From positions 558,001 to 622,000 of the forward strand of contig NZ_CP087998.1 of assembly GCF_021044585.1 (NCBI RefSeq): DNA of 64,000 nt. Direction: 5' to 3'. Position 1 is the first letter of the stretch; every line of letters begins with the position of its first letter. This stretch comes from Sulfurimonas sp. HSL-3221 (GTDB taxonomy: Bacteria > Campylobacterota > Campylobacteria > Campylobacterales > Sulfurimonadaceae). The notes beneath the pieces were generated by a model. It saw only the letters and a list, made by a program, of their open reading frames with translations, was not told the DNA's origin and made no database searches. The position numbers and the translations under genes are program-made. This document shows positions 1 to 64,000 of the stretch, piece by piece.

Positions 1-1
1 C

Positions 2-643
2 GTCCATATGCCCGCGCAGGTCCGCATCACCGAGGCATCGGAAGATCGCCCCTATATGGGGCTGACCATTACCTTTAGCATGGAGCAGATCTTCGACGTG
101 CTCAAAGAGGTGGGGCGGTCGACAAACCCGTCGAAGGGTCCCAGAAGGGGGCTCTATTTCGGCGACATGCAGCCGCGCCTCCTCGACCCTGTTACACGGC
201 TGGTACGGCTCCTCGACACCCCCGAGGACATCCCGGTCATGGCACCCCTCATTACCAAGGAGATCCTCTATAACATCATGCGCGACGAGGGCGGCGATTT
301 TATACGGCAGTACGTGATGGACGGGAGCGCGACCCAGCGGGTTGTCAAGGCGATTACGAAGATCAAAGACGAGTTCCGCGAGGCGCTTCAGGTCAAAGAG
401 CTTGCACACCATGTCGGCATGAGCGAATCATCTCTCTACGCGAATTTCAAGAAGATCACGGGGATGAGCCCGCTGCAGTTCCAAAAGAGTCTCCGCCTCC
501 AGGAAGCGCGCCAGCTGCTGATGTCGCGGGACGTCGAAGCGGCGGAGGTCGCCTTCGAAGTGGGCTACGAAAGCCCGTCGCAGTTCAGCAGGGAATACGC
601 TAGAATGTTCGGGCTGCCGCCCAAGGCCGACACCCGTTTATAA
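2..643 (+). CDS. AraC-family transcriptional regulator, 5'-truncated by window edge
   Basis: The reading frame is open from the first bases, so the true start probably lies upstream; the first visible ATG is at 8 and gives 211 residues, short of the roughly 300 usual for this family. Residues 1-105 look like an AraC_N-type sensor domain. Residues from about 112 hold the double helix-turn-helix of AraC regulators, with the first helix pair near 128-148 (AHHVGMSESSLYANFKK) and the second near 176-196. It would be a DNA-binding activator or repressor with an unknown ligand. It stands alone; the next gene is a secreted cytochrome behind its own promoter. Confidence 0.85.
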   Translation, partial: VHMPAQVRITEASEDRPYMGLTITFSMEQIFDVLKEVGRSTNPSKGPRRGLYFGDMQPRLLDPVTRLVRLLDTPEDIPVMAPLITKEILYNIMRDEGGDFIRQYVMDGSATQRVVKAITKIKDEFREALQVKELAHHVGMSESSLYANFKKITGMSPLQFQKSLRLQEARQLLMSRDVEAAEVAFEVGYESPSQFSREYARMFGLPPKADTRL

Positions 644-681
644 AATCCCCCCTTTTTTCGTCTAAAAACGTAAAGTTGAAC

Positions 682-710
682 TTGACAAAAAAGAAAAAAT
701 TATAATAACT
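682..710 (+). promoter_or_regulatory. Candidate sigma70-type promoter for the multihaem cytochrome
   Basis: TTGACA at 682-687 is followed by an A-rich tract and TATAAT at 701-706. The 13-nt spacing is short, but ATAACT at 705-710 would give 17. It lies in the 120-bp AT-rich gap between the AraC gene and the cytochrome. Assignment is by consensus only. Confidence 0.4.
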
Positions 711-763
711 CTGTGATATTTCTCCGGTAGAATCGTTTAAAATTTTCGTCGGAGTGATAAAAA

Positions 764-3118
764 ATGTTTCGAATGATGACCGCTGCACTCCTGCTCGGCA
801 CGGCGGCGCTGGCCTACAACGCCCAGCCCCCCTTTGCGCAGGACAGACTGATACCGACCACGATCGAACAACAGGGCAAAAAAGTTGATGCGTTCAACCC
901 CTTCAACAAATACAACGTCTTCATCAACTACGAGCTCGGTATGCACTGCGCCGGGTTCGACGAGAGCTACTGCTGCATCATCCCGCCCTACAACAGCATC
1001 CAGGCGCAGGGGGTCATCACCGGCAAGGACGGCAAGTCTCCCTATTTTATCCGCAAGGACAACGAGATCCAGCTCTACTATTACGTGGATGACAACAGCT
1101 ACTCCGAGGGGAACAAGATGCGCTACTGGGGCGTCAAGAAGGACGTCAACGGCAACGGCCGCACCGACGACAACAACGACAACCTCCCCAACTACGTCTG
1201 GAAGCACCTCTACATCTACGAGGACAGCCTGGGGACGATTCCCAAGGGCGCGACCAAGGCGGACCGCAAGTATCTCGGCCTCGATATGCCCATCAAGACC
1301 GACCACGGCCCGACGAACAAGCCGCTGTACGGCGGCTACCTCGACTTTGCCGACGAGCACGGCGACAACGTTGTCATGACCGAGACCCTCATTCCCGAGC
1401 TGCAGGACGTGAAACTGAAGCTCAGCGCCGAGTACACCTGGGACGCGCTGGGGCTGCCGCTGACGGCCTTTACGGACACGGAGCGCAAGGGGACCATCCG
1501 CGGCGTCGACGACCGCACCTTCCAGCCCTACCAGGTCTCCAAAGTGCGCGTCCACGACAAGCACGGCAAAGCGATCCTGGACGACGAAAAAAGGATCTAC
1601 GAGTTTATGGGTACCAACCCCATCGACATTCCCAACTGCCAGGTCTGCCACTCCCGCCAGGGTGTTGCCGCCGTCAAGTCCCGCGAAGAGGGGGTATGGC
1701 AGAGCGACACCGAGTACGACTACTGGATCGGCTACCACCCCGACGTGACCGAGTACATGGCACGGCTCGCCGAGGGGCTCATCAACATCCTCGCCCTGCA
1801 CGACAAGCACCACGGCACCGATTTTCTGCGCGACTTCAAGACCGACACGCCGAACTTCCGCCTGGGGACGGTCAGCTCCGTCAACTGTACGGACTGCCAC
1901 GGTGACAACATCTCCGGCAACCTCAAGACGCCGCGTGACGGGGTCACGAGCTACAAAGTCATGAAGGCGAAACCGCTGGCCGAAGCGGTCCACGGGTTCC
2001 ACATGAAAGCGGCCCCGGTGCCCGACGGCGCCGACCGCCCGGCGAACTGCCAGGTCTGCCACCCGACCCACGGGCAGGACAAGAGCATGAACGATGCCGA
2101 TATGCTCTTCCGCCTCACCGACGCCTACGGCCGCAACATGGTCAAGAACAAAGACCTCCGCATCGCCGGGGGCGGCTGCTACAACGGCCGCGACGCCCAC
2201 ACGAACCCCGACGTTAAACCGCCCTTTTTCCTCAACAGCGTCGGCCGCTACTATCTTGAAGAGGTCAGTATGAAGGACGAAAAGGGCAAGAAGGTCGAGA
2301 AGATGCGCGGGCTTTACTGTACGCACTGCCACAACACGCTGTCGCAGGAGCTCTACGCCTATGACGCCATCAAGGACCCCAAGTACCAGTCCGGTAAGAC
2401 CCTGCGCAACCGCGACCTCAAAACGGTCGTCTCCGCCCTCGCCGGCGGCAGCATGAAGAAGTTCGCCGCGATGGCGGACCCGAAAGTCGCGGAGACGGAG
2501 GCCTACTACACCGAGCATGAGGGCGCGGTGCTCTCCACGGTGAAGGGGACGAAAAAAGACGGCACTCCTATTCTCGGCGAGTGGGATGACCCGAAAGGTA
2601 AAGCGGTCGGCTACGACGCCGTGAGCGGCGGTTCCGACTGGTGGCTGGCGTCGGGCGAGCCGCACTGCGCCGACTGCCACGCGGCGCCCTTTGTCGAGGA
2701 CGAGGGCGGGGACTACTTCCCGATGGACCAGAACAAAAAGTACGCCCTCTACCGCCACTCGAAAGGGCACGGCAAGCTCTCCTGCCAGAGCTGCCACGAG
2801 TCGACGCACGGCCTCTACCCGACCCGCTTCGACGGCACGCGCAGCATCGACCAGACGACCCACGACCAGGCCATGCAGTACAGCCCCGACGGCGAGTACG
2901 CCGGCCCGGTCACCTGCAGCGCCTGCCATACGGTCAACAAAGAGGGCGTCCCGACGTCCCTGGCGGGCACGGAGTACGAGCATGACTACTGGGCATCGGT
3001 CACCCTGATGCACTTCATGCGCCAGAAGAACTTCGACATGCTTCTGCCGATAGACGAACTGCTGGAGCGCTACCCCTACAAACGCTCGAAGCAGATCGTC
3101 GAGGAGAGCTGGAAGTGA
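764..3118 (+). CDS. Secreted seven-haem c-type cytochrome
   Basis: This 784-residue protein starts with a short hydrophobic signal peptide (residues 1-17), so it should act in the periplasm or at the cell surface. Seven CxxCH haem-binding motifs are visible, near residues 292, 375, 429, 519, 635, 674 and 718. The first 290 residues lack CxxCH but contain a cysteine cluster (GMHCAGFDESYCC), so the protein seems to pair a haem-free N-terminal domain with a multihaem C-terminal part. The start has a GGAG-type ribosome site. Multihaem cytochromes of this size carry electrons in anaerobic respiration or sulfur/nitrogen metabolism; the substrate cannot be read from the sequence. No redox partner is encoded next to it. 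Confidence 0.85.
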   Translation: MFRMMTAALLLGTAALAYNAQPPFAQDRLIPTTIEQQGKKVDAFNPFNKYNVFINYELGMHCAGFDESYCCIIPPYNSIQAQGVITGKDGKSPYFIRKDNEIQLYYYVDDNSYSEGNKMRYWGVKKDVNGNGRTDDNNDNLPNYVWKHLYIYEDSLGTIPKGATKADRKYLGLDMPIKTDHGPTNKPLYGGYLDFADEHGDNVVMTETLIPELQDVKLKLSAEYTWDALGLPLTAFTDTERKGTIRGVDDRTFQPYQVSKVRVHDKHGKAILDDEKRIYEFMGTNPIDIPNCQVCHSRQGVAAVKSREEGVWQSDTEYDYWIGYHPDVTEYMARLAEGLINILALHDKHHGTDFLRDFKTDTPNFRLGTVSSVNCTDCHGDNISGNLKTPRDGVTSYKVMKAKPLAEAVHGFHMKAAPVPDGADRPANCQVCHPTHGQDKSMNDADMLFRLTDAYGRNMVKNKDLRIAGGGCYNGRDAHTNPDVKPPFFLNSVGRYYLEEVSMKDEKGKKVEKMRGLYCTHCHNTLSQELYAYDAIKDPKYQSGKTLRNRDLKTVVSALAGGSMKKFAAMADPKVAETEAYYTEHEGAVLSTVKGTKKDGTPILGEWDDPKGKAVGYDAVSGGSDWWLASGEPHCADCHAAPFVEDEGGDYFPMDQNKKYALYRHSKGHGKLSCQSCHESTHGLYPTRFDGTRSIDQTTHDQAMQYSPDGEYAGPVTCSACHTVNKEGVPTSLAGTEYEHDYWASVTLMHFMRQKNFDMLLPIDELLERYPYKRSKQIVEESWK

Positions 3119-3121
3119 TTG

Positions 3122-3139
3122 CCAGGGCTAAGGCCCTGG
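3122..3139 (+). terminator. GC-rich hairpin after the cytochrome gene
   Basis: CCAGGGC and GCCCTGG form a perfect 7-bp stem around a 4-nt loop, starting four bases after the stop codon. No clear T-run follows, so it may be a weak terminator or an mRNA 3'-end stabiliser. Confidence 0.5.
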
Positions 3140-3148
3140 GGAATGTTC

Positions 3149-3170
3149 ACATTACATGTACGTGTAATGT
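3149..3170. repeat. 8-bp inverted repeat at the array edge
   Basis: ACATTACA and TGTAATGT are perfectly complementary around a 6-nt centre. The element overlaps the left boundary of the cassette-like array, where the minus-strand sequence would have its terminal recombination core. Confidence 0.5.
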
Positions 3171-3232
3171 TTGAAATGAGCAATCAAAAAGTTGTCTGCG
3201 GATTTTTGATTGGTCTACAGTGATTTGATAGG
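3169..3232 (-). repeat. attC-like element A (after the last cassette)
   Basis: On the minus strand it runs from AAATCACTG through the 9-bp stem AATCAAAAA/TTTTTGATT to TGCTCATTTCAAAC, followed by ATTACAC in place of the GTTA core. It follows the stop codon of the 77-residue gene by about 15 bases. Confidence 0.55.
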
Positions 3233-3246
3233 AAAGACCCCTTGAA

Positions 3247-3480
3247 TCAAGATCTGCATTCTTTTAAATAGTTGATACATTTTTTATTGGTGCAGGTAAT
3301 GACTTTATTCTCTATATTTTCAACATCTTTGTACCAGAATAGAGCCATGATGGTGAGAAAGATATTGTGAAACCAGATCATTAGAATAAACCACATTTCG
3401 TACCACCACTTGTCTTTGGGGCACTTGATTTTTTTCAATGGTTTGTTACACTTGGTACATAAGCCATATTCATTGTTCAT
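3247..3480 (-). CDS. Small zinc-ribbon-like membrane protein (cassette 4)
   Basis: A 77-residue protein with no family I recognise. A CxxC pair at residues 8-11, followed by another Cys near 20, and a C-terminal pair (CTNKKC) could bind zinc. Between them lies one hydrophobic segment of about 20 residues (roughly 28-48), suggesting a membrane anchor. The start ATG sits 11 bases after a GTTAGGA core, and AGGAAG serves as ribosome site. Composition is much more AT-rich than the flanking backbone genes. Confidence 0.65.
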   Translation of the reverse strand: MNNEYGLCTKCNKPLKKIKCPKDKWWYEMWFILMIWFHNIFLTIMALFWYKDVENIENKVITCTNKKCINYLKECRS

Positions 3481-3490
3481 GATTTCTTCC

Positions 3491-3546
3491 TAACGTTAAA
3501 ATAGGCAATCAAAAAGGTGCCTGGTGTTTCCTCTGATTTGTTGCAT
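3491..3546 (-). repeat. attC-like element B (short variant)
   Basis: On the minus strand it runs from ATGCAACAAATCAGAGG to TTTTTGATTGCCTATTTTAAC and ends in a GTTAGGA core. It lacks part of the 5' arm of the palindrome present in A, C and D, so it is the shortest copy. It begins directly after the stop of the upstream cassette gene. Confidence 0.55.
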
Positions 3547-3547
3547 A

Positions 3548-4048
3548 TCATTGCTTCTTCGGTATGACACGCTTGTCATGAAAAGCTTGTTTGATTTGAA
3601 ACGAGACTTCAGGCAATCCATTAAGGGTGACGCCTTCGATCACAGGGCATTCCATGATGATCGACTCCCAATCTTTTGGCTTGATACCCTTTACCAGGTC
3701 GTGGCATTCTGCGATGATCTCGCCACGCTTGTTAAAGGCTTCTACTTCAACCCATGCAGACCTCCAAATATCAACGCCATTGTTGGAAACAATACCTGTG
3801 ACCTGAATCGTATGATTGTCAAGCAGTTTCGCTCTCTCAAGGTTGAAGTTTAATCCCATGTATGGTTCGTATTCTTTGGAACCGTCTAAAATAGTTTCAA
3901 ACCCTTCAACGTAGAACATATCTCTTACGAGTTTCAGGTGTGCTTCCCGCTCTTTCATCGTTATTTGAATATAAATCCAATCGGCTACTGAAATGCCTAC
4001 GCCAAGGAGAAAACCGATGCCGATATATTTAGTAATAGTTTTTAGCAA
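3548..4048 (-). CDS. Membrane-anchored hypothetical protein (cassette 3)
   Basis: I place the start at the TTG at 4046-4048. It follows a GTTATAC core by about 14 bases and is preceded by AGGACA, giving 166 residues. A longer ATG-initiated version would read through the attC-like repeat and is less likely. The protein has one N-terminal transmembrane helix (about residues 4-24) and a soluble domain exported or facing inward. The middle part (TIQVTGIVSNNG, WVEVEAFNKRGE) resembles beta-sandwich FxLYD-type domains that follow lipoprotein or membrane anchors. Function unknown. Confidence 0.65.
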   Translation of the reverse strand: MLKTITKYIGIGFLLGVGISVADWIYIQITMKEREAHLKLVRDMFYVEGFETILDGSKEYEPYMGLNFNLERAKLLDNHTIQVTGIVSNNGVDIWRSAWVEVEAFNKRGEIIAECHDLVKGIKPKDWESIIMECPVIEGVTLNGLPEVSFQIKQAFHDKRVIPKKQ

Positions 4049-4061
4049 ATCTGTCCTTTGT

Positions 4062-4127
4062 ATAACGATGAAATGAGCAATGAAAAAACGCACGCCGGTT
4101 TTGGATTGGATTTTGATGATTTGTCAG
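4062..4127 (-). repeat. attC-like element C
   Basis: On the minus strand it runs from CTGACAAATCATC through an imperfect palindrome (AATCCAAAAC with GTTTTTTCATT) to TGCTCATTTCATC and ends in a GTTATAC core. It begins directly after the stop codon of the secreted 298-residue cassette protein. Confidence 0.55.
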
Positions 4128-4132
4128 ATGAT

Positions 4133-5029
4133 TCAATGATAACCCCACAAGTATTCTGACTTGTTCTGAAATGCATTGTATATGAGGATGTAACCATCTT
4201 CATTATAACTGTTGTGCCAAAATAAGAGTTCGGATTGACCGTCACCATCATAGTCACCGGCATCCACTAATGTCATCTCTCTGCCTATGTACTCGACGTT
4301 CTCTCCTTCTAGCAAGAACCAGTTATTCGACCACTCTGGCGGTAAGAGTCCATCACAACCAAACTTTTTGTCATTCAATCCTGCAGATACAATCTTTTGA
4401 CCAATCGAAGAGGTATAGGCGCTATAGATTACGATGTCGTCAGACGTAAAGCTGTAAGGTTCGGGCTCATTAACATAAGGGCCGTCTGGGCAGCGATACG
4501 CATTTAGTTTTCCAATGACCAATTTCAGTGGAACGTATAAGCGCTTTTTCATTGTATCATCCACTGCGAATGGCTTCCAATGCTCAGGATCATTGAAATT
4601 GGGCTCTGAAACAAGTACTAATGGCCGGTTGTTCGGTACTTTCACCCAACCACCAAACTTTTTTGAAACATTTTTGATTTGCGGTGTCTTCTGTCCGGCA
4701 CTAACGCTAAAGAATTTATCGCGGGCATAGAACCATGAGTTAATAAATTTCTTTTTGGGATCGGGATCTTCGATCTTTAATTCACCTAACTTTTGACCAT
4801 TAAATGCGACTATCCATTTCATCAACTGTAAGTTGGGCACTGAAGTATTGTATTCACGATAATATCTATCTGCAAAGGAAAGCCACTTCCCTTCTTTTTT
4901 CACGAATAATACTTTGGAGGAAGTTCCTGTTTGGTTCTGAGGTTCATCTAAAATCCCAATGTAAATTGGCTTGGCATAGACGTGTGTTGTAAGTGTCACT
5001 AATAGAAGGGCTCGTGCTACGAATCTCAT
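4133..5029 (-). CDS. Secreted hypothetical protein with calcium-loop-like motif (cassette 2)
   Basis: A 298-residue protein with a clear signal peptide (residues 1-19, ending in VYA). Near the C-terminus is DAGDYDGDGQSELLFW, an acidic DxDGDG loop typical of FG-GAP or EF-hand-like calcium sites. No enzyme signature is visible. The start follows a GTAAGAC core by about 18 bases, with AGGAAA as ribosome site. It is the largest gene of the cassette-like array and is AT-rich. A structural or secreted binding role is possible but not shown. Confidence 0.7.
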   Translation of the reverse strand: MRFVARALLLVTLTTHVYAKPIYIGILDEPQNQTGTSSKVLFVKKEGKWLSFADRYYREYNTSVPNLQLMKWIVAFNGQKLGELKIEDPDPKKKFINSWFYARDKFFSVSAGQKTPQIKNVSKKFGGWVKVPNNRPLVLVSEPNFNDPEHWKPFAVDDTMKKRLYVPLKLVIGKLNAYRCPDGPYVNEPEPYSFTSDDIVIYSAYTSSIGQKIVSAGLNDKKFGCDGLLPPEWSNNWFLLEGENVEYIGREMTLVDAGDYDGDGQSELLFWHNSYNEDGYILIYNAFQNKSEYLWGYH

Positions 5030-5044
5030 GAAAGTTTCCTGATC

Positions 5045-5117
5045 GTCTTACGTTTAAAATGAGCAATCAAAAAGCCCCCTCGGGTTTTTGATTAGTCCCA
5101 TCTGATTTGTTTGGCCA
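5045..5117 (-). repeat. attC-like element D
   Basis: On the minus strand it runs from GCCAAACAAATCAG through a long hairpin (AATCAAAAACCC with GGGCTTTTTGATT, one bulge) to TGCTCATTTTAAAC and ends in a GTAAGAC core. It overlaps the last codons of the upstream cassette gene, which ends inside the palindrome. It is the most complete of the four copies. Confidence 0.6.
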
Positions 5118-5498
5118 CAATGATGTTGCAGTTAAACCGCCAAAATACCAAGCTATGCCCAAGGGTGATAAAAAAACAAATATCGTATCCATCATAGTGT
5201 CATCGACTTGTGGGTCGTGGAATATGAGCGCCAGTAAAAATGTAACTGAAACGGTAACAACCAAAGGTGACACAAATTGACCAAGATGCTTTCGTGATGA
5301 AAGCATAGTTGGGTACATAATTCCACAAGTAATCAAAATATATAGAATCAGTAATGGAATTCCTAACATTGTCATTGCTAAACGTGAAGCATCGTCATCT
5401 AAACAAGGATTAATTGTGCAAGTCAAATTATCAATCCCGAAGAATATGACCAGTGTAAGTAATAAAGAAAATGTGATAGCAAATAGTTTTGATTTCAT
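5067..5498 (-). CDS. Four-helix hypothetical membrane protein (cassette 1)
   Basis: A 143-residue protein with about four hydrophobic segments (near residues 5-22, 42-65, 77-95 and 103-125) and no recognised family. The C-terminal dozen residues are encoded within attC-like element D. The ATG follows a GTTAGGGC core (5512-5519 on the plus strand as GCCCTAAC) by about 14 bases, with AGGACA as ribosome site. This would be the first cassette of the array in transcription order. Confidence 0.65.
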   Translation of the reverse strand: MKSKLFAITFSLLLTLVIFFGIDNLTCTINPCLDDDASRLAMTMLGIPLLILYILITCGIMYPTMLSSRKHLGQFVSPLVVTVSVTFLLALIFHDPQVDDTMMDTIFVFLSPLGIAWYFGGLTATSLWPNKSDGTNQKPEGAF

Positions 5499-5656
5499 AG
5501 TTTGTCCTGTTGCCCTAACAAGTTGTTTATTATCACAACGTACCTATCTGTGAGATTCTTGATAGACATCAATAATAAAAACAAAATAGCACGCTTTTAT
5601 ATATTTTACTGTGAAAGAGTTAAAATGATTGTTGCTTCTATATGCTTTTGATTTCC

Positions 5657-5685
5657 CTGACTGGAAATGATCTCCCGTGTATAAT
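5657..5685 (+). promoter_or_regulatory. Promoter for magIII
   Basis: CTGACT at 5657-5662 and TATAAT at 5680-5685 are separated by 17 bp, and the gene starts 29 bp downstream. Sequence match only. Confidence 0.6.
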
Positions 5686-5714
5686 GCGTTAATTGCCAAA
5701 ACAGGGAGAAACGA

Positions 5715-6368
5715 ATGGTGGAACTGCCCGATGCCAATGCCCTTTACAGCGCCCTGGAGGCGCTGAACCTGCTCGAAGGGAAACCGCCGATGTGGTGGCC
5801 GGAGTACGGCACTTTTTCCGTCGTCGTGGGGGCGGTGCTGACGCAGAACAGCCAGTGGACGCGGGTGGAGCAGTCGCTGGCCAATCTGGAAGCGGCGGGG
5901 GTACTCAATGCCGAAGCGATTGCGAATACAGACCTTGACACGCTGATGGAGCTGATCCGCCCCAGCGGGCTTTTCAAGAACAAGGCGAAGGTGCTGCAGG
6001 CCCTCTCGGCGGCGCTGCTGGAATCGTACGGCGGCTTTGAGACCTTCCGCGATGAGGTCAGCCGGGAGTGGCTGCTGGATCGGAAGGGAATAGGCCCCGA
6101 GACGGCGGACTCCATCCTCTGCTACGCCTGCGGGCGCGACGCGATGGTCGTGGACGCCTACACATCCAGGCTGCTTCGGGCCTTCGGGTTTGAGCACGAG
6201 AGCTACGACGCGCTGCAGGCGTGGTGCGTTGAAGGGATTGCGGGGCGTTTCGAGTCGCAGGAGCTGCCCATGATCTATGCTCTTTTTCACGGGATGATCG
6301 TCGAGTACGTCAAACGGTACAAAAAGGGGAGAGAGGTGGACGTGGGGGCGCTAGCGCCCCTGCTGTGA
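5715..6368 (+). CDS. magIII: 3-methyladenine DNA glycosylase MagIII
   Basis: This 217-residue protein removes alkylated bases such as 3-methyladenine to start base-excision repair. It has the helix-hairpin-helix/GPD fold: LTQNSQW near 42-48, the hairpin KGIGPETAD at 124-132 and the catalytic aspartate D147 in VVDAYT. Only one Cys remains after residue 150, so the C-terminal iron-sulfur loop of endonuclease III is absent, as in the Helicobacter MagIII type. The 3' end overlaps the convergent small membrane-protein gene by 18 bp. Confidence 0.88.
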   Translation: MVELPDANALYSALEALNLLEGKPPMWWPEYGTFSVVVGAVLTQNSQWTRVEQSLANLEAAGVLNAEAIANTDLDTLMELIRPSGLFKNKAKVLQALSAALLESYGGFETFRDEVSREWLLDRKGIGPETADSILCYACGRDAMVVDAYTSRLLRAFGFEHESYDALQAWCVEGIAGRFESQELPMIYALFHGMIVEYVKRYKKGREVDVGALAPLL

Positions 6369-6641
6369 ACCGCCTAGTGATTTTTCGATCTGCTGCTGGT
6401 GGAGCTGATGCGGGGTAAGCCGCGCGGAGGGGGAGAAGAGCAGGGCGTAGGCGAGCATCAGCAGCGGAACGCCGATGCCGATGACCCCCGCCAGCCACAT
6501 CTGCCCTTTGTGGGGCGGTTTCGGCGGTCCCTTCTCCCCGGCGCGGATGAGCAGGTACATCACGGCGATCGCGATCAGCGTGGCGAAGAAGACGGTGACG
6601 AAGACGACCATAGCGGCCCTGGTAACGGGATCATCCAACAT
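6351..6641 (-). CDS. Two-helix hypothetical membrane protein
   Basis: A 96-residue protein with hydrophobic segments at about 10-32 and 48-68, separated by a Pro/Lys-rich loop (GEKGPPKPPHKG). The C-terminal tail is polar and Gln-rich. No family is recognised. It converges on magIII with an 18-bp overlap and is divergent from the next membrane-protein gene. Confidence 0.6.
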   Translation of the reverse strand: MLDDPVTRAAMVVFVTVFFATLIAIAVMYLLIRAGEKGPPKPPHKGQMWLAGVIGIGVPLLMLAYALLFSPSARLTPHQLHQQQIEKSLGGSQQGR

Positions 6642-6743
6642 TCTATAACTTTAGCCCAATCGCAAAGCGTTTGTCAAAGGGAATGAAGCGAACCGGGGCC
6701 GGAAATGCGCTATGATAGTGCAAAATCTGCCAAGGTCGGATGC

Positions 6744-7316
6744 ATGGCGAACCACAAAAGCTACCTCGGACGCTACGAGCGTGATGCGCAGGGGCGGTAT
6801 ATCATCGATGTGGCGGCACAGCGTCCGGAGGCGCTCTATGACGACTTCGATAGGTACGCCGACTACCTGCGCCGGGACCTGGACCAGGATCTGACGGATT
6901 ACCTCACCTCGTGCGCCAGGGAATTGCCGCGACAGACGCCGTTGGTCATAAGGTTTACCTTCCCCGAGGAGCAGGCAGAGGAGAAGTATGCCCGCATCCG
7001 CCGGAGCATCGGCACGTTTTTTCAGTACATGGCCGAGCTGGAGCGGGAGACGACGGCGGAGATGCTGCGCAAGGCGGGGCTGCTTTTTGCCGTCGGCGTG
7101 GCCATCATGTTCCTGGCCGTCTGGGTACGGCAGTGGATAGGCGAGAGCCCCTCCGTCGTCGGGGAGGTCTTCGCCGAAGGGCTGACCGTGGCAGCCTGGG
7201 TGTCGCTCTGGGAAGGGGTGGCCCTCGTGCTGCTGGAGTGGCGTCCGCACCGTACACGGGTGCGGCGCTACGAGCGGCTGGAGGCGGCAGAGGTCCAGTT
7301 CCGCAGCAAGGCATAA
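6744..7316 (+). CDS. Hypothetical protein with two C-terminal transmembrane helices
   Basis: I take the ATG at 6744 (190 residues) rather than the in-frame ATG at 6705, because the conserved-looking sequence begins with MANHKSYLGRYER and an AAGG-type site precedes it. The first 110 residues are soluble and charged. Two hydrophobic segments follow, around 112-130 and 140-165, then a basic tail. No known family is recognised. It lies upstream of the AGCS symporter with a 36-bp gap, so the two may be cotranscribed. Confidence 0.65.
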   Translation: MANHKSYLGRYERDAQGRYIIDVAAQRPEALYDDFDRYADYLRRDLDQDLTDYLTSCARELPRQTPLVIRFTFPEEQAEEKYARIRRSIGTFFQYMAELERETTAEMLRKAGLLFAVGVAIMFLAVWVRQWIGESPSVVGEVFAEGLTVAAWVSLWEGVALVLLEWRPHRTRVRRYERLEAAEVQFRSKA

Positions 7317-7352
7317 ATGTGAGACGATTTCAAGGTGTAATCAGGAGGTTTG

Positions 7353-8687
7353 ATGGAGATGTTTGAACAGGCGGTCGCGGCGGCGGCGGGCTTTATATGG
7401 GGGGCGCCGGTCCTGATACTGCTGGTCGGTACGGGGCTGTTTCTGACCATTAGGCTGCGTGGGCTCCAGTTCCGCGCGCTGGGACACGCTTTCAAGCTTA
7501 TCTGGCACCGCAATGATGAATGCGAAGGGGACATCTCCCACTTCGCCGCGCTGATGACGGCCCTGGCCGCGACGGTGGGCATCGGGAATATCGTCGGGGT
7601 CGCGACAGCCATCGCGCTGGGCGGTCCCGGCGCGGTCTTCTGGATGTGGACGATAGGGCTCATCGGGATGGCCACGAAGTACTCTGAAGCGGTCCTGGCG
7701 GTCAAGTACCGCGTCAAGGGGAGCAACGGCATGAAGGGCGGGCCGATGTACTACATCTCCGAGGGCGCCGGGCTGCCGTGGCTGGGGGCGGCCTTTGCCG
7801 TCTTTACGGCGGTGGCGGCCTTCGGCATCGGGAACATGGTGCAGTCCAACGCTGTGGCGTCGGCGCTGCAGGGCCAGTTCGCTTTGCCCACCTGGGTGAC
7901 CGGGATCGTCCTGACAATTCTTTCGGGGGTCGTCATCCTCGGCGGCATCAAGTCTATCGCCCGCTTTACGAGTGTGCTGGTCCCCTTTATGATCGCCGGC
8001 TATGTGCTGGGGGCGCTCGCCATCATCGTGCTGAACCTTGACAAGGTGCCGGGGGCGTTTGGGCTCATCTTTACCCATGCCGTCACGCCGATTGCCGCGG
8101 GGGGCGGCTTCGTCGGGGCGACGGTCGCGGCGGCCATAAGGTACGGGGTCGCGCGGGGCGTCTTTTCCAACGAATCGGGCCTCGGTTCCGCGCCCATCGC
8201 CGCGGCGGCGGCCAAGACGGATTCGCCGACCCGTCAGGCGCTGGTCAGCATGACGCAGACCTTCATCGACACCCTGGTCGTCTGTACGATGACGGCACTG
8301 GTCATCCTGATGGCGCCGCAGTGGCAAGAAGGGGTGGCGGCAGGGGAGCTGACGATGGCAAGCTTCACCCACTTCCTGGGCGTTGCCGGGACGGTGATTG
8401 TGACGGCCGCGACGGTGCTCTTCGCCTACTCGACGCTGATCGGCTGGGGCTACTACGGCGAAAAGGCGATTGAGTACCTCTTCGGCGAAGGGCACATCCG
8501 CTATTACCGCGTCGTTTTCGTGCTGATGATCTTCGTCGGGGCGGTGCTGAAGCTGGAGCTGGTCTGGAACATCTCCGACCTCTTCAACGGGCTGATGATC
8601 ATCCCGAACCTGATCGGCCTCCTGCTGCTGCATAAGGTGATTGTGGGCGAGACCGAGCGCTATTTCGGCGGCAACGCGAAGCAATAA
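7353..8687 (+). CDS. Sodium:alanine symporter family protein (AGCS)
   Basis: This 444-residue integral membrane protein has about ten hydrophobic segments. It carries AGCS signatures such as AATVGIGNIVGVA near 73-85 and a repeated glycine-rich FSNESGLGSAP segment in the middle. The family imports alanine or glycine together with sodium or protons across the inner membrane. AGGAGG at 7343-7348 precedes ATG 7353 by 4 nt and ATG 7359 by 10, so the start may be two codons later; a TTG at 7350 is too close to the ribosome site. The substrate is inferred from the family. Confidence 0.9.
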   Translation: MEMFEQAVAAAAGFIWGAPVLILLVGTGLFLTIRLRGLQFRALGHAFKLIWHRNDECEGDISHFAALMTALAATVGIGNIVGVATAIALGGPGAVFWMWTIGLIGMATKYSEAVLAVKYRVKGSNGMKGGPMYYISEGAGLPWLGAAFAVFTAVAAFGIGNMVQSNAVASALQGQFALPTWVTGIVLTILSGVVILGGIKSIARFTSVLVPFMIAGYVLGALAIIVLNLDKVPGAFGLIFTHAVTPIAAGGGFVGATVAAAIRYGVARGVFSNESGLGSAPIAAAAAKTDSPTRQALVSMTQTFIDTLVVCTMTALVILMAPQWQEGVAAGELTMASFTHFLGVAGTVIVTAATVLFAYSTLIGWGYYGEKAIEYLFGEGHIRYYRVVFVLMIFVGAVLKLELVWNISDLFNGLMIIPNLIGLLLLHKVIVGETERYFGGNAKQ

Positions 8688-8702
8688 CGTTTAGCGCTCT
8701 TT

Positions 8703-9932
8703 TTAGAAGCGGATGCAGAAGCGGTGCGTCCCCTCGCGGTAGTCGTAGACGAGGGTGAAGCCGTGCGCCTGCACGACGGTATCGGTGATGGAGAGGCCGA
8801 GCCCGAGCCCGCCAGCCGGATTGGCGCTGGAGAAGGGCTGCATGATCGTGTCCAAAGGGACATCCAGCGGTGCACCCGTGTTGGCGATGCAGATCCCCTG
8901 GCGGTCGGCGGTGACGGTGACCGGGGGCGCGCTGCTGTATTTTAGGGCGTTGTCGAGGAGGTTGGACAGGGCACTGATGAAGAGGGGGGCGTCGGCATTG
9001 ATGCTGACGTCTGGTTCGATGGTGATCATCAGCGCCTGGCGCCGCTCGGCGGAAAGGTAGAGCTGATGCACTGCGGTTTCCAGCAGCGCACCGAGCTTTT
9101 GGGGTGTGCGGTCGAGCCCGATGCTCTGGAGCTTTTCGACCTGTGCGACGCCGTTGATGAGGTCGTCCATCCGGCTGAAAAGACGGTTGAGGTAAGCGGT
9201 CTGCTCGTTTTCTTCCATCATCGCCAGGGAGAGTTTGCCCTTGGTCAGCGGGGTTTTCAGCTCATGCATGACGTTGCGCAGAAAGAGCTGGCGTGACGCG
9301 CGCAGTTGCCGGAGCTGCTCCACGGCGTCGTTGAACTCGTTGGCGATCGCCGCGATCTCGTCGCGGCGCGTGCTGGAGGTGTCGATCTCGAGTTCGCCCT
9401 GGCCGAAACGGCGGATCTGGGCATGGAGTTCGCGCAGCGGCAGCAGGCTGCGGCGCAGCAGGATATAGAGGGTGACGAGCCCCGCCAGCAGCAGCACGAA
9501 GATCAGCTGCAGGCCGCCGAAGTTTTCGGCGCTCCGTTCGTCTCTGATGACGAAAGGGTCGCGGCGGAGCGTGGAACGGAAGTAGTAGCTCCCGTCCGCC
9601 TCGTAGAGCCTCAGATGCGGTTTTTCCCGGTGTTCATCGTCCTCATGCTCCTTGTCGCGGCGGGGCGGTAGGAGTTCCCGGGCGCCTGCGGGGAGGGCAT
9701 CGTGCTCGAGGAGCGTGAACTGCGCCTCCAGGAGTGCGGCGGCGCGTTCGGCTTCTCCTGCACTGCGGGTGTGGCGCAGCAGGCGCCCCAGCTCCATCCC
9801 CCGCAAAACCTCCCGGCGATCCTCCATATGCGATGCGGTGACATGGAACAGGGCAAAGAGCAGGGCCAGGGTGGAGAGGGCGAGGAGGAAGAAGAGGTTG
9901 AGCTTGAAAAAGATGGAGCTATGGCGGGGCAT
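8703..9932 (-). CDS. ArsS-like sensor histidine kinase
   Basis: A 409-residue membrane kinase. Transmembrane helices lie near 11-30 and 140-160 and bracket a periplasmic sensor of about 110 residues rich in His, Asp and Glu (DKEHEDDEHREKPH), a plausible proton or metal sensor. HAMP follows, then a dimerisation domain with phospho-accepting H223 in MHELKTPLTKGK, and an ATPase domain with NLLDNALKYS and GLGLGLS. The H-box with TKGK is typical of the Campylobacterota ArsS group, which senses acid in Helicobacter. ATG 9932 has GGAG at good spacing; the GTG at 9938 does not. It overlaps nothing but sits against the regulator's stop. Confidence 0.85.
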   Translation of the reverse strand: MPRHSSIFFKLNLFFLLALSTLALLFALFHVTASHMEDRREVLRGMELGRLLRHTRSAGEAERAAALLEAQFTLLEHDALPAGARELLPPRRDKEHEDDEHREKPHLRLYEADGSYYFRSTLRRDPFVIRDERSAENFGGLQLIFVLLLAGLVTLYILLRRSLLPLRELHAQIRRFGQGELEIDTSSTRRDEIAAIANEFNDAVEQLRQLRASRQLFLRNVMHELKTPLTKGKLSLAMMEENEQTAYLNRLFSRMDDLINGVAQVEKLQSIGLDRTPQKLGALLETAVHQLYLSAERRQALMITIEPDVSINADAPLFISALSNLLDNALKYSSAPPVTVTADRQGICIANTGAPLDVPLDTIMQPFSSANPAGGLGLGLSITDTVVQAHGFTLVYDYREGTHRFCIRF

Positions 9933-9934
9933 GG

Positions 9935-10600
9935 TCACTCCGTAAATTTGTAGCCGACGCCGCGGACGGAGTGGATGAAGGCGGGGTGTTTCGGGTCCGT
10001 CTCGATCTTGCGGCGGATGCGGCCGATGAGCACGTCGATGCTACGTTCCGTGCTCTCCCAGCCGATGGCGTCGACGTTGTTGGCGATGAAATCGCGGGAG
10101 ACGACTTCGCCTTTATGCTTGATGAGCAGGGCGAGAAGTTCGTATTCGGCGACGGTGAGGGAGAGGGGCTCGCCTTCTTTGTCGATGCGCATGCGCGCGG
10201 CATCGACCGAAAACCGTGAGGATTGGCGCGTGACGGTGCCCGCGTAGCGCCGCAGGTGGCTCTGGATGCGGGCGACGAGTTCGCGTGGTTCGTAGGGCTT
10301 GGGGAGGTAATCGTCCGCCCCGTACTCGAGGGCGATGACCTTGTCGCTGAGGTCATGCCGGGCGGAGGAGATGATGATGGGGATGTCACTGCGTTCGCGA
10401 AGACGACGGCACACCTCGAGCCCGTCGATCTGCGGCAGGGTCAGGTCCAGCAGCACGGCATCGTAGGATTCGATGCCGAGCGATGCCAGGGCGCTTTCGG
10501 GATGGGTATAGGAGACGACCTCCATCCCGTACTGCCCGAGGTAGCGTTCAAGCAGTGCGGTGATCTCGGTGTCATCTTCGATCAGCAGTATTTTTGCCAT
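9935..10600 (-). CDS. OmpR-type response regulator, ArsR-like partner of the adjacent kinase
   Basis: A 221-residue regulator with a receiver domain: acidic pair at D9-D10, phospho-acceptor D52 in LLDLTLP, and K101 in LPKPYEP. The C-terminal winged helix ends with RGVGYKF. It stands directly upstream of its kinase in one operon and just downstream of a Spy-like gene. The kinase should phosphorylate it in response to an envelope or acid signal, and it would then bind promoter DNA. Target genes cannot be read here; the co-oriented Spy-like gene is a natural candidate. Confidence 0.9.
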   Translation of the reverse strand: MAKILLIEDDTEITALLERYLGQYGMEVVSYTHPESALASLGIESYDAVLLDLTLPQIDGLEVCRRLRERSDIPIIISSARHDLSDKVIALEYGADDYLPKPYEPRELVARIQSHLRRYAGTVTRQSSRFSVDAARMRIDKEGEPLSLTVAEYELLALLIKHKGEVVSRDFIANNVDAIGWESTERSIDVLIGRIRRKIETDPKHPAFIHSVRGVGYKFTE

Positions 10601-10603
10601 TTC

Positions 10604-10945
10604 CTAGTCGTATTTTGGTCTCTTCATTGGCATTTTATCACGATCGCACCGTTTATCCATACGCTGTTGCATACGGTCGCTGCGCGCGGCGATGTAGGCT
10701 TTCTTCTGGTCTTCGGTGAGGACGGCGAGGATGCGGTCGTTAGTTTTATCGCGCAGATCGTCCATCTGGTCTCTCAGTTTGAACCGTTCGTCCCGCGCTT
10801 CCTTGCGGATGGTCTTGAGCTGCTGTTTCTGCGCCGTTGTGAGGTCGAGGGAATTAAAAAGCATGCGGTCGCCGCCGTGCGGCCCTGCGAAGGCGCTCGT
10901 GCCGGCGGCTGCGAGCAGTGCTCCGATGAGAAGTGTCCGTTTCAT
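10604..10945 (-). CDS. Spy/CpxP-like periplasmic protein
   Basis: This 113-residue protein begins with a signal peptide (cleavage after about SAFA, residue 20). The mature part is helical and charged and carries two LTxxQ-type motifs, LTTAQKQQ and LTEDQKKA, the mark of the Spy/CpxP family of periplasmic stress chaperones and metal-sensing modulators. The His/Asp/Lys/Met-rich tail may bind metal. It is first in an operon with a two-component pair, matching the cpxP-cpxRA arrangement in other bacteria. A modulating role toward the kinase is inference. Confidence 0.8.
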   Translation of the reverse strand: MKRTLLIGALLAAAGTSAFAGPHGGDRMLFNSLDLTTAQKQQLKTIRKEARDERFKLRDQMDDLRDKTNDRILAVLTEDQKKAYIAARSDRMQQRMDKRCDRDKMPMKRPKYD

Positions 10946-11062
10946 GGTCTATCCTTTAGAGAAGTTTTCAAGAGGAAATCCTCTTTACGTTTACCATGAT
11001 AGGACGTCAATGTAAGCGCTCGCGCAACGGGGTGTAAACCGGTGTAAACGGATGAAGGGTGC

Positions 11063-11113
11063 TAAGAGTTAAGAGTTAAGTAGTGGGTAGTGGGTAGTGG
11101 GTAGTGGGTAGTG
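11063..11113. repeat. Tandem heptanucleotide repeats
   Basis: Two copies of TAAGAGT (11063-11076) are followed, after TAAG, by about 4.7 copies of TAGTGGG (11081-11113). Both units are 7 bp. Such short tandem heptamers resemble the STRR class first described in cyanobacteria. Confidence 0.75.
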
Positions 11114-11280
11114 CGCCGTAGGCGCGTTACGAGCTTCGGCGTGCCGAAGCGCATTAAGTTAAATAGTGTCTGTCGTTGAGCGGTTCTTTGAAAGCCATCC
11201 CGGAGGCACAAAGCCGGGAGGGATGAGCGATTCGCGAAACGACGCTTTTTGTGCTACTTTTTTTAAAAAAGTGGCAAGGG
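11114..11280 (+). repeat. Dispersed structured repeat, copy 1
   Basis: About 165 bp nearly identical in its second half to 33479-33644. It has three potential hairpins: CTTCGGC/GCCGAAG, CCCGG/CCGGG around AGGCACAAAG, and the A/T palindrome ACTTTTTTTAAAAAAGT. It ends close to the 3' end of the radical SAM gene. No transposase or terminal target duplication is visible. Confidence 0.8.
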
Positions 11281-11309
11281 GTTATGCGTGGAGCTCGATA
11301 GTTGCTGTA

Positions 11310-12824
11310 TCAGGCCCGCATCGATTGCCGTTTTGTCGATGCGCTTCCCTGTGCGGCCTCCCCGCCGCTGCTCTCCTCCGGGGCGTAGGTGCGCAGAAAG
11401 GGTGGGAGGCGTTTGCCGTGGCTCTTGGCAAAATCCGCGGCCATCGCGCGGCCGACGCGCTCTTTGTCACAGTGCCTGACATCGACGAGGTAGTCGAAGA
11501 GCAGGCGGGCCATCCGTTCCTGGGCGATCTTCCAGGTCGCCGCGGTCTCACCGTAGACCCAGGCGCTGAAATCCCGGAAACCGTCAAAGACCTTCCCCTC
11601 GGGCCAGAGCAGGGCGACACTGCGCGCAAAGTTGCCGCTGTTGTAGAGGATGTCCCAGTAACGGGCAAAACGCTTCATCCTCTGGATCTCTTCGAAGGAG
11701 ACATGGGTCGTCTTGAGGACGTCGTAGGGCGGCGCGTCGGAATAGACCATGCCGAAGGGGTCGTCGTGGCGGGCCATCGTCGTACCGGAGAGCTTTTTCA
11801 GGATGCCGATCTGGATCTCCCCGCTGCTCCAGGAGACGAGGGTGTCGAGTCCCTTTGCAAAACTTTCCAGCGTCTCGCCGGGGAGGCCGACGATAAGGTC
11901 GAGGTGCAGGTGGGCGCGGGTATGCTCCTCGAGGAAACGGAGGTTTTCCTCTATTTTTGCCAGCCGCAGGGGACGGTGGATGTTCTCGGCGATCGCCGGG
12001 TTGAGGGTCTGGATGCCGACTTCGAGCTGCAGTGCGGCCGGGGCGAACCGCGCGATGCGGCCGCGCAGCGCTTCGGGGAAGTGGTCGGGGATCACTTCGA
12101 AGTGCAGGAAGTAGGGTTCATCTTTGGCGAGGAAAAAGTCGAGGATCCTGTTCGCGTAGGCGAGCTTGAGGTTGAAAGTGCGGTCGATGAACTTGTAGCT
12201 GCGCACCCCGCGCTGCCAGAGCTTCTCGAACTCCGCGGTCATAACGTCGATGTCGAAGTAGCGCATCTTGTCGTCAATGGCCGAGAGGCAGAACTCGCAG
12301 AGGTAGGGGCAGCCCCGCGACGTCTCCAGGTAAACATAGCGGTTTTGGATGTCGTTGCTATCGTAGTCGTCATAGGGGAGGGCAATGGCAGTGAGGTCTA
12401 CCATTGGGGCCTTGATCATCCTTTCATTCCGTTCCGTGCCTGCCAGCAGGTCGCGGCAGAGCTCGTAGAAGGCGATCTCCCCTTCGCCGCTAATGATGTA
12501 GTCGGCGTGTGAGAAATCGACGCGGTGGGGGAGGTGCGACGCTTCCGGTCCGCCGAGGACGACGACGGTTTCCGGGGAGACCTTCTTGAGGATGCCGATC
12601 AGCTCCGCGACGTCGCCGGCGTTCCAGATGTAGGTGCTGATCCCGACGATCTTGGGGGCTTCGGCGAGGATGCGTTCGGCGAGCTGCTGGATGTTCTCGT
12701 TGATGACGAATTCGCGGATGACGCTCTGGGGGCGCAGTTCGCGCAGGTTGGCATAGAGGTAGCGCAGCGCGAGGGAGGCGTGGCTGTAGCGGGCGTTGAA
12801 GGTCGCGAGAACGATGGTATGCAT
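11310..12824 (-). CDS. B12-binding-domain radical SAM protein
   Basis: A 504-residue protein starting at MHTIVLATFNARYSHAS; a start nine codons upstream is possible but has no better ribosome site. The N-terminal 150 residues form a cobalamin-binding-like domain. The radical SAM core follows with the cluster motif CPYLCEFC near 192-199, then a DUF4080-like C-terminal part. Such enzymes cleave S-adenosylmethionine to form a radical, often for methylation; the substrate is unknown. The 3' end lies 30 bp from the dispersed repeat, and the start diverges from a small lipoprotein gene. Confidence 0.85.
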   Translation of the reverse strand: MHTIVLATFNARYSHASLALRYLYANLRELRPQSVIREFVINENIQQLAERILAEAPKIVGISTYIWNAGDVAELIGILKKVSPETVVVLGGPEASHLPHRVDFSHADYIISGEGEIAFYELCRDLLAGTERNERMIKAPMVDLTAIALPYDDYDSNDIQNRYVYLETSRGCPYLCEFCLSAIDDKMRYFDIDVMTAEFEKLWQRGVRSYKFIDRTFNLKLAYANRILDFFLAKDEPYFLHFEVIPDHFPEALRGRIARFAPAALQLEVGIQTLNPAIAENIHRPLRLAKIEENLRFLEEHTRAHLHLDLIVGLPGETLESFAKGLDTLVSWSSGEIQIGILKKLSGTTMARHDDPFGMVYSDAPPYDVLKTTHVSFEEIQRMKRFARYWDILYNSGNFARSVALLWPEGKVFDGFRDFSAWVYGETAATWKIAQERMARLLFDYLVDVRHCDKERVGRAMAADFAKSHGKRLPPFLRTYAPEESSGGEAAQGSASTKRQSMRA

Positions 12825-12874
12825 AACGGCATTGTAGCGTGTCTGCGGCAAGCTGATTCTAAAAGGGGCGTGGC

Positions 12875-12880
12875 TATAAT
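12875..12880 (+). promoter_or_regulatory. -10 element for the small lipoprotein gene
   Basis: TATAAT lies 25 bp before the ATG, in the divergent gap between the radical SAM gene and the lipoprotein gene. No good -35 is visible. Confidence 0.5.
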
Positions 12881-12904
12881 CAACGCAAAAAAAGGAGTGT
12901 ACGC

Positions 12905-13048
12905 ATGCGCATTACGGTTTTTCTGGCTTTGGCACTTTCAGTTATGGCGGCGTTCGGAGGCTGCTCATCCGCACAGATCAACGAGACGGCGGACAGCATC
13001 GGTTCGGACATCAAGAATTTCGGTGAAAAGGTGACCGAACAGCACTAA
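12905..13048 (+). CDS. Small entericidin-like lipoprotein
   Basis: A 47-residue gene. GGAG precedes the ATG by about 9 bases. The product has a hydrophobic signal sequence ending in a lipobox-like AFGGC (Cys20), so it should be lipidated at the cell envelope. The 27-residue mature part (SSAQINETADSIGSDIKNF...) is a short amphipathic helix with Gly, Asp and Lys, as in the entericidin EcnA/B peptides. Entericidins are linked to stationary-phase lysis and stress in enterobacteria; a toxin or antidote role here is not shown. It ends 12 bp from the convergent dnaX. Confidence 0.7.
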   Translation: MRITVFLALALSVMAAFGGCSSAQINETADSIGSDIKNFGEKVTEQH

Positions 13049-13060
13049 GCTGCCGGCGGC

Positions 13061-14899
13061 CTATACCTTATTCTGGATCGTGATCTTCGTCGCTTCGAAG
13101 AGCTCGGTCGCTTTCTGGATCATCGGCTCGTCGAGAATGGCATTGCCGTCGATCTCCCGGGTGCTCAGGTCCGGTTCACAGTTCCCGGTAACGCAGCTGC
13201 CCGAACCCGTTTCGACCTCTTCGGTCATCGAGGCGCTCTGGGGCGCCTCTTCCGCAGCACTGTAGCTCTCCATATAGGCGGGGCGCTCTTCCATCTCTTC
13301 TACCGGTGACACACTCTCCCCTGAACCATAAGCGCTTTCTGGCATCGGAGCAGATTCTGGTGTCGGTACCGTACCCGCTACGTTTACCGGTCCGGAAACC
13401 GGTTCAGGCTTTGGGACAGCTTCCTCTGCCGGTTGCGAGCAGGGGTTGTGCTTGATTTTCGTCTCGAATCCGAACACCTCCCGCACCAGCTGTTTGATCA
13501 CCGGGAAACCGTGTTTGAGCTTGGCGCGGCAGTCGTCGTCGGCGCAGCTCTCCCAGGTGAGGGTGTCATCGCCGTAAGCGATAAAGGTGATCTGTTCGCG
13601 GAAACATTTGCCGAGATCCGCGCTGCGGTCCTCGATGCGTGCGCAGAGCGCTTCGAACTTCGCCAGCGCGGGGTCGGGCGCCGGTGCGACGACCGGCTCC
13701 GGTTCGGCTGCGGCCGGCGTTTCCGGCGCCTCTTCGTTGACTGCGGCTGGTGCTGCGGTGGCAGTGGGGACAGCAGGGGCGGCTGTGGCAGCGGGAGCGG
13801 ACGCATAGGCGACGCTGTCGGGGCGGGCGACCTGGGCTTCGAGGGATTCGATCATCTGGTCGATCTCTTTGACCTTCAGCGCTTCGATCATCTTGAAGAA
13901 GATCAGCCCCAGGACAAAGCTCCCTTCGGCATTGATGGCGAAGAGGGACTTTGCCTCGCTGAGGATGCGGAAAAAGCGCTCCAGCAGCAGGGGAGAGAAG
14001 CGGGAGTCGTCATGGTCGTAGAGGCGCTCTTTGAGCCAGGAGGTGAGTTCGTCGACGACCATCTCCGCTTCGTAGGCCTCCAGCTCCCGGAGGGTGTTGA
14101 CGAGCAGTGCGCGGTCCTTTGAGAATATGACACCGAAGAGCGACTCGAAAAACTGCGGGTCGATAAGGCCCAGCATCTCCGTGACGGTGGAGACGTCGAC
14201 GTGGTGCTTGGAATAGATAATAGCCTGGTCCAGCAGGGTCAGGGTGTCGCGCAGACTCCCCGAACCGCTGCGGGCGAGGATCTGCAGCGCTTCGGGCTCG
14301 TAGGTGATATTCTCAAGGTTGAGGATGTGGCGCAGGTGCGCGCTGACATCCTGGTTCGAAATTTTCTTGAAACGGAAGTGCTGGGTCCGGCTGAGGATCG
14401 TTGCGGGGAGTTTCAGCGGGTCGGTCGTCGCGAGGATGAACTTGACGAAGGGCGGGGGCTCCTCCAGGGTTTTGAGCAGGGCGTTGAACGCCTCTTTGGT
14501 GAGCATATGCACTTCGTCGATAATGAAGATTTTGAACTTCGCGCTGGCGGGCTGGTACTTGGTGTGTTCGATGAGGTCGCGGATATCGTCGATCTTTCGG
14601 CTGGAAGCGGCGTCCATCTCGATGATGTCCATGTGGCGCCCCTCGTTGGCGGTGACACAGTGTTCGCACTGTTCGCAGGGGTGCGAAGTCGGTCCGTTTT
14701 CACACATCAGCGCCTTGGCGAAGATCCGCGCCGTCGAGGTCTTGCCCGAACCGCGCAGGCCGGAGAAGAGGTAGGCGTGCGAGAGGCGTTTGGAATCCAG
14801 CGCCAGGGAGAGCGTCTGCGCGATCGTCTCCTGCCCGATCAGGTCTTCAAAACGGCGGGGACGGTACTTCAGGGCCAGGACTTGCGAGCGCTCGTTCAC
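13061..14899 (-). CDS. dnaX: DNA polymerase III subunit gamma/tau
   Basis: A 612-residue clamp-loader ATPase. Walker A GLRGSGKTS lies near 47-55, zinc cysteines are at 66, 75, 78 and 81, Walker B IIDEVH at 126-131, and an SRT sensor near 170. After about residue 360 comes a long low-complexity Ala/Pro/Glu linker and a tau-like C-terminal region with two Cys-containing patches. The product loads the sliding clamp and holds the polymerase at the fork. I did not find a clear programmed frameshift signal for a short gamma form. Confidence 0.93.
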   Translation of the reverse strand: MNERSQVLALKYRPRRFEDLIGQETIAQTLSLALDSKRLSHAYLFSGLRGSGKTSTARIFAKALMCENGPTSHPCEQCEHCVTANEGRHMDIIEMDAASSRKIDDIRDLIEHTKYQPASAKFKIFIIDEVHMLTKEAFNALLKTLEEPPPFVKFILATTDPLKLPATILSRTQHFRFKKISNQDVSAHLRHILNLENITYEPEALQILARSGSGSLRDTLTLLDQAIIYSKHHVDVSTVTEMLGLIDPQFFESLFGVIFSKDRALLVNTLRELEAYEAEMVVDELTSWLKERLYDHDDSRFSPLLLERFFRILSEAKSLFAINAEGSFVLGLIFFKMIEALKVKEIDQMIESLEAQVARPDSVAYASAPAATAAPAVPTATAAPAAVNEEAPETPAAAEPEPVVAPAPDPALAKFEALCARIEDRSADLGKCFREQITFIAYGDDTLTWESCADDDCRAKLKHGFPVIKQLVREVFGFETKIKHNPCSQPAEEAVPKPEPVSGPVNVAGTVPTPESAPMPESAYGSGESVSPVEEMEERPAYMESYSAAEEAPQSASMTEEVETGSGSCVTGNCEPDLSTREIDGNAILDEPMIQKATELFEATKITIQNKV

Positions 14900-14982
14900 G
14901 TTGGGAATCCTTTGACGATTAATGTCTTTGAGTTTAACACACGATGGTTGAAGCGGGGGTTATTTATGGCAGTTAGCCGGGC

Positions 14983-15735
14983 TTACGGGGTCGGGAGGCC
15001 GAGCCACTGCGCGGCGACCTGCCGCAGCCCGTCGGGGTTTTCCGAGGCGAAGAATTTCATCTCGGTGTTCGCGGCGCTCTCTTTGATGCCGTAATGGGCT
15101 TCGAGGTACTCCACGATCGCTTCGCCGGAGTGGATCATCAGCGCTTTATCCCCGAAATAGTTGGAGATGGCCCCGGCGATAAGGGGGAAATGGGTGCAGC
15201 CGAGGATAACGGCGTCGGGGGCTTTGCAACCGGCGAAGTAGTGGTGCATCGTGCTCTCAAGGACTTCGCCCTCAAAGAGCCCCTCCTCGACGATGGGGAC
15301 GAAGAGGCCGGTCGCCTTGGCCTCGACGTTGCGGTAGCCGTGGGTCTGGAGCAGTTGCTGATAGGCCCCGGAGCCGACGGTCGCCTTCGTGCCGAGCACG
15401 AGGACCTCCGCGTCGCTGTTCGCCAGGGCGTTTTTTGCAGCGAGGATACCCGGTTCGACGACGCCGACGACGTCAAAGGGGGCCTGGGCGCGCATTTCGT
15501 CCAGGGCGTAGGCGCTGACGGTGTTACAGGCGACGATCAGCAGGTCGATGTCGAAGTTTTTGAAAAATTCTACCGCTTCGAGGGCGTAGCGGATAATGGT
15601 GTTGCGGTCCTTGACCCCGTAGGGGACACGGGCAGTGTCGCCGTAGTAGACGATCTCGTCGAAAAGGCGGTGTTCCAGCAGGGATTTGACGACGGTCAGG
15701 CCGCCGATACCGCTGTCGAAAACACCGACACGCAC
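14983..15735 (-). CDS. murI: Glutamate racemase
   Basis: A 250-residue cytosolic enzyme making D-glutamate for peptidoglycan. It begins FDSGIGGLTV, with the substrate loop YGDTARVPYG at 31-40. The two catalytic cysteines sit in VACNTVSA (C70) and GCTHFPL (C180). Length is normal. It follows rho with a 4-bp gap on the same strand, so the two are probably cotranscribed, with dnaX upstream in the chromosome on the same strand but separated by 83 bp. Confidence 0.94.
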   Translation of the reverse strand: MRVGVFDSGIGGLTVVKSLLEHRLFDEIVYYGDTARVPYGVKDRNTIIRYALEAVEFFKNFDIDLLIVACNTVSAYALDEMRAQAPFDVVGVVEPGILAAKNALANSDAEVLVLGTKATVGSGAYQQLLQTHGYRNVEAKATGLFVPIVEEGLFEGEVLESTMHHYFAGCKAPDAVILGCTHFPLIAGAISNYFGDKALMIHSGEAIVEYLEAHYGIKESAANTEMKFFASENPDGLRQVAAQWLGLPTP

Positions 15736-15739
15736 GGGC

Positions 15740-17062
15740 TTAGCCCTCGTTCATCATAGAGAGGAATTCGTCGTTGGACTTCGTCTTTTGCATCTTGGTG
15801 TAGAGGAAGCGGAGCGCTTCGACCTCGTCCTCTTGCTTGTGCAGCATGGAGCGGAGGATAAAGACCTTTTGCAGGACGTCCGGCCCGATAAGGAGCTCCT
15901 CTTTGCGGGTACCGGATTTGAGGATGTCGATCGCCGGGAAGATACGGCGGTCGGAGATCTTGCGGCTGAGGACGACCTCGGAGTTACCCGTCCCTTTGAA
16001 CTCTTCAAAGATGACCTCATCCATACGGCTCCCGGTCTCGATCAGGGCTGTCGCGATGATGGTGAGGGAGCCGCCGTTCTCGATGTTACGGGCGGCACCG
16101 AAGAAGCGTTTCGGTTTGTGCAGGGCGTTGGCGTCGACACCGCCCGACAGGACTTTGCCCGAACTCGGTGTCACGGTGTTGTAGGCGCGGGCGAGGCGGG
16201 TAATGGAGTCCAGCAGGATGACGACGTTCTTGCCGATCTCGACGCGGCGCTTGGCACGCTCGATGACCATTTCGGCGACCTTGACGTGGTTCTTTGCCGG
16301 CATGTCGAAGGTGGAGGAGTAGACCTCGCCCTTGACGGAGCGCTCCATGTCGGTGACCTCTTCGGGGCGTTCGTCGACGAGCAGGACCATCAGTTCCGCT
16401 TCCGGGTGGTTGTGGCTGATACCGTGGGCGATCTCTTTCATGAGCTCCGTTTTACCCGAACGCGGCGGGGCGACGATGAGCCCGCGCTGCCCTTTACCGA
16501 TGGGGGCGAAGAGGTCCATCATGCGGCCGGTGAGATGGGTCGGCTGGTACTCGAGCTTGAGCTGCTCCAGGGCATAGAGGGGCGTGAGGTTTTCGAAGAG
16601 CGGGCGCTTCTTGCTCTCTTCGGGTGGTACGTAGTTGATGGCCTCGATCTTCAGCAGGGCGTAGTAGCGCTCCTGGTCCTTCGGCGCACGGACCTGGCCG
16701 GTGACGACGTCCCCGTTACGCAGGGCGAAGCGCTTGATCTGGGTGCTGGAGACATAGGCATCGTTGAGGGAGTCGCTGAAGCTCTTGTCGACGGAGCGGA
16801 GGAAGCCGTAGCCGTCCTGCATCACTTCGAGAATACCGGTGAAGAGGATAAAGCCTCCCTGGGCCGTCTGCGCCTTGAGGATTTCGAAGATGATGTCCTG
16901 GCGTTTGAGCTCGTTGGGGCTCTCGACACCGAGCTCTTCGGCCATGGTGACGAGTTCGTCGATCGTCTTTTCTCTGAGGGCCTCTACAGTGTAGCCTTCG
17001 ACGGGCTTATGGGTCCTGTTTTTATTGTTTCGTGAATTGTTGCTGCGCGAAGTATCGCTCAT
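15740..17062 (-). CDS. rho: Transcription termination factor Rho
   Basis: A 440-residue hexameric RNA helicase that ends untranslated transcripts. The N-terminus is a short Asn/Arg/Ser-rich tail. Then come the Rho N-terminal helical domain, an RNA-binding cold-shock-like domain (GYGFLRS near 84-90), and the ATPase with APPRSGKTE at 198-206, [12 protein letters not shown], and the [11 protein letters not shown]-loop region. Length is standard for the phylum. A good promoter lies about 80 bp upstream. Confidence 0.96.
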
Positions 17063-17141
17063 GAAGGTGTTCCTCTATGTCTGCTGAGTGGATTTTTCTA
17101 AGGAAGAAATCGAGGTCGTTAATGTGAAAGATTTCCCGTAT

Positions 17142-17169
17142 TTTATACTATTTGCGTTTTACTTGTCAA
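17142..17169 (-). promoter_or_regulatory. Sigma70-type promoter for rho
   Basis: Read on the minus strand: TTGACA (17164-17169), 16-bp spacer, TATAAA (17142-17147). The -35 overlaps a small perfect palindrome ACTTGTCAACAAGT at 17161-17174, which might be an operator. The leader to rho would be about 70 nt. Confidence 0.6.
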
Positions 17170-17244
17170 CAAGTAACGCGCTTTTTACCATCCCGGCGGT
17201 ACAATGGCATCACTACTAATAGAGAGAGGAAGGAAGAGCTATTG

Positions 17245-17835
17245 ATGAGAGCCTACCTTGAAAACGAAATTTCAGCTTCCATAGAGACCAAACAGAAGAT
17301 TTTGAACGACGACGCCCTGCTGAACACGATCGCAGCAGCGGCCACGGCCTGTGTCGAGGCCTACCGCCGCGGCAACAAAACGCTGCTCGCGGGCAACGGC
17401 GGCAGCGCGGCGGACGCCCAGCACATCGCGGCGGAACTCGTCGGCCGCTACGGTTTTGACCGCCCCTCTATCCCGTCACTGGCGCTCACCACCGATACGT
17501 CGAACCTGACGGCCATCGGCAACGACTACGGCTACGACAAAGTGTTCTCCCGCCAGCTGGAAGGCATGGGCGTCGAAGGTGACATCTTCTTCGGTATCTC
17601 CACCTCGGGCAACTCCCAGAACATCGTCAATGCGTTCGAGAGTGCCAAGGCGAAGGGGATCACGACCATCGCACTTGTCGGCCGCGACGGCGGTAAGATG
17701 GGAGAGATGGCCGATATCGCCATCATCGTGCCCTCCAACGCGACGCCGCGTATCCAGGAGTCGCATATCCTGATCGGGCACATCATCTGCGACGTGATCG
17801 AAAAAGAGCTCTTCGGCGACGGCGTCGGAGCGTAG
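17245..17835 (+). CDS. gmhA: Sedoheptulose 7-phosphate isomerase
   Basis: A 196-residue SIS-domain enzyme that turns sedoheptulose 7-phosphate into heptose 7-phosphate, the first step of LPS core heptose synthesis. Visible features are LLAGNGGSAADAQHIAAE (residues 47-64, including the metal-binding His and Glu) and GISTSGNSQN for phosphate binding. The ATG at 17245 follows AGGAAGAG; an in-frame ATG 31 codons upstream is not supported. It starts a plus-strand run with gmhB and ccoI. Confidence 0.93.
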   Translation: MRAYLENEISASIETKQKILNDDALLNTIAAAATACVEAYRRGNKTLLAGNGGSAADAQHIAAELVGRYGFDRPSIPSLALTTDTSNLTAIGNDYGYDKVFSRQLEGMGVEGDIFFGISTSGNSQNIVNAFESAKAKGITTIALVGRDGGKMGEMADIAIIVPSNATPRIQESHILIGHIICDVIEKELFGDGVGA

Positions 17836-17941
17836 GTAAACAGACGATGCGTATGTCTGAGAATTCACAAAGAGCGCAAGGCGCGAGGGCACGCCGCCGA
17901 GGCGAACTCAGCGTTGGCGTAGCTGTCCGGACTTAGTTCGG

Positions 17942-18463
17942 ATGGCGTTTTCATCAATGGGTAAACCGGCCCTCTTCCTCGACCGCGACGGCGTGATCAA
18001 CGTCGACACGGACTACCTGTACCGCATCGAGGAGTTCGAGTTCATCGACGGCATCTTCGAGCTCTGCGCCGCCTACCAGGCACGGGGCTACATGATCGTC
18101 GTCGTGACCAACCAGTCCGGCATCGCCCGCGGACGCTACAGCGAAGCGGATTTTGACCGCCTGACGAAGTGGATGGTAGAGGAGTTCGGCAAACACGGCG
18201 TCAAGATATCCGGGGTTTATTACTGCCCTCACCATCCGGAGGTGACGGGGGCCTGCACCTGCCGCAAACCCGAGCCTGGGATGCTGCTTCAGGCCGCGGA
18301 AGAGCTCGGCATCGACCTGGCGCATTCGGTGCTGGTCGGCGACAAGGAGCGCGACATCGTCGCGGCCCATCGTGCCGGTGTGCGGGAAACCTACCTGTTC
18401 GATGGCGAAACGAAAGTGACGGAAGCATCGCGCACTATCAAATCATTAAGGGAGCTGATATGA
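17942..18463 (+). CDS. gmhB: D-glycero-beta-D-manno-heptose 1,7-bisphosphate 7-phosphatase
   Basis: A 173-residue HAD phosphatase of the heptose pathway. Catalytic aspartates are D14 and D16 in FLDRDGVIN, VVTNQSGI is motif II, and KPEPGM with VGDKERDI are motifs III and IV. The zinc loop CPHHPEVTGACTC is intact. A second ATG at residue 6 is an alternative start. It lies about 105 bp after gmhA; its stop overlaps the next start as ATGA. Confidence 0.93.
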   Translation: MAFSSMGKPALFLDRDGVINVDTDYLYRIEEFEFIDGIFELCAAYQARGYMIVVVTNQSGIARGRYSEADFDRLTKWMVEEFGKHGVKISGVYYCPHHPEVTGACTCRKPEPGMLLQAAEELGIDLAHSVLVGDKERDIVAAHRAGVRETYLFDGETKVTEASRTIKSLRELI

Positions 18464-18954
18464 AGATCCTCAATACCGGCGGGACGTTCAACAAACGCTA
18501 CGATCCCATCCTCGGGGTGCTCGAGGTCCCCTTCGACAACGAAGCGGTCGAGGATATCGTCGAGAGCTTTGCCTACAGCGTCGAGATCGCCGGGATGCTC
18601 TATAAAGATTCGCTGGAGATGACCGAGGAGGATCGCGAGCAGCTCATCAACATCATCGACGTCGACGACGAGGAGGTCTACGTCATCGTCCACGGCACCG
18701 ACACGATGGACCTGACGGCCAAAGCCCTGGCGGAGTGGATGGAGGAGGATGAAGAGGAGCGGGTCATCGTCCTCACCGGTGCCATGGTGCCCTACAGCAT
18801 CGACAAGACCGAAGCCAGCGTCAACCTGGGTATGGCGCTGGGATACGCTGCGACGCAGCCCGCGCCGGGGGTCTACATCTGCATGAGCGGGATCATCGCG
18901 CCCTATGACCGCATCCGCAAAAACCGTGGAGAGGGGATTTTCGAGATTGTCTAA
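18460..18954 (+). CDS. Single-domain asparaginase-like protein
   Basis: A 164-residue protein matching only the N-terminal catalytic domain of bacterial L-asparaginases, which are about 330 residues. The first threonine motif NTGGTFNKRYD lies at 5-15 and the second, VHGTDTMDLTA, in the middle; both catalytic Thr are kept. The C-terminal domain needed for the normal tetramer is missing. It overlaps gmhB by four bases and ccoI by eight, so it is translationally coupled to both. Either a degenerate enzyme, or a small variant with a different amide substrate. Not a frameshift remnant, since the flanking genes abut it. Confidence 0.75.
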   Translation: MKILNTGGTFNKRYDPILGVLEVPFDNEAVEDIVESFAYSVEIAGMLYKDSLEMTEEDREQLINIIDVDDEEVYVIVHGTDTMDLTAKALAEWMEEDEEERVIVLTGAMVPYSIDKTEASVNLGMALGYAATQPAPGVYICMSGIIAPYDRIRKNRGEGIFEIV

Positions 18955-21373
18955 CGTTAAGTGCGACCACTGCCATCTGCAGTTCGATGAATCGGTCATG
19001 ATCAAGGAGGGTGACCTCCACTTCTGCTGCAAAGGGTGCCAGGGGATCTACCACCTGCTCAAAGACGAGGGGCTGGAGCGCTTCTACGACAAGCTCGGCG
19101 AGGAGACCCTCGTGCCGCCGACGGAGCAGTTCGAGGACAGCGGCAACTTCAACTCGCCGGCTTTCTACGACCGCTACGTTAAGACGGACAGCGAAGGGTT
19201 CAGCGAGGTGTCACTCATCATCGAGGGGATCCACTGCTCCGCCTGTGTCTGGCTCAATGAGAAAGCGCTGCACAAGATGGAGGGCGTCGTCGAGGCGCAC
19301 ATCAACCACACGAACAACAAGGCGCGCATCGTTTGGGACGACGAGGTGGTCAAACTTTCCAACATTATCGACATGATCCGCGCCATCGGCTACGACGCTT
19401 TCCCGTACGATCCGCAGATCCAGGAAGCGCGGGCGGAGAAGGAGCGCAAGGATTACTACCTCCGTATCGCCGTCGCCGTCTTCGCGATGATGAACATCAT
19501 GACCATCGCCGTCGCGCAGTACGCCGGCTTCTTTACGGGAATGACGCAGGGGATCAAGAACATCCTCAACGTCGCCGAGTGGATTCTCTCGACGCCGGTG
19601 CTCTTCTACAGCGGCTGGGTCTTCTTCCGGGGGGCCTACTATGGCATCCGTACCCGGTCGGTCAACATGGACATCCTCGTCGCGACCGGGGCGTCGCTGA
19701 CCTATCTCTACTCCATCTATATCACTCTCTTCGAGCTGGGCGAAGCCTATTTCGACTCGGTGACGATGATCATCACTTTCGTACTTGTCGGCAAGTTCCT
19801 GGAGGTGCTCAGTAAAAAAAGCGCCGCCGATACCCTTGATGTGCTCTCCAAGCATGTACCGGGCGAAGTGACCCTTCTTAAAGACGGTACCCAGGTGAAC
19901 GTGAGCGTTAACGAGGTCGTCGTCGGCGACGTCATTTTGCTCAAGGCCGGGGAGAAGGCGGGCATCGACGGGGAGATCCTCTCGGGCGAGGGGAGCTTCG
20001 ACGAATCGAGCCTGACGGGGGAGAGCGACCCTATCTATAAACGGCCAGGCGACAGCGTCGTCAGCGGCACGACGAGCATCGATGCCGTCGTACAGTATGA
20101 GGCGACGAAAGATTTCGAACATTCGACCCTGTCGAACATCCTGACGATGCTCGAACGCTCTATGGCGAAAAAACCGCGTATTGAGCAGCTGGCCAACAGG
20201 CTCTCCGAGTACTTCTCCACCGTGATTCTGCTGCTGGCTTTCGGCACCTTCCTCGTCTGGTGGTTCTGGCCGCACCCTTTCAATATCGCCTTTATGGTCG
20301 GCATCTCCGTCATCGTCATCGCCTGCCCCTGCGCCCTGGCGCTGGCGACACCGGTGGCAACCCTGGTCGGCCTGGGGCAGGGAGCGAAGCGGGGCATCCT
20401 CTTCAAAGAGGCGGCCCAGCTCGAGACCCTGGCGCAGACCGATACCCTTGTGCTTGATAAAACAGGCACCATTACCGAGGGGCGGCCGCAGGTCGTCGAT
20501 GTTCAGTGGTATGCTGCGGAGGCCGAGCTTCAGCGCTATCGCCTGAAACTCCAGGCCCTGCTCAACGCCTCCAAACACCCCGTCGCCATCGGCGTTTCCG
20601 AATACCTCAGCGGCGAAACGGAACTGACGGCGCTGCCCATCCTCGATGAGGTGCGCCAGATCGCAGCCAAGGGGATGGTCGCGCGATGCGAGGAGCAGAT
20701 GCTCAGCGGCGGCAATGCCGCATTGATGCGCGACCAGGGGATCGCTCCTACCGACGAGAGTGCACATACGCTCTTCTATTTTGCCGTCGGCGAGACGCTG
20801 GTCGCCCGTTTTGAACTGGCGGACAAACCCCGCCCTGATGCGGCAGAGGCGATCCGTGCGTTGACCCATGCCGGCATCGACGTCATCATGCTGACGGGGG
20901 ACCATGAACGCTCCGCGCGCAAGGTGGCTGCGGCAGTCGGTATCGAGCACTACCATGCCGAGCTGACCCCCGAAGCGAAGGCGGCTTTGGTCGCGCAGAT
21001 GCAGAGCGAAGGGCATAAGGTCGTGATGGCGGGCGACGGTGTCAACGACATCCTCGCGCTGGCCCAGGCCGAGATCGGCATCGCCATGGGCAACGGCAGC
21101 GATATTGCCATTGATGTCAGCGACGTGGTCCTGATGAACGATTCGCTCACCTCTTTGGAGGAGGCGTTCAGGATCGGACGGGCGACGTACGGCCTGGTCA
21201 AGCAGAACCTCGGCCTGTCGCTGGTGTATAATGCCGTTACCGTGCCGCTGGCGATGGCGGGCTACATCATCCCCCTGGTCGCCGCGATATCGATGTCATT
21301 GAGCTCCCTGCTGGTCGTGGGCAACTCGATGCGCATCGCCTACAGCTGGAAACGCGCGGCGAAGCGCCGCTGA
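18947..21373 (+). CDS. ccoI: Copper-translocating P-type ATPase for cbb3 oxidase assembly
   Basis: An 808-residue heavy-metal pump. The N-terminus has a cysteine domain (C6, C9, C27, C28, C31) typical of CcoI/FixI, then a CSAC metal-binding domain near 97-100. Transport motifs are complete: TGES, CPC in VIVIACPCALALATP, DKTGT with the phosphorylated Asp, SKHP, and GDGVND. I use TTG at 18947 because GGAGAGG precedes it and no suitable ATG exists; this start overlaps the previous gene. It supplies copper to cytochrome cbb3 oxidase from the inner membrane, supported by ccoS directly after it. Confidence 0.9.
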   Translation: MSNVKCDHCHLQFDESVMIKEGDLHFCCKGCQGIYHLLKDEGLERFYDKLGEETLVPPTEQFEDSGNFNSPAFYDRYVKTDSEGFSEVSLIIEGIHCSACVWLNEKALHKMEGVVEAHINHTNNKARIVWDDEVVKLSNIIDMIRAIGYDAFPYDPQIQEARAEKERKDYYLRIAVAVFAMMNIMTIAVAQYAGFFTGMTQGIKNILNVAEWILSTPVLFYSGWVFFRGAYYGIRTRSVNMDILVATGASLTYLYSIYITLFELGEAYFDSVTMIITFVLVGKFLEVLSKKSAADTLDVLSKHVPGEVTLLKDGTQVNVSVNEVVVGDVILLKAGEKAGIDGEILSGEGSFDESSLTGESDPIYKRPGDSVVSGTTSIDAVVQYEATKDFEHSTLSNILTMLERSMAKKPRIEQLANRLSEYFSTVILLLAFGTFLVWWFWPHPFNIAFMVGISVIVIACPCALALATPVATLVGLGQGAKRGILFKEAAQLETLAQTDTLVLDKTGTITEGRPQVVDVQWYAAEAELQRYRLKLQALLNASKHPVAIGVSEYLSGETELTALPILDEVRQIAAKGMVARCEEQMLSGGNAALMRDQGIAPTDESAHTLFYFAVGETLVARFELADKPRPDAAEAIRALTHAGIDVIMLTGDHERSARKVAAAVGIEHYHAELTPEAKAALVAQMQSEGHKVVMAGDGVNDILALAQAEIGIAMGNGSDIAIDVSDVVLMNDSLTSLEEAFRIGRATYGLVKQNLGLSLVYNAVTVPLAMAGYIIPLVAAISMSLSSLLVVGNSMRIAYSWKRAAKRR

Positions 21374-21385
21374 ATAAGGAGAGAC

Positions 21386-21610
21386 ATGGACAGTTGGGTG
21401 ATTATCATGATGCTGGCCGTCTCGGTCTTTCTGGGATCGCTGGCACTGCTGGGGATCATGTGGGCTATCCGGACCGGGCAGTTCGACGACAAAGAGAAGT
21501 TCCTCAACCAGGTACAGTACGACGGAGAGGACGAACTCAATGACGCCGCGAAGCAGGCGGAAAAGAAAAAGGCGATGAAGAAGAAAAAAGAGGAGTACCG
21601 GCCGGAGTAG
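21386..21610 (+). CDS. ccoS: cbb3-type cytochrome oxidase assembly protein CcoS
   Basis: A 74-residue protein with one N-terminal transmembrane helix (about 5-28), then GQFDDKEKF, the conserved CcoS segment, and a Lys/Glu-rich tail. CcoS helps insert haem and copper into cbb3 oxidase. It follows ccoI by 12 bp, the usual ccoIS pairing. Confidence 0.87.
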   Translation: MDSWVIIMMLAVSVFLGSLALLGIMWAIRTGQFDDKEKFLNQVQYDGEDELNDAAKQAEKKKAMKKKKEEYRPE

Positions 21611-21623
21611 GGTCGGGAGTGTT

Positions 21624-22166
21624 GTGAAACGCACCGGACGCTTTTTTTCTCTTGCCCTGGTGTATGCGCTGCTGAGTTCAGCGCCGGGCAGCGCCACTGA
21701 CACCATCGAACGGTCGGGAGATGCGCTTAGCATCATGCTTCCGCTTTGCGCGGCGGCGGCAACCGCCTACCATCATGACGGCGAGGGGGCGCTGCAGTTC
21801 ACGGAAGCGTTCGCGACGACCATGGGGGTCACCTACGCGCTCAAGTACAGCATTGATAAAAGGCGTCCCGATGGCAGCGATCAAGACGCCTTTCCCTCCG
21901 GCCATACGGCTGCCGCGTTTTCCGGGGCCTCATTTCTGCAACAACGTTATGGCACGCCTTATGGACTTCCGGCTTATCTGGCAGCCGTTTATGTCGGTTG
22001 GAGCCGTGTGGAGGTAAAGGCCCACGCCGTTGAGGATGTGCTTGCCGGAGCCGCAATCGGGATCATCGGCACGTACCTGTTTACCAAGAGGTTCAAGCGG
22101 GAGATGTCTCTTGTCCCCGTGGTTGGCAATAAACAATTCGGTCTAGTGTTTCAAAAAAAGTTTTGA
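21624..22166 (+). CDS. PAP2-family phosphatase
   Basis: A 180-residue exported or membrane-bound acid phosphatase-like protein, GTG start, with a signal-like N-terminus. The three PAP2 motifs are present: KYSIDKRRP near 73-81, FPSGHTAAAF near 90-99, and GWSRVEVKAHAVEDVLAG with catalytic His and Asp. Such enzymes dephosphorylate lipid phosphates, including undecaprenyl pyrophosphate or lipid A. It is the last gene of the plus-strand run and stops 22 bp before the tRNA-derived repeat of the island. Confidence 0.85.
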   Translation: MKRTGRFFSLALVYALLSSAPGSATDTIERSGDALSIMLPLCAAAATAYHHDGEGALQFTEAFATTMGVTYALKYSIDKRRPDGSDQDAFPSGHTAAAFSGASFLQQRYGTPYGLPAYLAAVYVGWSRVEVKAHAVEDVLAGAAIGIIGTYLFTKRFKREMSLVPVVGNKQFGLVFQKKF

Positions 22167-22187
22167 GGATCAATAGGGTGGTAACAA

Positions 22188-22219
22188 AGTGGCACGCCCG
22201 GAGGAATTCAGATCCCCGA
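22188..22219 (-). repeat. Degenerate copy of the tRNA-Arg(CCG) 3' end (distal att site)
   Basis: The 17-bp block AGTGGCACGCCCGGAGG (22188-22204) is identical to 24894-24910, which holds the CCA end, acceptor strand and start of the T-arm of tRNA-Arg(CCG). Over 32 bases about 28 match. Beyond that the likeness fades (CTCGGTAGCGG against CTGGTACCGG), so it is a decayed tRNA fragment, not a working gene. Confidence 0.75.
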
Positions 22220-22257
22220 TACCTCGGTAGCGGACTTCTACACAAAATCTTGGGATA

Positions 22258-23916
22258 CTATGGTTTTGCATTGCCATTGATTTTAGATTTTTTCTCATCC
22301 ATATATTTCCGATACATGATCCAATTAACCCACAGTGATTCTGACAGGACGTGGATGCTGTCATCACCGTGATCAATGACGAAATCCTTTAGGTTGTCTT
22401 CATATCTCACTTGTCTCGGTACCACATTGTAATCCAGCCACAGATATTCTTCATGTTCGTTATCGTCAATTTGCCAGGAATTAAAGTTCTTATCTATGCA
22501 TGCTTCCACATGCAGTTTGTAATCATGATGATCACTCAGGGCAATACATTCGCTTTTTAAACTTTGGCTGGCTTCTTCTATAGACTTGTACTTTTTCGTC
22601 TCCCTTTTCATCCGACGTTTGAACGCAAAAATCTTGTTCATGCATTTGACATGCAAATCGAATTTTTTAGAATACGCTTCGTCCAACTCGATTGCAAAAA
22701 ACACTTCAGGCTTTCCTAGTCGTATCAGTTCCCGGGACATGCCCAAAAACAATGCATTTGCGGCAATCTCTTCATAATCGATATAGTTTTTGACATCGGG
22801 CAGCATAAGCTCCTCTTGCATTTCATTCATGAGCCAATTCAGTGGACTGATTTTGATATCATCTTCTCTGCGACAGGTGGCGGCATTCGCCGCTCCCGAT
22901 ACGCTTGGGGAATATTTTCCTCTGAAAACAGATACATTTTGGCTTCGTTTACCCACAAGAAGCTTGGAACTTTCACCATTACGGCAAATCACCAGACAAC
23001 TCAACCCTAAATGATTTTCAACCATTGTTTCTTCGAGCTGATTGAGTCTTTTTCCCGGCATGCCCGGTTCCAAAACATCACGTACCGTTGTGTTGTGGAT
23101 GATGCCGACATCAGCCATCATATTCGTAACAAGATAATTAAAATAAAAAGAGTTCTCCATTTTTATCGTAATGTTATCGGCACTCTTTTCAATCCCCTTT
23201 ACGCGTAACGTCACTCCGTTATAATTGGATTTATTTGTCGCCTGATGGTAAAACTTTTCCTCTAGCTTCACTTTGGCCGATGCTGCAATAATCCATGGTA
23301 AAGCGTAGTGGTTGTTATCGTTGTGGAATAGAAGATTATCAATGGTAAAAGAGGGGTATTGAGGTTTGATCAAATAAATTGATCTGGTTAAAACCTGATT
23401 CTTACTGTCCATAATGTCAGTGATTGCCTCCGCCGTATAGCGGCTGCCGTCATTTTCATTCGATAAAATCCGAATCAGATCAGGGTAATGTGCCTCATAT
23501 TTTTCAATGAGTTCTTTGTGACTGGTTGTAAATAATTGGTCTTCATCTTTATTGGTCTTGCAAAATAAGTACCACAGTGTAGGGAAAAATAATACAAACA
23601 ATACGTACAGATTGTTTTCGAAAACACTGGAAACCCTATGAGCGAAATTAGCCATTATACGGGTTATTTGGAGTATTGGACTTTCTGTGTCATTCACCTT
23701 CATGTCATCGTCAATAAGAGCTTGTTGCAATGATTTTTGAGCCATCATTGAAACATTCGTATCTGTGTTGACTTGTGTTGTATTTCCTGACTGAAACAGA
23801 ACAATGAATCCAGCAATGATCAGAATAAAATAGATCCACAATATTGATCTCTTTTTCTTTTGACTGTATTGAGATATCGTCGCAAAAAATGTATCTTTGT
23901 CAAGACAAGACATCAT
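22258..23916 (-). CDS. Membrane-anchored protein with NUDIX-like C-terminal domain
   Basis: A 552-residue protein; ATG 23914-23916 lies 34 bp after the PP2C stop, and a longer upstream reading frame would overlap the phosphatase gene. Two transmembrane helices lie at about 23-42 and 102-118, followed by a cytoplasmic region of some 180 residues without known motifs. From about 305 there is a NUDIX-like fold: a strand SCLVICRNG, KLLVGKRS, and a box ending MNEMQEELML near 363-372. The REUxEE core is altered (N for R), so catalysis is uncertain and the domain may bind a nucleotide-like ligand instead. AT-rich and paired with PP2C, inside a tRNA-bounded island. Confidence 0.6.
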   Translation of the reverse strand: MMSCLDKDTFFATISQYSQKKKRSILWIYFILIIAGFIVLFQSGNTTQVNTDTNVSMMAQKSLQQALIDDDMKVNDTESPILQITRIMANFAHRVSSVFENNLYVLFVLFFPTLWYLFCKTNKDEDQLFTTSHKELIEKYEAHYPDLIRILSNENDGSRYTAEAITDIMDSKNQVLTRSIYLIKPQYPSFTIDNLLFHNDNNHYALPWIIAASAKVKLEEKFYHQATNKSNYNGVTLRVKGIEKSADNITIKMENSFYFNYLVTNMMADVGIIHNTTVRDVLEPGMPGKRLNQLEETMVENHLGLSCLVICRNGESSKLLVGKRSQNVSVFRGKYSPSVSGAANAATCRREDDIKISPLNWLMNEMQEELMLPDVKNYIDYEEIAANALFLGMSRELIRLGKPEVFFAIELDEAYSKKFDLHVKCMNKIFAFKRRMKRETKKYKSIEEASQSLKSECIALSDHHDYKLHVEACIDKNFNSWQIDDNEHEEYLWLDYNVVPRQVRYEDNLKDFVIDHGDDSIHVLSESLWVNWIMYRKYMDEKKSKINGNAKP

Positions 23917-23950
23917 TTTTAAATTCACCCTTGTTTTCAAATACACCCTT

Positions 23951-24781
23951 TTAGTAGTTAAGACGGATAGCACTCGCATCATCTGATTTTTTGAATCTTG
24001 GAAACTTTTGCAGCATGGAGTCGTCTTCTTCAATTTTTCTGATTGCTTCAACGATATCAACAAGGCTATGCCCGAACAAATCTCCGATTGAAAAATAGCC
24101 ATACGTATCCACAACAGCACTAAACCCGTCAGTACTCAAGAGGATTCTATCATTTTGCTGAGGATTTAATACGGTCTTGTCGATGAAGTTTGAACATTTT
24201 TTTATCCCTTCACTGTCAATCGTCAAGGCACCGTACCCATCTTCGGTATTTATCAATGATCGATGCTTCTTCAACAAACTTTTTATTTCATCATCAGAGA
24301 TTGGGGCAATCTTCATTTTTGTTAGGATGAGGTTGTCGAGTGCACAAATTTTCGGTTCATTGAAAATGGAGTATTCGTCACCCTTTGTGGAATAGTATGC
24401 TTTGCAGTCACCTAATCTGCTTACTTCGACTTGCCCGTTGTCCAAATTTCTAATTAAAACCATGCTGGCAGAAGGCAGTTCATACTTCGGTAATGTGAAT
24501 GTCCCTACTATCCCCATGTAAAGTTTTTGGATTTCGGACAATACATTTTCAATTAATATCTTTGTAGTAAGTCCGCGGGCATACTTTTCTTTGAATAATT
24601 TTATAAACATCTGGACAAACCATTTAGCATCGCTTTCAGCATGAGGAATATGATTCATCCCCAATCCTGTCGCGCCGTCTAACAGCAAATAGTAGGCATC
24701 ATTAGTATCAAAGCCATCTTCGTTGGGTTTGTCACTTGAACCTGAACGGGATATATATTCAATTGATTTATTTAGTGTCAT
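23951..24781 (-). CDS. PP2C-family protein phosphatase
   Basis: A 276-residue soluble metal-dependent Ser/Thr phosphatase. The order of motifs is complete: KPNEDGF (19-24), LLLDGATGLG (32-41, metal-binding Asp35), SRLGDCKAYY, LLSTDGFSAVVD, and KSDDASAIRL at the C-terminus. It is smaller than SpoIIE-type proteins and has no sensor or membrane segment. It is the first gene of the island and sits 114 bp downstream of tRNA-Arg(CCG), with the membrane NUDIX-like gene directly behind it. The target phosphoprotein is unknown; no kinase is encoded beside it. Confidence 0.8.
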   Translation of the reverse strand: MTLNKSIEYISRSGSSDKPNEDGFDTNDAYYLLLDGATGLGMNHIPHAESDAKWFVQMFIKLFKEKYARGLTTKILIENVLSEIQKLYMGIVGTFTLPKYELPSASMVLIRNLDNGQVEVSRLGDCKAYYSTKGDEYSIFNEPKICALDNLILTKMKIAPISDDEIKSLLKKHRSLINTEDGYGALTIDSEGIKKCSNFIDKTVLNPQQNDRILLSTDGFSAVVDTYGYFSIGDLFGHSLVDIVEAIRKIEEDDSMLQKFPRFKKSDDASAIRLNY

Positions 24782-24895
24782 TTTTTTTTATTCAAAATAC
24801 ATTTTATGCCAGCAGCATAGAAGAGTCCAGTGAAGTTTTACTGATAGTGATGAGCTTACTCAATCCCTCTGTATAATCAGCTGAAGAGAAAGTAG

Positions 24896-24972
24896 TGGCA
24901 CGCCCGGAGGGATTCGAACCCCCGACTCCTGGTACCGGAAACCAGTGCTCTATCCAGCTGAGCTACGGACGC
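24896..24972 (-). tRNA. tRNA-Arg (CCG anticodon)
   Basis: A 77-nt cloverleaf on the minus strand: acceptor GCGTCCG with CGGGCGT, TA at 8-9, D-arm GCTCAG..., anticodon stem CTGGT/ACCAG with loop TTCCGGT, T-loop TTCGAAT, discriminator G and an encoded CCA. It reads codon CGG. Its 3' end is the attachment site for the adjoining island. Confidence 0.93.
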
Positions 24973-25051
24973 ATTTATAAGTGAAGAGCGAAATTATAGC
25001 CTAGAATCTTTAAGGGAGGTAAAGGGCGCGCAATGGAGGTTGGGCGAATGC

Positions 25052-25690
25052 CTAATCCGCCTTTGAAAAGTGGATGATTTTCCCCTCTTTGGTAATGGTG
25101 ATCCCTGTCCCTTTCTGTTTTTGCCATGCGTTGTGCAGGGCAACGAGGAGGGCAAGATCGGGGCGTTTTTGCGTGATGACCGGCTTGAAAAATTCGGCCT
25201 CCTCGAAGATCTCGGCATGTGTATCCTGCTCAAAGCCCATCGATACCAGCCCCCTTGGGTGAGAAAGCCCGAGTGCCACGGCGATGGAGTGGAGGCTCGC
25301 TTCGTCCTTGCGCTCTATCGCTTCGTCGTAGATACAGTAGGCTTCCAGGGGGTTTTGAAGGTAGCACTGGTAGATGGATGCGAGATCCGCAATATAGAAG
25401 AGATCGTCGGTGAGCTGTTTGTAGGCTTCACCCCGGTCAGCCTCCGGGCCGAAATTCAGTGATGCGATATCACTCCCGGCCTGGTGGAGCAGGGCGCTGC
25501 CGATCACGACGAGCCATTCGGCCATGGAAAGCGTATCGATCTCCGCATCGCGGCCGATAATGATAACAGGCCCGACCCGTTCATTCCGAAACGCGATGCC
25601 CTTTCCCGTGACGTCGATAATAGGCGGGAGCGGATCGACCCCGAAGGCTTTGAGGTGGTCTTCCATAAAGGTTTTGGTTTTTTCGAACAT
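25052..25690 (-). CDS. Conserved-looking hypothetical protein
   Basis: A 212-residue soluble protein starting at MFEKTKTFMED, with GGAG about 12 bases ahead. It has no signal peptide, transmembrane helix or catalytic motif that I recognise. The N-terminal half has small strands with glycine turns (VGPVIIIGRDAE), the middle is helical with several Ala/Tyr-rich helices (YIADLASIYQCYLQNPLEAYCIYDEAIE), and the C-terminus ends in a short beta hairpin. Codon use and GC content match the backbone, so it is not part of the neighbouring island. Confidence 0.6.
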   Translation of the reverse strand: MFEKTKTFMEDHLKAFGVDPLPPIIDVTGKGIAFRNERVGPVIIIGRDAEIDTLSMAEWLVVIGSALLHQAGSDIASLNFGPEADRGEAYKQLTDDLFYIADLASIYQCYLQNPLEAYCIYDEAIERKDEASLHSIAVALGLSHPRGLVSMGFEQDTHAEIFEEAEFFKPVITQKRPDLALLVALHNAWQKQKGTGITITKEGKIIHFSKAD

Positions 25691-25845
25691 CGGGAGAGCT
25701 CCGCGCAATTTTTGCGCTATTGTACCTTCATCATCGCCAAAAAGTGATGAACCGGTAAGGATGGCCAGTAAGGTATCAAGGTCAAAGATGAAAATCGAAG
25801 TGGGCCGCCTTCCCCTTACAGAAAAGAGCGGCCGGGTGTGAAAGG

Positions 25846-26079
25846 TTACGGGGCTAGATTGATTTTAAAGACGCCCTGTGCCTCTTCGGAAGCGCTGATG
25901 AGTTTCCAGCCTATGGTTTCATTACTGTCATCCTTGCTCGCATAGACTTTCCAGCGGTAGATCGCACCGTCTTGCAATGCAGTCGTACCATTGTATTCGA
26001 CCGACGTAACACTGCTGTCCATATCAATTAGTTTCGTCAGGTTTTCATCACTCCTGGAAAACAGTGCAAAATGTTTCAT
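25846..26079 (-). CDS. Small hypothetical protein
   Basis: A 77-residue protein with a strong GGAG ribosome site 7 bases before the ATG. No signal peptide. The predicted strands (SVTSVEYNGTTALQDGAIYRWKVYASKDD) look like part of an immunoglobulin- or fibronectin-like sandwich, but it is too short for a full domain. No family recognised. It stands alone next to a 379-bp gap. Confidence 0.5.
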   Translation of the reverse strand: MKHFALFSRSDENLTKLIDMDSSVTSVEYNGTTALQDGAIYRWKVYASKDDSNETIGWKLISASEEAQGVFKINLAP

Positions 26080-26458
26080 GCTAATGCTCCTTTAATTTTG
26101 GTCGAGGTGAGTCACCGCTTGACAAAGGTGCGTGATGGTTAGCAGATGATCAATTAACTTGTCGGGTTTTAAAGCGATCTTTTTCACTCTGTTTTTTTGA
26201 ACGTTATTTTTGATGAATATCTATAGGGTAAGTGTCGTAAAGTCGGCATTTGCTTTTTGCGGGGAGTGGCGTTGGGATAGAAGAGACAACACCCCGATCA
26301 CAGGTGTTGTCGATCGTCGTTGATTTTCTGAAACGTTGTGAAATAGCTTACCTTAGCTAAATCAAGATCGGTATGACACATGACGTACGTGTTGGATACT
26401 TGGAAAATCGTTTAACAGTAGTAAGAATGTTTGTGTGGATTGTATTCTTGAAAGTAAA
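26080..26458. other. 379-bp gap without a gene, containing a 9-bp hairpin
   Basis: I see no coding region. The left edge holds the leader of the 77-residue gene. In the middle, GACAACACC (26285-26293) and GGTGTTGTC (26303-26311) form a perfect 9-bp stem with a 9-nt loop and no T-run. A TTAGCTAA palindrome lies at about 26353. On the right the gap reaches the 3' end of tRNA-Arg(GCG). Confidence 0.6.
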
Positions 26459-26535
26459 TGGTGCGCCCGGAGCGATTCGAACGCCCGACCGCTGGTACCG
26501 CAAACCAGTGCTCTATCCAGCTGAGCTACGAGCGC
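26459..26535 (-). tRNA. tRNA-Arg (GCG anticodon)
   Basis: A 77-nt cloverleaf on the minus strand: acceptor GCGCTCG with CGGGCGC, D-arm GCTCAG..., anticodon stem CTGGT/ACCAG with loop TTGCGGT, T-loop TTCGAAT, discriminator A, CCA encoded. The anticodon is GCG, not the ACG (read as ICG after deamination) that most bacteria use for CGC/CGT. It shares most of its body with tRNA-Arg(CCG) 1.5 kb away, so the two are probably ancient duplicates. Confidence 0.9.
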
Positions 26536-26592
26536 ACACCAGTTATCCGTTTAAGGAGGCTGAAATTATAGCTGTAAAAGCTTATAGTTTTT

Positions 26593-26919
26593 TTAAAAAT
26601 CCTGCTTCTGAGCCAATTCCGTCAAAAAAGTCTCCATATCGTATTTACTGCGGTATTCCGGCGTCATAATGTGAATAAGAACGTCACCGAGATCGACGAC
26701 GATCCATTCGCCGCTTTCATCCACCTGGTTGAACTGTTCGCCCGGCTTGAGGTCCTTCTTCAGATAGTCCAGAAGGGCGTGGGTATGGCGTTCACCCAGG
26801 GAGGTGGCGATGATGACGTAGTCGACGAAGTAGTCCCGCTCGCGGAGATCGAAGAGTTCGATCGCCTCCGCTTTGTTGCGGTCAAGTACGTCAATAATTT
26901 TCTCTAAGCGTTTTTGCAC
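26593..26919 (-). CDS. rsfS: Ribosomal silencing factor RsfS
   Basis: A 108-residue Iojap/RsfS protein that binds ribosomal protein L14 and blocks subunit joining when nutrients are low. Conserved stretches are DYFVDYVIIATS and GEWIVVDLGDVLIHIMTPEYR. It overlaps the end of nadD by 16 bp; the nadD-rsfS pair is common across bacteria and suggests one transcript. Confidence 0.92.
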   Translation of the reverse strand: MQKRLEKIIDVLDRNKAEAIELFDLRERDYFVDYVIIATSLGERHTHALLDYLKKDLKPGEQFNQVDESGEWIVVDLGDVLIHIMTPEYRSKYDMETFLTELAQKQDF

Positions 26920-27449
26920 TGAATATCCTTGTAATAGTTTTCAATTTCTTCCCGGACGCCGTCGGGGATGAGGTGGGTCTTTTCCAGCGCCCGGAGTTCG
27001 GTCGAGCTGACGTCGACATCGACGTCCAGGCGCAGAAAGTTAGCGGGAACGTGACTGCCCGACCGGCTGGCCACGACCCAGGTGACCATCCGGTTCAATG
27101 CCTCATACTCATGCCACTTCGTCAGCGTATCGATGTTGTCCGCCCCGATGATGAGGAAGATGTCGGGATCGAGCGCTTTGAAATGGCGGACGGTCTCGAT
27201 CGTCGGAACGGGACGCCCCGCTTCGATTTCGAAGGTGCTGACACGGACGCCATCCATAGAGGCAAAAATGCGCTCAAGCCATTTCAGACGCAGTTCCGGC
27301 GGGGCATGCGTGCCGCTTTTAAAAGGGTTGACGTATGCCGGAACGATATAGAGCGTTTCGATCGGCAGGGTCTCCAGTACCCGAGTAACGACGGCGGCAT
27401 GCCCGGCATGGGGAGGATCGAAAGAACCGCCGAAAATCGCTATCGCCAT
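26904..27449 (-). CDS. nadD: Nicotinate-nucleotide adenylyltransferase
   Basis: A 181-residue enzyme joining ATP and nicotinate mononucleotide in NAD synthesis. It opens with [13 protein letters not shown], the nucleotidyltransferase HxGH motif (residues 4-17), and has the conserved [16 protein letters not shown]. The C-terminal ISSTxIR motif appears as VSSTELR. Divergent from pgk, with 80 bp between starts. Confidence 0.93.
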
Positions 27450-27529
27450 GGCCCCGCTTTTTAACGAAATTATATCTTAGCTTGGGTAAAATCACGCACA
27501 ATCATAACTCTAGTGAAGGACGACACTGC

Positions 27530-28728
27530 ATGGAGCTTCTCAATATCAAAGATCTGGACCTGCAGGACAAAAAAGTATTTATCCGCTGTGATTTCAACGT
27601 GCCGCTGGATTCATTCGGGAATATTTCCGATGACCGCCGTATCCGTTCGGCGATAGCGACGATCAACTACTGCCTGGATAAAGACTGCGCCGTCATCCTT
27701 GCATCGCACATGGGACGTCCGAAGGGCGAGGTCGATCCGAAGTACTCCCTCGAACCGGTACGCCTGCGTCTGCAGCAGCTGCTCAAGCGCAGTGTCGCGC
27801 TGGCAAAGGACGTTGTCGGTGAAGATGCCATTGCCAAAGCAGCCGAACTGCCGCGCCATGAAGTCCTTCTTCTGGAAAACCTCCGTTTTGAAAAGGGCGA
27901 AACGAAAAATGACGACATTCTTGCCGAGAAGCTGGCGGGAATGGCGGATTTCTACGTCAATGATGCCTTCGGCGTCAGCCACCGCGCCCATGCCTCCGTT
28001 GAGGCGATCACCAAACATTTTGATGAGAAGCACAAGGCGGCGGGCTTCCTGCTGCAAAAAGAGATCCGCTTCTTCGGTACGCTGATCAAGCAGCCGGTGC
28101 GTCCCTTCGCGGCGATCGTCGGCGGGAGCAAGGTGTCGGGCAAGCTCGAAGCGCTGATCAACCTGCTGCCGCGCGTCGACAAGATCATCATCGGCGGAGG
28201 GATGGCCTTTACCTTCCTCAAACAGCTCGGTTATGACATTGGAAACTCCCTTGTCGAAGACGACCTGCTCGAAGAGGCGCAGAAGATCATGGACGAGGCA
28301 CGCCGCCGCAAGGTGAAGTTCTATCTGCCGGTCGACGTCGTTGCTGCGCAGACCTTCTCCGCAGATGCCACGAGCAAACTCGTTTCCGCTCAGGAGATCC
28401 CGCAGGGGTGGATGGGCCTCGACATCGGGCCGGCAACAGTCCGTCTCTACCGCGAAGTCCTCAATGACGTTCAGACGGTACTTTGGAACGGCCCGATGGG
28501 CGTTTACGAGATGGAGCGTTTCGCCCGCGGCTCCAGCAAGATCGCCCACTTCGTCGCCGACTCCTACGCAACGACGGTCGTCGGCGGCGGGGATACGGCG
28601 GACTTGGTTCAGCGTATCGGTCTTGACGAAGAGATGACCTTTATCTCCACGGGAGGCGGGGCATCCCTGGAGCTGCTTGAAGGCAAAGTGCTTCCGGGTG
28701 TCAAGCCGCTCGTGATCAAGGAACACGA

Positions 28729-28732
<4 letters not shown>
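27530..28732 (+). CDS. pgk: Phosphoglycerate kinase
   Basis: A 400-residue cytosolic enzyme of glycolysis and gluconeogenesis. It has the substrate-binding RCDFNVPL (about 21-28), [18 protein letters not shown], and the nucleotide-binding [11 protein letters not shown] and GGGDTADL. The start at 27530 follows GAAGGA; an in-frame ATG 16 codons upstream is not supported. The stop codon overlaps the TTG start of tpiA. A TAAAAT -10 lies about 40 bp upstream. Confidence 0.95.
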
Positions 28733-30268
<1,536 letters not shown>

Positions 30269-30280
30269 TCTTTTACCGAG

Positions 30281-30297
30281 GAGAGCGTTAGGCTCTC
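30281..30297 (+). terminator. Probable terminator of the pgk-tpiA-fabI operon
   Basis: GAGAGC and GCTCTC form a 6-bp stem around GTTAG, followed by a T-rich stretch (TTCATCTTATTTAT) 13 bases after the fabI stop. Confidence 0.6.
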
Positions 30298-30346
30298 TTC
30301 ATCTTATTTATAGAAGGTGCCCTCTACGGTGCCAACCCATCCTAAT

Positions 30347-30844
30347 TCATTTTCCTATGACCGGCATTTCATTGAGTTTGTCAGAGTGCAACGGTTTCGT
30401 ACGTCTTTTTTCTTTCTCATCAAGGTAGCGGTCCCATTTGTCATAATAGTATTGTAGTGTGAACCATTTACGGAAATCAGATTCAGAGTCGGCTTCTTCC
30501 TCCGTCTTCTCTTCCGATTCTCCAGCAGTGGTTACTTTTGCCGTAGCATTCGTATCCATCAGAGGAGCCGTATTACCATTGACTTTTTCCGGATCAGTAG
30601 TATTGACCGGCGAGCTCTCCAGTTCGGCAGCCGACTCCGGCTCGGTATCGGACGGCGCAGCTGTCTCGTCCTCTTCTTCATAGGCACGCTGGAGAAAGCC
30701 TTTTTTTTCAGGGTCGATCTTCCCGGAGGGGGTAATGGCATTGAGTTGAGTGTTCTGCGAGGGAGAGCTAGTGTCTATGTCAGTGGCACCTGCCGATACA
30801 TGAAGGATACAACCTGTCAATATAATGGGCACAAAAAGTTTCAT
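30347..30844 (-). CDS. Exported acidic low-complexity hypothetical protein
   Basis: A 165-residue protein starting at MKLFVPIILTG, with a signal peptide (a Cys at residue 12 could also make it a lipoprotein). A long middle region from about 45 to 125 is rich in Glu, Asp, Ser, Thr and Ala and probably disordered. A conserved-looking C-terminal patch (FRKWFTLQYYYDKWDRYL) is aromatic and basic. Function unknown; perhaps an envelope linker or substrate of another system. It diverges from the porin gene. Confidence 0.55.
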   Translation of the reverse strand: MKLFVPIILTGCILHVSAGATDIDTSSPSQNTQLNAITPSGKIDPEKKGFLQRAYEEEDETAAPSDTEPESAAELESSPVNTTDPEKVNGNTAPLMDTNATAKVTTAGESEEKTEEEADSESDFRKWFTLQYYYDKWDRYLDEKEKRRTKPLHSDKLNEMPVIGK

Positions 30845-31015
30845 ACTTGTTACCTTTGAGTTTTCTTGCATAGTATAGTTATATTAAACATAATCGAAGC
30901 TTTGGGAGAATGATAGTCTTTTTTAATATTATCACAAAGCTATCAAGCCCGCTGTACAGGGGCTTTGGGGGGTATGAAAATTTCTTTTGAATTACAGAAT
31001 TTTTTAAGATTTGTG

Positions 31016-31024
31016 TGTTAGAAT
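31016..31024 (+). promoter_or_regulatory. Extended -10 promoter of the porin gene
   Basis: TG, one base, then TAGAAT (31019-31024) forms an extended -10 about 52 bp before the ATG. No -35 at normal spacing is visible, typical of Campylobacterota. Upstream, AAGCCC/GGGCTT around 30945-30965 forms an inverted repeat of unknown role. Confidence 0.5.
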
Positions 31025-31075
31025 GGACGGCGACGAAACTTAAACATAGGTCAAGCTTAACTTGAAGGAGAATGA

Positions 31076-32410
31076 ATGAAGTTAGTCAAAATGAGCCTGG
31101 CAGCAGCTATGCTGATGGGTGTTAGTGCGTTTGCGGTTGACAATGTTAAGATCAGCGGTGACGCTCAGGTTTTCTATAGCACATGGGATGCTGATGGTAA
31201 AGGTTACGATGCGGTTGCATCTGATCCGAGTGGTGCTCTTTTCGATAAAGACTCTTCTGCTGCAGATGCTGCGCTTCACCTGAGCGTTAGTGCTGATCTG
31301 CTGCCGATCGTTTCTGCCGGTGCTACTTATACGGCTATTTCAAGCCTCGGACTCGAAAACAACTTCGTTTCCAACGTTTGGGCAGGTTCTCACACTGCTG
31401 TAGCTGGTAACGGCAATAACTATGGTTCTGCTCTTGGCGGTGCTAAAGTTGAAAACGCTAGCTGGTTCAGCGAAGCATGGGCGGCGATCACACTTGGTCA
31501 CACAACTGCAAAAGTCGGTCGTATGGCACTCGATACTCCGATGGCGTTCACGGAAACTTGGTCTATCGAGCAGAACACCTTTGAAGCGGCAGTTCTTCTT
31601 AACCAAGACCTCCCGGATACAACACTGGTCGCTGCATACGTCGGTAACGGTAACGGTACTGAGTGGTACGGTGACAGCCCGCTCTTCGGCCCTGGTGTAA
31701 ATACAAGTAACGTTTATCAGCTTGGACTGGCAACAGGCGGTGTTGTAAATGCAGATGGTGGTTTTGCAACTTACGGTACAGACGGTGCATACGCATTCGC
31801 TATCGTCAACAACTCGTTCAAGCCGCTGACGGTTCAGGCGTGGTACTATGACGTTACGCGCATGGCACAGGCTTACTGGATCCAGGCTGACCTGAACATG
31901 GAAGGCATCCTGCTCGGCGGTCAGTACAACAGTACAGATACAGGCGACCTTACTACCCTGGATGCGAATACCGTTTATGCTGCAATGCTCGGTTATTCAA
32001 CTGATGCGTTCACAGTCAAAGGCTCTTACTCTTCTGTAAGCGATGACAACGGTATCGTTGGTGCAGGTTTCAATACTGCAACAGATATTCGTTATGCTCA
32101 GTCTAAACTGTACACAGAAGCATGGTGGAACTACGGGTATGTTACTCGCCCGGATACAACTGCTTTCAACGTGACTGCGACAGCTGCACTTAGCGGATTC
32201 GATCTCGGTGCGTTCTATACAAGCACGTCAACCAACAACGACTTCTTCTACGGTGGCGATGTTGACATGAGCGAACTGACTCTCTCTGCAGGTACTACAC
32301 TGCTGGGTGCTCTTGATGCTACACTTGTATACATCAACACAACTGCGGACGACCAAAACAATGGCGACGCTTACAACACTGTTCAGGCTTACCTGACACT
32401 GAACTTCTAA
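31076..32410 (+). CDS. Major outer-membrane porin
   Basis: A 444-residue beta-barrel protein with a signal peptide cleaved after SAFA (about residue 20). Alternating hydrophobic strands run to the C-terminal Phe (QAYLTLNF), the outer-membrane assembly signal. It resembles the Campylobacterota OprD/MOMP-type porins. The gene has unusually uniform codon use (many GCT, GGT, CTG, AAC), has AAGGAG before the start, its own extended -10 and a strong terminator, all signs of high expression. Confidence 0.85.
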   Translation: MKLVKMSLAAAMLMGVSAFAVDNVKISGDAQVFYSTWDADGKGYDAVASDPSGALFDKDSSAADAALHLSVSADLLPIVSAGATYTAISSLGLENNFVSNVWAGSHTAVAGNGNNYGSALGGAKVENASWFSEAWAAITLGHTTAKVGRMALDTPMAFTETWSIEQNTFEAAVLLNQDLPDTTLVAAYVGNGNGTEWYGDSPLFGPGVNTSNVYQLGLATGGVVNADGGFATYGTDGAYAFAIVNNSFKPLTVQAWYYDVTRMAQAYWIQADLNMEGILLGGQYNSTDTGDLTTLDANTVYAAMLGYSTDAFTVKGSYSSVSDDNGIVGAGFNTATDIRYAQSKLYTEAWWNYGYVTRPDTTAFNVTATAALSGFDLGAFYTSTSTNNDFFYGGDVDMSELTLSAGTTLLGALDATLVYINTTADDQNNGDAYNTVQAYLTLNF

Positions 32411-32425
32411 TTCAGGAAGTTCTTC

Positions 32426-32460
32426 TTCCGCCTCCGGGCGGAACCCTTTCTTTTCTTTTT
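32426..32460 (+). terminator. Rho-independent terminator of the porin gene
   Basis: TTCCGCC (32426-32432) and GGCGGAA (32437-32443) form a perfect 7-bp stem with a 4-nt loop, followed by CCC and a T-rich tract. Confidence 0.85.
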
Positions 32461-32504
32461 TCTTTTCCCGCTATAATTTTTCAACCCAACAAAAAGTACA
32501 CGCT

Positions 32505-33467
32505 TTGAACCTACTCTTGCGCAAAGCAGGTTACCTGCTGCTGATGCTCCTGCTCATTACGATCATCTCTTTTTTGGCCATCCATGCTGCTCCCAACAGT
32601 TTTCTAAGCGGCGGTGAACTCAACCCGAACATGTCCGCAGAGGCTATCGATCGCCTCAAAGCCGTTTATGGACTTGATAAGCCGCTCTGGCAGCAGTATG
32701 CGGACTGGATCGTCAACATGACGCAGCTCGATTTCGGCATCTCCTTTGTCAGCGGGCAGGACGTGACCGCCGAGATCATGAAGCGTCTTCCGATCACACT
32801 GGGGATCAATATCGTCTCCTTGCTGCTCGTCTTCGCCCTGTCGCTCTGGATGGGCATCAAGGCGGCGATGCGTTTCGAGCAGAAAGCCGACCACGCCATC
32901 CGGCAGCTTTCTTTGGTCTCGTTCGCGATGCCATCGTTCTACCTGGCGCTGCTGATGATCCTGCTCTTCAGCGTCGAGCTGGAGTGGCTGCCGATCACGG
33001 GACTGCACAGCATCGGCGGACCGGAAGAGGGGGTGGCCTACTGGCTTGATACGGCGTGGCACCTGATCCTCCCCGTATTCGTCATGGTCTTCCTGGCCCT
33101 GGGATCTATGACGGTCTACGTCCGCTCTCTGACGCTGGAGATCCTCAAAAGCGACTACTACTTCTTCGCAAAGGCAAGAGACCTGCCGGAACGGACGCTC
33201 TTCCGGCGTTACATTTTGCCGAACCTGATGCCACCCGTCATTACGCTTTTGGGGCTCTCATTGCCCGGGCTCATCGGTGGTAGTGTTATTCTGGAGCAGA
33301 TCTTCGGGATCGAGGGGATGGGACAGCTCTTCTACTTGAGCGCACTTAGCCGGGACTATCCCGTTATTATGGGGATTCTGATGATCACGGCGTTTCTGAC
33401 GCTGCTGGGGAACATGCTGGCGGATATGCTCCTGCTGAAGCTGAACCCCTACGCGAAGCGGGGGTAA
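32505..33467 (+). CDS. DppB/OppB-like ABC transporter permease
   Basis: A 320-residue inner-membrane permease with about six helices. It carries the family's N-terminal signature (YGLDKPLWQQYADWI) and the EAA loop near ARDLPERTLFRRYILPN. The start is TTG at 32505; no better start is seen. Such permeases import peptides, nickel or other small solutes. The usual partners (second permease, ATPases, binding protein) are absent: the gene is followed by a dispersed repeat and then convergent nusA. It may work with subunits encoded elsewhere. Confidence 0.85.
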   Translation: MNLLLRKAGYLLLMLLLITIISFLAIHAAPNSFLSGGELNPNMSAEAIDRLKAVYGLDKPLWQQYADWIVNMTQLDFGISFVSGQDVTAEIMKRLPITLGINIVSLLLVFALSLWMGIKAAMRFEQKADHAIRQLSLVSFAMPSFYLALLMILLFSVELEWLPITGLHSIGGPEEGVAYWLDTAWHLILPVFVMVFLALGSMTVYVRSLTLEILKSDYYFFAKARDLPERTLFRRYILPNLMPPVITLLGLSLPGLIGGSVILEQIFGIEGMGQLFYLSALSRDYPVIMGILMITAFLTLLGNMLADMLLLKLNPYAKRG

Positions 33468-33787
33468 GCGTGATGGTTGCGCCGAATGAGCGTTGTGAGC
33501 TTCGGCGCGCTGAAGCGCATTAAGTCAAATTGCATTTGTCATTGAGCGTTCATTGAAAGCCATCCCGGAGGCACAAAGCCGGGAGGGATGAGCGATTCGC
33601 GAAACGACGATTTTTGTGCTACTTTTTTTAAAAAAGTGGCAAGGGTTTGTGTCTGGAGATCGGAGTTAACGGCGTCGAAGGCTTGTAGCAGTGAATGATT
33701 GACGGTCTGAGGGTTACGCTGATATTAAATTGGTAGTAAATACGCTGTAAAGGATGTTATATCGTCGGTCGACAGGCACGAAGTGCC
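33468..33787. other. 320-bp convergent intergenic region
   Basis: No gene found. The left half is copy 2 of the dispersed structured repeat. The rest is AT-rich with no clear terminator for the permease gene, and ends at the nusA stop. Confidence 0.65.
33479..33644 (+). repeat. Dispersed structured repeat, copy 2
   Basis: Same order of blocks as copy 1 at 11114-11280: the GAGCTTCGGCG...GAAGCGCATTAAG hairpin, then a nearly identical 100-bp stretch with the CCCGG/CCGGG hairpin, the GATTCGCGAAACGACG segment, and the ACTTTTTTTAAAAAAGT palindrome. The first third differs more between copies. Both copies have the same orientation and lie next to the 3' end of a minus-strand gene. Confidence 0.8.
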
Positions 33788-34933
33788 TTATTCGCCGAAC
33801 AGCGCTTCAAGGGAGGAGAGGTCCTCTTTTTTCTCTTCGGCAGGCATACCTTCTTCGGTGGTGGTCCCACCCTGCTCGACGAGCTCGATGGCGTAGCCGG
33901 TGAGCATGGAGGCCAGGCGGATGTTGATACCGCTTTTGCCGATCGCTTTGGATTTCTGGTCGCTCGGCAGGGTGACGATGGCTTTTGCTTCGCTCTCTTC
34001 ATCCTCCGGGTCGCCTTCGATCGTAACGGAGCTGATGATCGCCGGGCTCATCGCACGGGCGATAAAGAGTTCAGGAACGGAGGTGTATTCGACACAGTCG
34101 ATGTTTTCCCCCAGCAGTTCGTCACTGACGGCGTTGATACGAACCCCTTTGACACCGACGGTCGCGCCGACCGGGTCAACCTGTGGGTGGGTCGAGAGCA
34201 GGGCGATCTTGGCACGTTCGCCCGGGATACGTGCGCACTTTTCGACGATGACGAGCTTGTCGTTGATCTCGGGTACTTCGAGGCGGAGCAGCTCTTCGAG
34301 GAATTTCGGAGAGGTGCGCGACAGCTCGATGGAGATGCCGTTCACTTTGTCGATATTGACGCGGCGGACAACGGCATTGACGACGTCGCCGACTTTGAAG
34401 TGCTCGCCCTTGATACGGCTCTTCATCGGAAGAACGGCCTTCACCTCTTCCATTTCGATGTAGGTGTTTTGCTTGCCGTCAACGCGGGTAACGCGTCCGG
34501 AGACAATGGTGCCGATCTTCTCTTTGTACTTGTTGTACAGCTCGTTCTCGACCATGCGCTGGATATGGAACTCGATTTCGCGGAACAGTGTTGCGGCCGC
34601 GGTACGGCCGTGGGATTCGATGTCGTGCTCGATCTGGAACTCGTCGCCGACTTCGACGTCGGGGTCGACCTCGGCTTTGGCACGGGTCAGCCCGATGTAG
34701 GCGGCGGCCTCTTCGCCTTCAAGGCGTTCGTCGTCATCTTCCACAACGGTAATGGTCTGGTAGACGCGGATGCTTTTTGTCTCAGGATCGATTTCCGCAT
34801 CATAGGCGAACTCCGGGTTGACCAGGCGCTTGGCCGTCTGGATAAATGCCGCTTTGACCGCCTCTTTCACGTTTTCGGAGGAGAGCCCTTTTTCGTGTGC
34901 GATCGATTCAATAATGTCCAGAATATTTTCCAT
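33788..34933 (-). CDS. nusA: Transcription elongation/termination factor NusA
   Basis: A 381-residue RNA-polymerase-binding protein: N-terminal domain (about 1-125), S1 domain with GTIVSGRVTRVDG near 140-152, and two KH domains (GATVGVKGVRI and the KAIGKSGINIR region). It lacks the C-terminal acidic repeats of E. coli NusA, as usual in this phylum. It stands alone, not in the rimP-nusA-infB operon typical of other bacteria. Confidence 0.94.
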   Translation of the reverse strand: MENILDIIESIAHEKGLSSENVKEAVKAAFIQTAKRLVNPEFAYDAEIDPETKSIRVYQTITVVEDDDERLEGEEAAAYIGLTRAKAEVDPDVEVGDEFQIEHDIESHGRTAAATLFREIEFHIQRMVENELYNKYKEKIGTIVSGRVTRVDGKQNTYIEMEEVKAVLPMKSRIKGEHFKVGDVVNAVVRRVNIDKVNGISIELSRTSPKFLEELLRLEVPEINDKLVIVEKCARIPGERAKIALLSTHPQVDPVGATVGVKGVRINAVSDELLGENIDCVEYTSVPELFIARAMSPAIISSVTIEGDPEDEESEAKAIVTLPSDQKSKAIGKSGINIRLASMLTGYAIELVEQGGTTTEEGMPAEEKKEDLSSLEALFGE

Positions 34934-35075
34934 AACTATCCCTGTGTGTATTCGCTAGTCGTTCCATAAAAAAATGAGGTGTGATTGTTTTTTATAGAAG
35001 GGTAGTATTATACCCAAAAAACACTAAAGTTGCCACTAAGCATACAACTTAATGCATGCTTAATCAAACGCGGGC

Positions 35076-35081
35076 TATAAT
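35076..35081 (+). promoter_or_regulatory. -10 element for the HP0268-miaB operon
   Basis: TATAAT within GGGCTATAATCGCG, 42 bp before the next gene's start in the divergent gap from nusA. Confidence 0.5.
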
Positions 35082-35122
35082 CGCGTCAATATTAATAGCG
35101 CTGATATGAGGCGGGAGAAAGG

Positions 35123-35371
35123 ATGAGTATGGAGCTTAAAATCGCTCGCAGTCACACCGATAAGAAACCGAAGAAAGTTGATGTCGATAAGATCGAGGGA
35201 ATGGTCGAAAAAGAGGGTTCTGTGATCCTTTACTTTGACCGTGAAAACTCGCACAAGGACCTGCTGGCTCTGCAGGAACACTTCGAGAACGAAGGTAAAA
35301 GCGTTTATATGCGCGAAGTACGTTTCGGCCTTGCCGATAACGAATATATGTACGAAGTGCATATCCTCTAA
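35123..35371 (+). CDS. HP0268-family nuclease
   Basis: An 82-residue protein with the pattern ...VILYFDRENSHKDLLAL... typical of Helicobacter HP0268, described as a small nicking endonuclease and purine-preferring RNase. It precedes miaB and an acyltransferase exactly as HP0268, HP0269 and HP0270 do in Helicobacter, which supports the call. A second ATG at codon 3 is an equal start choice. Activity here is inferred from the family and neighbours. Confidence 0.8.
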   Translation: MSMELKIARSHTDKKPKKVDVDKIEGMVEKEGSVILYFDRENSHKDLLALQEHFENEGKSVYMREVRFGLADNEYMYEVHIL

Positions 35372-35398
35372 GCCCTCCCGGGCACCCAAAGCATTCCC

Positions 35399-36700
35399 GT
35401 GAAAAAACTGTTTATCGAAACCCTCGGCTGTGCCATGAACGTCCGCGACAGCGAACATATGATTGCCGAACTCTCCCAAAAAGAGGATTATGCGCTGTGC
35501 GACACGGCCGAAGAGGCGGACCTGATCCTGATCAATACCTGTTCCGTCCGCGAAAAGCCGGTGCACAAACTCTTCTCCGAACTGGGCGCGTTCAACAAAA
35601 AGAAAAAGGCCGATGCGAAGATAGGCGTTTGCGGCTGCACAGCCTCGCACCTCGGCGAAGAGATCATTAAAAAGGCCCCTTACGTTAATTTCGTCCTGGG
35701 GGCGCGTAACGTCTCCAAGATCACCGATGTGCTGCACCGCGACAAGGCCGTCGAAACGGAAATTGATTACGACGAGTCCCAGTTCGCTTTCAGCGAGTTC
35801 CGCAGTTCGCCGTGGAAGGCTTTCATCAATATCTCCATTGGCTGTGACAAACAGTGTACCTTCTGTATCGTGCCAAAGACCCGGGGCGACGAGATCTCCA
35901 TTCCCGCCGACCTGATCGTCAAAGAGGCGGAGAAAGCGGCGGCAACCGGTGCCAAAGAGATATTCCTGCTGGGGCAGAACGTCAACAACTATGGCCGCCG
36001 TTTTTCAGGTGAGCATGAGAAGATCAACTTCACCGAGCTGCTGCGCCGCGTCAGTGCCGTCGAGGGGATCGAGCGTATCCGCTTTACCTCCCCGCACCCT
36101 TTTCACATGGATGACGAGTTTATCGGGGAGTTCGCTTCGAACCCGAAGATCTGCAAGTCCATTCACGTTCCGCTGCAGAGCGGCTCGACACCCATTCTCA
36201 AGGCGATGAAGCGCGGCTATACCAAGGAGTGGTTCCTCAACCGCATTGAGAAGCTTCGCACGATGGTACCCGATGTGAGCATCAGTACCGACGTCATCGT
36301 CGCTTTCCCCGGGGAGAGCGAGGCGGATTTCGAAGAGACGATGGACGTTGTTCGCCAATCTTCCTTTGAACAGATGTTCAGTTTCAAATACTCGCCCCGT
36401 CCCCTAACCGAGGCGGCGGAGTACAGCGAAACGGTCGACCCGGAGGTTGCCTCGGAGCGCCTGATGCGCCTGCAGAGCATGCATGACGCGATGCTGGACG
36501 AAAAGTGCAAAGCGTATCTGGGCAGAACTTTCACCGTCTATTTTGAAGAGCTGCGCAGTGACGGCTATGTGGCCGGGCGCAGTGACAACAACATTCTTAT
36601 CAAAGTCAAAGGCAGCGAGGAGCTGCTGGGGCAGTTCGCGGATGTCCGCATTACCCAGACCTACCGCATGGGCCAGGTAGGGGAGCTGGTCGGCGAATAA
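35399..36700 (+). CDS. miaB: tRNA-2-methylthio-N6-isopentenyladenosine synthase MiaB
   Basis: A 433-residue methylthiotransferase with a GTG start. N-terminal cluster cysteines sit in TLGCAMN, NTCSVRE and GVCGCTAS; the radical SAM motif is CDKQCTFC (about 145-152). A TRAM RNA-binding domain closes the protein. It adds the 2-methylthio group at A37 of tRNAs reading UNN codons. It lies in an operon with the HP0268-like gene and the acyltransferase (1-bp gap). Confidence 0.94.
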
Positions 36701-36701
36701 G

Positions 36702-37355
36702 ATGGCGGCAAAAACGAAGCGACAGTCGTTCAAGAAGGCGCTGCTTCAGAAGCTGGGCCTCTGGCTCCTCCCGCCGATCGGCGCCCTGCTGATCCGTCTC
36801 ATCTACCACACCTCCAAAAAACAGTTCAACCTTCCGCAGCATGTGCCGGAGGACCCCGTCATCTTCGCCTTCTGGCACGGGGACCTGCTGCTGATGCCCT
36901 ACCTCTACTACCATTTCCGCAAGATCCCCAATGCCAACGTCATGATCTCGGACCATTTTGACGGTCGGATCATCGCGCAGGTAATGCGCTTTTTCCGCCT
37001 GGGCACCATCCACGGCTCTTCCAACCGCAAGGCCGCGAAGGTGCTGATCGCGGCGATGCGCACCCTCAAAGCGGGGACGGATATCGGCATCACCCCCGAC
37101 GGCCCCCGCGGGCCGCGCTATGAAGTAGCGGACGGGATCGTTGCCATGGCACAGAAGACCGGGGCGAAGGTGATTGTTTTCAACTGCGTGCCGAGCCGCT
37201 GCTGGCGTCTGAAGAGCTGGGACCGCTTCGTCGTTCCGAAACCTTTCAGCCGGTTGGCGTTTTACGCTTCCGAGCCGATCGATCTGAAAGGGCTGGAATT
37301 GGACGCGGCCAAAGACGTGGTAAAATCGAAACTGATGGAACACGCACTGGAGTAG
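36702..37355 (+). CDS. Lysophospholipid acyltransferase family protein (DUF374)
   Basis: A 217-residue membrane-associated acyltransferase with one N-terminal hydrophobic segment. It has FWHGDLLLMPY (about 46-56, the catalytic His-x-Asp variant), SSNRKAAKVL, and TPDGPRGPRYE. The DUF374 group acylates lipid A or lysophospholipids; the exact acceptor is unknown. It corresponds in place to HP0270 of Helicobacter, directly after miaB. Confidence 0.85.
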   Translation: MAAKTKRQSFKKALLQKLGLWLLPPIGALLIRLIYHTSKKQFNLPQHVPEDPVIFAFWHGDLLLMPYLYYHFRKIPNANVMISDHFDGRIIAQVMRFFRLGTIHGSSNRKAAKVLIAAMRTLKAGTDIGITPDGPRGPRYEVADGIVAMAQKTGAKVIVFNCVPSRCWRLKSWDRFVVPKPFSRLAFYASEPIDLKGLELDAAKDVVKSKLMEHALE

Positions 37356-37360
37356 AAAAA

Positions 37361-38209
37361 ATGACCAAAGTCGACCTCGTCCAAAACCGACTTGACTTTC
37401 TTGACTATCTGTTGGATATCCGGGGCTATTCGGATCTGACGGTCAAGAGTTACGACGAGGCGCTGCGGGAGGCGCTCCCCCGGGTCGAAGTGGTGGAAGA
37501 GTCAGGCATTTCGGTCGTCGACCTGATGCCCTACCGGTTGATGATCGCTTCGCAGAAGCCCAGGACGATCGCGAAGAAGCTCAGCGCCTGGCGCAGCTAC
37601 GTCGCCTACCTGAAAAAACAGGGACTGGCGGTGGAACTCCGCGCGGACGAAAGCATCAAAGTCCCCAAAACCCTTCCCAAACCCGTCTCCCACGCACATA
37701 TCATGGAAGCTCTTGCGGTTGCTGAACCGGAGGAACGGCTCGTGGTGACCCTGCTCTATACCCTCGGGCTGCGCCTTTCGGAACTTCATGGCTTAAGCCT
37801 CGATCAGATCGGCCGGGAGTGGGTGCGCATCCGTGGAAAGGGAGACAAGGTCCGTGATGTTCCGCTGCCGCCTGCCGCCTCTGAGGCGATAGCGGCCCAC
37901 CGGCAAACGTGTTCTCCACGAACTTTCCTTTGCGAGTGTAACGGCAGGCGTTTAAGCGAAAATAGTTTAAGATATCTCGTTAACAGGGCCTTTGCGCGGG
38001 TCGGCCTGAAGGTGACACCGCATCAGCTCCGCCATGCCTATGCGACCGAACTGCTCAACCATGATGCTCGGATCGCGGACGTGAGCGAACTGCTGGGCCA
38101 TGCGTCGATGGCAACGACGCAGATCTATACAAAACTGGGCAGTGCCCTAAAAATGAAGCATTATCGGACCGCCCATCCGCTGTGCAAGGAGACCGATGGC
38201 ATTGGCTGA
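37361..38209 (+). CDS. xerH: XerH-like tyrosine recombinase
   Basis: A 282-residue recombinase with an N-terminal SAM-like core-binding domain and a catalytic domain holding R138 (GLRLSE), Lys160/163 (GKGDKVR), His221-Arg224 (HQLRH), His247 (GHAS) and Tyr256 (TQIYTKL). Campylobacterota commonly use one Xer protein, XerH, to resolve chromosome dimers at difH. Its place in a housekeeping operon, 5 bp after the acyltransferase, fits that role better than a mobile-element integrase. No dif site was recognised in the window. Confidence 0.8.
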   Translation: MTKVDLVQNRLDFLDYLLDIRGYSDLTVKSYDEALREALPRVEVVEESGISVVDLMPYRLMIASQKPRTIAKKLSAWRSYVAYLKKQGLAVELRADESIKVPKTLPKPVSHAHIMEALAVAEPEERLVVTLLYTLGLRLSELHGLSLDQIGREWVRIRGKGDKVRDVPLPPAASEAIAAHRQTCSPRTFLCECNGRRLSENSLRYLVNRAFARVGLKVTPHQLRHAYATELLNHDARIADVSELLGHASMATTQIYTKLGSALKMKHYRTAHPLCKETDGIG

Positions 38210-38981
38210 TTTTCTCGCCCGCTTTTATGACAAGGTCTTCATCGGCCTCTATGCGCATGACGATACCCTGCAGGTCGGTGTCGTGACGCAGACGAGACGC
38301 GGGGAGGTTCAGGTGCGGCAGCGGGTATTCTTCGCCGGTCTGGACGAAGAGGCAATCGCCTTTTTGCAAGAGGCGGTCGATCGTACCCCCTATAACTATA
38401 TCGCTGTGCTGACCGATCATGAACGGTGCGGTGCTTTGCCGACCTGTTCACTCTCCAAGGCGAAGGAGATGGCGCCGATCGTCGAGCGAAGCCGGACGCT
38501 CTGCATCGATGAAGAGTGGATGAATTACTGCGACGAAGAGGTGCTTTACGGTATCCAGGCGGGATATGCGGATCTGGCACCCGATGCCATTTACACCCCC
38601 TTTGCCGTGCTGCATGCCTATTTCGAATCGATAATGGCGGGCGCGCACGCGCTTTATGTGCTGATTACGCCCGGGGGGATGAGCCTTGCGGTTGTCAAAG
38701 AGAGCCATTTGCGTTTTGCGGAGCAGTATCGCTGTGACGGGAACGGTTCCGCGGCCCCGATGGTGGAGAAAATCACGACGACGCTTGATACCTACTACGG
38801 CAAACCGTGCTGCCGCGGGGAATTTGTCGAGGCCGTTTATATCCTCGACGCCACCGGGTCGGGAGAGGAACTTGCAGCAGCATTGGAAGAGACGTTGCTG
38901 GTCGAGGCGCAGAACCGCATGGTCGATGCCGCCGCGCTTTGCGCCCAAACGTGTATGAAGGAGAACGGCTATGGATTATAG
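38196..38981 (+). CDS. PilM/GspL-like protein of a pilus or type II secretion platform
   Basis: A 261-residue soluble protein overlapping xerH by 14 bp. Its N-terminal part (FIGLYAHDDTLQVGVV) has the start of an actin-like ATPase fold, but no clear phosphate loops are seen. The two genes behind it look like PilN and PilO, so it may be the cytoplasmic PilM/GspL partner in an inner-membrane assembly platform. The call depends mostly on gene order and is tentative. Confidence 0.45.
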   Translation: MALADFLARFYDKVFIGLYAHDDTLQVGVVTQTRRGEVQVRQRVFFAGLDEEAIAFLQEAVDRTPYNYIAVLTDHERCGALPTCSLSKAKEMAPIVERSRTLCIDEEWMNYCDEEVLYGIQAGYADLAPDAIYTPFAVLHAYFESIMAGAHALYVLITPGGMSLAVVKESHLRFAEQYRCDGNGSAAPMVEKITTTLDTYYGKPCCRGEFVEAVYILDATGSGEELAAALEETLLVEAQNRMVDAAALCAQTCMKENGYGL

Positions 38982-39468
38982 TTTTATTGATCAGGCGGTC
39001 AAAAGCCCCTTTACAGCCGCTGTCCGCCGGGTGTGGATCGGCGGGGCTCTCCTGATCGGGCTCCTGCTGGCGGCATCGGCGGCCCTGCACCTGATGAACG
39101 GGGAACTGCGTACTGCGGCACAGAAAGAGCAGCACGCCCAGGGGACGATCCTGTTGCAGACGACGCAGCTGCAAGCCCAGCAGGCGCAGTTCACGAAGAA
39201 AAAAGAGGCGTGGCAGCAGATCGTGGCCATGGACAAGCTCCTCGCGGATCAGCTTTATGATCTGCTTGACCGTATTCCCGATGACGCGGTGCTGTCGCGT
39301 TTCGCGTATGATGAGAAGCGGATCCTTTTCGAAGGAACATGCCGCCGTTTCGATGCGCTGAAGGCGGACCTCGAGCGGGGCTTGTCGGGGCGCTATGTTT
39401 TGGCCTCCGCCTCGGAGAAATCCGGCAGGTTTACTCTCCGGTTTAACGTGACGGGAGGGTTGCAGTGA
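38971..39468 (+). CDS. PilN/GspL-C-like single-pass membrane protein
   Basis: A 165-residue protein: short cytoplasmic N-terminus, one transmembrane helix (about 23-43), a periplasmic coiled coil rich in Gln, and a ferredoxin-like C-terminal domain. This is the plan of PilN. It overlaps the previous gene by 11 bp and the next by 4 bp, indicating tight coupling in one operon. Confidence 0.55.
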   Translation: MDYSFIDQAVKSPFTAAVRRVWIGGALLIGLLLAASAALHLMNGELRTAAQKEQHAQGTILLQTTQLQAQQAQFTKKKEAWQQIVAMDKLLADQLYDLLDRIPDDAVLSRFAYDEKRILFEGTCRRFDALKADLERGLSGRYVLASASEKSGRFTLRFNVTGGLQ

Positions 39469-39977
39469 TACTGAGACGCCAGAGTACGAGCTTTGAATTG
39501 ACCCTTTCGCTTTTCGCGGTCATTTTCCTGATCCTCGGCGTGACGATAGGTGTGCTGATCCCGGAGGCGAAAGCTTACCTGCAACTCCAGGATGACGTCC
39601 AGCGTGCGGTGGAGCACAGCGACAGGCTTCAGATGGAATATGACCGTCTTTATGAAGCAAAAGAGCAACTGGCTGCGGAAGATACCCGGCTTTCGGAGCG
39701 TTTCGAGAACAGTATTGATGCCGCACAGCTTCAGGGGTGGGTTGCAACGGTACTGGGCGATGCCCCAGTGAGCGTCACGGCAACGGACGGAGGCTTTGAG
39801 ATCGCGGCGCGGGTGAAAACTCCGATGGCATTTTATACGCTGATCGGCAGCCTTGATACGGCTCCGTGGGTTTTAAAGGTCGGGCCTTCTGTTTCCATGC
39901 AGGCCGATCACGGGGCGGTACAGGTTACGTTCGCGCTTCGCCCTTTGCCGCAGCCAGCTCTCTCTTTACGGCGTTAA
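39465..39977 (+). CDS. PilO/GspM-like single-pass membrane protein
   Basis: A 170-residue protein with one transmembrane helix (about 13-33), a coiled coil, and a small alpha/beta domain (PVSVTATDGGFEIAARVKT), the plan of PilO or GspM. It completes a PilM-N-O-like triad. Its 3' end overlaps the convergent tilS by 53 bp, an unusually long convergent overlap. Confidence 0.55.
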   Translation: MILRRQSTSFELTLSLFAVIFLILGVTIGVLIPEAKAYLQLQDDVQRAVEHSDRLQMEYDRLYEAKEQLAAEDTRLSERFENSIDAAQLQGWVATVLGDAPVSVTATDGGFEIAARVKTPMAFYTLIGSLDTAPWVLKVGPSVSMQADHGAVQVTFALRPLPQPALSLRR

Positions 39978-40938
39978 AGTATTCCTCGTTCGTACAGAGG
40001 TAGGGGCGGACGTTTGCGCCGATCCCCAGCACTCGGCACTCCTCACGGAAATCTTTCGGCATCGTTCGCGCTGTCAGCGGCGTCACCAATGTACATTGCG
40101 GTGTGATGCTCAGTGCGTAACGGCGTCCGATGACCAGATCGTTTTCGGTCATCATCCGCTCTTTTTCCCCCTGGCGGAGCAGGTACCCTCTCTGTTTCAG
40201 CCAACGGTCGACGGCGCGCATCAGTGCCGCACGTTCCTGCTGCCCGGTATACATCAGTATTTCCGCCTCGATGGCGGGAAGGGGCAGCGGCGGTAGGGCC
40301 GCTGCATCGCGGCTGAGAAATGCCAGCGAGTTTTGAATTCCGCTGCGGTATTGCTCCAGCAGCGGTCCCGCATGCTGTTCCCGGAAGCGGTTGCGTTTGT
40401 AGCGCGGGTTACCGTTGGAACTGTCTTCAAAGTAGCGGTAGCCTTGCCTGTCAAGCCAGGATTGCAGATCGTTTTTAGTGGTACTCAGCAAAGGGCGGAC
40501 CAGCCGGTACCCCTCACGCTGCGTAACCGGGGCCATCCCCAGCAGCTCGGGCAGTCCGGCCCCCTTGCACAGCTGCATCAGCAGCCACTCCAGCCGGTCA
40601 TCGAGTTGGTGTGCCGTCAGTAGGACAGTATAGCCGTGCTCTGTGATCAGTGTGTCAAAGAAGGCGTAGCGGATACGGCGGGCTTCCGCCTCGAAGTTTT
40701 CCCGGATCGTTTCGGCGTCATGGACGTAGCATGCCTTACCGTACTCTTCCGCGAGGGCAAGGGCATGGGCGGCTTCCGTATCGCTCTGTGCACGCGAATG
40801 GTAGTTGACATGGGCGATATCGAAAGGGATCTTTTCGTTCAGCAGCAGGTAGAATAGGGCCGTGGAATCGATGCCGGCGGAGAAGGCCAGCAGATTCTTC
40901 CCTGCTTTTAAATGTTCGAGGGTCTGTGCCTCAAGCAT
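39925..40938 (-). CDS. tilS: tRNA(Ile)-lysidine synthetase
   Basis: A 337-residue ATPase that converts cytidine-34 of tRNA-Ile(CAU) to lysidine. The PP-loop reads FSAGIDSTAL (19-28), a SAGIDS variant of the usual SGGxDS. HVNYHSR and TAHQLDD follow. It ends after the catalytic and one further domain, as in the shorter Campylobacterota TilS. It overlaps rimO by 8 bp on the same strand. Confidence 0.9.
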   Translation of the reverse strand: MLEAQTLEHLKAGKNLLAFSAGIDSTALFYLLLNEKIPFDIAHVNYHSRAQSDTEAAHALALAEEYGKACYVHDAETIRENFEAEARRIRYAFFDTLITEHGYTVLLTAHQLDDRLEWLLMQLCKGAGLPELLGMAPVTQREGYRLVRPLLSTTKNDLQSWLDRQGYRYFEDSSNGNPRYKRNRFREQHAGPLLEQYRSGIQNSLAFLSRDAAALPPLPLPAIEAEILMYTGQQERAALMRAVDRWLKQRGYLLRQGEKERMMTENDLVIGRRYALSITPQCTLVTPLTARTMPKDFREECRVLGIGANVRPYLCTNEEYFNAVKRELAAAKGEART

Positions 40939-42250
40939 GGCCCGTAACGGTTGCCGTCAGTGTCTCCCCGACAAGCTCAGTGATCTTGGCGCGGTAAGGT
41001 ACGCCGAAAGAGAGTGCTTCGTCGAGGGCGTTGTCGTTGACGTAGATCTCGCCGTCGATCTCGGGGGCCCAGCGCAGGTCGCGGGCGCTGAGGAGGTACT
41101 CGTGTTCGTCGCTCTCGCCGTCGATAACGAGAACGATCTCGCGGCCGACCATCTTCTGGAGGGAGACAAGCTTGGCCTCTTCGGCGATGGCGCCCAGGAT
41201 CTCGGCGCGTTCCGCAATCGTCTCCGCATCGACCTTGTCCGTACGCTCATAGGCACTTGTGCCCTCCTCATCGGAGTAGGCGAAAACATTGATCCGGTCA
41301 AACCCGAAATCGCGGGCATAATCACACATTGCCCGGAAGCTTTCATCCGTTTCGCCGGGGTGGCCGACGATGAAGCTGGTCCGTACGAAACTCTCCGGCA
41401 GCTTGCGCATGTAATCGAGCAGCATCTGCGTCTGTTCCCGACCGGCACCGCGTTTCATAATTTTGAGCATAGCGTCGTCGATATGCTGGATCGGCATGTC
41501 GAAGTAGTTGTGGAAGGTCGTTGACTTCGCGATTGTCTCCAGCAGTTTCATCGATGTCGTCGTTGGATAGAGGTAGAGAATGCGTGCACTCTTAACCCCT
41601 TCGATCAGTTCAATGCGCTTGATGAGCTGAATAAGCCCGTCTTTGAACCCTTGGTCGCGCAGGAAGGAGCTTGAGTCCTGGGAGATGAAACTGAAGTCGT
41701 AGTACCCCTTTTTGACGAGCCCTTCGACTTCGGCGGCGATGCTCTCCAGGGTACGGGAGTGGAGCTTGCCTTTAAAGGAGGGGATGGCGCAGAAGGAGCA
41801 GCTCTGGTTGCACCCCTCGGAGAGTTTGATGTAGGCATGGTAGGTCGAGCCGGTGACGACACGCTCGGCGCCGTCGATGAGGTAGACCTCCTCGCTGAAG
41901 CGGCTCTGTTTCGCGGCCAGGAGTTCGTCGATCTTGTCGTAGTCGCCGACGCCGGTGAAGATGTCCACTTCGCTGAGCTCCTTGCTCAGCTCCTCTTTGT
42001 AGCGTTCGCTGAGGCAGCCGGCCATGACAAGGACCGAGTGCTCCTTGCGGGAGGCATCGAGGCTCAGGACCGTATTGAGGGACTCCTCCTTTGCCGCGTC
42101 GATGAAGCCGCAGGTATTGACGATGATGACGTCGGCGTCTTCGCTTTCGGGCGTCAGTTCATACGATTGGAGCCGTCCCATCATGACTTCGGTGTCGACG
42201 AGGTTCTTCGTACACCCCAACGAGACGATATGCAGTTTTTTTGTACTCAT
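40931..42250 (-). CDS. rimO: Ribosomal protein S12 methylthiotransferase RimO
   Basis: A 439-residue radical SAM enzyme that methylthiolates Asp of ribosomal protein S12. N-terminal cysteines lie in SLGCTKN and NTCGFID plus a further AGCLSER; the radical SAM motif is CNQSCSFC. A TRAM domain ends the protein. I start at ATG 42250 (MSTKKLHIVSLGCTKN); an upstream extension of 45 codons shows no conserved-looking sequence and overlaps the divergent gene. Confidence 0.93.
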   Translation of the reverse strand: MSTKKLHIVSLGCTKNLVDTEVMMGRLQSYELTPESEDADVIIVNTCGFIDAAKEESLNTVLSLDASRKEHSVLVMAGCLSERYKEELSKELSEVDIFTGVGDYDKIDELLAAKQSRFSEEVYLIDGAERVVTGSTYHAYIKLSEGCNQSCSFCAIPSFKGKLHSRTLESIAAEVEGLVKKGYYDFSFISQDSSSFLRDQGFKDGLIQLIKRIELIEGVKSARILYLYPTTTSMKLLETIAKSTTFHNYFDMPIQHIDDAMLKIMKRGAGREQTQMLLDYMRKLPESFVRTSFIVGHPGETDESFRAMCDYARDFGFDRINVFAYSDEEGTSAYERTDKVDAETIAERAEILGAIAEEAKLVSLQKMVGREIVLVIDGESDEHEYLLSARDLRWAPEIDGEIYVNDNALDEALSFGVPYRAKITELVGETLTATVTGHA

Positions 42251-42327
42251 GCTTTGCCTGTGAGAGGGCACAGCGGTTTTCCCCATGCCCTTTATTATAA
42301 TTACGCAATTATACCGAAAGGGGACGC

Positions 42328-43482
42328 GTGGAGTTTGATGTAGCCATTCTCGGCAGCGGCGCGGCGGGTCTGATGGCCGCGGCACGCCTGAGCGAACGGG
42401 GCGGTCTCTCTGTTTGTGTCGTTGAGGGCAATGCGAAACCCGGGGCGAAAATCCGCATCAGCGGGGGCGGGAAGTGCAACCTTACCAATGTTTCGGTCTC
42501 CGAAAACAACTATCTCGGAGATGAGACACTGGTAAGGAGTGTTCTCAAACGTTTTGACGAGCATGCATTGCTGAAATGGGTGCGGATGCGGGGCTGTGAG
42601 CCTGTTGTCCGCAAAGCACGTTACTATTTCTGCCCCCGCAGTGCCCAGGAACTCATCGATATCCTGATCAAATCCGCCGAAGGGGTCCGCTTCTTCCTCG
42701 GACACAGAATCGAGACGGTCCGGCAGAAGGAAAATGGCTTTATCGTTACGACGGATAAAACGACACTCAAGGCACGCAACGTGATCGTCGCCACGGGAGG
42801 GGTCAGTTACGCTTCCGTGGGCGCGACGGACATTGGCCTGAAGATCGCTGAAAGTTTCGGGATCGAGACGGTGCCTTTCCGTCCGGCCTTGGCGGGGATG
42901 ACACTGCAAAAAGAGCAGTTCTGGATGAAGGCGTTGACTGGAATCAGTTTTCCGGTGACGATACATGTCAGCGAAAAACGTCTCAGGGAGGATATGCTTT
43001 TTGCCCACCGTGGCATCAGCGGTCCGGCCGTCCTGTCCGCGTCGCTCTACTGGGAGAAGGGGACGATCACGATCGATTTCCTAGACGGCCTTTCTGTCGA
43101 AGAGGTGTTGAAACGGGGTGGGAACAAAAAAATTGCCACTGCTATTCCGCTGCCGAAACGTTTTGTAACAGCGTTTCTCGATATGCTCGGGGTGGCGGAT
43201 AAGCCCTGCAGTACAGTGACAGCAGAAGAAAAAGTAATGCTCAAAACATTGAGCACCTATACGTTCGCCCCGGCCGGGACCTTCGGGTTTACGAAAGCGG
43301 AGGTGAGCAAGGGCGGTGTCGCCTGCAGTGCGCTGAAACCTTATTCATGTGAGAGCAGAGGCGTACGGGGGCTCTATTTTGTCGGGGAGGTCGTCGACGT
43401 TACTGGCGAACTCGGCGGCTACAACTTTCAGTGGGCCTTTGCAAGTGGACGGTGTGCGGCGGATCACATCTGGGCGGTTTAA
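42328..43482 (+). CDS. HI0933/BaiN-like NAD(P)/FAD-dependent oxidoreductase
   Basis: A 384-residue flavoprotein with GTG start. It has the FAD-binding GSGAAGLMAAA near 9-19, the family signature RISGGGKCNLTN, ATGGVSYASVG, and a C-terminal GEVVDVTGELGGYNFQWA. The HI0933 family is widespread; some members reduce bile acids, but the substrate of most is unknown. Divergent from rimO with overlapping promoter space. Confidence 0.88.
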   Translation: MEFDVAILGSGAAGLMAAARLSERGGLSVCVVEGNAKPGAKIRISGGGKCNLTNVSVSENNYLGDETLVRSVLKRFDEHALLKWVRMRGCEPVVRKARYYFCPRSAQELIDILIKSAEGVRFFLGHRIETVRQKENGFIVTTDKTTLKARNVIVATGGVSYASVGATDIGLKIAESFGIETVPFRPALAGMTLQKEQFWMKALTGISFPVTIHVSEKRLREDMLFAHRGISGPAVLSASLYWEKGTITIDFLDGLSVEEVLKRGGNKKIATAIPLPKRFVTAFLDMLGVADKPCSTVTAEEKVMLKTLSTYTFAPAGTFGFTKAEVSKGGVACSALKPYSCESRGVRGLYFVGEVVDVTGELGGYNFQWAFASGRCAADHIWAV

Positions 43483-43505
43483 AGTTGCGTTAAAATCGCA
43501 GTGGG

Positions 43506-43511
43506 TATAAT
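43506..43511 (+). promoter_or_regulatory. -10 element of outer-membrane protein gene 1
   Basis: TATAAT in GTGGGTATAATCAGG, 44 bp before the ATG of the beta-barrel gene. Confidence 0.5.
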
Positions 43512-43554
43512 CAGGGAAACACAGCAGGTGTTATACTGTAGTAAAAGGTGTACT

Positions 43555-44085
43555 ATGCTTAAAAAAATCATGCTGCCGGCGTTATTGGTTCTGGGAATGA
43601 ATGCCTATGCCGAGGACGCAAAAGGTCTTCTCGGTGTGGAAGTCGGTTATATTAATACGAAGTACAACACGCCGGGGACCGCGGGTACGGAAACAAGTCA
43701 AGTGGGTATGATGTCGGGCGGTCTGAAACTGGGGGCGGAGAGCCGCCACTACCGCGTATTTATCGACAGCAGTTTCTGGTATGCGGATGACCAGTACAAG
43801 AAAGCCGGCAAGGTCGGCGGGGCACTGCAGTATCTTCTGCCGATCGGGGATGTGTTCAATATTTTCATGGGCCTCAACGGTGGTGTGATTAACTCTGCTG
43901 GCGATACGGACGTTGATCCCTACTATGGTGCGGACCTCGGTTTCAACCTCAACCTGAGCGAAAGTTTCGGGATCGAAGTGGGCGGACGCTTTTGCGACGT
44001 GGCGAATTCGAACAAAGACAGTGTTGTGACAGACTTCATTCAGGGATATGTCTCTGCAATCTTCAAATTCGACAGCGATTATTAA
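43555..44085 (+). CDS. Small outer-membrane beta-barrel protein 1
   Basis: A 176-residue exported protein; signal peptide residues 1-19 (ending AYA). Alternating strands and aromatic girdles (FIDSSFWYADDQY, AIFKFDSDY) point to an eight-stranded barrel. It is clearly related to the next gene: both share GVE(V/A)GY, a NxPG(T/S)AGT loop, WY/WH-ADD/TDD and GGxLQY. Function unknown; it could be an adhesin-like or porin-like protein. An 11-bp perfect hairpin follows. Confidence 0.7.
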   Translation: MLKKIMLPALLVLGMNAYAEDAKGLLGVEVGYINTKYNTPGTAGTETSQVGMMSGGLKLGAESRHYRVFIDSSFWYADDQYKKAGKVGGALQYLLPIGDVFNIFMGLNGGVINSAGDTDVDPYYGADLGFNLNLSESFGIEVGGRFCDVANSNKDSVVTDFIQGYVSAIFKFDSDY

Positions 44086-44093
44086 TGCGCTGT

Positions 44094-44120
44094 CAGTGCA
44101 GCGGTAGCTCCGCTGCACTG
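44094..44120 (+). terminator. Strong hairpin between the two barrel genes
   Basis: CAGTGCAGCGG and CCGCTGCACTG form a perfect 11-bp stem around TAGCT, 8 bp after the stop codon. The T-run (ATTTTTTC) comes about 15 bases later, so termination is likely but not classical. Confidence 0.7.
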
Positions 44121-44225
44121 CATCTACAAAGCATTTTTTCATAATGCGACGGTTTCTTCCCTATCTCAGGGAGGCGGTAATAGGCTATAGAGACCGTACT
44201 TCCCATCACGATTCAGGAACATAGA

Positions 44226-44756
44226 ATGATTCGAAAAATTGCCCTGGGGCTTTTGCTCGCTGTCGGTCCGTACATCATGGCCGAAGAGAACAGCTTCTCC
44301 TCCATTTTCGGTGTAGAAGCTGGTTATGTCGAGACGAACTATAATGCTCCCGGTTCGGCGGGTACGGTGTCCGAAAACGTTTCAACAGGGTATGTCGGTT
44401 GGAAATTGGGCGGCGAGGAGGGTGACGTCCGATTTCTGCTCGACGGAGCTATCTGGCACACTGACGATTACAACTACGCCGGCCGCATCGGGGGATCATT
44501 GCAGTACGTCTACCGTCCGTCCAAAACGTTCGACCTCTTTTTCGGTGCGGATTTCGGGGGCGCGAATTCCGTCGGGAGGACGAACGTCAATCTCTATTAC
44601 GGCGCGGAAGGCGGGCTTGACGTGGCTCTTTCTGGAGGGTGGTGGCTGCAGGCAGGCGGGCGGTACGGCGATGTCGACGAAGGCAGCGATGATCAATGTC
44701 TCCGTGACTTTTCTCAACTCTTTCTAGCCGTCATCTATAAGTTCGGGGAGAGTTGA
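44226..44756 (+). CDS. Small outer-membrane beta-barrel protein 2 (paralogue)
   Basis: A 176-residue exported protein, same length and plan as the previous one, with a signal peptide ending near MAE. Shared landmarks include FGVEAGY, YNAPGSAGT, GGSLQYVY, FFGADFGG and VNLYYGAEGGLD. It has its own leader. Sequence has drifted well beyond a recent copy, so the tandem duplication is old and both are probably kept for different roles. Confidence 0.7.
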   Translation: MIRKIALGLLLAVGPYIMAEENSFSSIFGVEAGYVETNYNAPGSAGTVSENVSTGYVGWKLGGEEGDVRFLLDGAIWHTDDYNYAGRIGGSLQYVYRPSKTFDLFFGADFGGANSVGRTNVNLYYGAEGGLDVALSGGWWLQAGGRYGDVDEGSDDQCLRDFSQLFLAVIYKFGES

Positions 44757-44797
44757 TAGATGCTCCGTTGCGATGATATGCCACAGGGATTCTTCCG

Positions 44798-45223
44798 ATG
44801 ATCGAAACGCCGTATGTAAGTGTCGACGGCATCGTCGAGCTCTTTGACAGTGAGGGGCATTTTTCCGGCATCGTGCTGATATCGCGGAAAAACCCACCTT
44901 ATGGTTGGGCACTTCCCGGCGGATTCGTCGATATCGGTGAAACGGTCGAACAGGCCGTGCGCCGCGAGATGAACGAAGAGATAAGCCTGGATGTACAGGT
45001 GGATCGGCTGCTGGGTGTCTACTCGGACCCTACCCGCGATCCGCGTTTTCATACGGTATCGGCCGTTTTCGTCTGCAGGGCAACGGGAGTGCCGCGGGCG
45101 GCTGACGATGCGAAAGAAGTTCGAGTCGTCTCACGCGATGAAGCGCAGGCCTTGCCACTGGTCTTTGATCATCAGCGGATTGTGGAAGACTACCTTTCAG
45201 GAAAGCAGTGCGTGACCTACTGA
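44798..45223 (+). CDS. NUDIX hydrolase
   Basis: A 141-residue pyrophosphohydrolase with the NUDIX box GGFVDIGETVEQAVRREMNE near 42-61. The box matches G-x5-E-x7-REUxEE; the conserved Gly after EE is Ser. The VLISRKNPPYGWALPGGF start is that of ADP-ribose or nucleotide-cleaning NUDIX enzymes. The substrate is not determined by sequence. It stands 41 bp after the barrel gene and 66 bp before glyQ. Confidence 0.88.
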   Translation: MIETPYVSVDGIVELFDSEGHFSGIVLISRKNPPYGWALPGGFVDIGETVEQAVRREMNEEISLDVQVDRLLGVYSDPTRDPRFHTVSAVFVCRATGVPRAADDAKEVRVVSRDEAQALPLVFDHQRIVEDYLSGKQCVTY

Positions 45224-45256
45224 GCTGTCGCCATCGATGCCTCAGAAAGGAGTGGC

Positions 45257-45262
45257 TATAAT
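45257..45262 (+). promoter_or_regulatory. -10 element of glyQ
   Basis: TATAAT in GTGGCTATAATTGCG, 28 bp before the glyQ ATG. Confidence 0.55.
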
Positions 45263-45289
45263 TGCGTAATTTTTTTCAAGGCGATTGCG

Positions 45290-46210
45290 ATGTTGACATT
45301 TAGTGACCTGCTGCTCAAACTGCAGCAATTTTGGAAGGAACAAGGCTGTAATATCGTCCAGCCCTACGATATCCCGGCCGGCGCGGGGACCTTTCACCCC
45401 GCAACCTTCCTCCGTTCGCTTGATTCGACGCCGTGGTCGGTAGCCTATGTCGCCCCCAGCCGCCGTCCGACGGACGGGCGCTACGGCGAGAACCCCAACC
45501 GCCTGGGAAGCTACTACCAGTTTCAGGTCCTGATCAAGCCGAGCCCGGACAATATCCAGGAACTCTACCTCAAAAGCCTGGAGTACCTCGGACTGAATCT
45601 CAAAGAGCACGATATCCGCTTCGTCGAGGATAACTGGGAATCACCGACACTCGGGGCCTGGGGCCTTGGATGGGAAGTGTGGCTCAACGGGATGGAGGTG
45701 ACGCAGTTCACCTACTTCCAGCAGGTCGGAGGTGTCGCCTGCGACCCGGTTGCCGTCGAGATCACCTACGGCACGGAGCGTTTGGCCATGTATCTTCAGG
45801 GCGTTGATACGGTCTTTGACATTGTCTGGAACGACAAGGTGAACGGCGGAGCCGGAGAAGGTGCCCTGGGGCAAAACGCATTCGGCAAGACGCTCTACCG
45901 CGATATCCACAAAGAGGGGGAGATCGAGTTCTCCAAATACAACTTTGAAGTGGCGGACACGGCGATGCTCTTTGCCGACTTCGATGCGAAGGCTGCGGAG
46001 TGCAAGCGTGCCCTCGATGCGGAACTTCCCCTCCCGGCCTATGACCTTTGTATGGCGGCCAGCCACACCTTCAACACCCTTGACGCGCGTAAGGCGATCT
46101 CCCAGACCGAACGTGCCAACTACATCCTCAAGATCCGTGAACTGGCCAAGGGGTGCGCGGAGCTCTACAAAGCCCAGGAAGCGGAGCGGCTCGCACGCGT
46201 AAAGGCGTAA
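45290..46210 (+). CDS. glyQ: Glycyl-tRNA synthetase alpha subunit
   Basis: A 306-residue catalytic subunit of the bacterial alpha2beta2 glycyl-tRNA synthetase. It has [18 protein letters not shown] (about 25-42), [14 protein letters not shown], and [19 protein letters not shown]. glyS is not adjacent, which is usual in Campylobacterota. Length is standard. Confidence 0.95.
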
Positions 46211-46220
46211 TCTTTTTCCT

Positions 46221-48425
46221 ATGAAACTCATCGGCCAGATCGAGAAGATCTTCTACGAGGACGAGGGCTTCTTTGTCGGCGTACTCGGGACGGGCGAGAA
46301 GATCAGCGGCCACTACTTTGAAAGCAGCGTCGGCAGCATCGAAAATGCGGCCGTCACCCTTGAGGGTGAGTATGTTGAGCACCCCAAATACGGCCGCACC
46401 TTTAAATTCCATACCCTCAACGTCAATCAGCATGAGCTTTTTTTCTTTCTCAACCGTGTCGTAAAGGGATTCCCGAAGAAGGTGACGGCGGAGCTGATCG
46501 AGCGCTTCGGTGAAGAGGGAGTGATCGAAATTCTCGACAACGACATCGAAAAACTGACGGAATTCGCGGGCATCAAACAGAAGCGTCTTGAACGGATACA
46601 GGGGCGCTGGAAGCAGTTCCGTTCCATGCGCGAATTGGGGAGCCTTCTGGCCCCCTATAATGTAACCCCCGCCATGTTGACGACAATCGCCGGCGCGATG
46701 AAAGAGGTCAACGATCCTGTTGCGGCGATCCGAAGGAATCCCTATATCCTGACCAATGTAGAGGGGATCGGGTTTAGGCGTGCCGATGAGCTGGCGCTGA
46801 AAATGGGGGTCTCCGAAGCGGATGAACGGCGTCTCGCCTGCGCCATGGAGTATGCGATCGCACAGCGCTGCGAACGCGAAGGCAACAGCTGCCTGGGTAA
46901 AGCGGAGTTGTTTGCAGAACTGGATGTCCTGCTGCAGGAGGGGGCGGTCCCGCAGCGTTATGAGGCCGTGCTGGGAGAACATATCGCGGACGAGTCGATA
47001 CGTCCGCTGAGCGGAGAACTGCTTGCCCCGGTACGGCTGTACGAGGCCGAACGCTTCATTCACGAGGAGTTTCGTCGCCGTTTGAAACGGCACGACGAAC
47101 CGTTGACAGGCGATCTCGAGGCCTTTTTGGCGGAGGCGTCCTTTACGCCGGGGTCGGAGCAGCGCGAAGCGCTCGAGACGCTTAACGGAGGAACGCGGCT
47201 GCTCTGTCTGGTGGGATACGCCGGGACGGGGAAGAGCACGACGGCAAAGCTGCTGCTGGACCTACTGGCAGAGCGGCATGGACATGAACAGATGATCACC
47301 TGTGCGCTCAGCGGCATTGCTTCGCAGCGTATCGGGGAGGTGAGCGGGTACGAGAGTGCGACGATCCAGAGCCTTTTGGTGCGCTTCGAAGGCCGCGACG
47401 CCATGCCCTACAAGGTCGTTCTCATTGATGAAGCTTCTATGATCAACGCGCCGCTCTTCGCCCGGCTGCTCAGCAAGTGCCACCGGGACGCGACGATCAT
47501 CATTGTCGGTGACGACGCCCAGCTCCCTCCGATCGGTGCTGGGGACGTGCTGGGTGACATCATCCGTTTCAATCTGATGCCGGTGGTGACGCTGACGAAG
47601 ATCTACCGCCAAAGCGAGACACAGGCGATCCCGGCCATCGCCGATGCCGTGCGGCACAGCGAGATCCCCGCACTTTTCGGTGATTACGACGACTTCCGGT
47701 TCTTGCCGATCGCTTCGCGGGAGTTCCCTGACCGCGAGGCGCATGCCGGGGCGGTGTTGGCCGCATTGGCGGAAGCAGCGGTGCAGGCGATCCCGGCATG
47801 CCGCGAACACCTGAAACAAAAAGAGCTCTATGCCTACCTTACGGCCTTCCAGGTGATCAGCCCGATGAAGGGCGGGACCCTCGGCACGGAAAATCTCAAC
47901 CGGGTGCTGCAGGAATACTTCAACCCCTCTCCCCGCCAGACGGTCCAGCGGGGCGACAGACGGTTTGCACTGATGGACAAGGTCGTTCACACGAAAAACG
48001 ACAACATGCCCGCCTGGAGCCAGGAGGGGTACAAAGCGGAAGCCCCTTCGGAGAAGCATCGCATTTTCAACGGGATGCTGGGGCTGCTGTTCCGGATCGA
48101 CGAGGAGGCGGAGCAGGTCTACGTCGTCTATCCCCTTGAAGAGATGGTCGTCTGCTACGACTACACGCAGCTCACTTCCCATCTGATGCTTGCCTACGCC
48201 CTGACCGTGCACAAAGTCCAGGGGATGGAGTACGGCACCGTTGCGATGCCGTTGACCTTCAGCCACTACGCGATGCTGGACCGGAAACTGCTCTATACGG
48301 CGATCACCCGTGCGAAAGAGCACTGCTTGATCGTCGGTGAGACGGATGGGTTTACTCGCGCTCTGCTTCGGGGGGAAACCGTATCGCGCCGTACGGTGCT
48401 GCAGTATCTGGCAGACGTACATTAG
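46221..48425 (+). CDS. recD2: RecD2-like ATP-dependent DNA helicase
   Basis: A 734-residue SF1B helicase. The N-terminal part has an OB-like segment and helix-hairpin-helix repeats (about 90-215) as in RecD2. The motor has Walker A GYAGTGKSTT, DEASM, GDDAQLPPIG, and a C-terminal UvrD-like YALTVHKVQGMEY and YTAITRAKEH. RecD2 acts without RecBC in repair and fork processing. It starts 10 bp after glyQ. Confidence 0.88.
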   Translation: MKLIGQIEKIFYEDEGFFVGVLGTGEKISGHYFESSVGSIENAAVTLEGEYVEHPKYGRTFKFHTLNVNQHELFFFLNRVVKGFPKKVTAELIERFGEEGVIEILDNDIEKLTEFAGIKQKRLERIQGRWKQFRSMRELGSLLAPYNVTPAMLTTIAGAMKEVNDPVAAIRRNPYILTNVEGIGFRRADELALKMGVSEADERRLACAMEYAIAQRCEREGNSCLGKAELFAELDVLLQEGAVPQRYEAVLGEHIADESIRPLSGELLAPVRLYEAERFIHEEFRRRLKRHDEPLTGDLEAFLAEASFTPGSEQREALETLNGGTRLLCLVGYAGTGKSTTAKLLLDLLAERHGHEQMITCALSGIASQRIGEVSGYESATIQSLLVRFEGRDAMPYKVVLIDEASMINAPLFARLLSKCHRDATIIIVGDDAQLPPIGAGDVLGDIIRFNLMPVVTLTKIYRQSETQAIPAIADAVRHSEIPALFGDYDDFRFLPIASREFPDREAHAGAVLAALAEAAVQAIPACREHLKQKELYAYLTAFQVISPMKGGTLGTENLNRVLQEYFNPSPRQTVQRGDRRFALMDKVVHTKNDNMPAWSQEGYKAEAPSEKHRIFNGMLGLLFRIDEEAEQVYVVYPLEEMVVCYDYTQLTSHLMLAYALTVHKVQGMEYGTVAMPLTFSHYAMLDRKLLYTAITRAKEHCLIVGETDGFTRALLRGETVSRRTVLQYLADVH

Positions 48426-48429
48426 AAGA

Positions 48430-48463
48430 TTCGGGGTTCAGCCAATGCAATAGGCTGACCGAA
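48430..48463. terminator. Hairpin between convergent recD2 and transpeptidase genes
   Basis: GGTTCAGCC pairs with GGCTGACC (one bulge), extended by TTCGG/CCGAA, within the 61-bp convergent gap. No T-run on the plus side; it may serve as a bidirectional 3' end. Confidence 0.5.
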
Positions 48464-48486
48464 ACGGCAGAATGTGCGGGTGGGGA

Positions 48487-49194
48487 CTATTCGCCGATGC
48501 CTTTGAAATAGTGCCGGGCGTCGGGCAGACTTTTGCGGGGGATCTGCACGAGAACGGGGCTCTTCGCCGGATCGAGCCAGCGGATGATCTTTGCGAGCGA
48601 AGTCGCCGGCATCGACGTGCATCCGGCGGTTCCGGCACCGGCGCCTCTTTCGATATGCAAAAAAATGCAGGAGCCGCGCCCGGCCTCGCCTCCCCTATTG
48701 TGCTCGACGACAACCCCCTGCCGGTAAAGCCCGTCTTCCCGTCGCATCCACTCGAAACTTCCGAAGGCGTGTTCCGGCCGAACGCGGACAATACTGTTAT
48801 AGGCTTCTGCACGGCTGTCGTCGACGCAAATGAGGTCCGGCGTGGCCTGGAGGTAGGGCATAGCTGTTGCGGTTTTGTCCGCATAGCCGAAGACCGGACC
48901 CAGGGCAAAGATGCCGGCGGGTGACCGACCGTCCCCTTCATGTTTGACCGGGTCGGAGGGGGCATGGGGCAGCGCTATGGACCCGATGCCCCAGCCGAGT
49001 CCGTTTCGACCGAGGTTGACGGTGATGCTTTCGCCGACCGGTTCCCATCCGCCGGAAACAGCGGCGTAACGCTGCAGGAGCGCAGTGGAACGGTTCATGT
49101 CTTCCGACACGACGAGCAGAAGCTGGTCGTGCGCGTAGACTGTCACACTTATCACATAAGAAAACAGATAAATCATATTTGCAAAACGTAACAT
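48487..49194 (-). CDS. L,D-transpeptidase-like YkuD-family protein
   Basis: A 235-residue exported protein (signal peptide about 1-21). The catalytic region has HNRGGEAGRGSCIFLH followed by GTAGCTSM, the His-x-Gly-x-x-x-Cys arrangement of YkuD enzymes seen in the GTAGC-type subgroup. Such enzymes form 3-3 crosslinks or attach proteins in peptidoglycan; in Helicobacter relatives they shape the cell. A GTG start four codons upstream is an alternative. Confidence 0.78.
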   Translation of the reverse strand: MLRFANMIYLFSYVISVTVYAHDQLLLVVSEDMNRSTALLQRYAAVSGGWEPVGESITVNLGRNGLGWGIGSIALPHAPSDPVKHEGDGRSPAGIFALGPVFGYADKTATAMPYLQATPDLICVDDSRAEAYNSIVRVRPEHAFGSFEWMRREDGLYRQGVVVEHNRGGEAGRGSCIFLHIERGAGAGTAGCTSMPATSLAKIIRWLDPAKSPVLVQIPRKSLPDARHYFKGIGE

Positions 49195-49262
49195 CTCGTG
49201 GTACACTTACCTCATAACGATAAAATGGTGATTACATCATAACATAGACGGCAGGGACGCAG

Positions 49263-49886
49263 ATGAATTTGAGTGTCAGAAAAGCGACGGAAAATGACGC
49301 TGATATCGTGGCAGACGCTATGCTTACAAGCTCGAGAGCCGGGAAGAAGATCGGTATTTTCGACCTGATTTTCGAGACGTCGGACAATGGGGTTTTGAAA
49401 GAGCGTCTGCGTGCGTTGGCGCTGTCCGCGACCAAAAGCTACTGCCATTACAGCAATTTTCTTCTTGCGGTGTCGGGCGGTGCCGTTGCCGGAACGATCT
49501 GCGGATATGAACCCCGGGTAGCGACCCATGACGTCTTTACAAAAGCATTGGCCGAATTGGGCGTCGATGAAGGCTACCAGGAACGGATTGCTACTTTTCT
49601 GCTGGTCAAACCGGAGATCGACCGTCAGACCTGGGTCGTGGATTTTATGACGGTGAATGAGGGGTACAACCCCCTTACCGTTTTTGCGGAGTTGATCAAA
49701 AAGAGCCTGCTCTCCGCGCGATTGAAAGGGTATCGGAAGGCACAGACGATGGTGGAAATAGGCTCTTCGGACGCGCAGATCCTTTATGAAAAGCTCGGCT
49801 TCGAAGTGATGGACGAGAAGCGAAGCGAGCTTTACGACGATCAGTTCGGGCGGGCCGGCATCAAACGACTGCAGATGGCCCTGTGA
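49263..49886 (+). CDS. GNAT-family acetyltransferase-like protein
   Basis: A 207-residue protein whose N-terminus (LSVRKATENDADIVADAM) and C-terminus (SDAQILYEKLGFEVMDEKR) match the GNAT fold; the acetyl-CoA loop is not well conserved. The substrate is unknown. Its stop codon overlaps the GTG start of the NhaC-like gene, so the two are coupled. Confidence 0.7.
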   Translation: MNLSVRKATENDADIVADAMLTSSRAGKKIGIFDLIFETSDNGVLKERLRALALSATKSYCHYSNFLLAVSGGAVAGTICGYEPRVATHDVFTKALAELGVDEGYQERIATFLLVKPEIDRQTWVVDFMTVNEGYNPLTVFAELIKKSLLSARLKGYRKAQTMVEIGSSDAQILYEKLGFEVMDEKRSELYDDQFGRAGIKRLQMAL

Positions 49887-51268
49887 CCTACACGCCTGAC
49901 GTTTTTTCACTGCTGCCGCCTGTTGCGGCAATCGTGCTGGCTCTGCTGACAAGGCAGGTGCTGCTCTCCCTGGCGGTCGGCACCCTGGCAGGTATTCTGG
50001 TCTATACCCATTTCGACCCGGCAGCAGCCGTCACAGAGATAGTAGCGCTTTTTGCCGGGCTCTTTACGACGCCGTGGATCTTAAAGACCCTCGCATTCGC
50101 CGTTTTGGTGGGATCGGTCATGGAGCTTGTACGGCGATCGGGCGGGATTGACGGCTTCGTTCATCTGCTGCAGGAGCGTTACAAGATGCTCCGTTCCCGG
50201 CGCGGCGCCTTGCTGTTGGTGTTCGCGACGGGGATCGTCATTTTTATTGAATCTTCCATAACTTCGTTGATTGCCGGTGCCATTGGCAGACCGCTGGCCG
50301 GGCGTTTCGGCTTTAGCCGCGAAAAACTGGCCTATGTCTGCGATTCTACGGCGGCCCCGGTCTGTTCCCTGCTCGTCATTAACGGCTGGGGGGCGCTGCT
50401 GTTGGGACTGATTACTACGCAGATTGCCGCCGGGTACCTTCACGGCGAGGCGGTTAATATTCTCGTGCATTCGGTGGTATTCAACTTCTACGCCATGATC
50501 GCGCTCGCAGTGACCTTCTCCGTTATCTGGTTTGACTGGGATATCGGGCCCATGCGGCACACTAGTGCACCGCATGGAGCCTATGAGCAGGAAGTGAGTC
50601 ACGGGGATGCCTCTTTGATGATCATACCGCTGCTGCTGATGGTCGCGGGGGTGTTTCTCTTTTTATGGATCTCGGGGGGTGGGGATCTGCTCAAAGGGAG
50701 CGGAAGCAGTGCCGTTTTTTATACGATGCTGCTGACGTTGGGCGGGATCGCGCTGCAGTACCGTCTGAAGGGTGTCATGTCGTGGAAAACGTACTGGGAC
50801 GCCGCTCTGGACGGTGCACGCGCACTGATACCGATCGCGACCATTCTACTCTTTGCTTTTGCCATCGGGAAAGTGATCGATCTCGTCGGGACCGGGAGCT
50901 ATCTGGCGGGCTTTCTGCAGGCGGGGATGGCCCATGTATGGCTGCCGGCAGCCGTCTTTGTATTGGCGTCGATTATGGCGTTTGCGACGGGGACGAGCTG
51001 GGGAACGTTCAGTGTGATGCTGCCCATTGCCGTGGCAATGGGGGCCGCGGGGGAGAGCTATATGCCCCTACTGATCGGTGCCGTGATCTCCGGCGGAGTG
51101 TTCGGCGACCACTGTTCCCCCATTTCCGATACAACGATCATCTCATCCCTCGCGGCAGGGTGTGATCATATCGACCATGTACGGACCCAGTTGCCTTATG
51201 CACTGCTGGCCGGAGGTGCAGCGCTTGTTATGTTCCTGGCGGCTGGATACGGTATCGAAGGGTTTTAG
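49883..51268 (+). CDS. NhaC-family Na+/H+ antiporter
   Basis: A 461-residue membrane protein with about eleven helices and a GTG start. Family hallmarks are FATGTSWGTFSVMLPIAVAM and GGVFGDHCSPISDTTIISS near the C-terminus. It would exchange sodium for protons, or an amino acid or organic acid, at the inner membrane. It converges on the next small gene with a 4-bp overlap. Confidence 0.88.
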   Translation: MTYTPDVFSLLPPVAAIVLALLTRQVLLSLAVGTLAGILVYTHFDPAAAVTEIVALFAGLFTTPWILKTLAFAVLVGSVMELVRRSGGIDGFVHLLQERYKMLRSRRGALLLVFATGIVIFIESSITSLIAGAIGRPLAGRFGFSREKLAYVCDSTAAPVCSLLVINGWGALLLGLITTQIAAGYLHGEAVNILVHSVVFNFYAMIALAVTFSVIWFDWDIGPMRHTSAPHGAYEQEVSHGDASLMIIPLLLMVAGVFLFLWISGGGDLLKGSGSSAVFYTMLLTLGGIALQYRLKGVMSWKTYWDAALDGARALIPIATILLFAFAIGKVIDLVGTGSYLAGFLQAGMAHVWLPAAVFVLASIMAFATGTSWGTFSVMLPIAVAMGAAGESYMPLLIGAVISGGVFGDHCSPISDTTIISSLAAGCDHIDHVRTQLPYALLAGGAALVMFLAAGYGIEGF

Positions 51269-51492
51269 GAGGAGAGGAGCTCGAAGCCTTCCGCTTTTTT
51301 GGCGGAGATAATGTTGAGCGAACCGAGCAATGCCTCTTTTTTGCTGCTGAAGTAATGCTTTTTGGATGATTTTGAACAGTGAAGCCCGCAGTGGTGGATA
51401 ACAAGGTAATCGTTGAACAGCGTCGGGTAGAGGACGATCTTGTAGTAGGAGAGGGACCGGTTGTTTTTGCGTACCAGGGTCATTTTCCGCAT
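51265..51492 (-). CDS. WGR-domain-like miniprotein
   Basis: A 75-residue protein whose length and pattern (YYKIVLYPTLFNDYLVIHHCG, then a KHYFSSKKEAL helix and an AKKAEGFE tail) fit a stand-alone WGR domain, known as a nucleic-acid-binding module in PARPs and some bacterial proteins. The WGR triad itself is changed to HCG. No partner domain is present. Function unknown. Confidence 0.55.
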   Translation of the reverse strand: MRKMTLVRKNNRSLSYYKIVLYPTLFNDYLVIHHCGLHCSKSSKKHYFSSKKEALLGSLNIISAKKAEGFELLSS

Positions 51493-51584
51493 TCCTGTTC
51501 GGTTTTGTTCATTGTAGCGGATTTGTTTTCAAAATGCAAAAAAACGGGGAAGAACACAGCCGGAAACAATGGAGAAAATAGGAT

Positions 51585-52181
51585 CTATTCGTTGTCGGGA
51601 AAAGCAGCTACTTTACGGTATGCACCGCTGTCGATATAGTGCAGCAGGGCTTTTGGGTAGACGGGCGGGATGGAAACGGTGAGCTCGCCTTTGGGCCCCA
51701 GGAAGAGCAGGGTCGTCTCCGTTTGGGCCGCAGATTCAAGCCAGGAGCGCGGTACGCTGATGTAAAAGTTGTCGTAATAGAGCCCGTCACGGATTTGGGA
51801 GGTATAAGGGAAGACATCATGCTGTTTCCCGGCGGTATCGATGGCTTTTTTGAACCCGCCCCAGGCCTTTGCCCTGAGACTGAAGAGAAGCAGATAGCGC
51901 GTGGGGATGATATCGGTCACTTCGCCCGAGTCGTCCAGGGTGAGTTGGACGGTAAACGTCGTGCTGATGGCCGCACGCTCTCCCACAAAGCGGGGGGAGG
52001 AGAGTCGGCTTGGCGGAACGATGCTGACAAGGTTGCTTTCCGGATAGGAGACCTGCATGTGCTCCAGAAGGTACGCTTCCGTCATGGGATCGGGCACGGA
52101 CTCCGGCACCGGTTTTTTGGCACAGCCCGTAACAAGCAGGATAATAAGAAGCGGGAGTAACCGGATGAGTGTTCGTTGCAT
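51585..52181 (-). CDS. Hypothetical lipoprotein
   Basis: A 198-residue protein starting at MQRTLIRLLP, with a lipoprotein signal ending LVTGC (Cys about 20). The mature part has a beta-rich domain (TFTVQLTLDDSGEVTDIIPT; YYDNFYISVPRSWL). No family recognised. It diverges from a two-component regulator 38 bp away, so the pair may be regulated together, but this is inference from position. Confidence 0.65.
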   Translation of the reverse strand: MQRTLIRLLPLLIILLVTGCAKKPVPESVPDPMTEAYLLEHMQVSYPESNLVSIVPPSRLSSPRFVGERAAISTTFTVQLTLDDSGEVTDIIPTRYLLLFSLRAKAWGGFKKAIDTAGKQHDVFPYTSQIRDGLYYDNFYISVPRSWLESAAQTETTLLFLGPKGELTVSIPPVYPKALLHYIDSGAYRKVAAFPDNE

Positions 52182-52219
52182 TGTCGACAATTTTACCATA
52201 TCCTGATACAATCAACCGT

Positions 52220-52888
52220 ATGAAGAATGCGACGATACTGCTGCTCGAAGACGATACGGCCCTGCATGAAACCCTGAGTGAATACCTTGAAGAGGAGGGG
52301 TTTGACGTGGTTGGCTGTTTCGACGGCGAGAGCGCGGAAGATCAGCTTTATGAGCGCACCTTCGATCTTTTGATCCTGGATGTCAACGTCCCGGGGAAGA
52401 ACGGTTTCGAGGTACTGAGGGAGGCCCGGGAGCGCGGCGTTGAGACCCCGGCGCTTTTCCTGACGACGCGCGACAGTGCCGCCGATGCGGAACGGGGGTT
52501 CGAGAGCGGGGCGGACGATTATGTGCGCAAACCCTTTTCACTCAAAGAGCTTCTGCTGCGGGTGCAGAGCATGCTCCGCCGCCGCTTCTCCCACCCCGTC
52601 AGCGAGAAGATGGATCTGGGAAAAGGGTTGGCCTTTGACCTGCAAAACGCACTGCTCTACGACAACGGGGAACCGGTCAAACTGGCCGAAAAACCTCGAA
52701 GACTCCTGGAACTGCTGCTGCAGCGCCGCGGCGATGTCGTGACCCACGAAGTGATCAACGCGCACCTTTGGGGCTTTGATGAGAGCCCCAGCGAGGAGGC
52801 GCTTCGCACCTACATCAAAACCCTCAGGAGTGCTGTTGGCAAAGACCGTATCATCAGTCACAAACGTACGGGCTATCAGTTTCGCTGA
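52220..52888 (+). CDS. OmpR-type response regulator
   Basis: A 222-residue regulator: receiver domain with acidic E10-D12, phospho-acceptor D54 (LILDVNVPG), and K104 (YVRKPFS); winged helix with the terminal RTGYQF. I use ATG 52220 since residues before it are not conserved-looking. It is followed by a kinase whose start overlaps its end by about 50 bp. Signal and targets unknown; the divergent lipoprotein is one candidate. Confidence 0.92.
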   Translation: MKNATILLLEDDTALHETLSEYLEEEGFDVVGCFDGESAEDQLYERTFDLLILDVNVPGKNGFEVLREARERGVETPALFLTTRDSAADAERGFESGADDYVRKPFSLKELLLRVQSMLRRRFSHPVSEKMDLGKGLAFDLQNALLYDNGEPVKLAEKPRRLLELLLQRRGDVVTHEVINAHLWGFDESPSEEALRTYIKTLRSAVGKDRIISHKRTGYQFR

Positions 52889-54026
52889 GAACCGGACGTT
52901 CCGCGCTTTCGTTCTGCTCTATACCCTGATGGGACTTGCCATCCTGGCACTGCTGGGGTTGCTTTACTTTCAGACCTCAAAAGCGGAAATGCTCTCATCA
53001 CACCGATTGGCGATGCAGCTCGAAGGGGAGAGCTACCTGCCGAACCTGATCAAATGGATGCAAGGGGAACAGTCGGATTTTCCGGAAGACCCCGCCTACG
53101 ATACAGCCTTTTATCTCGGGGGCAAACGGGTCGGAGGCGATCTGCCGATGCCGCCGCCGGATTTCGCACCCGGTATTCACGAAAGCAGCGGCATGATCTA
53201 CCTGATCATACCGATGGGCTCCTACGGACTCAAAGACGGCAAAACGGTGATGATGACAGAGGACGACGGGCTGTGGCGTCAGCTCTATTGGCGCAGTGCG
53301 GCCATGTACGGTGCGATTTTGTTTGTGCTGCTGCTGTTGACCGGGGTGGGACTGTCACGCCTTTTCCTCCGTCCGATGAAGGAGGCGGTAGCGCTGCTCG
53401 ACAGTTTTATCAAAGACACGACCCATGAGCTCAATACGCCGGTGACGGCAATTTTGACGAACGTCGAGCGTCTTGAGACGGCGGCACTGGATGAAAAACA
53501 GCGTAAAAAGGTTGCCCGCATTGAAACGGCCGCGCGGACGATCGGGTCGATTTACGATGATCTGACCTTTCTGCTGCTGCGCCGGGATGTCCGTATTGAA
53601 GACGTTCCGATTGACATGGAGTCTTTTGTGCATGAACGCCTGGAGTATTTCCAGACCCGTTTTGATGCGAAGGGGCTGAAGCTTGATATGAGCGTGGATG
53701 CGCCGATGGGTGTTGTCATGGACCGGACTCTGGCGGCGCGTTTGATTGACAATCTTCTGTCCAATGCCGTCAAATACAGTGACAGGGAGACGAAAGTATC
53801 GGTAGAGATCGGGAAGAATGTTCTGCGGATCGCCAATACCGGGGTGCCGATCCCCGAAGCGAAACTCTCTCACATTTTTGAGCGTTTCGCCCGGGCCGAT
53901 GAGAGCCGGGGCGGTTTTGGTATCGGCCTGCACCTCGTAGCACAGATCGCAGCGCGCTACCGTATCCGCATCGCGGTGGAAACGGAGGGGAAAGCGACGC
54001 AGTTCGTGCTTACTTGGCCCCGATGA
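52836..54026 (+). CDS. Sensor histidine kinase
   Basis: A 396-residue kinase. I choose TTG 52836 because GGAG lies five bases upstream; an ATG 20 codons earlier has no ribosome site. Two transmembrane helices (near 29-46 and 170-190) bracket a periplasmic sensor with an MPPPDF segment. The H-box is TTHELNTPVTAILTNVERL, with N-box LLSNAVKYS and a GGFGIGL G-box. No HAMP is evident. It forms a pair with the overlapping regulator; its 3' end overlaps the convergent cytochrome gene by 17 bp. Confidence 0.85.
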   Translation: MAKTVSSVTNVRAISFAENRTFRAFVLLYTLMGLAILALLGLLYFQTSKAEMLSSHRLAMQLEGESYLPNLIKWMQGEQSDFPEDPAYDTAFYLGGKRVGGDLPMPPPDFAPGIHESSGMIYLIIPMGSYGLKDGKTVMMTEDDGLWRQLYWRSAAMYGAILFVLLLLTGVGLSRLFLRPMKEAVALLDSFIKDTTHELNTPVTAILTNVERLETAALDEKQRKKVARIETAARTIGSIYDDLTFLLLRRDVRIEDVPIDMESFVHERLEYFQTRFDAKGLKLDMSVDAPMGVVMDRTLAARLIDNLLSNAVKYSDRETKVSVEIGKNVLRIANTGVPIPEAKLSHIFERFARADESRGGFGIGLHLVAQIAARYRIRIAVETEGKATQFVLTWPR

Positions 54027-54300
54027 ATTCGGCGATCGTTTTGATCTGTGTCTCGTCCAGGGAAGCGGCCTGCCCCTTCATCAGCGCTTTCATCGATCCG
54101 CCGTAAGTTCCGTCTTTGTAGCCGCTGAGGGCGGTTTCGATCTCGGCGGGTGTCATCGTGTTGATGACTTTGCTTTTACCCAGGGCATGCTTTTCGCCGT
54201 TGGCACCGTGACAGGCGGCACATTTATTAAAGAGGGCCTGTCCGTCCGCCGCGCTGAGCGCGACACCGAGGATGGTGATGAGTAACAGTGACTTTTTCAT
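54010..54300 (-). CDS. Small periplasmic monohaem cytochrome c (c553-type)
   Basis: A 96-residue exported protein: signal peptide about 1-18, one CAACH haem motif at 27-31 and likely Met ligand in the GGSMKALMKG stretch. This is the size and plan of the c553/class I cytochromes that carry electrons to terminal oxidases. The ATG at 54300 has AGGAG upstream; a longer frame is not supported. Confidence 0.88.
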   Translation of the reverse strand: MKKSLLLITILGVALSAADGQALFNKCAACHGANGEKHALGKSKVINTMTPAEIETALSGYKDGTYGGSMKALMKGQAASLDETQIKTIAEFIGAK

Positions 54301-54616
54301 TGTGTATCTCCTAATGTTTTGATATAGGCAGTATAGGAAACCATTGTGGAGGGATTGTGAAGCTTCCGGAGGGAGCAAGAATATGCCGACAGACGACAAA
54401 TTGTCTATAGGTTCAACGCCTTTATAATAAGGGAGAATAGGGCTGTTGGAAACGGTATGGATAAGCTTAACTTTGCTCTTTCAGGATGGTTATGCCTTCA
54501 ACGACGTATAATTCCACACTTCGTTTTTGTATGCGGCCCGCACACAGTGTCTTAAGCGAAAGCAAACGGCAGGCTCAATACCATATAAGAACAGCAAAAG
54601 AGAGAAGGCAGACAAG
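54301..54616. promoter_or_regulatory. 316-bp divergent region with pckA promoters
   Basis: No gene accepted here. TTGTCT (54401-54406), 16 bp, TATAAT (54423-54428) is a good plus-strand promoter, and a second TATAAT lies at 54507-54512. The near-palindrome AGACGACAAATTGTCT surrounds the -35 and may be an operator. The leftmost part holds the cytochrome promoter on the minus strand. Confidence 0.5.
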
Positions 54617-56209
54617 ATGATAAATGCGGAAGCACTGGAAGCATTAGGCATTAAGAATACTCAAGAGATTTTTTATAACCTTTCCATGGATGATCTGATC
54701 GACCATGAGCTGAAGAACGGCGAGTGCCATATGACCAGCAGCGGTGCGACCACGGTCGATACCGGTATCTTCACCGGCCGCAGCCCCAAGGACAAGTTCT
54801 TTGTCTTTGAAGAGCCTTCCAACAAGTACATCGCCTGGGGCGACGTCAATCAGCCGGTTTCCAAAGCGGTGTTTGATGAGGTCTATGCCGTCGCCATCAA
54901 TGAGCTCTCCGGCAAAAAGCTCTATGTTAACGATCTCTTCAGCGGTGCCAGCGCCTCCAGCCGCCGCAACATCCGTTTCGTCTCCGAAATTGCATGGCAG
55001 TCCCACTTCGTCCGCAACATGTTCATCGTTCCGCAGGCGGAGGAGCTTGAAGGCTTTACACCGGACTTCACACTGCTCAATGCCTGTAAAGCCGTCAACG
55101 AAAAGTGGGAAGAACATGGGCTCAATTCCGAGGTATTCGTCCTGTTCAACGTTGAAGAAAACATTGCCATCGTCGGCGGTACCTTCTACGGCGGGGAGAT
55201 GAAAAAAGGGATCTTCTCCATGATGAACTACTGGCTGCCGCTTGAAGGCAAGATGGCCATGCACTGTTCCGCCAACGTCGGGAAGGATGGCGATACGGCA
55301 CTCTTCTTCGGCCTCTCCGGTACGGGCAAGACGACGCTTTCCACCGACCCGAACCGCGCGCTGATCGGTGACGATGAGCATGGCTGGGATGATGAAGGTG
55401 TCTTCAACTTCGAGGGCGGCTGTTATGCCAAAGTTATCGATATCGATCCGAAGAACGAACCGGAGATCTACGCGGCGATCCGCCGCGGTGCCCTGCTGGA
55501 AAACGTCGTCTTTGACGAAGAGGGTGTAGTCGACTACGGCGACGGCAGCAAAACGGAAAATACCCGCGTTTCCTACCCGATCGAGCACATCGAGAACCGC
55601 CAGCAGAACCTGATGGCAGGGCATCCTAAAAACATCATCTTCCTGACGGCGGATGCCTTCGGAGTTCTGCCCCCGGTCTCCAAGCTCACCAAAGAGCAGG
55701 CGATGTACTACTTCCTCAGTGGTTACACGGCAAAGGTCGCAGGTACAGAACGCGGCATTACCGAGCCGGTCGCGACCTTCTCGGCCTGTTTCGGCGAAGC
55801 ATTCCTGCCGCTGCACCCGACGGTCTATGCGAAGCTCCTCGGCGAGAAGATCGACAAGCACGGGGTCAATGTCTACCTGGTCAATACCGGCTGGACGGGT
55901 GGCCCGTACGGCATCGGAAGCCGCATGAGCATCAAGGATACCCGCGCCTGCATCAACGCGATTCTTGACGGTTCCATTAATGACTGCGAGTTCGATACGA
56001 CACGCACCTTCCGTCTCCAGGTACCGAAAGCCCTCGGCGATATCGATCCGAAGGTCCTGAACCCGCGCAACGCCTGGGAAAACAAAGCGGAATTCGATGC
56101 CGCTCGCGATCGCCTGGCAGCGATGTTCATCGACAACTTCCACAAGTATGAAGAGGGAAGCGGTCATGAATTCGACTACCACGAAGCGGGACCGAAGATC
56201 GAGTCCTGA
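54617..56209 (+). CDS. pckA: ATP-dependent phosphoenolpyruvate carboxykinase
   Basis: A 530-residue enzyme converting oxaloacetate to phosphoenolpyruvate with ATP. It shows TGRSPKDKF (about 51-59), [11 protein letters not shown], the P-loop [11 protein letters not shown], and the ADP-binding [14 protein letters not shown] and TGWTGGPYG. The start at 54617 is used; upstream in-frame codons lie in the promoter region. Together with pgk and tpiA it supports gluconeogenesis. Confidence 0.95.
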
Positions 56210-56289
56210 CATGTGGGCGGGGTCTCCCCGTTGACCTTTCCTTCTCCTCTTTAGAGTATAATCCCCCAAATTTCTTTTTCGGATACTAT

Positions 56290-56853
56290 ATGGAAGATAT
56301 GTTCTCCAACCTGACGACGTACGGTTATATTGCCCTTTTTCTCTACTCGCTCGGCGGCGGCTTTGTAGGCCTGATGGCGGCGGGGGTCCTCTCTTACATG
56401 GGCAAGATGGATCTTGCAACGGCCATGGCGGTGGCGATGATTTCGAACTTTCTGGGCGATTCCCTGCTGTTTTACATGGCGCGCTACCACAAGAAAGAGG
56501 TGTTGAACTATTTTCACAAACACCGCCGCAAACTTGCACTGTCGCATATGCTGATGAAAAAGCACGGCAGCTGGATCATCTTTATGCAGAAGTTCGTTTA
56601 TGGCATCAAAACGCTGATTCCGCTGGCCATCGGCATCACGAAGTATGACTTTACCCGCTTCTCCGTTCTCAACTTTTTCGCGGCGTTGCTCTGGACGCTG
56701 GTTGTGGGGCTGGGGAGCTACCTGGCAGGCAAACCGATCATGGGAGTTTACGAGGCAATCGTCGAACGTCCCTATATCGCACCGCTCATCATCGTTGTGT
56801 TGGGTGGGCTTATTTGGTTCTATCTCAGTCGGGCCACGAAAAAGCGCGCCTAG
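56290..56853 (+). CDS. DedA-family membrane protein
   Basis: A 187-residue inner-membrane protein with the DedA/SNARE-assoc pattern: [11 protein letters not shown], then the conserved [18 protein letters not shown], and [12 protein letters not shown]. DedA proteins are lipid (undecaprenyl phosphate or phosphatidylethanolamine) translocases that keep envelope charge balance. TATAAT lies about 28 bp upstream. It converges on uvrB with a 4-bp overlap. Confidence 0.85.
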
Positions 56854-58823
56854 AGCTGCCGGATCTTGGTGATTTCGTCGCGTAGGCGGGCCGCCTCTTC
56901 GAACTCCAGTTTCTTGGCCGCTTCTTTCATCTTCTGATTCAGTTCGGCCAGGATCTTTTTACGTTCGGCGGCCGGCATCTTCTCCATTTTCTTGCGCTTG
57001 TTGTAGAGTTCGCCCGTCTCTTCGAGCTTGAGGTTTTCGTCGAGCTTGCGTTTGACGGTCGTCGGTGTGATGCCGTGGGCCTCGTTGTGGGCCATCTGTT
57101 TTTCGCGGCGGTGGGTCGTCGTGTCGATGGCGGCTTTCATGGAACGCGTCATCTTCTTGGCGTAGAGGACGACGCGCCCTTCCGCATTCCGCGCAGCACG
57201 GCCGATGGTCTGGATCAGGGAGGTCTCTGAGCGCAGGAATCCCTCCTTGTCGGCGTCGAGGATGGCGACGAGGCTGACTTCCGGAAGGTCCAGGCCCTCG
57301 CGCAGCAGGTTGATCCCGATGAGGACGTCGAACTCCCCTAGACGCAGGCTGCGGATGATCTGGTTGCGTTCGATGGCATCGATATCGGAGTGCATGTACT
57401 GCACCTGGATGCCGAGGTCGGCCAGGTAGGTGGTGAGTGACTCGGCCATCTTCTTGGTCAGCACCGTCACGAGAATGCGGTCCCCTTTTTCGACGGTCTT
57501 CTTGATCTCGTCGTGGAGGTCTTCGACCTGGTTGTCGGAGTCCTTGATGATGATCTGCGGATCGAGCAGGCCCGTCGGGCGGATGATCTGCTCGGCTTTG
57601 ACGGCGCTGAGCTCCAGTTCTACGTCGGCGGGGGTGGCGGAGACGAAGAGGTAGTGGGGCGCCTTGTCGATAAACTCCTCGTATTTGAGCGGGCGGTTGT
57701 CCAGGGCGCTGGGAAGACGGAAACCGTATTCGACGAGTACCTCTTTGCGGCTGCGGTCGCCGGCGTACATCCCGCGGAACTGGGGCAGGGAGACGTGCGA
57801 CTCGTCGACGATGATCATATACTTGTCATGGTTGATGGCGAAGTAGTCCAGCAGGGTGTAGGGGGCTTCGCCCGGCTTTTTAGCGGTGAGGTGGCGGGAG
57901 TAGTTCTCGATCCCTTTGCACATGCCGACGGTCTCCAGCATCTCGAGGTCGAACTCGGTGCGCTGTTTGAGGCGCTGCGCCTCGACGATCTTCTCGTTGG
58001 CCAGCAGGTTGTCCAGCCGCTCACCGAGTTCATCCTCAATCGTCTTCACGGCCCGGGAGAGTTTCTCCTGCCCGACGGTAAACTGGCTTGTGGCGTAGAC
58101 GGTGACCTTCTCCTTCTCCTCAAGCTTTTTGTTGGCGATCACTTCGAAGGTGTAGATGGCCTCGATCTCGTCGCCGAAGAACTCCACCCGGATCGCCTCG
58201 TCCTCAAGGTAGGGCGGGTAGATGTCGAGCACGTCGCCGCTGACGCGCAGGTGCCCGCTGTCGAAGTAGGTGTCGTTGCGGCTATAGCCCATCTCCACGA
58301 GGCGCAAGAGCAGCTCCTTCTGCTCAATCTCCTGTCCGACCTCGAGGATCTGCACCATTTTGGCGTACTCCTCCGGGTCCCCCAGACCGTAGTTGGCGGA
58401 GACAGAGGCAATGACGATGACGTCGTCGTAGCTGAGCAGATTGGCCGTCGCCGAGAGGCGGAGACGTTCAAGTTCGTCGTTGATGGAGCTGTCCTTTTCG
58501 ATAAAAAGGTCCTGGCGCGGGATGTAGGCCTCTGGCTGGTAGTAGTCGTAGTAGCTGATGAAGTATTCGACGTGGTTGTTGGGGAAGAAGGCCTTGAATT
58601 CGCTGTAGAGCTGGGCGGCAAGGGTCTTGTTGTGGGTCATGATGATCGTCGGCAGCTGGGTCTTTTCGATAACCTTCGCCATCGTATAGGTCTTCCCGCT
58701 TCCGGTGACACCTTCAAGGGTCTGGTAACGGTGCCCTTGGAGGACGCTCTTGGAGAGGGTGTCAATCGCTCCGGGCTGGTCTCCTGCCGGTGCATACTCG
58801 GTGACGACTTCAAATCTGCCCAC
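56850..58823 (-). CDS. uvrB: UvrABC excinuclease subunit B
   Basis: A 657-residue DNA-damage recognition helicase of nucleotide-excision repair. Walker [11 protein letters not shown] lies at about 39-48, the beta-hairpin [12 protein letters not shown] near 92-103, DESH, and the C-terminal UvrC-binding coiled coil ([14 protein letters not shown]). Length is standard. Confidence 0.96.
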
Positions 58824-58922
58824 GCATCATCCTTTACTCTTATCTCTTTGTGATAGAATTATAGCCAAGCGCGGCAGGGAGCGTTCCCGCCGCACAAACG
58901 AGAGAAACAGGACAGAGAAATT

Positions 58923-59156
58923 ATGGAACAGCAAGGACAAAGCGTCGTTGACAGACTCGGCGGAAAAATTTCACAGGTGATGGCACAGCTGCAGGCACTG
59001 AAAGAGGAAAATGAGGTCCTGAAAAACGACCTGATGAACCAGCAGACGCAAAACGACGCCTACCGCGGCCAGATTGAACGCCTTGAAGCGGACAACGCAG
59101 CCAAAGAGCGCGAGATCGAAGAGATCGTCAACAAGATCGAGAGTATTCTCGGGTAA
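58923..59156 (+). CDS. Short coiled-coil protein, ZapB-like
   Basis: A 77-residue protein consisting of one heptad coiled coil (LQALKEENEVLKNDLMNQQ... and a second Glu-rich stretch). This is the size and form of ZapB-type division proteins, but no sequence hallmark proves it. It is followed by a 74-residue gene after 21 bp, perhaps its partner. Confidence 0.6.
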   Translation: MEQQGQSVVDRLGGKISQVMAQLQALKEENEVLKNDLMNQQTQNDAYRGQIERLEADNAAKEREIEEIVNKIESILG

Positions 59157-59177
59157 GCCGGAGGATCCGGCAAGCGC

Positions 59178-59402
59178 ATGAGCAAAAAAGTCTCCCTCAC
59201 CGTCAACCGCAGCCGTTTCGACATCGATCTCGACGACGCCTTTGCGGATTTCTTACTTGAACAACTCGATAAAGATTTCAAACTTGATGCAAATAATGAT
59301 CTGAAAGTGCTTTTGCAGGCGTACGTCCGGAAAAACTATGAGCTTTTTGAGCAGGCAGGCAGGCTTGAAGAGATGCTGAACACGATAGATGCTAAAAATT
59401 GA
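59178..59402 (+). CDS. Small hypothetical protein, possible ZapA-like partner
   Basis: A 74-residue protein beginning with a strand pair (KVSLTVNRSRFDIDLDD) then helices ending KNYELFEQAGRLEEMLNT. The strand-then-helix plan is that of ZapA, and it is paired with a ZapB-sized coiled coil, so a divisome role is plausible. No firm family call. Confidence 0.5.
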   Translation: MSKKVSLTVNRSRFDIDLDDAFADFLLEQLDKDFKLDANNDLKVLLQAYVRKNYELFEQAGRLEEMLNTIDAKN

Positions 59403-59491
59403 GTATTTCCATTAATCTTTCTATAAGTAAGAAGATTACATAATAACATCAGGTTACGAGTGTGGCCAAAACTTATGTTAAGGAGTCTCTT

Positions 59492-59965
59492 ATGAAAAGA
59501 GCTGGTTTTACAATGATCGAATTGATCTTCGTTATCGTTATTCTTGGTATTTTGGCGGCTGTCGCCATCCCGAAACTTGCTGCAACACGTGATGATGCGA
59601 AAATTTCTGCCATCATCGGAAATGCGCGTACACTGATCGGTGATATTACTGCAAAGCGTACTGCACTGGGTGAGGCAGACTTTAAACTTGCTCTCTATTC
59701 AGATGTTTCCAGTGTTCCTGCTAATAAAGGGGCGTGTGGTACTGCTTATGCTGCAGCTGATAAGCTTGCAGGTACGACTGCCTATTTGTGCGACTCTGAC
59801 GCTGGTACTGGATGTGTAACGCTCCAAGTTGATGCGAACGGATCCACAATTACAGTTGGCACAAATACAGGTACTACTGTTTGTGATGGTGTCGCTGCTG
59901 ACCCGGCGATCATTGCGTATAAAGCAACACCGATCAATATGGGTGGATCAACCGTTACTCGCTAA
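59492..59965 (+). CDS. Type IV pilin-like / type II secretion pseudopilin 1
   Basis: A 157-residue prepilin: leader MKRAG, cleavage before FTMIE with Glu at +5, and the hydrophobic helix LIFVIVILGILAAVAIPK. The globular part has two disulfide-capable Cys pairs. I start at ATG 59492 after AAGGAG. It is the first of three tandem prepilins and is AT-richer than the backbone. A prepilin peptidase is not in the window. Confidence 0.85.
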   Translation: MKRAGFTMIELIFVIVILGILAAVAIPKLAATRDDAKISAIIGNARTLIGDITAKRTALGEADFKLALYSDVSSVPANKGACGTAYAAADKLAGTTAYLCDSDAGTGCVTLQVDANGSTITVGTNTGTTVCDGVAADPAIIAYKATPINMGGSTVTR

Positions 59966-59979
59966 TTTTTCTTAACAAC

Positions 59980-59997
59980 CCCCCGGGCTTAAGCTCG
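59980..59997 (+). terminator. Hairpin after pseudopilin 1
   Basis: CCCGGGC and GCTCGGG pair over 7 bp (one G-T) around TTAA, 14 bases after the stop, followed by AGTAATCCCCTTTT. It may attenuate rather than end transcription, as the genes behind it are of the same kind. Confidence 0.55.
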
Positions 59998-60120
59998 GGA
60001 GTAATCCCCTTTTCAACCTTCGCTATACACATGTATACTACTGCTGTTTATTATCGCACTTTTTTGTTTTAAGAATGCAATTAGAATTAAAGGTGTAACA
60101 TGGATATTAAGGGATCAACC

Positions 60121-60576
60121 ATGAAAAAAGCCGCTTTTACGATGATTGAGTTGATATTCGTCATGTTGGTGTTAGGAATTCTTGCAGTCATCGCGATCCC
60201 AAGATTAGCGGCGGTGCGTGATGATGCAGAAATATCGAGAATGGCGAGCGATGTTATGACGGGCAGCTTTGAATGTGCTGCTCATGTTGTGGCGAGGGGA
60301 GCGGTCGATCCAACGATGTCAAATATGTCTCAAGCGATCAAAAATGTTGTTATTGCTGGAAAAGCGACCGAATCTCCAAGGCATGTCTCATTTATTATGG
60401 GAACGATTCCAAACTGTGTCATGCTTGACATTAATCAAAGTAGTGATGGAAATGTTGAAGAGATCCAACTCAGTTATGCGAATGCTGGTAGCGATGATCT
60501 CTGTCTCGGGTTACATGATGTTATCGACGAAGGGAAATTTCCCATTCCATTGAAAGGAAGAACCATTGTACGCTAA
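60121..60576 (+). CDS. Type II secretion/pilin-like pseudopilin 2
   Basis: A 151-residue prepilin with leader MKKAA and FTMIELIFVMLVLGILAVIA. The residue before the cut is Ala, not the usual Gly; prepilin peptidases often tolerate this. AAGGGA precedes the ATG. The stop overlaps the TTG start of the next prepilin, so the two are coupled. Confidence 0.83.
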   Translation: MKKAAFTMIELIFVMLVLGILAVIAIPRLAAVRDDAEISRMASDVMTGSFECAAHVVARGAVDPTMSNMSQAIKNVVIAGKATESPRHVSFIMGTIPNCVMLDINQSSDGNVEEIQLSYANAGSDDLCLGLHDVIDEGKFPIPLKGRTIVR

Positions 60577-61015
60577 ACGATATGGATTTACAATGATTGA
60601 ACTTGTTTTTGTTATTGTTGTACTGGGAATTTTGGCGGCTATTGCCATTCCAAAATTTGCAGCGACAAGAGAGGATGCGCAGATATCCAAAGGGGCGGCT
60701 GATGTCGCTGCGATCCGTTCCGGAATCATTTCTGTACGGCAGCAATACCTCCTGCGAGGGCAGACATCCTATCCCTCTTCGTTGAGCGGTGCAGGCGTTG
60801 CAAGCGGGAAACTGTTTGACGGAAACGGAACAGGGACGATCCTGATGTACGCAGTAACACCCAAGACGGCCGGAGGGCACTGGCGGGGTACCGACCCGAA
60901 TTATATCTACCAAGTAGGAACGGTGAACTGCGGCTTTACCTATAATAATGCAAACGGTACGTTTAATCTAACGACAACCGGTCAGATATACTGTGACGGG
61001 CTTGTCGGTAACTGA
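60566..61015 (+). CDS. Type II secretion/pilin-like pseudopilin 3
   Basis: A 149-residue prepilin starting with TTG (AAAGGAAG upstream) inside the end of pseudopilin 2. Leader MYAKRYG is cut before FTMIELVFVIVVLGILAAIAIPK. The globular domain (NYIYQVGTVNCGFTYNNANG) resembles major pseudopilins. It lies 49 bp before priA. Confidence 0.83.
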   Translation: MYAKRYGFTMIELVFVIVVLGILAAIAIPKFAATREDAQISKGAADVAAIRSGIISVRQQYLLRGQTSYPSSLSGAGVASGKLFDGNGTGTILMYAVTPKTAGGHWRGTDPNYIYQVGTVNCGFTYNNANGTFNLTTTGQIYCDGLVGN

Positions 61016-61064
61016 TGTTGCTACGGCTATTGTGAAACTTTTTTCTCTCCTTTCACGATAGCCA

Positions 61065-62900
61065 ATGCCCTATTTTGAACTCTCTCTTTTAAATACCCCG
61101 CTTGGTGCACTGACTTACGCATCTGATACACCTTTGGAGAAGGGGCAAATCATTGAGGTGTCGCTACAGACGAGAAAGCGTCTCGGTATCGTAATGAAGC
61201 AGGTGGAACAACCTGCTTTTGAAACCGAAAAGATCACTGCACTACAAAGCGCCTATTTCAAAAATTGGCAAATCGAATTCGCAAGATTTATCTCCGAATA
61301 CTATTTTTGTTCCCTGGGGGAAGCGCTGGGGCTCTTTGTCCCTTATGACGGATTGTCAAACGAGGTAGATCAGACGCTGTATGGCTCAATTGCACTTTCG
61401 AAACGCCAGGAAGAGGTGTTGACTTTTCTGAAAAAGCATCCGGTCTCACTGCTTTTCGGCGATACCGGTTCGGGCAAGACAGAGATCTATATGAAATATT
61501 TTGAGGCGATGCTGTCACAGGGAAAACGTTCTTTGTTCCTCATGCCGGAAATCTCGCTGACACCGCAGATGCAGAAGCGCCTGGAGGCGCATTTCGGGGA
61601 TGCCGTGGTGATGTGGCACTCGAAACTGACGAAGAAGCAGAAAGAGAAAGCACTGATCAAGATTCGTAGCGGAGAGGCGGGGATCATCGCCGGCCCGCGC
61701 TCTGCGCTTTTCCTGCCGATCGACGATCTTGGCGTGATCATCGTTGACGAGGAGCATGACGACAGTTATAAATCCTCCTCACGCCCGCGCTACCATGCCC
61801 GGGATATGGCGATCTATTACGGGAAACTGCTCAAGATCCCGGTGGTGCTTGGCAGTGCGACCCCTTCACTCAGTTCCTATGTGAAATTCCCCCACTACCG
61901 GCTCAAAGGCGGGCATTTTCAGAGCGAGCGCGCGTTTGAGTTTGAAGCACATGCCGAGGGGATTACGCCGAAGATCGAATCGGCCATCGAGGCGACCGTG
62001 GCGCAAAAAGAGCAGGCGATGCTTTTTATCCCGACCCGGGCGAATTTCAAATATCTCATCTGCAGCAGCTGCGGCTATACCTATGAGTGCCCTTTTTGCA
62101 GTGTCGGGATGAGCGTACACCGCTACCGCCGTCAGGTACGCTGCCACTACTGCGGGTTTGCCGAGGCGATTCCCCAGCACTGTCCCGAATGCCAGACGGG
62201 TGACCTTGTCAGTTCGCGTCTGGGCACGGCGGAAGCGGTCGAATATTTCCATGAGCAGCAGCCGCAGTGGCGGGTGGCGCAGTTCGACCGGGACAAGATC
62301 ACAACCCAGAAAAAGCTCAAAGAGCTGCTGCACGCTTTTAACGAACACGAGATTGATCTGCTTGTCGGGACGCAGATGCTCTCGAAGGGGCATGATTACC
62401 ATGCAGTGACGCTCGCGGTCGTTTTGGGTCTGGACAACCTTCTCAGTCTCAGCGATTACCGAGCTCGGGAGCGCGCATTGTCGCTTTTGCTGCAGATCGC
62501 GGGGCGCAGCGGCCGGAAAAAGGCGGCACGCGTCATTGTGCAGACTTTCAATGCCGAATTCTTTTCCGCCTATGTCGATGCGTATGAACGGTTCTTGGAG
62601 GAGGAGAAACTCTTCAGAGAAGGGATGTACCCGCCCTACAAAAAGCTCTGCCGCGTGCTCTTTGCCCACAAAAAAAGCGAGACTGCCGAAGCGGCGATGC
62701 GTCAGATGGAAACGGGACTGAAAGTGTTCGACACGGTGGAAATCGTCGGGGCCGGGAAGGCACCGATTGAAAAGATCGCGGGGAAATACCGCTATCAGAT
62801 TCTGTTGCGCTCCGATAAGAGCACTGACCTGATCCGGGCGCTCAAAACGACGAAGGTGCCGCTGGCCGAGATCGATATGGATCCCATCGAGTTCGGCTAA
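61065..62900 (+). CDS. priA: Primosomal replication-restart helicase PriA
   Basis: A 611-residue helicase that restarts stalled forks. Walker A GDTGSGKTEIY, DEEHD, and GSATPSL are clear. The zinc-binding insert has eight cysteines (ICSSCGYTYECPFC, RCHYCGF and HCPECQ). The N-terminal DNA-binding domain is short, as in Campylobacterota, where PriA is about 610 residues. It lies 49 bp after the pseudopilins, so it may be read through from them. Confidence 0.93.
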   Translation: MPYFELSLLNTPLGALTYASDTPLEKGQIIEVSLQTRKRLGIVMKQVEQPAFETEKITALQSAYFKNWQIEFARFISEYYFCSLGEALGLFVPYDGLSNEVDQTLYGSIALSKRQEEVLTFLKKHPVSLLFGDTGSGKTEIYMKYFEAMLSQGKRSLFLMPEISLTPQMQKRLEAHFGDAVVMWHSKLTKKQKEKALIKIRSGEAGIIAGPRSALFLPIDDLGVIIVDEEHDDSYKSSSRPRYHARDMAIYYGKLLKIPVVLGSATPSLSSYVKFPHYRLKGGHFQSERAFEFEAHAEGITPKIESAIEATVAQKEQAMLFIPTRANFKYLICSSCGYTYECPFCSVGMSVHRYRRQVRCHYCGFAEAIPQHCPECQTGDLVSSRLGTAEAVEYFHEQQPQWRVAQFDRDKITTQKKLKELLHAFNEHEIDLLVGTQMLSKGHDYHAVTLAVVLGLDNLLSLSDYRARERALSLLLQIAGRSGRKKAARVIVQTFNAEFFSAYVDAYERFLEEEKLFREGMYPPYKKLCRVLFAHKKSETAEAAMRQMETGLKVFDTVEIVGAGKAPIEKIAGKYRYQILLRSDKSTDLIRALKTTKVPLAEIDMDPIEFG

Positions 62901-62948
62901 TATCGATTTGAAAGCTCAAACTAACGGCCATCTGGCTAAAATCCCTCT

Positions 62949-64000
62949 ATGATTAAGCGCTATCCTACCAAGCAGATTTATGTCGGAAATGTCCCCGTCG
63001 GCGGGGATGCGCCTATTTCCGTTCAGTCGATGACCTACAGCCGTACCCGCGACGTCGAAGCGACGGTTGAACAGATCAACCGCCTTCATTTCGCGGGGTG
63101 TGACATTGTGCGTGTCGCCGTCCCGGATATGGAAGATGCGCTGGCACTCAGATCGATCAAGGAACAGATATCTTTGCCGCTTGTCGCCGACATCCATTTC
63201 AACTATAAGTTGGCCCTCGTAGCGGCAGAAGTCGTCGACTGTATCCGCATCAACCCGGGCAATATCGGTGAAAAAAGCCGGGTAAAGGATGTCGTCAAAG
63301 CCTGCCAGGAACGCAACATCCCGATCCGTATCGGCGTCAATGCGGGCAGCCTGGAAAAACAGTTCGATGCGAAGTACGGCCAGACGGCGGAGGGGATGGT
63401 CGCCTCGGCGGAGTACAACATCAAATTTCTCGAAGACCTCGGCTTTACGGATATCAAGGTTTCCCTCAAGGCCAGCGACGTGCAGCGTACCGTCGAGGCG
63501 TATCGCCTGCTGCGTCCGAAGAACAATTACCCTTTCCATCTTGGGGTGACCGAAGCAGGCACGAAGTTCCACGCGACGGTGAAGAGTGCCATCGGTCTGG
63601 GCACGCTGCTGCTGGAGGGGATAGGCGATACCATGCGCGTTTCCATCACCGGCGAACTCGAAGAGGAGATCAACGTCGGCCGCGCTATTCTCAAAGATTC
63701 CGGCGCGGCGGGGGAGGGGCTCAATATTATCTCCTGCCCGACCTGTGGCCGGATCGAAGCGGACCTGGTGAGCGCGGTGGACGAGATCGAAAAGCGCACC
63801 AAGCATATCAAGGCCCCGCTCAACGTCTCCGTTATGGGCTGCGTCGTCAATGCCATCGGTGAAGCGCAGCATGCCGACGTTGCGATCGCTTACGGCAAGG
63901 GGAGCGGCCTGGTGATGGTGAAGGGCGAAGTTGTTGCGCGCCTGGAGGAGAAGGAGCTGGTGGACAAGTTCGTCGACGAGGTTGAAAAGATGGCGGGAGG
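62949..64000 (+). CDS. ispG: 4-hydroxy-3-methylbut-2-en-1-yl diphosphate synthase, 3'-truncated by window edge
   Basis: The frame is open from ATG 62949 to the window end, 350 codons, close to the full length of about 355. It opens with the TIM-barrel start ([22 protein letters not shown]...) and has the iron-sulfur cysteines in ISCPTCGR near 262-265 and VMGCVVN near 298. IspG makes HMBPP in the MEP isoprenoid pathway. A TAAAAT box ends only 6 bp before the ATG, so the mRNA may have little or no leader. Confidence 0.93.

Follow-up and report, generated by a model that had tools for sequence, protein, structure and literature searches.

At the 3' end of a tRNA-Arg(CCG) gene in a campylobacterotal genome, a 2.7-kb insert carries two genes, one for a membrane protein whose soluble part is predicted to adopt the fold of human NUDT22, and one for a phosphatase of the PP2C type. 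Our characterization suggests that this pair is a mobile conflict module, probably directed against phage, in which the Nudix head would gate a membrane effector and the phosphatase would set its state; we put the probability of this reading at about one half. Both domains, as well as the type of a membrane-anchored Nudix effector, are already known, and the new part is the pairing of Nudix and PP2C. By the window we mean the whole 64-kb stretch of DNA that was analysed.

A two-gene insert at tRNA-Arg(CCG)

The locus has the following features, in window coordinates:

21624..22166, plus strand: PAP2-family gene, the core neighbour left of the insert (PF01569, 4.7e-13)
22188..22235, no strand: att-like repeat, decayed copy of the 3' part of the tRNA, 21 bp past the PAP2 stop
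22258..23916, minus strand: 2TM-NUDT22-like Nudix protein, 552 aa, likely start ATG at 23916
22291..23391, minus strand: predicted NUDT22-like fold, residues 176-542 of the Nudix protein (VIA-align Z 19.4 to NUDT22)
23554..23847, minus strand: two hydrophobic segments of the Nudix protein, residues 24-42 and 103-121 (hydropathy; helices in the model)
23951..24781, minus strand: PP2C-type phosphatase, 276 aa, motifs NEDG, LDGAT, GDC, TDGF and DD conserved
24894..24940, no strand: att-like repeat, intact copy, comprising the 3' part of the tRNA plus 2 bp
24896..24972, minus strand: tRNA-Arg(CCG), intact, the integration target (ARAGORN, Rfam; near-identical tRNA in relatives)
25052..25708, minus strand: core neighbour right of the tRNA, retained in relatives

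The direct repeat 22188-22235 versus 24894-24940 contains 17 bp of exact match and is identical at 39 of 46 aligned positions, with one gap. Against a background of about 2,700 overlapping segments, obtained by sliding the tRNA along the 64-kb window, it scores 30, whereas no segment outside the tRNA genes exceeds 17 on either strand, so that the repeat is not due to chance. The G+C content of the gene pair is 0.386 versus 0.551 for the window. Together, base composition, repeat alignment and tRNA calls confirm what the initial annotation had described, namely two AT-rich genes between tRNA-Arg(CCG) and a degenerate repeat of its 3' end.

That annotation had also proposed to look for an empty site in close relatives, and one is present in a genome of the same genus (G004), where 21 bp separate the PAP2 stop from tRNA-Arg(CCG). 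The window has the same 21-bp distance between this stop and the decayed repeat, and the tRNA follows 2.7 kb beyond; thus, the two genomes form a pair of empty and filled site. As is defining for an island, the insert lies between a tRNA and a copy of that tRNA's 3' end, with the empty site found in a relative. Both genes run in the same direction, separated by 34 bp. The 2.7-kb insert contains no other gene, and neither of the two encodes an integrase; the insert is a decayed or cassette-type tRNA-integrated island devoid of an integrase. Promoter and terminator scans at the locus yielded hits at chance level only, and no defence gene was identified beside the pair within the 64-kb window.

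In the complete genomes G007 and G005, the same interval between PAP2 and tRNA holds other, unrelated genes, which marks it as a hot spot. G005, of the same genus, also has, elsewhere, a copy of the tRNA-Arg(CCG) 3' end (49 bp, 92%; G005:C1:1015309-1015357), adjoining a DUF262-looking gene and probably belonging to another element at the same kind of site.

The spread of the membrane gene is patchy. A family profile search retrieved it from only one of 397 genomes of the host phylum, and from one to three of about 400 genomes in three other phyla. This rules out a core-gene reading of the pair, which the initial annotation had named as an outcome that would undo the island or conflict reading. 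In nearly all hosts, the G+C content of the module is below that of the rest of its own locus. Recurrence of the module at varied tRNA sites is not supported, as just one other locus adjoins a tRNA: in L018 (Oscillospiraceae), a lone 2TM-Nudix gene (7443-8720) also stands next to a tRNA-Arg(CCG) gene (6990-7065), with a partial copy of about 18 bases of the tRNA 3' end between the two, at about 7325-7343.

A membrane protein with a predicted NUDT22-like head

An AlphaFold2 model of the Nudix protein, built with 11 relatives, has a mean pLDDT of 56, which is moderate, with most of the core at 60-84. Its top match in Foldseek is human NUDT22 (E 6e-8). Using VIA-align, residues 176-542 of the model superimpose on residues 1-290 of NUDT22 with a Z score of 19.4 and an rmsd of 3.3 over 256 residues, at 13% identity; the next family, represented by the E. 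coli Nudix protein 2fkb, follows with a Z score of 11.8, and the TRPM2 chanzyme reaches 9.2. By this model, the soluble part of the protein has a NUDT22-like Nudix fold from end to end. The Nudix-like domain that had been proposed from sequence is therefore borne out by Foldseek and VIA-align on the structural model, while the middle region described as unexplained turns out to be the N-terminal part of the same predicted fold. The two transmembrane helices are likewise clear in most relatives, yet the second is weak by hydropathy in the window copy (1.62). The reading frame remains open further upstream, to a GTG at 24120.

The Nudix helix reads NEMQEEL (residues 364-370), and a GKP motif follows at residues 401-403. 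The canonical box GX5EX7REUxEExGU is not matched in the window protein, and its arginine is not kept across the family. Of the altered REUxEE core noted in the initial annotation, the loss of the arginine (NEMQEE) stands, but all three glutamates are present. NUDT22 itself has no conventional Nudix box (PMC5688067), so a missing box does not bar membership in a NUDT22-like family. The first and the last helix glutamate are kept in nearly all family members, and YxxxxxTNxxxD, NHxG and RxxxxxGKP are invariant marks. Two distant relatives carry RELREE (L040) and REFREE (L041), which independently supports the Nudix assignment. In the tree, the window protein sits on a long branch apart from the main family, its exact place being unsure.

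At the sequence level, Pfam, NCBIfam and PADLOC returned nothing above chance for the protein and its family; searches of the window protein with PADLOC models gave no match at E 1, and PDB sequence profiles gave no Nudix match. No relatives were found in viral contigs and phage records, and the viral structure library contributed only general Nudix proteins. Elsewhere in the wider family, locus L021 (5270-8678) encodes two NUDT22-like proteins near each other, both devoid of transmembrane segments, and an N-terminal stretch of one of them may be a DNA-binding domain.

The best fold match being NUDT22, which hydrolyses UDP-glucose (PMC10101856), the protein might be a metabolic enzyme. It would then be a hydrolase of the NUDT22 type, tethered to the membrane, that acts on UDP-glucose or on a nucleotide sugar similar to it, and is encoded by an accessory gene and tuned by PP2C. 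The complete set of helix glutamates is consistent with this, and given the precedent of NUDT22 the odd box does not imply inactivity. Nevertheless, we consider a metabolic role unlikely: the helix is damaged in two family members (ERLPRAM in L023, AEYHKEL in L022), the head occurs fused to TIR domains and behind ThsB genes, and the genes are horizontally acquired and very sparsely distributed.

The phosphatase partner

The second protein matches the Pfam family PP2C_2 (PF13672) with E 5e-5 and 23.4 bits, just under the gathering cut-off of 24, a score that is a threshold rather than a structural feature. Its model (pLDDT 58) matches PstP and tPphA in Foldseek (E 1e-9), and each of the seven pair members compared has the set of metal-binding aspartates (ED, DG, DG, DD). 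The partner thus has the predicted fold and the metal-ligand motifs of a PP2C, as had been anticipated in calling it a soluble PP2C phosphatase. Caspase matches of its profile in the PDB were judged to be due to chance, the fold being plainly PP2C. It shares the fold and the metal-ligand motifs with the PP2C_2 phosphatases (PF13672; PstP, tPphA, PppA), but represents a subfamily of its own, just below the Pfam cut-off, and has no linked kinase.

The absence of a kinase from the insert does not preclude phospho-control, since at least one unlinked Ser/Thr kinase is found in each of the seven genomes tested, including the host of the window. In the latter, the one Ser/Thr kinase and a PP2C domain share a single open frame of 611 aa (L062, G000:C1:742573-744081), close to a putative nitrite reductase gene.

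Recurrence of the pairing

Scanning an alignment of the Nudix core over 84,980 species genomes gave 13 loci, to which plasmid searches added three. Among these 16 loci, collected without reference to PP2C, seven have a PP2C beside or fused to the membrane Nudix gene. In six of them (L004, L012, L013, L015, L017, L019) the Nudix gene comes first and the PP2C gene is adjacent, mostly with overlapping stop and start; in L016, both are fused in one reading frame, whose PP2C part is then broken by a frameshift or sequencing error. The hosts of these pairs are Bacillota and Pseudomonadota, in addition to the Campylobacterota of the window. As a host genome contains just 0-5 PF13672 matches, pairing at this frequency is not due to chance; the initial annotation had proposed to test for recurrence in other genomes, and the pairing does recur.

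What did not hold is the notion of this exact pair as a single, vertically inherited module. In the tree, the window PP2C groups with PP2Cs that stand alone, among them those of Alphaproteobacteria, and the PP2Cs of the other pairs form a separate clade (both groups 100/100); moreover, the gene order in the window is reversed relative to the other pairs. The different PP2C subfamily and the reversed order indicate that the pairing is probably either very old or of repeated origin, and repeated pairing would strengthen the functional link. A search of full-text literature, with most subscription journals outside its scope, found no description of a Nudix-PP2C pairing.

The same observations could be taken to mean that the window genes are independent cargo of the tRNA hot spot, adjacent by chance, and that only the pairs of the other families are functional, the more so as the hot spot holds unrelated genes in G007 and G005. 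We regard this as quite unlikely in view of the frequent pairing among Nudix loci that were gathered blind to PP2C in genomes with few PP2C genes, and of the tight, co-directional arrangement of the window genes as sole content of their insert.

The compact layout, with two small co-directional genes that overlap or are fused in relatives and stand alone on a mobile insert, would also suit a toxin-antitoxin or addiction pair serving to stabilise the element, with the membrane protein as toxin and PP2C as its neutraliser. This, too, is quite unlikely: in nine of the 16 loci the Nudix protein has no PP2C in its vicinity, which would be intolerable for a toxin unless it were decayed or otherwise controlled, and a NUDT22-like head suggests a ligand-gated protein.

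Links to immunity

Some of the evidence for the conflict module comes from relatives of the Nudix protein. In the close relative L022 (Treponema bryantii), the Nudix gene stands after two ThsB-type TIR genes (PADLOC 2.8e-49; PF08937 1.4e-22), with no ThsA in sight. The genes in this row (4622-8807) are the two ThsB genes, an unrecognised gene of 372 aa and the 2TM-Nudix gene, a possible new type of Thoeris. A reading of the gene between ThsB and Nudix as a class III nucleotide cyclase found no support in Pfam or PDB. In two distant relatives, the membrane part is swapped for or joined by a TIR domain: L039 (4677-6389) combines TIR (TIR_2, 3e-27) and a C-terminal NUDT22-like Nudix domain in one protein, and L038 (6235-7824) combines TIR (TIR_2, 1.3e-17), a transmembrane segment and the same C-terminal domain. 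L039 sits among other TIR and TPR genes.

On a megaplasmid of Lachnospira eligens (L010, 6542-11867), the Nudix gene is split into three ORFs. After it come a gene of unknown kind and a DUF4325 STAS-like gene, with an Abi_2 gene farther along; a reading of the gene beside the Nudix gene as a GHKL-ATPase found no support. The proposed proximity to known defence genes is thus thin, consisting of the two ThsB genes in L022 and Abi_2 in L010. The two-gene insert of the window contains no ThsB TIR gene, such a gene being seen only in L022. Control genomes gave matches to a CD-NTase (SMODS), but neither the host genome nor any of 13 genomes containing relatives did, and membership in CBASS is therefore not supported.

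Discussion

How does the pair relate to known systems? The closest described kind to the Nudix protein appears to be Cap16, a transmembrane CBASS effector with a NUDIX domain, which is proposed to damage membranes and whose toxicity survives mutation of that domain (PMC10419184). By description rather than by sequence, the two are alike as transmembrane proteins with a Nudix domain; however, Cap16 works with a CD-NTase, whereas the partner here is a PP2C. The nearest analogue in design is the TM-macro ThsA of type II Thoeris, which is driven by His-ADPR and damages the membrane upon oligomerisation (PMC12847820). It shares the combination of a membrane part and a nucleotide-binding head, and the L022 relative occupies the place of ThsA behind two ThsB genes, but the head is a macro domain there and a Nudix domain here, and the window pair has no ThsB. 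Human NUDT22 resembles the whole soluble part in fold, though with low identity, and has neither the membrane anchor nor the PP2C partner. In TRPM2, the NUDT9-homology Nudix domain is the ligand-controlled gate of the channel. The likeness would lie in a Nudix head acting as a ligand-controlled gate of a membrane protein, while TRPM2 differs in the Nudix family and in being a 6TM channel rather than a 2TM protein.

A role in defence is inferred. In the mechanism we propose, a mobile two-gene module that entered the genome at the tRNA-Arg(CCG) 3' end would encode a membrane protein with a large cytosolic NUDT22-like head. This head would bind a nucleotide-type ligand that is produced or set free in the course of infection, and might also cleave it. 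The head would control the membrane part as the effector, which upon release might damage or depolarise the membrane of the infected cell. PP2C could set the state of the effector by removing a phosphate that a host Ser/Thr kinase had added to it; alternatively, it could remove a phosphate from the ligand of the head.

In favour of the conflict module we count the insert, its empty site and the other content of the same spot in related genomes, the folds, the recurrence with translational coupling or fusion in relatives, the links to TIR and ThsB, the low G+C, the patchy spread and the precedent of Cap16 and ThsA. Counted against it are the lack of recognition by PADLOC, the clade split of the PP2Cs, the reversed order, the loci with no PP2C, the lack of an adjacent defence gene, the weak second transmembrane segment and the moderate model confidence. 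The original proposal of a signalling or defence module with a phosphatase-controlled membrane effector is therefore supported in part, by mobility, folds and recurrence, its weaker side being the linkage to defence genes. More tentatively, the family could represent an unnamed class of immune effectors, with a NUDT22-like ligand head on a 2TM or TIR part, a dedicated PP2C as on/off switch, and a Thoeris-like version in which Nudix replaces ThsA.

In the literature, the only TM-Nudix effector we found is Cap16 of CBASS. A recurring, CD-NTase-free TM-Nudix protein with a PP2C, whose head is also found on TIR domains, points to phosphorylation as a second route of control. It likewise points to a NUDT22-like sensor family for which PADLOC, Pfam and NCBIfam have no model, and it gives a bacterial context to NUDT22, which stands apart within its human family and whose substrates have only recently been found. 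On the more tentative reading above, the family would form a branch of bacterial nucleotide-signal immunity that is gated by a phosphatase.
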